Positions 1 to 35,042 of a DNA stretch of 35,042 bases are shown piece after piece. This DNA comes from Terriglobia bacterium. Its GTDB lineage: Bacteria; Acidobacteriota; Terriglobia; Terriglobales; Acidobacteriaceae. A model generated the notes under the pieces. It did no database searches. It worked only from the letters and a program-made list of their open reading frames with translations, and was not told where the DNA came from. Within the stretch, counting starts at the first letter, position 1, and each line of letters opens with the position of its first letter. The stretch covers positions 1 to 35,042 of the forward strand of contig JAIQFT010000045.1 in the NCBI GenBank assembly GCA_020073185.1, read 5' to 3'. Position numbers and translations under genes: made by a program.

Positions 1-182
1 CGCGGCAAGGCCTCTCCAGTCTCCAGCCGTGCCGGACAACTCGCACGGCAGCGCTGCTGTAACGAAACCACGCTCAATTTCCCGGCGATATTGCAGAAAG
101 GCCTTCTCAGGCTCGGCGGCTGTTTTCGGATACGATCCTCACCCCGAAGTTCCGGAATCATAACATGTCACTCCACGGCTGG

Positions 183-647
183 TCAGAGATGCGTCGACGT
201 TTCCATGGCCTGCGAGCCGACTGCGGTGTTCCTAACCTTGAATTTCGCGATTTGCCGTTCCAGTTTGGCTCTTGAACTCTCATACGCCCGCAAGCGCCCT
301 ATCATCCCGTATAGACGAAGAAGCGTCCCAATCCAGCCACCTAGCATGATCGATGCCGGAATGGTCCACAGAACGCTTCCGCGCAGCCGGATCATGAAGA
401 CAAGTAAAACCAGGATCGCCGTTTCATATAAGGGCTGGCGCAACTCCCAACACAACCAAAGTATGAATTCATAAGCATTCCCGCGGACTGAGTTCAGAAC
501 CGCAAGCCGATCTTCGGCGATCGTGAAAGCGAATCGACCGAAGCTTCTTCCACCTCTCTTCAAGGCTGCGCGTATTTCCAAAGCAAAGAGCGACGGCAAC
601 ACCGAAACAGCTATTGTCAGGACAATCGATAGGTACGGATACGTCAT
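183..647 (-). CDS. small hypothetical membrane protein
   Basis: I do not recognise this 154-residue protein. It has an N-terminal hydrophobic stretch (about residues 5-23), a charged segment rich in Arg, then two more hydrophobic stretches (about 74-87 and 91-110). A basic, amphipathic tail (about 118-142, many Lys/Arg/Glu) could form a coiled coil on the cytoplasmic side. That pattern fits a small inner-membrane protein with two or three membrane spans. It lies on the same strand as, and 89 nt downstream of, the cytochrome b561 gene, so it may be co-transcribed. The ribosome binding site before the ATG is weak (AGG only). No conserved catalytic motif is visible and no function is proposed. 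The call rests on an uninterrupted reading frame with plausible membrane topology. Confidence 0.55.
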   Translation of the reverse strand: MTYPYLSIVLTIAVSVLPSLFALEIRAALKRGGRSFGRFAFTIAEDRLAVLNSVRGNAYEFILWLCWELRQPLYETAILVLLVFMIRLRGSVLWTIPASIMLGGWIGTLLRLYGMIGRLRAYESSRAKLERQIAKFKVRNTAVGSQAMETSTHL

Positions 648-736
648 AGTTGGCCTGTAATCGTACTCATGGCCGCAGGAAACGCAATGAGTAGTTCTTC
701 CATGTTCGCAGTAGGAGGCAGCGCAAAGTGCGAACT

Positions 737-1309
737 CTACACTGGCGTCGTTGCTCCCCGACTTTCTTTGTCCTTACGGTACACACGCCCGCCGAACAGC
801 GTGATGCCCATCCGCGAAAAAATATCGCCCTCGGCGAATTGATACCTGATGACGCCTGCCACATGGGTGGCCAGAAGCGCAATGTACATGCGTGCCCCCG
901 CTCCATGCAGCTTGCGCGCGGCAAGCTTAGACAGGTCGGGGAACGTGGTTGCGACCCCCTTCAGCACATCGGGAAGGTTGCTAAGAGCCATCATGGCCAG
1001 ACCGCTCGCGGCCATGATGAGGAGGACCGCATAAAGCAGTATGTGAATGCCCTTCATCCCGAGATAATGCAGGCGTGACACCGGAAGAGGCTCGGGAGAG
1101 TCGTGCGTCAGCACCCAGGCGATCCGTGCGACCGTCAGCAGCAAAAGAAGCGAACCTGCAAGCGCGTGAGCTCGATATAATGGAAGCTTTGCCGCCCCCT
1201 CGACTTGTTGCATGAGGAAACCTAGAGGAATCATCCCTATAACTAACACTGCGCTTGCCCAATGAAATAGCTGGGCGCCATAGTTATAAGTTTGTGGCCA
1301 TTGGCTCAT
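737..1309 (-). CDS. cytochrome b561 family membrane protein
   Basis: This is a 190-residue, four-helix membrane protein of the bacterial cytochrome b561 (CybB/YodB) family, which carries two b hemes and moves electrons between quinol and other acceptors in the inner membrane. Candidate heme-ligand histidines sit where the family has them: LFHW near residue 16, YRAHALAG near 48, GIHILLY in the third helix, and LHGAGARMY with ATHVAG in the fourth. The length is typical (about 180-190). It starts at ATG 1309, 79 nt beyond the end of the polyketide exporter genes and on the same strand, so it may be the tail of that operon. A redox role in maturing the polyketide is possible but is only inference, since b561 genes occur in many contexts. 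Confidence 0.85.
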   Translation of the reverse strand: MSQWPQTYNYGAQLFHWASAVLVIGMIPLGFLMQQVEGAAKLPLYRAHALAGSLLLLLTVARIAWVLTHDSPEPLPVSRLHYLGMKGIHILLYAVLLIMAASGLAMMALSNLPDVLKGVATTFPDLSKLAARKLHGAGARMYIALLATHVAGVIRYQFAEGDIFSRMGITLFGGRVYRKDKESRGATTPV

Positions 1310-1388
1310 ATCGTTACCAGAACCACACTGTCAGCTCTCAGCAGGCGACTCCTATTCGCAGCGGCGTAGCGGCGTACTTGCATTCAAG

Positions 1389-2522
1389 TTAATCAATCGA
1401 CTTGCGAAACCGCCAGATGCTCGCCATAAACAGCGCCGGAGCGAATACCGCCATGGCCGCCATTTGTGGCCACAGCACGCTCACGCCGACCCCCTTCAGA
1501 TAAACGCTGCGCAGCACGATCTCGAAATAGCGCAACGGATCCAGGTAACTGATCCACTGCAGGACCGGCGGCATGCTGGATATCGGAAAACCAAACCCCG
1601 AGAATATGATCGCCGGCTGGTAAAAGAAGAACGCCGAGACCAGCGCTTGCTGTTGCGTCCTCGATACCGTGGATATGAAGAAGCCGGCACCGAGCACACA
1701 AAACAAAAAAAGCACCAATCCCAGGGTTAAGACGCCTACACTGCCGCGAAACGGAATGCCAAACCAATACGTCCCAAACAGCGCGATGAGCGCGCCGTCC
1801 GCAAGACCGATGAGGAAGAAAGGAAAAGTCTTGCCGATGATGAATTCCCAGCTTCGTACCGGGGTTACCATGATCTGCTCGAGGGTGCCGATCTCGCGTT
1901 CCCGCACCACGGCAAACGCGGTCAGAACGATCACCTGAATGAGCGCCAAGATGCCGATCACACCCGGGATGAAGTTCCAGCGGCTCTGCATGTCTACATT
2001 GAACAAGGGCCGACGCTGCAATTCCACGCGTGGCATTTGCGCAAACAGCAATGGAATGCTGCGCTCGAGATTCGAGTTCTGGTAATCACGGGCGAAGTTG
2101 TCGGCAACCTGGGTCACGAATCCCAGGGCAACGAGCGCCGTATTGGAATTGCTGCCGTCGAAGATCACCTGCACGGGCGCCATCTTTCCTTTGCGAACTT
2201 GGGCGCCGAAACCGGCTTGGATATGGATGCCGATCATCGCCTCGCCATCGGCAATTACCTGCCCGAGTTGATGGCGATCCGACAAACGATGGCTCACCTC
2301 GAAGTACCGGCTCCCGGTGAAGCGGGCAACGAAATCGCGGCTCTCGGGACTGTTATCCTGGTCCAGAACGGCGGTGGAAACATGACGAATTTCGAAGCTA
2401 ACGGCGTAACCAAGGATGAGCAGTTGGATGAGGGGAGGTGCGAGCAGAAGGAACAGGCTGCGCTTGTCGCGAATCACCTGTATGAACTCCTTCACGATCA
2501 TCACCCGAATGCGAGCCAACAT
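1389..2522 (-). CDS. ABC-2 type transporter permease (YbhR/YbhS-like), second subunit
   Basis: A 377-residue inner-membrane permease of the ABC-2 family. The N-terminus has the family signature of a cytoplasmic helix (VKEFIQVIRDKRSL) followed by the first membrane span. A large extracytoplasmic domain follows (about residues 45-175), then five hydrophobic spans in the C-terminal half. The motif VREREIGTLEQIMVTPV (near residue 210) is the conserved cytoplasmic coupling segment of these permeases. It is the last gene of the export block, 9 nt after the first permease, with which it should form a heterodimer driven by the two upstream ATPases. The E. coli relatives are YbhS and YbhR. Substrate cannot be read from the sequence. 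Because the block is in line with type II polyketide genes, the cluster product is the best guess. Confidence 0.88.
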   Translation of the reverse strand: MLARIRVMIVKEFIQVIRDKRSLFLLLAPPLIQLLILGYAVSFEIRHVSTAVLDQDNSPESRDFVARFTGSRYFEVSHRLSDRHQLGQVIADGEAMIGIHIQAGFGAQVRKGKMAPVQVIFDGSNSNTALVALGFVTQVADNFARDYQNSNLERSIPLLFAQMPRVELQRRPLFNVDMQSRWNFIPGVIGILALIQVIVLTAFAVVREREIGTLEQIMVTPVRSWEFIIGKTFPFFLIGLADGALIALFGTYWFGIPFRGSVGVLTLGLVLFLFCVLGAGFFISTVSRTQQQALVSAFFFYQPAIIFSGFGFPISSMPPVLQWISYLDPLRYFEIVLRSVYLKGVGVSVLWPQMAAMAVFAPALFMASIWRFRKSID

Positions 2523-2531
2523 CGTAGAACC

Positions 2532-3665
2532 TCAATCCAGGGTCTTATGAAATGAGTGCGTAGCCAACAGACCCACCACGGTAACGAAGATGGCGAGACC
2601 TAGCAGATCGGCCCGCAGCAGGTGCAGCGGGGTGCCCTTCAAGAACAGGTTCTTGAGCATGCTCACGTAATATCGAGCGGGAACGGCATAGGTCAGCACG
2701 CGCGCGGCAGTCGGCATCTGGTCAATGGGATAAATGAACCCGGACAGCAAGAACGCCGGCAGAAACGTGGTGACCAAAGCGGTCTGGCTGGCGGCCAGTT
2801 GCGTTTTGGCCACGACGGAAATGAAGTACCCCATCGCCAGGACAACCAGCAGGAACATGGCGGACCCGGCAAGCAGCGAAATCCAATGACCACGGAATGG
2901 CACGCCGAACCACCAGACGGCGATCGCCGTGCAGAGCGCCGCGTCCGCCAGACTGATGACAAAATAAGGCGCCAACTTGCCCAGCATGATCTCCAACGAT
3001 TGTACGGGCGTCGAGATCAGTTGCTCCATCGTGCCGCGCTCCCATTCGCGCGCGATGGTCAGCGATGTCAGGAAGGTGCCGATCGTTGCCATCACCAGCG
3101 CAATCACACCGGGAGCGATGAAGGCGCGGCTCTCCAGGTCCTGGTTGTACCAGACGCGCGGCTGCAGCAAGAGCGGGTATTGCAGTCCAGGCACACCGAC
3201 CCGCCGTGCCCAGTCCGCTTGCACGCTCGACGAGAAACCCTGCACCACGGTTTGGCTATAGCTGAAGCTCAGGTTGGCGGTATTGTCGTCAATCCCATCT
3301 ACCAGTGCCTGAATTCCGACCGTGCCTCCAGCATTCAGCTTGTCCGAGAAATCAGGAGGAATGACGATCGCGATCCGGCAACTCCCTTGATCAATGGCCC
3401 GCAACAGGGCAGGGTAGTTATCAACTGTCTGCACCAAGTCGAAGTACTTGGTGGATTCGAAGCGCTTGATTAACTCATGGCTCTGCAGGCTGCCTTCACG
3501 GTCAAAGATGTATAGCGGAATCTCCTTGGTATCCAGACTGACACCATAGCCAAACAACAGCATCATGATGGGCGGCATGAGGGTCACGACCGCCAGACTG
3601 CGAGTGTCGCGAAGGATCTGGATGATCTCCTTGCGAGCCATGGCGAGAATCCTGTGACCGCGCAT
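2532..3665 (-). CDS. ABC-2 type transporter permease (YbhS/YbhR-like), first subunit
   Basis: This is a 377-residue ABC-2 permease, the same length as the next gene and a clear paralogue of it. Matching elements are the N-terminal amphipathic segment (ARKEIIQILRDTRSL), the first membrane span ending in LFGYGVSLD, a large periplasmic domain, and the coupling motif REWERGTMEQLISTPV near residue 210, followed by five spans. The ATG at 3665 is 5 nt after the stop of the ATPase gene, which implies translational coupling. With the second permease it would form the membrane pore of an export complex that also includes the HlyD-type adaptor and TolC-type channel encoded upstream. Family assignment is firm. 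The specific substrate is inferred only from neighbourhood. Confidence 0.88.
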   Translation of the reverse strand: MRGHRILAMARKEIIQILRDTRSLAVVTLMPPIMMLLFGYGVSLDTKEIPLYIFDREGSLQSHELIKRFESTKYFDLVQTVDNYPALLRAIDQGSCRIAIVIPPDFSDKLNAGGTVGIQALVDGIDDNTANLSFSYSQTVVQGFSSSVQADWARRVGVPGLQYPLLLQPRVWYNQDLESRAFIAPGVIALVMATIGTFLTSLTIAREWERGTMEQLISTPVQSLEIMLGKLAPYFVISLADAALCTAIAVWWFGVPFRGHWISLLAGSAMFLLVVLAMGYFISVVAKTQLAASQTALVTTFLPAFLLSGFIYPIDQMPTAARVLTYAVPARYYVSMLKNLFLKGTPLHLLRADLLGLAIFVTVVGLLATHSFHKTLD

Positions 3666-3670
3666 AGGGC

Positions 3671-4618
3671 CTAGTTGGTCCTTTCGACGTTATGGCCGGC
3701 CACCGACACAAAGACGTCTTCGAGGGTGGGCTGAATCTGCTCCATCTTGTCGACGGCGACGCCGTGCTCCGCCAAGAGACTGCGCAACCGAGCGGTGGAC
3801 TCACCGGCCTTGGGCACAATTAGGTGCAGGGAGTTGCCGAAAACGGCCGCGTCGAGAACTCCGGGCGCCGTCCGCAGCACGTCAAGGGCCGGCGCGAGGG
3901 GTTCACACTGGACTAACAGGAGTTCGCCCGGCATGCAGGTTCGCTTCAGCTCAGCCGGGGTGCCGAGAGCGACGATCTTGCCGCGATCGATGAGCGCCAG
4001 GCGATTGCAGTACTCTGCCTCATCCATATAGTGAGTGGTGACGAATACCGTCGTACCCTGTCCCGCCAGTTCGTGAATCACGTCCCAGAATTGGCGGCGG
4101 GTGATGGGGTCGACGCCTGCGGTTGGCTCATCCAGAAACAGGACCGAAGGAGAGTGGAGCATGGCACAGCCCAGCGACAGCCGTTGCTTCCATCCACCGG
4201 GCAGAGCTCCGGTCAGATCCGTGGTACGCGCGGACAGGCCAGAGATGTCCAGAGCCCACTGGATTCGCCCCGCAACCGAGCGCGACGCCACGGAGTACAT
4301 GCCGGCGAAAAAGCGGAGATTCTCAATCACAGTCAATTCGTCATACAAGGAGAATTTCTGGGACATGTAGCCGATCGTCTGCCGCACCGCTTCGGGCTGG
4401 GTCGCTACGTCAAAGCCGGACACGAGGGCTTTTCCCTCGGTCGGACGAAGCAGCCCGCACAGGATTCGAATGGTGGTGGACTTGCCAGCGCCATTGGGAC
4501 CCAGGAAGCCAAAAATTTCGCCACGATAGGCTTCAAAACGAATGTGGTCCACGGCCACGAAGCTGCCAAAGCGCTTCACCAGGTTCTCCACAATGACGGC
4601 TTGGCCGTTATCGTTCAT
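3671..4618 (-). CDS. ABC transporter ATP-binding protein (matches C-terminal half of YbhF)
   Basis: A 315-residue ABC ATPase. Walker A is GPNGAGKST, the Q-loop lies in YMSQKFSLYDELTV, and Walker B with its catalytic Glu is VLFLDEPTAGVDP. The switch His is in TTHYMDEAE. The signature motif is LPGGWKQ instead of the usual LSGGQ, which is characteristic of the second half of the E. coli double ATPase YbhF. The start is ATG 4618, overlapping the TGA of the preceding ATPase by one base (TGATG). A TTG one codon earlier is less likely. The roughly 90-residue tail after the nucleotide-binding domain resembles the accessory domain of DrrA-type exporters. It would pair with the other ATPase to power the two ABC-2 permeases. 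Confidence 0.9.
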   Translation of the reverse strand: MNDNGQAVIVENLVKRFGSFVAVDHIRFEAYRGEIFGFLGPNGAGKSTTIRILCGLLRPTEGKALVSGFDVATQPEAVRQTIGYMSQKFSLYDELTVIENLRFFAGMYSVASRSVAGRIQWALDISGLSARTTDLTGALPGGWKQRLSLGCAMLHSPSVLFLDEPTAGVDPITRRQFWDVIHELAGQGTTVFVTTHYMDEAEYCNRLALIDRGKIVALGTPAELKRTCMPGELLLVQCEPLAPALDVLRTAPGVLDAAVFGNSLHLIVPKAGESTARLRSLLAEHGVAVDKMEQIQPTLEDVFVSVAGHNVERTN

Positions 4619-5595
4619 CAACGCGCATTCCCCGTCTTGCCCTCCACGGCGGCGACCATGACGTCCTCGACCGTGGGTGTGGTCTTCACAATGTGATCAA
4701 AAGCGAGCTTGGCCGCGGTCAGCCGGCTGCGCAACTCGGGTATGCGGCGTTCCGCGTCATCCAGCAAGAGATGGACCCCGTCACCCACCAGCACCAGGCT
4801 GGAAACGCCGTCCGCATGCTCTAACTCCCCGCGGAGCCGGCGGGCATCCGTGGAAATTACGGCCACCACATCGCCCGGCAATTTTTTCTTCAGTTGTGAA
4901 GGCGTGTCGCAGAACAGCAGCCCTCCCTTGTGGAGCAGCGCAACACGATGGCAGCGCTCGGCCTCGTCCAGATACGCGGTGGAGGCGATAACGGTTACAC
5001 CTTCGGTGGCCAGGGAATAGAGAATGCTCCAAAAGTCGCGACGCGAAATGGGATCCACACCGTTGGTGGGTTCATCCAGGAGAATGATTCTCGGAGTGTG
5101 GATCAGCGCGCAGACCAAGCCCAGCTTCTGTTTCATACCTCCGGAAAGCCTGCCGGCCTGGCGGGTGCGGAACGGTTCCAGGCCGGCAATTGCGAGCAGT
5201 CGCGAGGCCCGTTCCTTGCGCTCGCGGGAAGGGACACCGAAAATGTCAGCATAGAATCGGATGTTTTCGTCGATGGTCAGCTCTTCGTACAGCCCGAAGC
5301 GCTGCGGCATGTAGCTGACGAGTTGCTTGGCGGCGTCGGGGTGGCGCACGACATCCAACCCCGCCACGGTGGCCGTGCCTTCATCCGGGGTAAGCACCGC
5401 CGCAAGCATGCGAAGGGTCGTAGTCTTACCTGCGCCGTCTGGGCCCACGAGGCCAAAGATTTCGCTGCGGTTCACGGAGAAGCTCAGATGATCGACAGCG
5501 CACACATCGCGGAAGCGCTTGACCAAGCCGCGCACCTCAACCGCTACGCCTTGCTCGCCTTGAGTCTCCATCGCCAAACCAACCTCGTTGCTCAC
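4618..5595 (-). CDS. ABC transporter ATP-binding protein (matches N-terminal half of YbhF)
   Basis: A 325-residue ABC ATPase with Walker A GPDGAGKTT, Q-loop in YMPQRFGLYEELTI, signature LSGGMKQKLGL, and Walker B IILLDEPTNGVDP. The Asp in the Walker A (GPDG rather than GPNG) is shared with the first half of E. coli YbhF. So the pair of genes here corresponds to YbhF split into two polypeptides. The probable start is GTG 5595, which overlaps the TAG of the adaptor gene by one base. An ATG at 5571 (residue 9) is an alternative and neither has a strong ribosome binding site. The order adaptor, ATPase, ATPase, permease, permease matches ybhG-ybhF-ybhS-ybhR. It acts at the inner membrane as the motor of a drug or metabolite exporter. 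Confidence 0.9.
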   Translation of the reverse strand: MSNEVGLAMETQGEQGVAVEVRGLVKRFRDVCAVDHLSFSVNRSEIFGLVGPDGAGKTTTLRMLAAVLTPDEGTATVAGLDVVRHPDAAKQLVSYMPQRFGLYEELTIDENIRFYADIFGVPSRERKERASRLLAIAGLEPFRTRQAGRLSGGMKQKLGLVCALIHTPRIILLDEPTNGVDPISRRDFWSILYSLATEGVTVIASTAYLDEAERCHRVALLHKGGLLFCDTPSQLKKKLPGDVVAVISTDARRLRGELEHADGVSSLVLVGDGVHLLLDDAERRIPELRSRLTAAKLAFDHIVKTTPTVEDVMVAAVEGKTGNAR

Positions 5596-6689
5596 TACCT
5601 GCGTTCGCTGTGCCGGTGGGAGCCTTTGCTGACCTCCTGCTGCACGGACGCTTGCGCGGAGATACCGGGGCCGCTCTTCTCGGCGTTCGCGGCCGCGCCC
5701 GGAGCAAGCAAATCGACGGCTGCGTCCGCCGGCATACCAGGTTTCAACTCATGCTTCTCATTGGAAAGGTCAATCTTGATCCTGTAGACCAGCGTCACCC
5801 GTTCCTCCGCAGTTTGCACGCTCTTAGGCGTGAACTCCGCATCAGGGGCAATGAACGACACCTTGCCCGAGTAGGTTTTACCGGGATAGGTGTCGGTGGT
5901 TACCCGCGCGGTCTGGCCCCACCGAATTCTGCCTAAGTCGGTCTCACTCACGTAGGCGCGTAACCACACGTGATCCAGGTCCGCCAGCGTGACGATGGGA
6001 GTTCCCGGCCCTACGACTTCCCCCAACTCGGCGGAACGGGTCACAATCACCCCCGAATTGGGCGCCCTCAGCACGGTGTAACCCAATTTGATTTTCGACA
6101 TGCGGACGTTTTCCAAAGATTGCTTGACGGATTGCCGGTCAATGCTGATTTGCTCTTTCCGGCTGCCCTCGCGCACTTGCTCATAAATCTGTTTCGCGCG
6201 TTCGTAAGCCGCCTGAGCACGCTTGAGATTGGTGGAGGAGATATCGCGGGCCTGGGCCGAGATTGCGTCCTTTGCGTACAATTCCTGATTGCGCTTGTCA
6301 TCGAGTTTCTTGAGTTCCAGGTCAGCCTCGGCATCGGCCAAGCTCTCCTGGGAAGCCTGGATGTCGAATCGCCTCGACCCCGCCTCGGTGAGCTGCAGTT
6401 GGGCGTCTTTCAACTGCATGTTGGCTTCGTCGGTAGCAACTTGCTGCTTGTAGTCTTCGTCATCCAGCCGCGCCAGCACGGTGCCCGCCTCGACCCACTG
6501 TCCTTCCTGCACCGGCAGTTCGCTGATCCGCCCCTGCACCTTGAAGCTGAGATCGCTCTGGTGGGCCTCGACGTTTCCCGACAGTTTCAGCACGTTACTG
6601 GGCGGCTGCTTGCGGAAACGGGCCGGCAGGTAATACCACGCCGCGATGGCCACCGCCGCCAAAACAAGAAATGCAACAAGCTTTTTCAT
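5595..6689 (-). CDS. HlyD/YbhG-type periplasmic adaptor of the ABC exporter
   Basis: A 364-residue membrane fusion protein. Residues 1-20 form a signal anchor. SGNVEAHQSDLSFKVQGRI is the start of the biotinyl-lipoyl-like half motif. Residues 80-205 form a long helical hairpin rich in Gln, Glu, Lys and Ala, and the second lipoyl half contains LRAPNSGVIVTRSAELGEVV. Beta-barrel and membrane-proximal regions follow. The Ala/Gly/Ser-rich tail after about residue 330 looks disordered. It bridges an inner-membrane ABC pump to a TolC-type outer-membrane channel. The gene lies 46 nt after the TolC-type gene and overlaps the first ATPase by one base. The closest family layout is YbhG of the YbhGFSR exporter. 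The substrate is unknown, with the polyketide product the contextual candidate. Confidence 0.88.
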   Translation of the reverse strand: MKKLVAFLVLAAVAIAAWYYLPARFRKQPPSNVLKLSGNVEAHQSDLSFKVQGRISELPVQEGQWVEAGTVLARLDDEDYKQQVATDEANMQLKDAQLQLTEAGSRRFDIQASQESLADAEADLELKKLDDKRNQELYAKDAISAQARDISSTNLKRAQAAYERAKQIYEQVREGSRKEQISIDRQSVKQSLENVRMSKIKLGYTVLRAPNSGVIVTRSAELGEVVGPGTPIVTLADLDHVWLRAYVSETDLGRIRWGQTARVTTDTYPGKTYSGKVSFIAPDAEFTPKSVQTAEERVTLVYRIKIDLSNEKHELKPGMPADAAVDLLAPGAAANAEKSGPGISAQASVQQEVSKGSHRHSERR

Positions 6690-6735
6690 ACTTGAACCTA
6701 AAGGGACCGACTACTGCGTTTGATACTAGACGGGA

Positions 6736-8091
6736 CTATCGTCCCAGGAACCGCTCGTAATCTTTTTCCGTGGCGCCCAAGGCATTCGCCAAAGCGATCT
6801 TCGCATCGACGTATCGGGTCAGGGCAGAGACCTGGTTCTCTTGCGCGCGGATAAGGTTCTCCTGCGCCGTAACAACCTCGACGTTGTTGGTAGCACCAGC
6901 CTGAAACCGGACACGCGCCAGCTCCAATTCCTGCTGCGACAAATCCAGACCTTCGTCAGCCACCTTCACCTCGCCGCCGGTCGATTCCAAGGTGAGGAGA
7001 GCCTCGCGAATATCCTCCTCGATCTGTGCCCGAAGGTCTGCGATCTGGCTGTTCAGGCGCTGCAGACGAGCGTCAATCTCCGCCCGTTCTCCTTCGCGAT
7101 CACGGTCGAACACTGTCACCGACAAGACTCCTTGAAAGGCGCCGGTACTGGCGGTAGAGGGGAATGTCCGCCCGTTGCCTCCATAATTGCCGCTCACCGA
7201 GAGCTTCGGCCAGGACCTGGCCCGGGACGCCTTTTGCAATTCGACCTGTTGGTCGCGCTGCCGCAGCAGCGATAAGTAGTCGGAGCGGCGGCTTAATGCG
7301 GCGCTCACACTTTCTCCTACGTCTGGCGGCCGCACCGGTTCATAAGCCAGCGCTTCCGCCAACACCAGCGGTTTTGCAAGGTCTAGGCCGATATTGCGTG
7401 CCAGGGCCAATAGCTTCTGCTGCGCCGTGTTGCGGGCGCTCAGCAACGTTTGCCGATCATTGGCAAGCTGCACCTTGGCGCGTAACACATCCAACCCGGT
7501 GGCCACACCGGAGTCGTGCTGGTCGTTCGCCAGCTTCAAGAGCGCCTGCGAAATGCTGACGCGCGTTTCCGCCGACCGGACCAAGGCTTCAGCCGATTGC
7601 GCACCTAAGTAGAGCGAAGCGATGGCGCGGACTACAAGATCGCGGCTCGATTGATAGTCGTGGCGGGCTGCTCGTTCCCCTTCCTCGCCGGACTTCCACC
7701 CGTGATAACTCTGCAAATCCAACACAGGCTGGTCGACGTACAACCGGAGATCGTACGAGTTAAAAGGACCGACGATCGGCGCGATAAAAGGACTGTGAAG
7801 ACCTTTGGTAGCCAGGTTGACCTTTTGAAACACGTCCGAGGCATCTACGTGCGCCTTGGGAAGAAGATTGGCCAACCGCCGTTCCCGTGTGCCCGCCGCT
7901 TCCTTAACCTTGCTTTCGGCCACCAGTACGCTCAGGTTTGCTTGCAAGCCAAGTCGAACGGCTTCTCTCAAAGTCAGGCGGTAGGGCTGTGTTGGTCCTT
8001 GCGGCTGTGCTTCCTGGGCCCAAGCTACGGAAAGGGTGCGCAGCAGCGCACCAACGGCCAAGATCATGGTTACTGTCCAGGAACACCGCAT
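6736..8091 (-). CDS. TolC-type outer membrane efflux channel
   Basis: A 451-residue outer-membrane factor. An N-terminal signal peptide ends near residue 25 (AWA before QEAQ). Two repeats of the outer membrane efflux protein domain follow: LTLREAVRLGLQANL opens the first, and the second contains the long coiled-coil helices and the segment RVRFQAGATNNVEVVTAQ, a family hallmark. Length is typical for TolC/OprM relatives. It would form the trimeric tunnel for the adaptor and ABC pump encoded just downstream, giving a complete three-part exporter across both membranes. It starts 69 nt after the TcmI-type cyclase gene on the same strand. The ATG at 8091 has only a distant GGAG, and ATG 8067 (residue 9) is an alternative. 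Its presence shows that the host has an outer membrane. Confidence 0.9.
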   Translation of the reverse strand: MRCSWTVTMILAVGALLRTLSVAWAQEAQPQGPTQPYRLTLREAVRLGLQANLSVLVAESKVKEAAGTRERRLANLLPKAHVDASDVFQKVNLATKGLHSPFIAPIVGPFNSYDLRLYVDQPVLDLQSYHGWKSGEEGERAARHDYQSSRDLVVRAIASLYLGAQSAEALVRSAETRVSISQALLKLANDQHDSGVATGLDVLRAKVQLANDRQTLLSARNTAQQKLLALARNIGLDLAKPLVLAEALAYEPVRPPDVGESVSAALSRRSDYLSLLRQRDQQVELQKASRARSWPKLSVSGNYGGNGRTFPSTASTGAFQGVLSVTVFDRDREGERAEIDARLQRLNSQIADLRAQIEEDIREALLTLESTGGEVKVADEGLDLSQQELELARVRFQAGATNNVEVVTAQENLIRAQENQVSALTRYVDAKIALANALGATEKDYERFLGR

Positions 8092-8160
8092 ATTGACACG
8101 AATCTCCGTAGCGTGGTGAATCTGGCCGACAACTGGTCCAAACCAGGCGTACCATGTGAT

Positions 8161-8514
8161 TCAGGTTCTGTTAACGGTTGTTTTCGACCATTCTGCATTC
8201 CATTCGTAAAACTGGCGAGCGGTGGCATCCTTCGGCGAACGCCAGGTTTCGGGGTTGTAGGGCGTGATGTAGGGCTCCAGCTTCTTGCTGATATCCCGAA
8301 AGAGATCGTGGTCGCGCACGTGGTCGACCGCGGCCCCAGCGTCCTCGCTGGTTTCAATGAAATGAATGTACAGATCCTCCAGGATAAATAAGCAACGGTG
8401 GCGAATCCCGGCCAGCTTCGGCAGGTCGGTGGCATCGGACTCGGCGAAGATGGCGGCTACCTTTTCCTCGCTGCCTGGTTTGATACGCGCCACAATGACA
8501 GCACGCTTACTCAT
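8161..8514 (-). CDS. TcmI / WhiE-ORFVII-type polyketide cyclase
   Basis: A 117-residue protein of the TcmI family of type II polyketide cyclases, small ferredoxin-like dimers that close later rings of poly-beta-ketone chains. Family marks are RAVIVARIKPGSEEKVA at the start, IFAESDATDLP, LYIHFIE, and near the end YITPYNPETWRSPKDA followed by FYEW. The PETWRSPKDA segment is closer to my memory of spore-pigment (WhiE ORFVII) cyclases than to tetracenomycin TcmI. Start: ATG 8514 sits 7 nt after a perfect GGAGG, and the GTG just before is too close. It is separated from the other polyketide genes by the carboxylase block, which is unusual. Function by family is firm. The exact ring closed cannot be predicted. 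Confidence 0.9.
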   Translation of the reverse strand: MSKRAVIVARIKPGSEEKVAAIFAESDATDLPKLAGIRHRCLFILEDLYIHFIETSEDAGAAVDHVRDHDLFRDISKKLEPYITPYNPETWRSPKDATARQFYEWNAEWSKTTVNRT

Positions 8515-8552
8515 CACAGCACCTCCCCCTCCAGCGCTTCCCCGCTCCGGGA

Positions 8553-9149
8553 TTACAAGCGATAGCTCATGCGCGATTCGACAACCGTATCGGCAAGCTT
8601 CTTGTACAAGTGCGCGTTGTCGATAGCGACCGCCGCCTGGGCGGCAAAAGCGGTAGCGACGTCGAGGTCCCGCTCGGTAAATCCGGTTCCCGCCTTCTTG
8701 TTGATCATCTCAACCACCCCGATCACGCGGTCGCGGACGTCCAAGGGAACCGCCAGCAGAGAGCGAGTAACAAACCCCAGCGAGCGGTCGATGGCATCGG
8801 AGAAACGCGGGTCGGTGTGCGCCTCGTCCACGATGGTGGGTTTGTTATTCTTCAGGACCCAGCCTGCCACGCCGGTATCGGCAGGCATGCGCATGGTCTT
8901 GATTCTTCCCTCGGAATCTCCCGTGGCAACCTCAAAGGTAAGCTCGCGGCTGGCTTCGTCATACAACAGGAGAGAAGCGGCCTCAGCGCCGAGCAGATCG
9001 GCGGCCGCACCGATGATGGCGCGCAGCAGGTTCGGAAGGTTGAAGGTGGAGTTTAGTTGCACGCTGGACTGGACCAAGGCGCGGCGGATACGCCGTTCTT
9101 CCGCCAGATCGTGGGTGAGAGCCGCAACCTCGCTGATGGCCTGATTCAT
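8553..9149 (-). CDS. stand-alone GAF domain protein
   Basis: A 198-residue cytoplasmic protein. Residues 1-40 form a helical, probably coiled-coil segment, and residues about 38-185 form a GAF domain (LGAEAASLLLYDEA, GVAGWVLKNNKPTIVDEA, LLAVPLDVRDRVIGVVEMINK, FTERDLDVATAFAAQAAVAI). GAF domains bind cyclic nucleotides, tetrapyrroles or other small molecules and usually drive an attached kinase, cyclase or HTH domain. No such output domain is present here. Its ATG overlaps the stop of accC by 4 nt (ATGA), so it is translated with the carboxylase, and the TcmI-type cyclase follows 35 nt later. A role as a ligand-sensing partner of the biosynthetic enzymes is speculation. The domain call itself is clear. 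Confidence 0.85.
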   Translation of the reverse strand: MNQAISEVAALTHDLAEERRIRRALVQSSVQLNSTFNLPNLLRAIIGAAADLLGAEAASLLLYDEASRELTFEVATGDSEGRIKTMRMPADTGVAGWVLKNNKPTIVDEAHTDPRFSDAIDRSLGFVTRSLLAVPLDVRDRVIGVVEMINKKAGTGFTERDLDVATAFAAQAAVAIDNAHLYKKLADTVVESRMSYRL

Positions 9150-10537
9150 GCTGATCTCCTCATGGCGGCATCCTCAGGCACGATCAATGTGCCCTGGGGC
9201 GTCATGTACTTTTCAATGAAATCGAGGTGATAGTCCCCGCTGCGGAACACGGGATGAGCTAACAGTTCAAGATGGAAAGGAATGGTTGTCTTGACGCCCT
9301 CACAGGCAAATTCCGACAGCGCCCGCTGCATGACATCCAAGGCTTGCGTCCGGTCTTTGCCGTGGACGATAACCTTTGCCAGGAGCGAATCGTAGTACGG
9401 CGGAATGGTATAGCCGCTGTAGGCATGAGTTTCCACCCTCACCCGGGGTCCGCCGGGAGGAATAAAGCGAGTCAGGGTTCCGCTTGCGCCTTTCCAATTG
9501 TTGGCAGGATCCTCGGCGTTAACCCGGCACTCGATGGCATGCCCCCGCGGGACAATGTCGTGCTGTTTGACGGGCAGCGGTTCGCCGGCAGCGACCCGGA
9601 TCATGAGCTCGACGATATCGAGTCCGGTAGTGGTTTCAGACACCGGATGCTCAACCTGGATTCGGGTGTTCATCTCCATGAAGTAGAAGTTCCGATCGCA
9701 ATCCACTAGGAACTCCATCGTCCCGGCGCTCTCGTAGCCGATCGCCTTGGCGCCAGCTACCGCCGCTTCGCCGATTCGCCGGCGCAGTCCGTCATCGATG
9801 TAGGTAGAAGGAGACTCCTCGATCAGCTTCTGCTGGCGGCGCTGAATGGAGCAATCCCGTTCGCCCAGGTAGACGACGTTCCCGTGACGGTCGCCCATGA
9901 CTTGAATTTCCACGTGGCGAGCATCGCGAATGAACTTTTCGAGATAAACCCGGTTGTCCTTGAATACGGCTTGCGCGGTGTTGCGAACATCCTCCAAGGC
10001 CGAGGCCAGTTCGGAGCCCTTCCACACCACTTGCATGCCGCGCCCGCCGCCGCCGGCCGAAGCTTTCAAAATCACCGGATAGCCGACCTGCTCTGCCCTC
10101 AGACGGGCCTCGTCGTAGTTCACCAAGGGCGTCTCGGTACCGCCGGGCAACGGCAGTCCTGCATCCGTCATCAACTTGCGCGCCCCCGATTTGTCGCCCA
10201 TCATCTCCATCACATTCGGAGCGGGTCCGATGAAGGTGATCCCGGAATCGCGGCAGATTTCCGCGAAGTAGGTGTCCTGCGACAGAAAGCCGTAGCCGGG
10301 GTGAACCGCCTCGGCTCCGGTCATCAGGCAGGCATGAATAATGGAGGGGATGTGGAGATAGCTGCGGCTGGAAGGGGCTGGCCCGATCAGTACCGCTTCG
10401 TCCGCCAACTCCACCGGCCTGGAATCCGCGTCCGCCTTGGAGTAGATCTGGACAGTCTTGATCCCCATGTCCCGGCAGGTTCGGTTAATCCGCAGGGCAA
10501 TCTCGCCGCGATTACAAATAAGGATCTTCTTGAACAC
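9146..10537 (-). CDS. accC: acetyl-CoA carboxylase, biotin carboxylase subunit
   Basis: This subunit carboxylates the biotin on AccB using ATP and bicarbonate, the first half-reaction of malonyl-CoA formation. The 463-residue chain shows KILICNRGEIALRI at the N-terminus, HPGYGFLSQ, the glycine-rich ATP loop KASAGGGGRGM, the catalytic region (LGERDCSIQRRQQKLIEE and MEMNTRIQVEHPV), and PPYYDSLLAKVI near the C-terminus. Length matches stand-alone AccC. The frame is open further upstream, but homology begins exactly at GTG 10537, which has AAAGGTG placed 4 nt before it, so that start is chosen. It lies 49 nt after accB and overlaps the GAF gene by 4 nt. Whether it serves general fatty-acid synthesis or only the polyketide cannot be told from one window. 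Its place between polyketide genes favours a dedicated enzyme. Confidence 0.93.
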   Translation of the reverse strand: MFKKILICNRGEIALRINRTCRDMGIKTVQIYSKADADSRPVELADEAVLIGPAPSSRSYLHIPSIIHACLMTGAEAVHPGYGFLSQDTYFAEICRDSGITFIGPAPNVMEMMGDKSGARKLMTDAGLPLPGGTETPLVNYDEARLRAEQVGYPVILKASAGGGGRGMQVVWKGSELASALEDVRNTAQAVFKDNRVYLEKFIRDARHVEIQVMGDRHGNVVYLGERDCSIQRRQQKLIEESPSTYIDDGLRRRIGEAAVAGAKAIGYESAGTMEFLVDCDRNFYFMEMNTRIQVEHPVSETTTGLDIVELMIRVAAGEPLPVKQHDIVPRGHAIECRVNAEDPANNWKGASGTLTRFIPPGGPRVRVETHAYSGYTIPPYYDSLLAKVIVHGKDRTQALDVMQRALSEFACEGVKTTIPFHLELLAHPVFRSGDYHLDFIEKYMTPQGTLIVPEDAAMRRSA

Positions 10538-10586
10538 AAAGCACCTTTGCGAAACTGGCCCTAACGCAAGGACCGGTAATTGGTGG

Positions 10587-11075
10587 CTAAGTCTTTGCAG
10601 CTCCGCCACTGGTATCAACGAGCATGAGCCGCTGTTCGTAGGTGACCGGAGTGGCGTCCTCGACCAGAATTTCGACCACCACACCGCGGCAATCGCTGGT
10701 CACATCGTTCATCACTTTCATGGCTTCGATGATGGCCACTTTCTGGCCGCGCTCAACCGTATCGCCGACTTGCACCAGGGGCTTGGCCCCGGGCGATCCG
10801 GCCCGGTAGAAAACGCCGACTAGCGGCGAGACGATAGGCACGGTGCCGGCAGCCATCGACGGCGCCTGACTGGCGCCAGCAGACACCGCCGCCGGCAATG
10901 CCGCTACGGCTACCACTTCGCGCTGGATCTCGATCTGAAGGTCGCCGGCTTTGACGAGCAGGCGCGTCGTTCCCGTTCCTTCCAGGGAATGAGCCAGATC
11001 TTTTGCCTCTTTCAACGCGAGGCGAATTCCGTCGGCAGGGGACCCGTTTCCGCCTTCTTTTTTGCTGGCATCCAT
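10587..11075 (-). CDS. accB: biotin carboxyl carrier protein of acetyl-CoA carboxylase
   Basis: A 162-residue carrier that shuttles carboxyl-biotin between AccC and the carboxyltransferase. Residues 15-52 match the N-terminal helical segment of AccB (LEGTGTTRLLVKAGDLQIEI). A Ala/Pro-rich flexible linker follows (about 54-80), then the biotinyl domain opens with VPIVSPLVGVFYRAGSPGAKP. EAMKVMND carries the biotinylated lysine (Lys120). The end is VTYEQRLMLVDT. The chosen ATG 11075 has AGAGAG 6 nt upstream. A GTG at 11105 that overlaps the stop of the carboxyltransferase gene (GTGA) is an alternative. The protein needs a biotin protein ligase, not seen in this window, while genes for biotin synthesis itself are in the same run. 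Position between accDA and accC makes the function certain. Confidence 0.93.
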   Translation of the reverse strand: MDASKKEGGNGSPADGIRLALKEAKDLAHSLEGTGTTRLLVKAGDLQIEIQREVVAVAALPAAVSAGASQAPSMAAGTVPIVSPLVGVFYRAGSPGAKPLVQVGDTVERGQKVAIIEAMKVMNDVTSDCRGVVVEILVEDATPVTYEQRLMLVDTSGGAAKT

Positions 11076-11101
11076 GGTTGGCTCTCTTGATGTTTGCGTC
11101 T

Positions 11102-12817
11102 TCACTTCTGCTGCACACCCTCGGTAAACGACCCGAACCCGCGGAACCGCGCATAGCGCTGATCAATCAGTTCGCGCCCGCTCAGCTTTGCCAAAGCATC
11201 CAGATTCCTCTTCAGCGCTTCCTGCAGGGCCGCGGCAGCCCGGGCAAGATCCGTGTGCGCGCCCTCGGCCGGCTCGGGCACCAACTCGTCGGCAACGCCA
11301 AGCTTCAACAACTCACGGGCGGTGAGGCGGGAGGCCTCGGCGGCGCGTGGAGCGCGGGCCGCATCCTTGAAAAGAATGGTGGCGCATCCCTCGGGACTGA
11401 TCACCGAGTAGATGGCATTCTCCAGCATCAGCACGCGGTTCCCAACGCCGATGGCGAGCGCCCCACCGCTCCCACCTTCTCCGATGACCGTGCAGATGAT
11501 GGGCACCGGCAGACGGGCCATGACCAGCAGGTTGCGGGCAATGGCTTCGCTTTGGTTGCGTTCCTCCGCCTGCAAACCCGGATAGGCGCCCGGCGTATCG
11601 ATGAAGGTCAGAATCGGCAACTGCACGCGCCCCGCGTACTGCATCAGGCGCAATGCCTTCCAGTAGCCCTCGGGGTGCGGCATCCCGAAATTGCGCTCGA
11701 TGCTCTGTTTGGTCCCGCGTCCTTTCTGGTGTCCAACCACCATCACCGGCCGGCCTTCCAACAAGGCAAGCCCCCCCACAATCGACGGGTCATCCCGAAG
11801 GTGACGATCCCCGCGCAGCTCGGTAAAGCTGTCAAACAGCGCGCCGATATATTCGTAGAGATTCGGCCGGTCGGGATGTCGGGCAAGCTGAACGCATTCC
11901 CACACCGAGCGGGCTGGAGCCGGCTGGCTTGAGGCGGCACTGGCCGGAGTGGAGATCGCGGTCGGCACCTGCGGCTGAACGTGATATGCGAGAAGCTTCT
12001 TAAGGACGGAGGGCAACTCGGCGCGCGGAACGACCATGTCGATCTGGCCCTTTTCCATCAGGAACTCCGCCGTTTGAAAACCTTCGGGCAATTTCTGGCG
12101 GATGGTCTGCTCGATGACTTGCGGGCCGGCGAATCCGATATGGGCTTTCGGCTCCGCGATGATGACGTCGCCGAGAGTGGCAAAAGAGGCGCTCACGCCC
12201 CCGTAGGTCGGGTCGGAGAGCAAGGAAAGAAACGGCACTCCCGACTCGCCGAGCTTGGCGATGGCCGCCGAGGTCTTGGCCATCTGCATCAAGGAGATCG
12301 TGCCCTCCTGCATACGGGCACCACCGGAGGCAGAACACACCAGCACCGGCGTGTGGGTCTCGACGCCCAACTCAAGCGCCCGGCTCACCTTCTCTCCCAC
12401 CACCCCACCCATGCTTCCACCCATGAAGGTGAAGTCCAAGGCGCAGATGACGATGGGATAACCGCCAATGGCACCGGCGCCGTAGATCGCCGCTTCTCGC
12501 TCGCCCGACTTGCGGCGGCTCTCCGCCATCCGGTCCAGATATGGGATCGAATCATTGAATTGCAACGGATCGGTGGAGACCAGATCAGAGCCGCGTTCCT
12601 GGAACGATCCCGGGTCAAGCAAAAAGCGAATGCGTTCGCGAGCGCTCAAGCGAAAGTGAAAATTGCACTCCGGACATACCTTCAGGTTCTTCTGGAGCCG
12701 TTTGCAGTAAATGAACGCGCTGCAGTGACTGCACTTCACCCAACGGTCGGCGGGAATCGAAGCAAGCCGAGCTGCGAACTCCGTGGGTGCGGCTATCGGT
12801 CGCGGTTGTGCGGCCAT
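11102..12817 (-). CDS. accDA: fused acetyl-CoA carboxylase carboxyltransferase (beta-alpha, AccD-AccA)
   Basis: This 571-residue enzyme transfers the carboxyl group from biotin to acetyl-CoA, giving malonyl-CoA. It is AccD and AccA in one chain. The beta part (about 1-280) has the four-cysteine zinc ribbon (Cys29, Cys32, Cys48, Cys51), [11 protein letters not shown] and [14 protein letters not shown] Pro/Ala/Ser-rich linker (about 281-302) follows. The alpha part (about 305-571) has [45 protein letters not shown] and [15 protein letters not shown]. The alpha part lacks the first ~70 residues of a free AccA (the N-terminal helical region), as expected for a trimmed fusion. The start is ATG 12817 with GAGGGGG nine bases upstream. 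A TTG at 12835 would overlap the TPR gene. It is followed by accB and accC, so all activities of the enzyme are encoded in order. Confidence 0.93.
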
Positions 12818-12818
12818 G

Positions 12819-13763
12819 TCAGTGAACCCCCTCAACGGACTGCCACACGACAGCTTCCGAGTTGTGCTCTTCGGCGTATTCGTCCATCTCTTCGTGCAGA
12901 CGCCGCATCAACTCGGCGTCGCGCTCGGCGGCATCGAGCAGGCTGCCAAAAAATCCATCTTTCGCGTAGGCCAGGAAAGCCGTGGTCAGGCCAAAGCGGT
13001 CGCTGCGAGTAGCCTCGAGAGCGGCGTCCAAGGCGCCGCGCCAGTCCTTGCACCTGGCTCGGCACAAGACAATCCCGTGTTGGGCCATCACCTGCGCCGT
13101 CCGGTCGCGCTCGCGCAGAAGGTGAAGTGTCGCCTCCGCCTCGCTGTAACGCTGCAAGTGGAGATACAGGCGAGCAAGATCGTTCAGGACTCTGGGCGAC
13201 GCCTCGCCGCCAAATTGCTTGGACAGAACCTCTGCCGCGAGAGCAGGTTCGCCAATGGCTTGGTAGAGCTGAGCAAGCGCAAAGAGAACAGCTTTGTCCG
13301 CCGGACGCAGCGCTGCCGCGCGCTCCAGGGCCTGGCGGGCGCCCGTGGAGTTCCCATGGGCGAAGAGGGCATATCCAAGATCAATGAACAACTCCGGGGA
13401 ATTGGAGTCGCGGCGCGTAAGCTTTTCGAGAACCTCGATGGCTTCCTCCAGTTGCCCGATCGTCTGGAGTGCTTCTGCCAATTGGCGGGGGAGTTCCAGG
13501 TCGGATGGATCCAACGCCGCGGCCTTTCGAAAATTATTCGCGGCCTCCCGGAAGTCTCCTTCGGCGGCTGCGACCCTGCCTTGCAAGGCAGCGCAGTGAG
13601 GGCTGCGAGCCGCATCCGGCAAAGCGCCACAGCGTTCCCCCCAGGCCCGGGCATCATCCAATCTTCCTTGTTCCAGCGCCTCCAGGCCAGAGGAGTAGCA
13701 TGTGTCCACGGTCAACACTGCGCTCGGCTCTCCGGACTGCTTGGCCACCGATGCGTTGTTCAT
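12819..13763 (-). CDS. TPR-repeat protein in the polyketide operon
   Basis: A 314-residue, all-helical protein made of tetratricopeptide repeats. Repeating signatures of the type A-x-x-x-F-R-x-A-x-x-x-x-P are seen at [57 protein letters not shown] and [16 protein letters not shown]. Three or four further helical pairs make up the rest. There is no signal peptide or membrane span, so it should be cytoplasmic. TPR arrays hold protein partners together and have no catalysis of their own. The gene sits between the aromatase/cyclase and accDA, one base from the latter, with AAGGTG before its ATG. It has no counterpart that I know of in actinobacterial type II clusters. A scaffold linking the carboxylase to the synthase is possible but unproven. 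Confidence 0.85.
12827..12833 (-). promoter_or_regulatory. ribosome binding site setting the accDA start
   Basis: On the minus strand this reads GAGGGGG, nine bases before ATG 12817 and overlapping the last codons of the TPR gene. It favours the ATG over the in-frame TTG at 12835, and it implies that accDA translation is coupled to the TPR gene, whose TGA is one base from the ATG. Confidence 0.6.
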
Positions 13764-13826
13764 AATGCACCTTGTGTTTTGAACTCAGGGCCGTGTGAAT
13801 TTGACGGTGGCACCGGCAGCGCTGGA

Positions 13827-14288
13827 CTACGCCGCCGATCCACGAACCTGCTTTTCGATGCGTTCCTTGATGATGTTCATCTGCTTGTTGCTGTTGGCAT
13901 TGATGTAAACTTCCATCTGCGCATCGTTTGCCGGGGCTTGGGGTTTCATGGTGAATTCCTGCACCCAGCGCATGCGGGTTCCACCTTCCACCGCTTCGTA
14001 ATACCATTCGATATTCATGTACTCGAACGGCCCCGTTTCCACTCGGCGAGCCTTGACCGCGCGGTTGGGAGCGTCCGTCGTGCGCTCCGAAACCCAGCTC
14101 CACACTTTCCCGTTTTCGTCCGGGTGCATGGTAAGACGGAAGACGACGGTGTTTCCTCGGCGCTCCAAAATCTCCGCCGTGGCGTACTCGGTGAAGAGAT
14201 CGGGCCATTTCTCCACGTTATTGGTGATATCCCACACCGTATCGAGGGGAGCGCAAATCACGATCGAATTGTCGGTACGCACAGCCAT
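13827..14288 (-). CDS. aromatase/cyclase, SRPBCC fold (TcmN-N-terminal / WhiE-ORFVI type)
   Basis: A 153-residue single-domain aromatase/cyclase of the START/Bet v1-like family, which folds the nascent poly-beta-ketone on ACP and aromatises the first ring(s). Family hallmarks are AVRTDNSIVICAPLDTVWD at the N-terminus, NVEKWPDLFTEYA, FRLTMHPDENGKVWSWVSER, RRVETGPFEYMNIEWYYE, MRWVQEFTMKP and the C-terminal helix NSNKQMNIIKERIE. These segments agree closely with my memory of the spore-pigment enzyme WhiE ORFVI and the N-terminal domain of TcmN. That class acts on unreduced chains, consistent with the absence of a ketoreductase. The start is ATG 14288, 4 nt after the ACP stop, with GGGGTAA upstream. 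The longer frame has no homology. Confidence in the family is high. Confidence 0.93.
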   Translation of the reverse strand: MAVRTDNSIVICAPLDTVWDITNNVEKWPDLFTEYATAEILERRGNTVVFRLTMHPDENGKVWSWVSERTTDAPNRAVKARRVETGPFEYMNIEWYYEAVEGGTRMRWVQEFTMKPQAPANDAQMEVYINANSNKQMNIIKERIEKQVRGSAA

Positions 14289-14292
14289 GTAG

Positions 14293-14550
14293 TTACCCCG
14301 CTTGCTGCAAGCGACGGTTGGTGTAATCAATAGCCTGTCCAACGGTGTGCAGGTTGGCCACGTCCTCGTCCGGGATCACGAATCCGTAGCGCTGTTGGAC
14401 TTCGAGCTGAACTTCGACCAAGGCCAGCGAATCCAGCCCCATGTCTTCGAAAGATGCTGTCAGATCACTCTTGATCTGGGCTTCGGGCAACCGGACGCGC
14501 TTGACGAGTATGTCTTTGAGATCTTCAAACGTGAACACTTGTGCTGGCAT
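14293..14550 (-). CDS. acyl carrier protein of the type II polyketide synthase
   Basis: An 85-residue acyl carrier protein. The phosphopantetheine attachment motif is GLDSLALVEV with Ser41. The preceding acidic loop SFEDMG and the helix ending in RYGFVIPDEDVANLHTV are the usual ACP helices. It carries the growing poly-beta-ketone between KSalpha/CLF and the cyclases. The start is ATG 14550, preceded by GGAGGACTGT, a very strong ribosome binding site. This ATG lies inside the end of the patatin-type gene (26 nt overlap). The aromatase follows after 4 nt. It needs a phosphopantetheinyl transferase for activity, and none is in the window, so a housekeeping or unlinked enzyme must serve. The neighbours make this a polyketide ACP rather than the fatty-acid AcpP. 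Confidence 0.93.
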   Translation of the reverse strand: MPAQVFTFEDLKDILVKRVRLPEAQIKSDLTASFEDMGLDSLALVEVQLEVQQRYGFVIPDEDVANLHTVGQAIDYTNRRLQQAG

Positions 14551-16279
14551 ACAGTCCTCCGGAATATGTGAGTCCAAGGGATTGCGGATTGGCCAAGGTC
14601 CGCAACGCCGGAATCTGCTCTTCCATGGCAGCCCGCCCTGCGGCAAGGAACAGGTCAGCCAGTTGGAAATCCCGCCAGGTTCCCGGACCAAAGCGGGGGG
14701 TCACCACTACGTCGGCCAAGGCTGCATGGCGAGTACTACCGTCAAGCTGCATCATTTCCATGACCTCCAGCAGCGTATCCAGCACGCGCGAGCCGCGACT
14801 CTCGGAAACCGCGGCCACGGGAGTGCCCGCCGGCCAGACCGGCAGGGTGTCCCGGCTGATGAGGTTCACCGATATGACGAGATCGGCACCCGCTGCCCGA
14901 ACCGCTTCGGTCGGCACGGGCACCAGCGCGATTGCATCCACCAACCTTTGCGAGCCGAGCTGGTATGGGGGATACAATCCGGGTACCGCGCTGGCCGCCA
15001 TCAAGGCCTCCCATAGCGGACCTTCCGTGATCGGGGCCGGCTGCTTCAACTTCAGGTCGACAGCCATAACGACGAGTGGGATGACAACATCGGAGAAGGC
15101 AAGCCCATCGGTAGTTTCGTGCCACAGGCGCTTCACTTCATCGGTGCTGCTTGCCATGCCGCCAAACGACAGCTTGAACATCGCCGCGACAGTCTCCGGG
15201 GAAAACGCACGCCTCATGGCCGCTTCAACCCCTGCTGCGTCTTTCCCCAGAGCCAGCCACGAACCCACAATCGCGCCGATGCTGCTGCCCGCAACGTAGT
15301 CGATCGCATAACCGGCGGCTTCCAGTACATGCAGCGCGGCGGCGTGCGCGTATCCCTTGGCTCCACCCGCCCCCAGCGCTAATCCCAGCTTGGTTCGGGA
15401 CAGGTGCCTTCCCAACCATGCGATATCCCTGTCGGGAGACTCGGGATCGATAGTCCGGATCACCTTGAGGCCGCCGAGAGAACGAGTCGTCAACGAGCGG
15501 TTACGCTGCAGAAGCACTACTTCAGCGGTACGGCAGAGCTGAGCCGAGTTGAGACAAGCCGGCTCCGTGCCCAGCACAATCACCCGGTCTGCCTGTTCGA
15601 CCAGCGCCGATAGGTTGGCCTGACCGCTACTGGCAACAATGAAGACAAAGGCGTGCGAAGCGAGGAGATTATCCAGGCGGCCGAGCACCTCTTCTACACA
15701 GTGGTCCCGCTGCAATCGCAAGCTCGATGGCAGCTTCCCCGTGAGATCGACACAGGTGCTGGCACGCGGTGTGGCAGACTGCGCCGCCTCAATCACCTTG
15801 GCCACTTGCCAAGTCGCGCTCATGTCGGCGACCAGGGCGACCACTTCGCCGCGCCGGTGCCAGGTGGCAAACTGCACATCGGTTCGGGCGAGTCGCTGCA
15901 CCGCAATGCGAGCCAGATTGGCGAATAAGGGTGGATGTGCGGCGAGCATTGTCGCGAACCTCTCCCGGCTCAATTCCAACACCGTCGTAGGCAGGATCGC
16001 TTCCACGGTGGCAGAGTGCGGTTCTCCGCTAATCAGTGACATCTCCCCCACAACATCGTTCCGCCGCAGTCGTGCAATAATCCTCCGCCCTTCGGGCCGC
16101 TCTACCACTACGTGCGCCACCCCCTGCTCAATGACGAACAAGCTCGATGCAGGATCACCGCGGCGGCAAATCGGTTCACCAGTCGCAAACTGCCGCGGCT
16201 GAAGCAGAGTCTGGACCTGCTCCTGGATCTCCGGCTCCAAGCCTTCGAACAACGGTATTCGTCTCATATCCAGAGGCAT
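14525..16279 (-). CDS. cyclic-nucleotide-binding-type plus patatin-like serine hydrolase (NTE family)
   Basis: A 584-residue protein with three parts. Residues 1-130 form a cNMP-binding-type beta-roll (LEPEIQEQVQTLLQPRQFATGEPI, GEMSLISGEPHSATVEA). Residues 140-290 form a middle domain typical of NTE-like patatins (EVVALVADMS, HAFVFIVASS, QADRVIVLG). Residues 297-480 form a patatin domain with oxyanion loop LALGAGGAKGYAH and nucleophile motif GSSIG (Ser333). The catalytic Asp motif reads VDAIAL (Asp448) where DG(G/A) is usual. In the beta-roll, the Arg that normally contacts the nucleotide phosphate is replaced by His (EPHSATV), so nucleotide binding is doubtful. Start: ATG 16279, 22 nt after the CLF stop. 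ATG 16267 is an alternative. Its place between CLF and ACP suggests ester or thioester cleavage linked to the polyketide, but that is inference. Confidence 0.87.
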   Translation of the reverse strand: MPLDMRRIPLFEGLEPEIQEQVQTLLQPRQFATGEPICRRGDPASSLFVIEQGVAHVVVERPEGRRIIARLRRNDVVGEMSLISGEPHSATVEAILPTTVLELSRERFATMLAAHPPLFANLARIAVQRLARTDVQFATWHRRGEVVALVADMSATWQVAKVIEAAQSATPRASTCVDLTGKLPSSLRLQRDHCVEEVLGRLDNLLASHAFVFIVASSGQANLSALVEQADRVIVLGTEPACLNSAQLCRTAEVVLLQRNRSLTTRSLGGLKVIRTIDPESPDRDIAWLGRHLSRTKLGLALGAGGAKGYAHAAALHVLEAAGYAIDYVAGSSIGAIVGSWLALGKDAAGVEAAMRRAFSPETVAAMFKLSFGGMASSTDEVKRLWHETTDGLAFSDVVIPLVVMAVDLKLKQPAPITEGPLWEALMAASAVPGLYPPYQLGSQRLVDAIALVPVPTEAVRAAGADLVISVNLISRDTLPVWPAGTPVAAVSESRGSRVLDTLLEVMEMMQLDGSTRHAALADVVVTPRFGPGTWRDFQLADLFLAAGRAAMEEQIPALRTLANPQSLGLTYSGGLYASTSVHV

Positions 16280-16301
16280 AACCCCTCGCGGGGGTGCGGC
16301 G

Positions 16302-17540
16302 TCACGCAGCGTACTTCCGCAGCACCAGCGAACCGTTGAAACCACCGTACCCGCGGCTGTTGACCAGTACCGTTCGTACCGGCATCTTTCGTTCTTTCTC
16401 CCTGGTAAAGCTCAGTTCGCAGCCCTTTGCCGGCTTTCCCAGGTTCACAATCGGGGGAACTACGTCGTCCCTCATGCTGAGCAGAGCGGCGGCAACGTCG
16501 AGCGGCGCCCCGCCCGCATACAGACGTCCGACCATTGACTTGGGAGCGGCGATGGGAACTTGCGAAGCTCGGGAGCCGAACACTTGCCGAATGGCCTCGG
16601 CCTCCAATGCATCGCCCTTCAAGTCGCCGGCGGCATCCGCGAAGATGACGTCCACGTCGTTGGGAGTGATTCCGGCGCGCGCAATCGCTTCCCGCATGGC
16701 CCGCGCATACTGCCGGCCGTCGGGAGCGGGCTTGGCGTAGTGATATCCGTCCTGGGTGGTGCAGTATCCCAGGATCTCGCCGTAGATATGCGGAGCTCCC
16801 CTCTTCTTGGCATGCTCGAGTTCCTCGACGATGAGAATGGCGCCGCCTTCGCCCGGCACATAGCCGTTGGCGTTTTCGTCAAAAGGCCGGTAGGCGAGGG
16901 CAGGATCCTTCTGCTTGCTCAGCAGGCCGTTCTGCATCTGGCAAACCAACGCATAGGGACAAAGCGGCGCCTCGGTCCCGCCGCTGACCACCAGGTCGAC
17001 CCCGCGGCGAATGTTTCTCCAGGAGTGGGCCAGGGCTTCCACGCCACCGGCACCTTCGGAAAGGACGACGCCGCATGGACCCTTCATCCCCCACTTGATC
17101 GCGATCTGTCCGGTGGTGGCGGCGTAGAACCATGCGATCGACTGGTAGGCTCCAACGTAAAGAACGCCCTTTCCCCAGAGATTTCCAATTTCGCGCTGGC
17201 CAAACTCATTGCCGCCCGAAGAACTCGCGGTAATGACGCTCATCTGGTAGGGCTGCGCCTTCTTGGGATCGAAGTCGGCATCGCGGAGAGCCATGTCGGT
17301 GGCCGCCAGCGCCAACCAAGTCCAGCGATCAGTCTGCGCGATGAGGCGCCCGTCAATGTGATCCTCAGCTTTAAAGCCATTCACCTCACCGGCAAGCTGA
17401 GTCGTGTACGGAGAAGGGTCGAAATGGGTAATCCGCCGGATACCAGTCTTACCCTGTCGCGTAGCCGTCCAGTAGGCCTCAGTGCCGATGCCGCTGGGCG
17501 CCACCACTCCAATTCCGGTAATGACCGCGCGTCGGCTCAT
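16302..17540 (-). CDS. type II polyketide chain length factor (KSbeta)
   Basis: A 412-residue ketosynthase-like partner of KSalpha that shapes the cavity and sets chain length. Family marks are VITGIGVVAPSGIG at the N-terminus, SSSGGNEFGQREIGNLW, AYQSIAWFYAATTGQIAI and GEGGAILIVEE. It lacks the KS triad. The active-site Cys region reads LSEGAGGVEA, with Gly163 where KSalpha has Cys and most chain length factors have Gln. The usual KS His motif NAHGSGT is replaced by FADAAGD. The gatekeeper positions known from actinorhodin CLF (109, 112 and 116 there) appear to be Asn111, Gly114 and Ile118 here. The gene overlaps KSalpha by 4 nt (ATGA), which is the usual coupling of this heterodimer. Confidence 0.94.
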   Translation of the reverse strand: MSRRAVITGIGVVAPSGIGTEAYWTATRQGKTGIRRITHFDPSPYTTQLAGEVNGFKAEDHIDGRLIAQTDRWTWLALAATDMALRDADFDPKKAQPYQMSVITASSSGGNEFGQREIGNLWGKGVLYVGAYQSIAWFYAATTGQIAIKWGMKGPCGVVLSEGAGGVEALAHSWRNIRRGVDLVVSGGTEAPLCPYALVCQMQNGLLSKQKDPALAYRPFDENANGYVPGEGGAILIVEELEHAKKRGAPHIYGEILGYCTTQDGYHYAKPAPDGRQYARAMREAIARAGITPNDVDVIFADAAGDLKGDALEAEAIRQVFGSRASQVPIAAPKSMVGRLYAGGAPLDVAAALLSMRDDVVPPIVNLGKPAKGCELSFTREKERKMPVRTVLVNSRGYGGFNGSLVLRKYAA

Positions 17541-18808
17541 GCTCGCGCCTCCGAAGGGCGTGTGAAAATCATGGCGGACTGGAATCCGCCGAACCCGCTT
17601 CCAGTTGAGAGCACGGCATCAACTTTCTTGTGCCGCGCCACGTTCGGCGTGTAGTCCAAGTCGCATTCGGGATCGGGAATCTCGTAGTTTGCGGTTGGCG
17701 GAATGACGCCGTGCTCGATAACCAAGGCACAGGTAGCCATTTCCAGGGCACCGATGGCGCCGAGCGAATGGCCAATCATGGACTTAATGGAACTGATCGG
17801 AATGTGATACGCCTGTTGTCCCAGCGAGCGCTTGAAGGCAGCCGTCTCGTGACGGTCGTTTTGCTTGGTTCCCGATCCATGCGCGTTGATATAGCCGATG
17901 TCCGAAGGCTTGATTCCGGCCTGGTGCATGGCATCCACAATGGCTTCGGCCATCTCGACCCCATCCGGACGCAGGCCGGTCATGTGATAGGCGTTGCCAC
18001 GGCTGGAATAGCCGCCCACTTCGCAGTAAATGTGCGCGCCCCGCGCCAGCGCGTGATTCATCTCTTCCAGGATGAGCACCGCACTGCCTTCGCCCATGAC
18101 AAAGCCATCGCGTTTCAGGTCAAAGGGCCGCGAGGCGTGCGCCGCGTCGTCATTGCGGGTCGAGGTGGCCTTGATCGGCTCGAAACATCCGATGGCGATG
18201 GGAGATACAGGCGCCTCCGCGGCGCCGGCGATGACAATATCCGCTTCCCCGTCCTGAACCAGGTAGAAGCCGTAACCGATGGCATCAATACCAGAGGTGC
18301 ATCCCGTGGAAACCACCGTCGCCGGGCCGTGGGCGTGAAAGCGCGAGGCCAGTTCAGAAACCAGGCTGCTCGGAATCAGGGCTTCATACAGAAACGGCCA
18401 GGCGCGCTTAGCGTCCACCAGCCATTGTTTGCCGGAGTCGCTTACAGCCACGTAGCCTAGCTCCAGGTTGATGGTCGCCCCAACCGCCGACCCCATGGTG
18501 ACCCCCATGCGGTCGTGATCCACTGCGTCCAACGCGAGGCCGCTGTCCTTCATCGCCTCGTTAGCCGCAGCCACCGCGAACTGAATGGAGCGATCCATCC
18601 GCTTGGCTTCTGATTCATCCAGTCCCGCGAGCGCCGGATTGAAGTCGCATTCCGCCGCGATCTGGGAGCGAAACCCGGTTGCGTCAAATAGCGTGAGCCG
18701 CCGCGTGGCCGTCCGGCCAGCGGTAATCGTGTCCCAGAAGGCGTTCCTGCTTGTGCCGCCGGGTGCCACTATGCCAATACCAGTAACGGCTGCTCTTCGG
18801 GTGGCCAT
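17537..18808 (-). CDS. type II polyketide ketosynthase alpha subunit (KSalpha)
   Basis: This is the 423-residue condensing enzyme of an aromatic polyketide synthase. The catalytic Cys170 lies in VVSTGCTSGIDA, His310 in NAHGSGT, Lys342 in SSIKSMIG, and His347 in MIGHSLGAIGALE. The N-terminal AAVTGIGIVAPGG and the C-terminal STGSGFGGFQSA are also typical of KSalpha. PFDLKRDGFVMGEGSAVLIL is a common KSalpha signature. It should elongate malonyl-ACP units together with the chain length factor, with which it overlaps by 4 nt. The ATG is preceded by GAGGTGAT at 6 nt, the best ribosome binding site in the cluster. Sequence style is that of spore-pigment and other type II systems rather than of the FabF of fatty-acid synthesis, since a chain length factor, cupin and dedicated cyclases adjoin it. 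Confidence 0.95.
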   Translation of the reverse strand: MATRRAAVTGIGIVAPGGTSRNAFWDTITAGRTATRRLTLFDATGFRSQIAAECDFNPALAGLDESEAKRMDRSIQFAVAAANEAMKDSGLALDAVDHDRMGVTMGSAVGATINLELGYVAVSDSGKQWLVDAKRAWPFLYEALIPSSLVSELASRFHAHGPATVVSTGCTSGIDAIGYGFYLVQDGEADIVIAGAAEAPVSPIAIGCFEPIKATSTRNDDAAHASRPFDLKRDGFVMGEGSAVLILEEMNHALARGAHIYCEVGGYSSRGNAYHMTGLRPDGVEMAEAIVDAMHQAGIKPSDIGYINAHGSGTKQNDRHETAAFKRSLGQQAYHIPISSIKSMIGHSLGAIGALEMATCALVIEHGVIPPTANYEIPDPECDLDYTPNVARHKKVDAVLSTGSGFGGFQSAMIFTRPSEARA

Positions 18809-18814
18809 CTTCCA

Positions 18815-18822
18815 ATCACCTC
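18815..18822 (-). promoter_or_regulatory. near-perfect ribosome binding site of KSalpha
   Basis: The minus strand reads GAGGTGAT, an eight-base match to the 16S anti-Shine-Dalgarno end, six bases before the KSalpha ATG. It predicts strong translation of the minimal synthase, whose other members are translationally coupled behind it. Confidence 0.6.
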
Positions 18823-18912
18823 AGCTTATGCTGGAGAAGAAACAGCTATCCCTTCGCGGTCGGCAAAAGGATTTCGAGCCAGAATTCCGTGAAGTGCTAC
18901 GAAAACTGACTT

Positions 18913-19293
18913 CTATTCTGTGTCGACGTGGCCCATGTCCGGCTTGGGAGCCAAGGGTCCGAGGTGGAAAACGATAAATACTTCCTCGCTACCCTCATTC
19001 ATCAGCCGGTGTTTCACATTGATAGGGATAAGCAAAGCCTGGCCCTGTTTGAGTTCGTTTCTAACGCCGTCGAGGCGAGCGATCAGGTTGCCTTGGACAA
19101 CGTAGATGAACTCCTCCGAGTACGGGTGATAGTGTTCGGTAATCCGATCTCCCGGTGCGATTGTCGCCACACCCATGAAACCGGAAGTTGAACCTACCGT
19201 CTTCGGCGAGAGCAGGACGCGGACGTCCCCACCACGTCGCGTATCGTGAGCGGCATCGTCGAGTGCCTTGATTTTTGCTACGGCTGTGGCCAT
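18913..19293 (-). CDS. cupin, CurC / WhiE-ORFII type polyketide synthesis protein
   Basis: A 126-residue single cupin. The conserved beta-barrel motifs are [18 protein letters not shown] (metal-type His/His/Glu set) and [16 protein letters not shown] (third His). The segments [20 protein letters not shown] and, at the end, [17 protein letters not shown] are what I remember of the cupins that precede the ketosynthase in actinobacterial spore-pigment clusters (WhiE ORFII, CurC). Their biochemical role is not settled. The gene stands 104 nt before KSalpha and 87 nt after bioA. The start is ATG 19293 with AGGGG five bases upstream. The frame is open further back but without homology. The cupin is the strongest marker that this is a whiE-like system rather than another aromatic polyketide type. 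Confidence 0.92.
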
Positions 19294-19318
19294 ATCACCC
19301 CTACAGCTCTGCCTTAGG

Positions 19319-19346
19319 AAAATAGCACGGCAAAAGCTGTCTTCAA
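19319..19346 (-). promoter_or_regulatory. candidate internal sigma70-like promoter before the cupin
   Basis: In the 87-nt gap between bioA and the cupin the minus strand carries TTGAAG (19341-19346), a 16-base spacer and TATTTT (19319-19324), each 4 of 6 to the consensus. The gap is one of the largest in the run, so a second start for the polyketide genes is plausible. The match alone is weak. Confidence 0.3.
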
Positions 19347-19380
19347 GTGGCAAGAGCCTAGTACCACCCCGGCTGTACTG

Positions 19381-20718
19381 TCAATGGCAATTTTGGCCTA
19401 CAGACGGTCGCCGATCCGCCATCTTTTCACTGAGCGCATCGAGCGCCTCTCCGATCGCGTCGTAGACGGCGCGCAGGTCTTCCATCGAGATAACGTACGG
19501 AGGAAGGACATATACCACGTTGCCCAAGGGCCGGAGCAGTACGCCCCGGCTGAGGAAGAACTCGTAAAGAAACGGGCGCAGGTTGGAAAAATACCCATGA
19601 TCTTCAGCACGGAGTTCAATGGCCGCCACGGTTCCTATCCCGCGCTTATCGGCAACTAACGAGTGCCGCCGCAGGATCTCAAGCCGCTCGCGATGTGCCG
19701 CCGAGATCGCCGCGATGCGCTCCCACACCGGCTCCGTCTCGAAAATATCCAAGCTGGCGATGGCGGCTGCGCTAGCGATGGGATTGCCCGTATAGGAATG
19801 ACCATGGAAAAACGCGCGGCGCTGATCGCCGATGAATTCGCCCTGCACAAAGTCGGCGCATACGGTCGCCCCCATCGGCAAGAATCCGCCGGTGAGCCCC
19901 TTGGAAAGGCACATCAGGTCAGGCACGACTCCGGCCAGCTCACAGGCAAACATTCGCCCGCAGCGACCGAATCCGGTCAGCACTTCGTCGGCGATCAGCA
20001 GCACGTTGTAGCGGGAGCATAGTTCGCGAATGCGCACCAGGAACTCGATGGGATGGACGATCATTCCCCCCGCGCCCTGCAGCAATGGTTCGACGATCAC
20101 CGCGGCAAGCTCGGCGTGTTTCGCGCTCAACAATTGCTCCATCGCTTGAAGGCAATCGATGTCGCATGTCTCACGCCGCTTTCCCACCGGGCAGCGATAG
20201 CAATACGCAGCAGGAACGCGGCGAACGGGAAAGCGCAGCGCGGAAAAAGCGTCGGTGAAACCGGAGTCCGCACTGACGGACATGGCGCCGACGGTGTCCC
20301 CGTGGTAGGCGCCCTCGAGCGCGACAATGCCCGTCTTCTCCGGTTGTGCCCGGTTGCGCCAATACTGCACCGCGATCTTGAGCGCGACCTCGACCGCAGT
20401 GGAGCCGTCGTCGGAATAGAAGACGTGGCTGAGCGCGTCGGGCAAGAAACGTCGCAGGCGGGCCGTCAGGTGTTCAATGCCCTCGTGGGTCAGGCCTGCG
20501 AGCAGCACGTGATCCAAGCGCTTCGCTTGTTCGGCGACAGCGGCTGCGATGCGCGGGTGACAATGGCCATGCAGGTTGACCCACCAGGAAGAGATCGCGT
20601 CGATGAGCCTGCGGCCATCCGTGGTGTAGAGATACGCCCCTTCGGCACTGGCAATGCGAAGCGGCGGCCCATCCGCCGGCGAGGTGAACGGATGCCAGAT
20701 GTGCAAGGGCGCCGTCAT
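19381..20718 (-). CDS. bioA: adenosylmethionine-8-amino-7-oxononanoate aminotransferase
   Basis: A PLP enzyme of 445 residues that converts 7-keto-8-aminopelargonate to 7,8-diaminopelargonate in biotin synthesis, normally with S-adenosylmethionine as amino donor. Visible motifs are IWHPFTSPADGPPL at the start, SSWWVNLHGHCHPRI, YSDDGSTAVEVALK, LEGAYHGDTVGAMSVS, LLIADEVLTGFGRCG with PLP-binding Asp244, and LSKGLTGGFLPMGAT with Schiff-base Lys273. A Cys-rich insert, CYRCPVGKRRETCDIDC, occurs in one BioA subgroup. The ATG at 20718 overlaps the bioD stop by 4 nt (ATGA). The frame runs further upstream as a shadow of bioD. It is the last of four contiguous biotin genes and is followed by the polyketide cupin. 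The assignment is secure. Confidence 0.95.
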   Translation of the reverse strand: MTAPLHIWHPFTSPADGPPLRIASAEGAYLYTTDGRRLIDAISSWWVNLHGHCHPRIAAAVAEQAKRLDHVLLAGLTHEGIEHLTARLRRFLPDALSHVFYSDDGSTAVEVALKIAVQYWRNRAQPEKTGIVALEGAYHGDTVGAMSVSADSGFTDAFSALRFPVRRVPAAYCYRCPVGKRRETCDIDCLQAMEQLLSAKHAELAAVIVEPLLQGAGGMIVHPIEFLVRIRELCSRYNVLLIADEVLTGFGRCGRMFACELAGVVPDLMCLSKGLTGGFLPMGATVCADFVQGEFIGDQRRAFFHGHSYTGNPIASAAAIASLDIFETEPVWERIAAISAAHRERLEILRRHSLVADKRGIGTVAAIELRAEDHGYFSNLRPFLYEFFLSRGVLLRPLGNVVYVLPPYVISMEDLRAVYDAIGEALDALSEKMADRRPSVGQNCH

Positions 20719-21353
20719 TGGCGGTCGAGAACTCCGGGATCGAAATGGTCCTGAAAAGCTTGAATGAGCTGCCTGCGTTCGACGCGCGGCAGCAACGGGA
20801 TCGTGCCCAGCACTGGAACGCCTCCGTACTTTTCGATGGCGTTGCGGTTGTCGCCATTCTCCGGGCCAACCATGACGACTCCGTGAACCTTCACGCCGCG
20901 TTCTCGCAACGCCGCCAGAGACAGCAGGGTATGGTTGATCGTCCCCAGTCCGCTCCGGCAGGCCAGCAGCACCGGTAATCCTAGCTCGCGCATCAGGTCG
21001 GCCATGAACTGCTCCTCGTTGAGTGGCACCAGCACGCCGCCCGCGCCTTCGACGACAAGCTCCTTCCCTGCCCACTCGCTCCGCAGGCGCAAACGGTCCA
21101 GGTCAATGCGCACCCCGGCCCAGGCCGCAGCCAGGTGCGGAGATACGGGCGGGTCGAAGCAATAAGCTTCCGGCACCGTCCGTTCCGGAGGGACCTCAGC
21201 ATAACGCATCACCGCGCAGCGGTCGGTTTCTTCGCTCGCGCCGGTTTGAATCGGTTTCCAGTACAACGCCGAGGTGACCGCGCAGAGAAGCGCCGAGACC
21301 ACCGTCTTGCCGACACCGGTGTCTGTCCCGGTAATGAAGAACTGCTTAGGCAT
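20715..21353 (-). CDS. bioD: dethiobiotin synthetase
   Basis: A 212-residue ATP-dependent enzyme that closes the ureido ring of dethiobiotin from diaminopelargonate and CO2. The N-terminal P-loop FITGTDTGVGKT (Lys16) is diagnostic. VVEGAGGVLVPLNEEQFMADL is the second conserved block, and LACRSGLGTINHTLLSL is the third. Length is within the usual range. The start is ATG 21353, eight bases inside the end of bioF, and the in-frame TTG at 21368 is not needed for homology. The gene overlaps bioA by 4 nt, so bioF, bioD and bioA are translationally linked. The family assignment leaves little doubt. Confidence 0.95.
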   Translation of the reverse strand: MPKQFFITGTDTGVGKTVVSALLCAVTSALYWKPIQTGASEETDRCAVMRYAEVPPERTVPEAYCFDPPVSPHLAAAWAGVRIDLDRLRLRSEWAGKELVVEGAGGVLVPLNEEQFMADLMRELGLPVLLACRSGLGTINHTLLSLAALRERGVKVHGVVMVGPENGDNRNAIEKYGGVPVLGTIPLLPRVERRQLIQAFQDHFDPGVLDRQ

Positions 21354-22515
21354 GTATGACCGACCCAAGCGCTTCTTTGGCGGCGACGATGGCCGCCATG
21401 AACCGGTCCATCTGTTCGGCGGTAAGTGTGCTGGTCAGCGATACGCGCAGCCGCGATGTGCCGGGACTCACCGTAGGAGGCCGAATCGCCCGGACGGCAA
21501 ACTCACTCTTGCGGAGTTCCGCGGCAAAGTGCAGTGCCGTTTCGTTGTCGCCAAGCAAGACAGGCACGATTTGCGACGTGCTGGCGCCGGTGTTGAATCC
21601 GGAAGCTTGCAGCGAGCTGCGCAGTTGCGTCGCCAGCGAATCGAGGTGGACTCTCTCTGGTTCGGATTCCGTCGTGATCCGCAAGGCAGCCCGAATCTGA
21701 TGCGCGACATAGGGAGGCATGGCGGTGCTGAAGATGAAGGTTCGTGCCCGGTTAATCAGCAACTGCTTAAGGGTCGAGCTCGAACAGACAAATGCACCCA
21801 CGCTGGCCAGCGCTTTTCCGCAGGTGTGGACGATCGCCAGAACTTGGTCCACCAAGCCCGCGTCCGCCACCAGTCCACGGCCGTGCGGCCCGAGAACACC
21901 CGTGGCGTGCGCCTCGTCGACAATGAGTTCCGCGCCGTAGTTTCGCGCCAGGCTCACCAGGTCGGCAATCGGAGCGCGGTCGCCATCCATGCTGAAAACG
22001 CTTTCCGTGACGATGATTCGGCAACCGTCTTCCTTGGCGAGTTGTGAGAGACCCTGCTCCAACGCGTTCAGGTCTCGATGGGGGTAAATGAACTTGCGCG
22101 CCCCCGACAAGCGTATGCCGTCGATAATGCTGGCATGATTGAGGCTGTCGGAAAGCACCACATCTTGAGGCCCGAGCACGGAACCCAACAATCCGATGTT
22201 GGCGGCATATCCCGAGCCGAAATAGAGCGCATCGCTGGTTCCGGCAAAGGCCGCAAACTCTTGTTCGAGGTCCTGCCATTCGCGCGAATTGCCGGATAAC
22301 AGGCGCGACCCGGTAGCGCCCATCTGCGCCGTGCGGCTGACCCCGTCCAGAACGGCGGACTTCAGCCGCGGGTCCAGCGACAGACCAAGGTAATCATTCG
22401 AGCAGAGATTGATGCCCGCGTTGATTTCCAGGGTGCGCAGTTGTGCGTCGGCTTCAAGGTCGCACAACTTTCCCTTCATGCGGGCCAGCAACGAGGATGC
22501 CTTAGGCGTGGCCAC
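21346..22515 (-). CDS. bioF: 8-amino-7-oxononanoate synthase
   Basis: A 389-residue PLP enzyme that condenses pimeloyl-ACP (or CoA) with alanine in the first committed step of biotin ring assembly. Landmarks are LCSNDYLGLSLDPRL, GATGSRLLSGNSREWQDLE, FGSGYAANIGLL, SDSLNHASIIDGIRLSGA, ELIVDEAHATGVLGPHGRG with PLP-contacting Asp200, and TCGKALASVGAFV with Lys234 as Schiff base. Length is typical. It starts with GTG 22515, 14 bases inside the end of bioB, with AAGGCG upstream. The related alpha-oxoamine synthases (KBL, HemA, SPT) have different contexts, and the company of bioB, bioD and bioA fixes this as BioF. The pimeloyl-forming genes (bioC, bioH or others) are not in the window. Confidence 0.95.
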   Translation of the reverse strand: MATPKASSLLARMKGKLCDLEADAQLRTLEINAGINLCSNDYLGLSLDPRLKSAVLDGVSRTAQMGATGSRLLSGNSREWQDLEQEFAAFAGTSDALYFGSGYAANIGLLGSVLGPQDVVLSDSLNHASIIDGIRLSGARKFIYPHRDLNALEQGLSQLAKEDGCRIIVTESVFSMDGDRAPIADLVSLARNYGAELIVDEAHATGVLGPHGRGLVADAGLVDQVLAIVHTCGKALASVGAFVCSSSTLKQLLINRARTFIFSTAMPPYVAHQIRAALRITTESEPERVHLDSLATQLRSSLQASGFNTGASTSQIVPVLLGDNETALHFAAELRKSEFAVRAIRPPTVSPGTSRLRVSLTSTLTAEQMDRFMAAIVAAKEALGSVIHA

Positions 22516-23482
22516 GAGTCATCGCCTTCATCCCTAAGTCCTCCAGCAACTGCGCATCGGCGCTGGGAGCCGGGTTGGGCGTAGTGAGCAATTTGTCGCC
22601 AAAGAATATGGAATTGGCCCCGGCGAGGAAGCACAGCGCCACCGCCTCGCGCGACATACTTGTGCGTCCCGCCGCAAGCCGGATCATGGATGCCGGCATG
22701 AGAATCCTTGCCGTCGCGATGGTGCGCATCATGAGCAGCGGATCCAGACTCTCCTGTTGCGCGAGCGGCGTTCCGGCGGCCCGCACCAGCATGTTGATGG
22801 GCACGCTCTCCGGATGGGGACGGAGGTTCGACAATTGTTTCAGCAATCCGATCCGGTCTTCTTCCGACTCTCCCATTCCCAAGATTCCGCCACAACACAC
22901 GGTAATGCCCGCCTGCCGAACCGCGTTGATGGTCTGCAGCCGCTCGGCATACGTCCTGGTGGTGATGATCTCGCCATAGAACTCGGGAGAGGTGTCCAAG
23001 TTGTGGTTGTATGCGGTGAGGCCGGCTTGCTTGAGTTGCCGCGCCTGATCCTCGGTCAGCATGCCCATGGTGCAACAGACTTCCATACCCAGGCGGGCCA
23101 CCGCGCGCACGGTTGCCAGGACGGAATCGAACTCCTGGCCTGCGGGCAATTCCCGCCAGGCCGCTCCCATGCAGAATCGGGTGGCGCCCTCCGCCTTGGC
23201 CTGGCTGGCGGCGAGCAGTATCTCTTCGATGCTGAGCAATGCTTGCCGCTCCACGCCGGTGCGGTAGTGAGCGCTCTGCGGACAATAGGCGCAGTCTTCG
23301 GGACAGCCTCCGGTCTTGATGGACAAGAGTCGGCAGACCTGCACCGCGCAGGGGTCGTGATGCGCCCGATGAACCGTCTGGGCCCTGAACAACAGCTCGG
23401 GAAAGGGCAGACGATAGACCTCACGAATGGCTTCGCGAGTCCACTCCTGTTCCATCGCCGCCGTGGCAGTTGCGCTACTCAA
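22502..23482 (-). CDS. bioB: biotin synthase (radical SAM)
   Basis: A 326-residue radical-SAM enzyme that inserts sulfur into dethiobiotin. The [4Fe-4S] motif is GGCPEDCAYCPQS (Cys60, Cys64, Cys67). The other conserved blocks are CMGAAWRELPAG, YNHNLDTSPEFYGEIITTRTY, CCGGILGMGES, NMLVRAAGTPL, IRLAAGRTSMSREA and GANSIFFGDKLLTTPNP, which hold the second cluster's Cys and Arg ligands. Start choice: TTG 23482 has GCGAGG five bases upstream, whereas ATG 23455 (nine codons later, immediately before EQEWTREAIREVYRLP) has no good site. Homology begins at either. It follows xfp by 13 nt and overlaps bioF by 14 nt. The function is certain and the exact start is not. Confidence 0.95.
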   Translation of the reverse strand: MSSATATAAMEQEWTREAIREVYRLPFPELLFRAQTVHRAHHDPCAVQVCRLLSIKTGGCPEDCAYCPQSAHYRTGVERQALLSIEEILLAASQAKAEGATRFCMGAAWRELPAGQEFDSVLATVRAVARLGMEVCCTMGMLTEDQARQLKQAGLTAYNHNLDTSPEFYGEIITTRTYAERLQTINAVRQAGITVCCGGILGMGESEEDRIGLLKQLSNLRPHPESVPINMLVRAAGTPLAQQESLDPLLMMRTIATARILMPASMIRLAAGRTSMSREAVALCFLAGANSIFFGDKLLTTPNPAPSADAQLLEDLGMKAMTRGHA

Positions 23483-23487
23483 GGGAA

Positions 23488-23493
23488 CCTCGC
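23488..23493 (-). promoter_or_regulatory. ribosome binding site supporting a TTG start of bioB
   Basis: The minus strand reads GCGAGG, five bases before TTG 23482 and just after the xfp stop codon. No comparable site precedes the in-frame ATG at 23455. This is the reason for preferring the TTG start. Confidence 0.45.
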
Positions 23494-23495
23494 TT

Positions 23496-25922
23496 TTAAG
23501 ATGTGGCTGCGGACTTGGACCGTGGAGCCTCAGGAGACCCATACGGCCATTTCCAGTCGCGGATCTCCGGCATGTCGTCTCCGTGCACGCAAATGTACTG
23601 TTTGTGCTGCACCAGCGAGTTGCGCGCGAACTGCTTGAAATGTGCGCCGATAGCGCGCAGCCTGGGCACGCGATCGACGACGTCCTCGGCCAGGTGGAAG
23701 CGGTCAACGTCGTTGCACACGGCCATGTCGAAGGGCGTTGTGGTCGTGCCCTCCTCCTTGTAGCCCCGGACGTGCAGATTGCCTTGATTGGACCGCCGGT
23801 AGGTGAGGCGGTGGATCAGCCAGGGATAGCCGTGGTAGGCAAAAATGATCGGTTTGTCCGGGGTGAAAATGGAGTCGAAATCACGATCGCTGAGTCCGTG
23901 GGGATGCTCCGCCGAAGGTTGCAGTGTCATCAGGTCGACCACGTTCACCACGCGGATTCGGATATCGGGAAAATACTGCCGGAGCAGGTCCACTGCGGCC
24001 AGCGTTTCCAGAGTGGGGACGTCGCCGGCGCACGCCATGACTACATCGGGCTCCACTCCCTGGTCGGTGCTGGCCCACTCCCAGATGCCGATGCCGTCGG
24101 TGCAGTGTTGAATGGCTCGGTCCATATCCAGCCACTGCAGCGCCGGCTGCTTGCCGGCGACGATCACATTCACAAAGTGCCGGCTGTGCAGGCAGTGATT
24201 CATTACGGAAAGCAGAGTGTTCGCGTCCGGCGGGAGGTACACGCGCACGATGTCGGCCTTCTTGTTGACCACGTGATCGATGAAGCCGGGGTCCTGGTGG
24301 CTGAAGCCGTTGTGATCCTGCCTCCAGACGTGGGAAGTCAGCAGATAGTTCAAAGAGGCGATGGGCTGACGCCACGGGATGTGCCGCGTCGTCTTCAGCC
24401 ACTTGGCGTGCTGGTTGAACATGGAATCAACGATGTGAATGAAGGCTTCGTAACAGGAGAACAAGCCGTGGCGTCCGGTGAGCAGATAGCCTTCCAGCCA
24501 TCCCTGGCAAATATGCTCGCTCAGCACTTCCATCACCCGTCCGAAGGAAGAGAGGTGTTCGTCACCGGGCAGGATCGGCTCCATGAACACCTTGTCGGTG
24601 ACTTCATACAAGGCGCCAAGCCGGTTAGAGTCGGTCTCATCCGGTCCAAATACGCGGAAGTTCCGCGCTTTAATGTTCAACTTCATGACATCGCGGAGGA
24701 ACTTCGCCAGGACTCGGGTGCCTTCGGCGGATGTGGTACCGGGAGCGGTGACCTTGACGCCGTATTCGCGGAAATCGGGCATCGCGAGGTCGCGCAGCAA
24801 TCGTCCGCCGTTGGCGTGCGGATTGGCGCCCATGCGCCGCTCCCCTTTTGGCGCGAGAGCTTCCAGTTCCGGCAGCAGCCGGCCACTTTCATCGAACAGT
24901 TCCTCCGGCCGGTAGCTCTTCAGCCACTCTTCAAGCATTTTCAGGTGCTCCGGCTTGGAGCCGGGCTCGGACAAGGGCACCTGGTGCGAGCGCCATGAGC
25001 CTTCGACCGTCTTTCCGTCAACCACCTTGGGCCCCGTCCACCCCTTGGGAGTGCGCAGGATCAACATCGGCCATACCGGGACACCGGTGGAGCCGCCTTC
25101 ACCAGCAGTCTTCTGAATGTGCTGAATTTCCTCGACGATGGTGTCCAGGGTGGCGGCCATGCGTTGGTGGACCAGTTCGGGCTCGTGACCTTCCACGAAA
25201 TACGGGCGATACCCATAGCCGGTGAACAGGTGTCTCAATTCGTCGTCACTCAACCGGCCCAGTACCGTAGGATTGGCAATCTTGTAGCCATTGAGATGAA
25301 GAATGGGGAGCACGGCCCCGTCGCGAACCGGATTCAGGAACTTGTTGGAGTGCCAACTTGCGGCCAGAGGACCGGTTTCCGCTTCACCATCGCCAATCAC
25401 GCAACAGACCAGCAGATCGGGATTGTCGAACGCCGCCCCGTACGCGTGCCCAATCGAGTATCCCAATTCCCCGCCTTCGTGAATCGAGCCGGGGGTTTCC
25501 GGCGCCACGTGGCTGGGAATGCCACCGGGAAAGGAAAACTGCCGGAAAAGCTTCTTCAGACCGGCTTCATTCTGGGGAATGTTGGCATAAACCTCGCTGT
25601 ACGTGCCCTCCAGGTATACGTTGGCGACGATGCCCGGACCGCCGTGTCCAGGACCAGCGATGTACAGGACGTTGAGATCGTACTTTTTGATCACCCGGTT
25701 GAAATGAACATAGACGAGATTCAAGCCCGGCGTGGTGCCCCAGTGTCCGAGCAGCCGCGGCTTGACGTGTTCCAGCTTCAACGGCTGTCGAAGCAGTGGA
25801 TTGTCGTACAGGTAAATTTGCCCGACGGACAGATAATTCGCGGCACGCCAGTAGGCGTCCAGTTTGCCCAATTCCTCCTGGGTCAAGGGCTCCTGCAAAG
25901 TCGCCAACTTCGTGGAGCTCAT
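23496..25922 (-). CDS. xfp: D-xylulose 5-phosphate/D-fructose 6-phosphate phosphoketolase
   Basis: An 808-residue thiamine-diphosphate enzyme that splits xylulose 5-phosphate (or fructose 6-phosphate) with phosphate, giving acetyl phosphate and glyceraldehyde 3-phosphate (or erythrose 4-phosphate). Landmarks are [57 protein letters not shown], the ThDP motif [52 protein letters not shown] and [13 protein letters not shown]. Length is normal. The start is ATG 25922 with GGGAGG seven bases upstream. It is the first gene of the long minus-strand run, 13 nt ahead of bioB. Acetyl phosphate can be turned to acetyl-CoA by phosphotransacetylase, the substrate of the carboxylase further along. That link is pathway reasoning, since no pta or ackA gene is here. 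Confidence 0.95.
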
Positions 25923-26010
25923 GTGCAATCCTCCCGTTGATCGTTCGCTGCCGGTTGCGGCCAGTACGTTGATGCAATCAGTCCGTAAAGGGGTAGAGGG
26001 GGCCCCAGGC

Positions 26011-26041
26011 TTGTAAACAGCTTATAAATAATAGTTGGCAG
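26011..26041. promoter_or_regulatory. possible biotin-type operator/promoter ahead of xfp-bioBFDA
   Basis: TTGTAAACA (26011-26019) agrees at eight of nine bases with the left half-site of the BirA operator consensus (TTGTAAACC). It is followed by a 13-base AT-rich spacer (TTATAAATAAT core) and AGTTGGCAG (26033-26041), only five of nine to the right half (GGTTTACAA). The usual spacing is 14-16. It lies 89-119 bases before the xfp ATG, which fits a promoter position. With one poor half-site the call is tentative. Confidence 0.25.
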
Positions 26042-26158
26042 TTTCGTCTACTGCTGAACGGGCGGCCAAAGCTCGCGACCCATGATGCCATCTCACAGGC
26101 GGCAGCCAAATCGCCGGCCAAGCCAAGCAACACTCACCCCAAGGTGGCGGTAATGGTA

Positions 26159-26191
26159 AACAAAATCCGACGGTTTGTTCAAAAATATTTT
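26159..26191. repeat. paired small palindromes in the xfp-fabD intergenic region
   Basis: AACAAA (26159-26164) and TTTGTT (26174-26179) form an inverted repeat with a nine-base loop. It is immediately followed by the perfect ten-base palindrome AAAATATTTT (26182-26191). Such AT-rich dyads in a divergent promoter region could bind a regulator, but both are short enough to arise by chance. Confidence 0.3.
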
Positions 26192-26214
26192 GGCCTTCTA
26201 ACAACAGCTCCCGC

Positions 26215-26245
26215 CGAGCCCCGAGCAACGCGAAGCAGGGGCTCG
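26215..26245. repeat. GC-rich stem-loop in the xfp-fabD intergenic region
   Basis: CGAGCCCC (26215-26222) pairs with GGGGCTCG (26238-26245) across a 15-base loop. No run of T follows on either strand, so it does not look like an intrinsic terminator. A role in regulation is possible only by position. Confidence 0.3.
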
Positions 26246-26489
26246 CCCGGATCGCCCGCGGCATTGATATCTCTCGTGAGCACTGAACGCCAAAGGTCCT
26301 TCCCAAATTCTCCCAGCGGTACGTCGAGAACAGCTTCGAGGGATGTGCGCGACGCTCTCTGCGATCCGGATCGCCCTCTTCAGTGCCGGCCAGGACAAAA
26401 AAGCTCCGAAACGACGCCAATCGGTATAGAATAACACCCCCTCGGAATCCCAATGTGGGGGAATCCAGATCGAGAGTTTGACGTCACTT

Positions 26490-27419
26490 ATGCCTTCACC
26501 TGAAGAAGTCGCCTTCATCTTCCCCGGCCAGGGTTCGCAGACGGTGGGCATGGGCCGCAAGTTGGCCGACACCTACCCGGTCGCGCAGCAGACATTCGAG
26601 GAGGCCGACGCGGCGCTTGGCTTCAAGCTCTCCCAACTCTGCTGGGAGGGTCCGGAAGAAAAACTCCGCCTGACGGAGATCACGCAGCCGGCGATTCTCA
26701 CGGTGTCGGTCGCCGCTTTGCGAGTTCTGCGGGAGAACGGAGTCGCGCCGGCGATCGCGGCGGGCCACAGTTTGGGCGAATACTCGGCACATGTTGCCGC
26801 CGGAACGCTGGAATTCGAAGATGCGGTCCGGACGGTACACCATCGCGGGCGGTACATGCAGGAAGCGGTGCCGGTGGGCGAAGGGGCAATGGCCGCGGTG
26901 ATCGGAATGTCGATCGATCAGGTGCAGCAGATTTGCGACGAATCGGCGCAAGGTAAGGTATGTCAGCCGGCTAACATCAACTCGCCGGACCAAATCGTCA
27001 TCTCAGGAAGTAAGGACGCGGTCGAGCGCGCGGCGGAACTGGCGAAGCGACGGGGAGCGAAGAAGGCCATCATGCTGCCGGTGAGCGCGCCCTTTCATTC
27101 CGCGCTCATGCAACCAGCGCAAGACCGCCTGGCGCCTGACCTGAAGACATTGAAGTTCCTGCATATGAGCGTGCCGGTCGTCACCAACATTGACGCCGAA
27201 GTTGTATCCGATCCGGAGAAGGCGCGCGACGCGCTCATCCGCCAGGTGTCCGGCGCGGTTCAGTGGGAGCGCTGCATGCGCGTGCTGATCGAACGTGGCA
27301 TTTCGAAGTTTATCGAGGTCGGGCCGGGCAAAGTTCTGTGCGGCCTGATGCGCAAGATTGACCCGTCCAAGACCTGCGTGAACGTGGAAGACGAAACGTC
27401 GATGCAGAGAGTGGCATAG
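26490..27419 (+). CDS. fabD: malonyl-CoA:ACP transacylase
   Basis: A 309-residue transacylase that moves malonyl from CoA to the ACP phosphopantetheine. The N-terminus EVAFIFPGQGSQTVGMG, the nucleophile motif AGHSLGEYSAHVAAG (Ser94), the Arg in VRTVHHRGRYMQEAVP, NSPDQIVISG and LPVSAPFHSALM with catalytic His203 are all in order. Length is exactly that of FabD. The ATG 26490 begins four residues before homology. A TTG at 26478 is a less likely start, and no strong ribosome binding site precedes either. It is the only gene of the set transcribed away from the polyketide run. Type II synthases usually borrow FabD from fatty-acid synthesis. A copy next to the cluster may be dedicated, or it may be the sole housekeeping copy. 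Confidence 0.95.
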   Translation: MPSPEEVAFIFPGQGSQTVGMGRKLADTYPVAQQTFEEADAALGFKLSQLCWEGPEEKLRLTEITQPAILTVSVAALRVLRENGVAPAIAAGHSLGEYSAHVAAGTLEFEDAVRTVHHRGRYMQEAVPVGEGAMAAVIGMSIDQVQQICDESAQGKVCQPANINSPDQIVISGSKDAVERAAELAKRRGAKKAIMLPVSAPFHSALMQPAQDRLAPDLKTLKFLHMSVPVVTNIDAEVVSDPEKARDALIRQVSGAVQWERCMRVLIERGISKFIEVGPGKVLCGLMRKIDPSKTCVNVEDETSMQRVA

Positions 27420-27515
27420 GCGCAACCACTCACTGGTGGAGCGGGTTTCGCCGTGCCTGAGCGGGCAAGCGGTTGCGCTGGTTCATGGGCCCGAGCCAGG
27501 ATCTTTTGCCGTCAG

Positions 27516-27995
27516 CTACGCGCGCTTCTCGACACGGTACGGCTTGGCCGGTTGATAATCGCCCGGAACGGTGCGGGATGAAATGCTCAGACGGTTCCAG
27601 GCATTGATGGTAGCGACGGCGAGCGTCAGGTCCGACAATTCCTTCTCGCTGAAGTGCGGACGCACTGCTTCATAAACCTCATCTGGCACGTGGCCGTTGG
27701 CGATCAGCGTAACGGCCTCCGTCCATGTCAGAGCGGCGCGTTCACGATCGCTGTAGAACGGACATTCGCGCCAAGCGTCCAGCGAATACAACCGCTGTTC
27801 GTTTTCTCCGATCGTTCGCGAGTCCTTCCAATGCATGTCCAGACAGTAGGCGCAGCCGTTGATCTGCGACGCGCGCACGTAGATCAGATTAAGCAAGCGC
27901 TCTTCCAGTCCGCATTCGTGAAGATACTGTCCCAAACCGAGCATGGCTTTGACTGCTCCGGGGGCAGCTTTGGCATAGCTGAAACGCGCTTCCAT
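27516..27995 (-). CDS. carboxymuconolactone decarboxylase / AhpD family protein
   Basis: A 159-residue helical protein of the CMD/AhpD superfamily. The redox motif GCAYCLDMH (Cys48, Cys51, His55) is the thiol pair and nearby His of AhpD-like peroxidase partners. The segments RLLNLIYVRASQ before it and LTWTEAVTLIANGHVPDEVY, LSDLTLAVATINAWNRLSI after it are typical of the large group annotated as carboxymuconolactone decarboxylase family proteins. It likely has alkylhydroperoxidase-type activity with an unknown electron donor. The start is ATG 27995, with AGGAGG four bases upstream. The frame is open for 59 more codons upstream without homology. It faces the RND adaptor gene across a 332-base divergent region and converges with fabD. 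No tie to the polyketide genes is evident. Confidence 0.88.
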   Translation of the reverse strand: MEARFSYAKAAPGAVKAMLGLGQYLHECGLEERLLNLIYVRASQINGCAYCLDMHWKDSRTIGENEQRLYSLDAWRECPFYSDRERAALTWTEAVTLIANGHVPDEVYEAVRPHFSEKELSDLTLAVATINAWNRLSISSRTVPGDYQPAKPYRVEKRA

Positions 27996-28327
27996 AAATC
28001 CTCCTGTGGGTTGGCCCATAAATACTTGGATGACCGGATTGAACGGTACGCACGAACGGCGGCCATTTTTTTTCTTTGACTGTTTGGGGACGAGTGCTGG
28101 CAGTGAGAAACGACGGCACCAAGTAAATTGCCCCGAATCCTTCCCAGTAAGTCGCGAATCAAACTTGATCATTGGCCTGTAGGGCCTGGGGCGAGGAGAC
28201 AGAGCATCTATTCCCGTTCCACAAGAAACGCCACTCCGTCGCTCGTTGTCGCGAATGAAGCATCGGTGCTGATTGCCAGCACTGCCTCATGGACTGCAAA
28301 CACTTTTCTTCTGAGCAGGGAGAACTC
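27996..28327. other. divergent intergenic region between the AhpD-like gene and the RND operon
   Basis: This 332-base stretch has no recognisable gene. It must hold promoters for both flanking genes. I see no good -35/-10 pair. It contains a ten-base inverted repeat, AGTGCTGGCA at 28093-28102 and TGCCAGCACT at 28274-28283, and the second copy is part of a small hairpin (TGCTG/CAGCA at 28267-28281). Confidence 0.4.
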
Positions 28328-29452
28328 ATGGCGAAAAGAATGATCCTGATGTTGGGTGTGACGGCGTTACTGCTCGCGACCTTGGCTTTCGTAAAATTCA
28401 AGCAAGTTGGGTCGGCGGCGCATGCCGCCGCGTTTCAGCCGCCTCCGGAAGCGGTCACGAGCATTGTCGCGGGACGCCAGCAGTGGCCGGCAACAATGGG
28501 CGTGATCGGCACCATGGAGGCCGTGCGCGGGGTCACGGTCAGTGCGGACCTTCCCGGCGTCGTCGAGCGAATCTTGTTTGACTCGGGGCAGCCGGTCCGC
28601 GCAGGAGACGTGCTGGTCGAGCTCGATACCCGGCAAGAGCGAGCCCAACTGGCTTCGCTGGAGGCACAGCGCGACTTGGCGCGTGTGAACTATGGCCGGA
28701 TGCAGCAATTGGTGAATGCGGGCGTGATCTCTCGGATGGAGTACGACCAGGCGACGGCTCAGCAAAAGGCCACCGAAGCAAATGTGGCGGAGGTCCGTGC
28801 CACGATTGAGCGAAAAACCATCCGCGCCCCCTTTACCGGAATCCTGGGCATCCGCAAAGTCAACCTCGGGCAGTACCTTGCAGCCGGCAGCGCGGTGGTG
28901 CCGCTGCAGTCCTTCAACCCGATTTATGTGGACTTCGGCGTACCCCAGCAGGCAGCCGGACAAGTGAGAGTCGGCGGCAACTTGCGCGTCGTCTCGGAAG
29001 ATCTCGCGGGCCACGTGTTCACGGGCCGCGTCACGGCTCTCGATTCGGTGGTGGACGAAACGACCCGAAATGTTCAAGTGCAAGCGACGCTCTCCAATCC
29101 GGAAGGAAAATTGCGCCCCGGCATGTTCGTTCAGGTGGATGTGGGCCTGGGAGCAAGCCGCACGGTGATTACACTGCCGGCATCCGCGATCAGTTACGCC
29201 CCGTATGGCGACTCGGTCTTTATCATCACGGATCTCAAGGATCAGAACGGCAAAACCTACCGCGGCGTGCGCCAACAGTTCGTCAAACTGGAAGGGTCGC
29301 GCGGCGACCAGGTGGCGGTCGTTTCGGGCGTGAACCCTGGCGATGAAGTTGTGACCTCGGGCGTGTTCAAGCTGCGCAACGGCGCCGCCGTCCAAGTCAA
29401 CAACAAAGTCCAGCCCGGAAACAATCCGGCTCCCAAGCCCGAGGACAGCTAA
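28328..29452 (+). CDS. RND efflux periplasmic adaptor (MexH/MdtA type)
   Basis: A 374-residue membrane fusion protein. Residues 5-20 are a signal anchor. GTMEAVRGVTVSADLPGVV begins the lipoyl-like half, and VELDTRQERAQLASLEAQRD begins the short helical hairpin (about 95-150). TIRAPFTGILGIRKVNLGQYL is the second lipoyl half. The beta-barrel holds DSVVDETTRNVQVQATL with LRPGMFVQVDV, and the membrane-proximal domain ends in VVTSGVFKLRNGAAVQV. The start is ATG 28328 with GGGAG placed five bases upstream. An upstream in-frame ATG lacks a site and adds a non-signal extension. Its stop abuts the ATG of the RND pump, so the two are one operon. No outer-membrane channel gene is attached. It may share the TolC-type protein encoded at 6736-8091 or another. 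Confidence 0.92.
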   Translation: MAKRMILMLGVTALLLATLAFVKFKQVGSAAHAAAFQPPPEAVTSIVAGRQQWPATMGVIGTMEAVRGVTVSADLPGVVERILFDSGQPVRAGDVLVELDTRQERAQLASLEAQRDLARVNYGRMQQLVNAGVISRMEYDQATAQQKATEANVAEVRATIERKTIRAPFTGILGIRKVNLGQYLAAGSAVVPLQSFNPIYVDFGVPQQAAGQVRVGGNLRVVSEDLAGHVFTGRVTALDSVVDETTRNVQVQATLSNPEGKLRPGMFVQVDVGLGASRTVITLPASAISYAPYGDSVFIITDLKDQNGKTYRGVRQQFVKLEGSRGDQVAVVSGVNPGDEVVTSGVFKLRNGAAVQVNNKVQPGNNPAPKPEDS

Positions 29453-32400
29453 ATGAAGTTCACGGACCTGTTCATCAAGCGGCCGGTCCTGGCGATCGTC
29501 GTCAACCTGGTTATCCTGATCGCCGGCCTGCAGGCGATCCGCTCGCTGAGCGTGCGTCAGTACCCGCGCAGCGACATCGCGGTGGTCCAAGTCTCGACGA
29601 CGTATGTGGGGGCCAACGCGGACTTGGTACGCGGATTCATCACCACCCCGCTGGAGCGCGTGATTGCCAGTGCCGACGGCATCGACTACATGGAATCTTC
29701 GAGCGCTCAGGGCCTCAGCACGATCACCGTGCACCTGAAGCTCAACTACGACACCAACGCGGCGCTCACGCAGATTCAGGCCAAGGTAGCCCAGGTACGC
29801 AACGATCTGCCGCCTGAGGCCGAGGCGCCGGTAATCGATCTGCAAACGGCGGACAATCAGTTTGCTGCGATGTATTTAGACTTCTCGTCGGCCGAGCTCG
29901 ATCAGAACCAGATTACCGACTATCTGACGCGCGTCGTACAACCCAAGCTGAGTGCCGTCAGCGGAGTGCAGCGCGCCGATATCCTCGGCGACCGTACTTT
30001 CGCGATGCGGATTTGGCTGAAGCCCGACAGAATGGCGGCACTCGGCATTGCGCCGTCCGCAGTCCACGACGCGTTGGCGCGGAACAACTACCTCTCCGCA
30101 CTCGGCAGCACCAAGGGCTCGATGGTTTCGGTGAACCTGGTTGCCAACACCAACCTGAGCACGCCGGACGAATTCCGCCAACTAGTCGTGAAGCAGGACA
30201 AGGGAGTCATCGTTCGCTTGGGAGAGATCGCGGACGTTGTACTCGGCGCGGAGAATTACGATCAGGAAGTGCGCTTCAACGGGGAGACGGCGACCTTCAT
30301 GGGAGTTTGGGTGCTTCCGACCGCCAACTCGCTGGAAGTGATCAAGCACGTGCGAGAGGCGATTCCCGGCATTCAGGCGCAGTTACCTACGGGGATGAAG
30401 GTTGGCATCCCGTACGACTCGACCGCGTATATCCAGGACGCCATCAACGAGGTGCTCCGGACGCTCACCGAGACCCTGGTGATTGTCATTGTGGTGATTT
30501 TTCTCTTCCTGGGGTCGTTCCGTTCCGTGCTCATCCCGGTCGTCGCCATCCCGATTTCATTGATTGGCGCCGTGTTCCTGATGCTCGCGGCCGGCTTCAC
30601 CATTAATCTGTTGACCCTGCTTGCCATCGTGCTCTCGGTGGGCCTCGTGGTGGATGACGCGATCGTGATGGTGGAGAACGTCGAGCGGCACATTCACTTG
30701 GGTAGTCCTCCGTCACGGGCCGCCCTCGAAGCCGCCCGCGAGTTAGTGGGCCCGATCATCTCGATGACCATCACGCTGGCCGCGGTGTATGCGCCCATCG
30801 GGATTCAAGGCGGCCTGACCGGAGCGCTGTTCCGCGAGTTCGCGTTTACTCTCGCGGGGGCCGTCATCGTATCTGGAATCGTTGCGCTGACGCTTTCCCC
30901 AATGATGGGATCGAAGTTGCTGCGCGCGGGCGCCAGCGAGCGCGGCTTCGCCGGCATGATCAATCGCCACTTCGAGCGCGTGCGCCAGTTGTACACGCGA
31001 AACCTGGCCGGGACGCTCCGCTACCAGCCAGTGATTCTCACGCTATGGGCGATCGTGGTCCTGCTGATGATTCCGTTCTACATGTTCTCGCAGCGGGAAC
31101 TGGCGCCAGCCGAGGATCAGGGGGTAGTCTTCGGGGTCATCCAGGCTTCGCCGAACTCGACGATCGATCAGACGAACCTGTATACGAAGCAATTGTACGA
31201 CGTCTATCGCGCTTTCCCGGAGAGTCAAAGCATCTTTCAGATCACGTCGCCGACGGGCGGCTTCGGCGGCATGGTGACGAAACCGTGGAGCGAAAGAAAA
31301 AAGACGGCGCAACAACTGTTGCTGGAATCCACCGGGCCGCTGTCGAAGATCGCGGGCATCCGAGTGATCCCGCTAACTCCGCCCTCATTGCCTGGTGGCG
31401 GAAATTTCCCGGTTGATTTCGTGATTGCCTCGCCGGCCGAGCCACAGCAACTTGTCGGCTTCGCCAAGCAACTTGTGGGCAAGGCCTTTGCCAGTGGCCT
31501 GTTTATCTACGCCGACTCTGACCTGAAGTTCGACCAGCCGCAGGCCGAAGTCGTATTCGACCGAGACAAGCTCCGATCCCAGGGGGTTGATCTAAGCCAG
31601 GCCGGCCAGGATCTTTCCACGCTCCTCGGCGGGAACTACGTCAACCGCTTCAGCATTCAGGGGCGGAGCTACAAGGTCATTCCGCAGGTCAAGCGCGCGG
31701 AACGATTGACGCCCGAACAACTCTCGCAAATCTACATAACCGGATCGCAGAACAAGCTCGTGCCGCTGTCCACGTTTGCCAGCCTGCGAACCACAACCGA
31801 GCCGCGCGAGCTGAAGAAGTTTCAGCAGCTCAATGCGGTGCGCATCCAGGGCGTGATCCCGCCAGGAGTGCCGCTGGATCGAGCGCTGCGAGTGCTGGAA
31901 GACGAGGCCAAGACAATCCTGCCGCAGGGTTTCACGGTTGACTACGCGGGCGAGTCACGCCAGCTCCGCGTCGAAGGCAGCAAGTTTCTCGGCACTTTCT
32001 TGTTGTCGGCGATCTTGATTTACCTGGTGCTGGCGGCGCAGTTCGAGAGCTTCCGCGATCCGCTCATCATTCTTGCAGGCTCGGTGCCGCTCGCTCTTTC
32101 CGGAGCGCTCCTGTTCTCGTTCCTGGGCCTGACGACGCTCAACATCTACAGCGAGGTTGGCCTGATCACGCTGGTCGGTTTGGTGTCGAAAAACGGCATC
32201 CTGATTGTGGAGTTTGCCAACCAATTGCAGGAGAAAGGGAGCGACAAGCTGGCTGCGATTATCGAGGCGGCCGGGACACGATTGCGGCCAATCCTGATGA
32301 CGACGGCAGCCACCGTGCTCGGTCACTTTCCCCTGGTGCTGGCCAGGGGCCCAGGAGCTGGAGCTCGAAACAGCATCGGCATCATGCTGGTGAGCGGCAT

Positions 32401-32536
32401 GATCATCGGAACATCATTTACGCTGTTCGTAGTGCCCTCCATCTACATGCTGGTGGCTAAGACGAGGGTACCGACTGCAGAGCAGGATGTGGACTCGGAA
32501 ACTGCGCTCTCCGCACCGACCGACGTTGCAGCCTAG
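29453..32536 (+). CDS. RND multidrug efflux pump, inner-membrane transporter (HAE1 type)
   Basis: A 1027-residue, twelve-helix proton-driven pump. The N-terminus FTDLFIKRPVLAIVVNLVI is typical. The first periplasmic loop has IDYMESSSAQGLSTITVHL. The proton-relay pair Asp401-Asp402 is in helix 4 (LSVGLVVDDAIVMVENVERH). The second half repeats the fold, with GLVSKNGILIVEFANQL and RLRPILMTTAATVLGHFPLV near the end. Length is normal for AcrB/MexI relatives. The gene begins directly at the stop of the adaptor gene. Substrates of this family are drugs, dyes and other amphiphiles, and specificity cannot be read from sequence. Being about 2 kb from the polyketide genes it could help resist their product, but nothing in the sequence proves that. 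Confidence 0.95.
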   Translation: MKFTDLFIKRPVLAIVVNLVILIAGLQAIRSLSVRQYPRSDIAVVQVSTTYVGANADLVRGFITTPLERVIASADGIDYMESSSAQGLSTITVHLKLNYDTNAALTQIQAKVAQVRNDLPPEAEAPVIDLQTADNQFAAMYLDFSSAELDQNQITDYLTRVVQPKLSAVSGVQRADILGDRTFAMRIWLKPDRMAALGIAPSAVHDALARNNYLSALGSTKGSMVSVNLVANTNLSTPDEFRQLVVKQDKGVIVRLGEIADVVLGAENYDQEVRFNGETATFMGVWVLPTANSLEVIKHVREAIPGIQAQLPTGMKVGIPYDSTAYIQDAINEVLRTLTETLVIVIVVIFLFLGSFRSVLIPVVAIPISLIGAVFLMLAAGFTINLLTLLAIVLSVGLVVDDAIVMVENVERHIHLGSPPSRAALEAARELVGPIISMTITLAAVYAPIGIQGGLTGALFREFAFTLAGAVIVSGIVALTLSPMMGSKLLRAGASERGFAGMINRHFERVRQLYTRNLAGTLRYQPVILTLWAIVVLLMIPFYMFSQRELAPAEDQGVVFGVIQASPNSTIDQTNLYTKQLYDVYRAFPESQSIFQITSPTGGFGGMVTKPWSERKKTAQQLLLESTGPLSKIAGIRVIPLTPPSLPGGGNFPVDFVIASPAEPQQLVGFAKQLVGKAFASGLFIYADSDLKFDQPQAEVVFDRDKLRSQGVDLSQAGQDLSTLLGGNYVNRFSIQGRSYKVIPQVKRAERLTPEQLSQIYITGSQNKLVPLSTFASLRTTTEPRELKKFQQLNAVRIQGVIPPGVPLDRALRVLEDEAKTILPQGFTVDYAGESRQLRVEGSKFLGTFLLSAILIYLVLAAQFESFRDPLIILAGSVPLALSGALLFSFLGLTTLNIYSEVGLITLVGLVSKNGILIVEFANQLQEKGSDKLAAIIEAAGTRLRPILMTTAATVLGHFPLVLARGPGAGARNSIGIMLVSGMIIGTSFTLFVVPSIYMLVAKTRVPTAEQDVDSETALSAPTDVAA

Positions 32537-32577
32537 GGAGAAAGTTCCGCTAGCGGCCGTGGGAAAGACCACTGAGC

Positions 32578-34122
32578 ATGAAGATCTTAGTTACAGGTAG
32601 CAGCGGTCATTTGGGCGAAGCGTTGGTTCGCACCTTGAGGAACACCCACCGCGAAGTCATCGGCATCGACATTGTTCCCTCGGAGTTCGCGGACGAGGTT
32701 GGGTCAATCGTTGACCGGCAATTTGTCAAACGATGCACGGAAGGTGTCGGCGCTGTAATCCATACTGCGACCCTGCACAAACCCCACGTCGTCACGCACA
32801 GTCGGCAGAGCTTTGTTGACACCAACATCACGGGCACGCTGAATCTTCTGGAGGAGGCCGCGATTGCCGGTGTTGGCTCGTTTGTGTTCACCAGCACGAC
32901 CAGTGCCTTCGGGCGCGCGCTCAGTCCGCCCCCTGGAAGCCCGGCGGCCTGGGTGACCGAGGATGTTACTCCTGTTCCACGGAACATCTATGGCGTAACC
33001 AAGACCGCGGCCGAAAACTTCTGCGAGTTATTCCATCGGAAGCTTGGGCTCGCGTGCCTCATCTTGAGAACCTCGCGGTTTTTTCCTGAAGAGGATGACC
33101 GCGAAGAGACGCGCAAGGCCTACGACGATGACAACATCAAGGTGAACGAATTTCTCTACCGACGCGTGGATCTGGAAGACGTAGTGAGCGCTCATCTGCT
33201 CGCTATCGAGAAGGCTCCCATAATCGGCTTCGGCCGTTATATTGTCAGTGCGACCACACCGTTTTCGCAGGACGATCTGTTCGACTTGCGCGCCAACGCA
33301 CCCCTGGCGCTGAAGCGAAGGGTTCCGGACTATGAAGCTGAGTACGCGCGCCGCCGCTGGAAGATGTTTCCCGGCATCGACAGGGTGTATGTCAACCAAC
33401 GAGCCCGGAACGACCTCGGTTGGCGACCCCGATATGATTTCAGGTACGTGCTCGACACGCTGAGCGCTGGCTCTGATCCGCGCAGCCCGCTCTCGCGCAC
33501 CGTGGGGTCCAAGGGTTACCACTCCCGCAAGTTTGCAGCAGCGCCATATCCCGCTGCCGATTTCGAGGTGTCGTCACCGGTCGGCGCGGATACGAGTTAC
33601 ACACCGTACGGGACATATACGACTATTCCAAGCGGCACGCAGCTTGCAATCCGAACCAATGAGGTCATCGATTCTGCAAAGAGCGTGTCAGGACAGAACT
33701 TTTCCGCGGTGATGTACGCGGACGCCGTGGACAGCTCAGGCGCGATTGCAATTCGGAAGGGTTCCGACGTTGAATTGGCAATTCGAAGCACGACTGGATC
33801 CGATCTGATGTTGGACATCGATTCCGTGACAGTAGGAGGACAGCGCTACGTCGTCAGTGCCAGCGACTTGAAACAGAAGGGCGGTGAGGGTATTGGAGCA
33901 AACCGCCGGACCGCAGAAATGGTTGGCGGCGGTGCAGCGGTGGGCGCCGTCATTGGCGCTATTGTGGGCGGCGGGAAAGGTGCCGCCATCGGTGCGGGTG
34001 TCGGCGCAGCCGGCGGTGCCGGAGTGGTAGTCCTAACCAAAGGCAAGGCAGTGAGAGTCCCGGCGGAAACTATACTGACCTTCAAACTCGATGCGGACCT
34101 GCGTTTGCAACCGGCTCGTTAG
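32578..34122 (+). CDS. NAD(P)-dependent epimerase fused to a Gly-zipper envelope-type domain
   Basis: A 514-residue protein with two unrelated parts. Residues 1-326 are an extended SDR of the sugar-nucleotide epimerase type: nucleotide motif TGSSGHLG (residues 6-13), catalytic Tyr138 and Lys142 in [18 protein letters not shown], and an end ([18 protein letters not shown]) that looks like the natural C-terminus of this SDR group. Residues about 348-514 begin [19 protein letters not shown] and include a beta-rich region and a glycine-zipper (about 449-486, repeated GAxxGA). Such domains are normally in secreted or envelope proteins with a signal peptide, and here none precedes it. No stop or frameshift separates the parts. 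It lies 41 nt after the RND pump gene and may be in that operon. The NAD-dependent substrate is unknown. Confidence 0.85.
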
Positions 34123-34181
34123 CAGCCTAATCGCATGCGTACATGACGATCACGCCTGAAGCACCGTTGTCTCCGCAAAAC

Positions 34182-34210
34182 GGCTCCCCCTCGGGGGGAG
34201 CCTTTCTGTT
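34182..34210 (+). terminator. strong intrinsic terminator after the RND-epimerase genes
   Basis: GGCTCCCCC (34182-34190) and GGGGGAGCC (34194-34202) form a perfect nine-base stem with a three-base loop, followed by TTTCTGTT. It lies 60 bases past the stop of the epimerase fusion gene. An AAAAC stretch on the left side gives a short T-run for the other strand, so it may also work in reverse. Confidence 0.85.
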
Positions 34211-34602
34211 GTTCACCGCGTCTCTAGCGGGCGCCGCTGGACGCCCGTCTTGGTGTTAACTGATGTTTAGAAAAAGGCAGTGAGGCACTGAGGAACAACG
34301 GGGGTACTCTCCGCTCTGAATTGGAGGCAAACGGGGTGGAACGATACACTACATTCGCGCAGGCGCTTGCGGCGGTGTCAATGATCTCCACCCGGCCTTT
34401 CCCGGCCGCCGGCGGTCTGCCGGCTCTCCCCTCGGCACCAAACTGGCATTCAAATCCCATAGTTCACCGCGTCCGCCGCAAACGCCAGCGGTTTCCTCCC
34501 ACTCTACTTTATCGAAAACGCCTCGGACGGAGTCTTCATCCATTCGTTCCGGATCCTGCCCCGAGGCATTTCCGATCAAGGCCAGCGACCATCCGGAGGT
34601 GG
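34211..34602. other. apparently non-coding stretch
   Basis: I see no supportable gene here. The frames that cross it on either strand are Arg/Pro/Ser-rich without recognisable motifs and appear to be by-products of base composition. It may hold decayed sequence downstream of the minus-strand fragment that follows. Confidence 0.4.
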
Positions 34603-34947
34603 CTAGTTCGGTGCAGTGGGTCGGGACTCGGTGGATCGGATATTGACGCCAGCAAGCGTGTACTGCCCCAATATGCGGACTGTCGCGACAGCGTCGAAGG
34701 TAACGGGTACCCACATACCACCGAGTTGCGCAAATTGCAGAGTGATATGAATGTTCTTGAGCCAAAAGGAGGGGCTCTTGGCGGGGACTCCTTCAATTCG
34801 GCGGATACGGAAAGTGCTCGCATCTACCCAGATCTGCCCGCGCAAAAGGGACTTATCCTTCCTCTTCGGGACGATCCCCAAAACGTACTCAGGAACGGAG
34901 AGCGTCCCGCTTTTAGTTGGAGGTTGAAGAGCGGCGCTCGGGATCAT
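34603..34947 (-). CDS. outer-membrane lipoprotein-sorting-like protein, C-terminal part only
   Basis: A 114-residue frame that resembles the C-terminal half of LolA-like outer-membrane lipoprotein-sorting proteins: LLRGQIWVDASTFRIRRIEG, PAKSPSFWLKNIHIT and MWVPVTFDAVATVRILG are the recognisable strands. Full-length relatives are about 250 residues with a signal peptide. Here the signal peptide and the N-terminal half are missing, since an in-frame stop lies 17 codons before the ATG. The last 15 residues also depart from the family pattern. The ATG at 34947 does have AGGAGG nine bases upstream, so the frame could still be translated. It is either a trimmed gene or a decaying remnant. I favour a remnant, but the sequence alone does not decide. 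Confidence 0.45.
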   Translation of the reverse strand: MIPSAALQPPTKSGTLSVPEYVLGIVPKRKDKSLLRGQIWVDASTFRIRRIEGVPAKSPSFWLKNIHITLQFAQLGGMWVPVTFDAVATVRILGQYTLAGVNIRSTESRPTAPN

Positions 34948-34948
34948 G

Positions 34949-35042
34949 TTACGCGACCTCCTGCTTAGTCGCAGCTTTTTCTGTTTCTCCTCTTCCTAGG
35001 ATTGCTCTCAGTTGCCAGATGTCCTTCCAGCCCATGATGCGG
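34949..35042 (-). CDS. C-terminal tail of a gene running off the window
   Basis: A minus-strand frame enters from the right edge and ends in TAA at 34949-34951, one base before the ATG of the lipoprotein-like fragment. The visible tail of about 30 residues includes MGWKDIWQLRAIL and a charged, Ala-rich end. It has a natural look (tryptophans, mixed charge) but is too short to assign. The AGGAGG that could serve the next frame lies in its last codons. Confidence 0.3.
   Translation of the reverse strand, partial: RIMGWKDIWQLRAILGRGETEKAATKQEVA

What the first reader, a model, noticed from the sequence alone, without database searches (positions are those of the whole stretch)
14525..16279. cNMP-patatin hydrolase inserted between the chain length factor and ACP, with altered key motifs
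Seen: the nucleophile motif GSSIG is present, the Asp motif is VDAIAL instead of DG(G/A), and the nucleotide-phosphate Arg of the beta-roll is His. The gene overlaps the ACP start by 26 nt, so it is tightly tied to the synthase. Known: patatin-like enzymes cleave lipid esters, and aromatic synthases often lack an obvious release enzyme. Inference: it could release the chain, edit mis-primed ACP, or acylate or deacylate the product. The beta-roll may sense a ligand other than cAMP.
Basis: partly seen in the sequence, partly recalled or inferred. Interest (0 to 1): 0.6.

Follow-up and report, generated by a model that had tools for sequence, protein, structure and literature searches.

The report
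Patatin hydrolase inside an aromatic synthase
A lipase-type enzyme with a sensor-like front end sits inside a small family of bacterial gene clusters that make aromatic compounds, next to the carrier protein, so it probably helps release or clean the growing chain.

Summary
Window 14525-16279 (-) encodes 584 aa: an N-terminal cyclic-nucleotide-binding (CNBD) fold and a C-terminal patatin domain, between the chain length factor (CLF) and the ACP, overlapping the ACP start by 26 nt.

The gene belongs to the synthase. Of 80 related loci found through the CLF, the eight closest all carry an ortholog between CLF and ACP; in the other 72 none was found. The eight are Thermoleophilia- or Acidimicrobiaceae-type MAGs. 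The patatin-bearing synthases form one clade (0.999), as do their patatins (1.0).

Ser333 and Asp448 are invariant in 37 aligned patatin domains; a confident model (pLDDT 90.6) matches PlpD. The 'altered Asp motif' is a Gly-to-Ala change private to this copy; orthologs read VDG(L/I)ALVPVP. The CNBD phosphate Arg is lost in four of nine copies, so cAMP sensing is unlikely to be a shared role.

Best reading: a dedicated acyl-ester or acyl-ACP hydrolase (release or editing) of a whiE/tcm-like type II synthase. Component and position are shown; substrate is inferred. An acyl-CoA ligase beside it in seven of eight relatives keeps a fatty-starter role open. Three literature searches found no report of this pairing.

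The parts
14525..16279 (-). CNBD-patatin protein, 584 aa (CNBD about residues 1-140, linker domain about 145-285, patatin domain about 286-565)
14525..15424 (-). patatin domain used for the structure model; holds Ser333 and Asp448
14293..14550 (-). acyl carrier protein, 85 aa, start overlaps the patatin stop by 26 nt
   Evidence: PP-binding 44.6 bits on the longer ORF; ribosome site and start
16302..17540 (-). chain length factor (CLF)
   Evidence: best solved match actinorhodin CLF 1tqy_B, E 8e-110; Gly in place of the KS Cys
17537..18808 (-). ketosynthase KS-alpha with STGCTSG active site
13827..14285 (-). SRPBCC aromatase/cyclase of WhiE/TcmN type
   Evidence: 3tl1, 3tvr, 2kf2 and TcmN entries at E 1e-52 to 1e-55
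18913..19353 (-). cupin (whiE-ORFII-like by position; that name is recalled)
   Evidence: Cupin_2 63.5 bits; 57-75% identical upstream of KS-alpha in the 8 closest clusters
11102..12835 (-). AccD-AccA fusion, supply gene of the same run
   Evidence: ACCA 399 bits
12819..13763 (-). TPR protein between cyclase and AccDA

Best explanation
The gene encodes a serine hydrolase of the patatin fold that is a co-inherited part of one clade of whiE/tcm-like type II polyketide synthases. It most likely works on acyl chains carried by the neighbouring ACP: Ser333, activated by Asp448, takes the acyl group from the thioester and passes it to water, either releasing the finished chain or clearing mis-primed or stalled ACP. 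The CNBD and linker are probably a regulatory or docking module that is losing its nucleotide site. Shown: gene content, order, co-inheritance, predicted fold, conserved Ser, Asp and oxyanion motifs. Inferred: activity, substrate, regulation.
For: Ortholog between CLF and ACP in 8 of 8 closest clusters and no patatin hit at E 0.01 in the other 72 loci; one synthase clade 0.999 and one patatin clade 1.0; Ser and Asp invariant in 37 of 37 domains; confident patatin model, PlpD Z 31.0, 2.9 A, 243 residues, 26% identity; Ser333/Asp448 at the PlpD Ser/Asp. Editing of acyl-ACP has precedent with other folds: PksD (PMC11775670, passages), the R1128 acyltransferase homologue and EncL (titles in a reference list). 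PksD and malonyl transferases share the broad fold at Z about 9.
Against: Characterised patatins such as PlpD and NTE are lipid hydrolases (PMC11116518, PMC6995513, passages). An acyl-CoA ligase neighbours the gene in 7 of 8 relatives, which suits a fatty-acid route. 72 related synthases manage without the gene in the DNA seen. The Z of about 9 to acyl-ACP enzymes is only a little above the level that the tool's note calls common. The window copy has the private Gly-to-Ala change beside Asp448.
Confidence: 0.42

Rival explanations
1. Starter supply: it is a lipase that frees fatty acids from membrane lipid (or from fatty acyl-ACP); an acyl-CoA ligase activates them as starter units, so the product carries an alkyl chain.
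For: A ligase 53-56% identical to that of L083 lies between CLF and patatin in 7 of 8 relatives (L080-L086, L083 itself included). Known patatins cleave lipid esters.
Against: The window and L087 lack the ligase in the cluster; the window genome's best match to it is 34%. L087 is the basal branch, so the patatin does not depend on the ligase.
Confidence: 0.2
2. Tailoring: it acylates or deacylates the finished product, or transfers the polyketide to or from a lipid, after release.
For: Patatin-fold enzymes can act on oxygen esters (searches list phospholipases as the nearest solved structures); some are transacylases (recalled).
Against: Position against the ACP rather than among tailoring genes; no acylated product is known.
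Confidence: 0.13
3. The window copy is catalytically weak or dead and serves as a scaffold or regulator.
For: Gly after Asp448 is Ala only here (36 of 37 have Gly); CNBD Arg is His.
Against: Ser, Asp and the oxyanion loop are intact and the frame is open; the seven full orthologs have the full motif.
Confidence: 0.12
4. Defence effector: a cyclic-nucleotide-activated phospholipase as in CBASS or Pycsar systems.
For: Nearest solved structures after PlpD are CapE and CapV by Foldseek; the CNBD matches Pycsar TIR models at up to 54 bits and the patatin part a phospholipase effector at 25 bits.
Against: None of 10 other window proteins scanned matches a cyclase; only weak matches of the TPR protein were found. 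The neighbours are synthase genes in all nine clusters.
Confidence: 0.02
5. Artefact: chance neighbour or a contaminating contig.
For: In the window's phylum only the window's own genome has it (1 of 396).
Against: Same neighbours in nine clusters. The contig carries DNA 92% identical to a same-genus genome over window 28089-33556, and its GC (59.9%) is near four 20-kb stretches of the genome (60.6-63.2%).
Confidence: 0.02

Closest known systems
PlpD patatin domain of Pseudomonas aeruginosa (5fqu, 5fya)
   Same: Patatin fold, Z 31.0 over 243 residues at 26% identity; Ser and Asp align
   Different: PlpD is an outer-membrane fusion with a barrel and POTRA (PMC11116518, passages) and reads VDGG; ours carries a CNBD and reads VDAI
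NTE/PNPLA6-type CNBD-patatin esterases
   Same: CNBD in front of a patatin domain
   Different: Human NTE has a transmembrane segment and three putative CNBDs (PMC6995513, passages); ours has one Pfam CNBD. L087 carries an NTE-like gene beside its own PKS patatin, 25% identical to the window protein
whiE / tetracenomycin type II synthases
   Same: Cupin, KS-alpha, CLF, ACP and TcmN/WhiE-type cyclase
   Different: Patatin between CLF and ACP; carboxylase, biotin-type genes and a phosphoketolase on the same strand
Acyl-ACP editing hydrolases (PksD; R1128 acyltransferase homologue; EncL)
   Same: Proposed role: removing acyl groups from ACP; PksD shares the broad fold at Z 9.0, 178 residues, 14% identity
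   Different: PksD uses a Ser-His dyad in a malonyl-transferase-type fold; ours has the patatin Ser and Asp

Membership tests
Patatin domain (PF01734) | Profile score over the curated cut-off | tested here: met
   83 bits against 27.7
Patatin domain (PF01734) | Oxyanion loop, GxSxG nucleophile and catalytic Asp | tested here: met
   GAGGAKG, GSSIG, Asp448; Ser and Asp 37 of 37
Patatin domain (PF01734) | Ser-Asp dyad in contact distance | tested here: inconclusive
   Residues align with PlpD in a confident model; coordinates are not returned, so no distance
Patatin domain (PF01734) | Gly after the Asp (usual consensus, recalled; I do not treat it as defining) | tested here: not met
   Ala in the window; Gly in the 7 full orthologs and L176 and in 36 of 37 domains
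Patatin phospholipase (enzyme) | Lipid ester hydrolysis | not testable with these tools
   Needs an assay
cAMP-binding CNBD | CNBD fold | tested here: met
   78 bits, cut-off 27.5; CRP Z 21.2
cAMP-binding CNBD | Phosphate-binding Arg | tested here: not met
   His in the window; Arg in 5 of 8 orthologs. Filed as CNBD fold only, not as a cAMP receptor
NTE/PNPLA6 family | Three CNBDs before the catalytic domain | tested here: not met
   One Pfam CNBD stretch
Type II PKS minimal set | KS-alpha with Cys, CLF without it, ACP | tested here: met
   STGCTSG; SEGAGG; PP-binding
whiE/tcm-like synthase | TcmN/WhiE-type first-ring cyclase | tested here: met
   E 1e-52 to 1e-55 to solved members
PksD-type acyl hydrolases | Malonyl-transferase-type fold with Ser-His dyad | tested here: not met
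   Patatin sequence and fold with Ser and Asp; similarity of role only
CBASS/Pycsar effectors | Nucleotide cyclase partner in the locus | tested here: inconclusive
   No cyclase match in 10 other window proteins scanned with PADLOC; not every ORF was scanned

The most novel reading that the evidence does not exclude
A patatin-fold serine hydrolase is the dedicated chain-release or proofreading enzyme of a clade of type II aromatic synthases, acting on acyl-ACP under control of a CNBD that now senses something other than cAMP, for instance the polyketide or an acyl group. This would be a hydrolase class new to type II polyketide chain release.
Probability: 0.2. Interest if true: 0.72.

Novelty: new variant of a known kind. 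Interest (0 to 1): 0.5.

Why it matters
How type II aromatic synthases free their product from the ACP is often left open (general knowledge; in a 2025 review the search words patatin, chain release, hydrolase and offload did not occur in the main text, while thioesterase occurred four times and termination once). A conserved hydrolase fixed next to the ACP in a clade of clusters gives that question a test with two proteins. The window copy also puts such a synthase in what appears to be an acidobacterium, inside an otherwise actinobacterial clade.

Tried and rejected
Scanning viral and genome contigs with the patatin alone found no relative: exact-peptide patterns from one divergent sequence were too narrow, and a CLF alignment solved it. 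That scan kept the best 80 of 290 relatives, so 210 weaker ones were not looked at. Of the 72 loci without the gene, 10 are shorter than 20 kb, so absence there is less firm. A full-length model from 8 sequences was poor in the patatin half (pLDDT 60.5 overall); a domain model from 37 sequences replaced it. The genome holds no detectable 16S rRNA, so the phylum is inferred from Acido-Lenti-1 RNAs; a plasmid search with the neighbouring RND gene did not help. CBASS/Pycsar membership was considered and not supported. Contamination was considered and rejected. A fixed partnership with the ligase was lowered because window and L087 lack it. The patatin tree does not settle the order inside the clade (supports 0.07 to 0.77 on the nodes that place the window); the synthase tree does better (0.98 and 0.945). 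That tree has 79 tips: the window, L045 and 77 of the 80 loci; L133, L142 and L157 were dropped for lack of an adjacent KS-CLF pair. The class samples contained the already known genomes, so 7 of 399 and 1 of 296 are not unbiased frequencies; they show only that no further member turned up.

Full report
What is there. The finding sits in a long run of genes on the minus strand, about 24 kb. It begins with a phosphoketolase and genes whose Pfam domains fit biotin synthesis (radical SAM with BATS, two aminotransferases, an AAA_26 protein; the Bio names are mine). Then come cupin, KS-alpha, CLF, the CNBD-patatin gene, ACP, an SRPBCC cyclase, a TPR protein, an AccD-AccA fusion, a biotinyl protein, a biotin carboxylase, a GAF protein and an export set (outer-membrane efflux, HlyD and ABC-2 types). 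The cyclase matches the WhiE and TcmN aromatase/cyclases at E 1e-52 to 1e-55 (the name WhiE for 3tl1, 3tvr and 2kf2 is recalled, the listing says 'polyketide cyclase'). The CLF's best solved match is the actinorhodin CLF. So this is a whiE/tcm-like type II synthase, apparently with its own malonyl-CoA supply.

The observation. Coordinates, motifs and the 26-nt overlap are right. The ACP start has a clear ribosome site, GGAGGACTGT-ATG. In the seven relatives with both genes on one contig the junction runs from a 14-nt overlap (L081) to a 95-nt gap (L087), with L084 ambiguous. Tight packing is common; overlap is not a fixed feature.

Is the gene part of the system? A genome scan with a two-sequence CLF alignment (window and L045) returned the best 80 of 290 relatives. 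The eight closest (CLF 59-66% identical, L080-L087) come from MAGs whose titles name Actinobacteria or Actinomycetota, Thermoleophilaceae, Solirubrobacterales, Thermoleophilia and Acidimicrobiaceae. All eight carry a relative of this patatin downstream of the CLF. In seven it is followed by ACP and cyclase on the same contig. In L086 the gene runs off the contig end; a C-terminal half on another contig of the same genome is followed by ACP and cyclase. The seven full orthologs are 46-52% identical over their length and 57-63% over the patatin domain. None of the 72 other loci has a hit even at E 0.01, with the caveat that 10 of them are under 20 kb.

Trees. In a KS-alpha plus CLF tree of 79 tips the nine patatin-bearing clusters form one clade (0.999). 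The window lies inside it (0.98), beside the seven ligase-bearing clusters (0.945), with L087 at the base. In a patatin-domain tree of 39 sequences the same nine form one clade on a long stem (1.0). Gene and synthase have travelled together. Searches for further members found none: 1 of 396 genomes of the window's phylum, its own (single protein, E 1e-60), 7 of 399 in the class of G654 and 1 of 296 in the class of G658 (profile, E 1e-80). The last two counts consist of genomes already known, so they are not frequencies. The next best protein in 149 genomes of the phylum is 30% identical. A more distant KS-CLF pair in the same order (L045, 42 and 41% identical) has no such gene in the DNA fetched around it.

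What the motifs say. The oxyanion loop GAGGAKG and G(S/A)SIG are conserved in the window and the seven full orthologs and in the L086 partner half. Across 37 aligned domains Ser and Asp are invariant, and the Gly after Asp is missing only in the window. The orthologs read VDG(L/I)ALVPVP. The CNBD Arg is kept in five of eight orthologs and is His, Tyr or Gln in three; L083 has also lost the preceding Glu. A shared cAMP switch is unlikely.

Structure. The domain model is confident (mean pLDDT 90.6, pTM 0.88). Foldseek and VIA-align both put the PlpD patatin domain first (Z 31.0, 2.9 A, 243 residues, 26% identity), and a profile alignment puts Ser333 and Asp448 at the PlpD Ser and Asp. Malonyl transferases and the ACP acyl hydrolase PksD follow at Z about 9, a little above the level (under 8) that the tool's note treats as common. 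The front half of the weaker full-length model matches CRP-type CNBDs (Z 21.2). Active-site distances were not measured.

Mechanism. Shown: a conserved, catalytically plausible patatin fixed between CLF and ACP. Inferred: it removes acyl groups from the ACP. Precedent for the role exists with other folds: PksD clears acetyl-ACP (PMC11775670, passages), and an R1128 acyltransferase homologue and EncL are named as editing enzymes of type II synthases (titles in the reference list of PMC12664062). Against it, PlpD and NTE act on lipids (PMC11116518 and PMC6995513, passages). Seven of eight relatives carry an acyl-CoA ligase between CLF and patatin, which suits a fatty-starter route. That ligase is absent from the window and L087, and the window genome's best match to it is 34%, so the patatin does not need it here.

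Origin. The window genome is acidobacterial by inference only: it holds 97 Acido-Lenti-1 matches at E 0.001, 72 of them over the cut-off, against 0 of 14 control genomes (only 150 of 1319 candidates were scored), and no 16S was found. The contig is genuine: window 28089-33556 is 92% identical in DNA to a same-genus genome, where other genes lie to the left of that stretch, and that genome's best listed match to the CLF is 33%. The synthase region has the host's GC (60.6%), while the seven actinobacterial loci measured have 67-75%, so a transfer, if there was one, is old or came through another host. A survey that reports over 6000 type II clusters mentions a single non-actinobacterial CLF inside the large actinobacterial clade (PMC10132072, passages); this would be another.

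Literature. Searches for type II polyketide with patatin and cyclic nucleotide-binding (two of three terms), patatin-like with polyketide and chain release, and patatin-like phospholipase with biosynthetic gene cluster and acyl carrier protein listed no paper whose title suggests this pairing; one search listed none at all. Only open-licence PMC papers were searched.

Noticed in passing
window 1389-25928 (-): Phosphoketolase, biotin-type genes, acetyl-CoA carboxylase subunits, the synthase and an ABC-2/HlyD/efflux export set all lie on one strand, as if one run of genes brought its own malonyl-CoA supply and export. Carboxylase genes also neighbour many of the 72 actinobacterial clusters.
   Followed up: partly
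window 16302-17540 (CLF): The CLF position aligned with the KS Cys, usually Gln (recalled), is Gly in the window and in L080-L086, Gln in L087; over 79 aligned pairs it is Q 26, G 21, S 18, A 10, T 2, R 1, E 1.
   Followed up: partly
window 8553-9149 (-) and L080:1022-1579: A GAF-domain protein near the synthase is 49% identical to one near the L080 cluster and shares the C-terminal SRMSYRL tail.
   Followed up: no
L087:11625-13454 (-): A second, NTE-like CNBD-patatin gene with the standard DGG motif lies on the other strand next to the L087 cluster.
   Followed up: partly
L080:15215-16216 (-) and L087:3409-5778 (+): L080 has a FabD malonyl transferase (over the NCBIfam cut-off) beside the cluster; an ORF in L087 contains a stretch that looks like FabD by eye.
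   Followed up: partly
L045:8504-14244: A distant KS-CLF pair in the same order is followed by an alpha/beta-hydrolase-like ORF where the window has the patatin, and is preceded by two CRP-like ORFs (by eye).
   Followed up: no
G000, many contigs: 97 matches to the Acido-Lenti-1 RNA family in one genome, 72 over the cut-off; a very high copy number.
   Followed up: no
G000:C43, C51, C82: The genome also holds several large ketosynthase-bearing open frames of about 1500 to 3000 aa, probably type I synthases.
   Followed up: no
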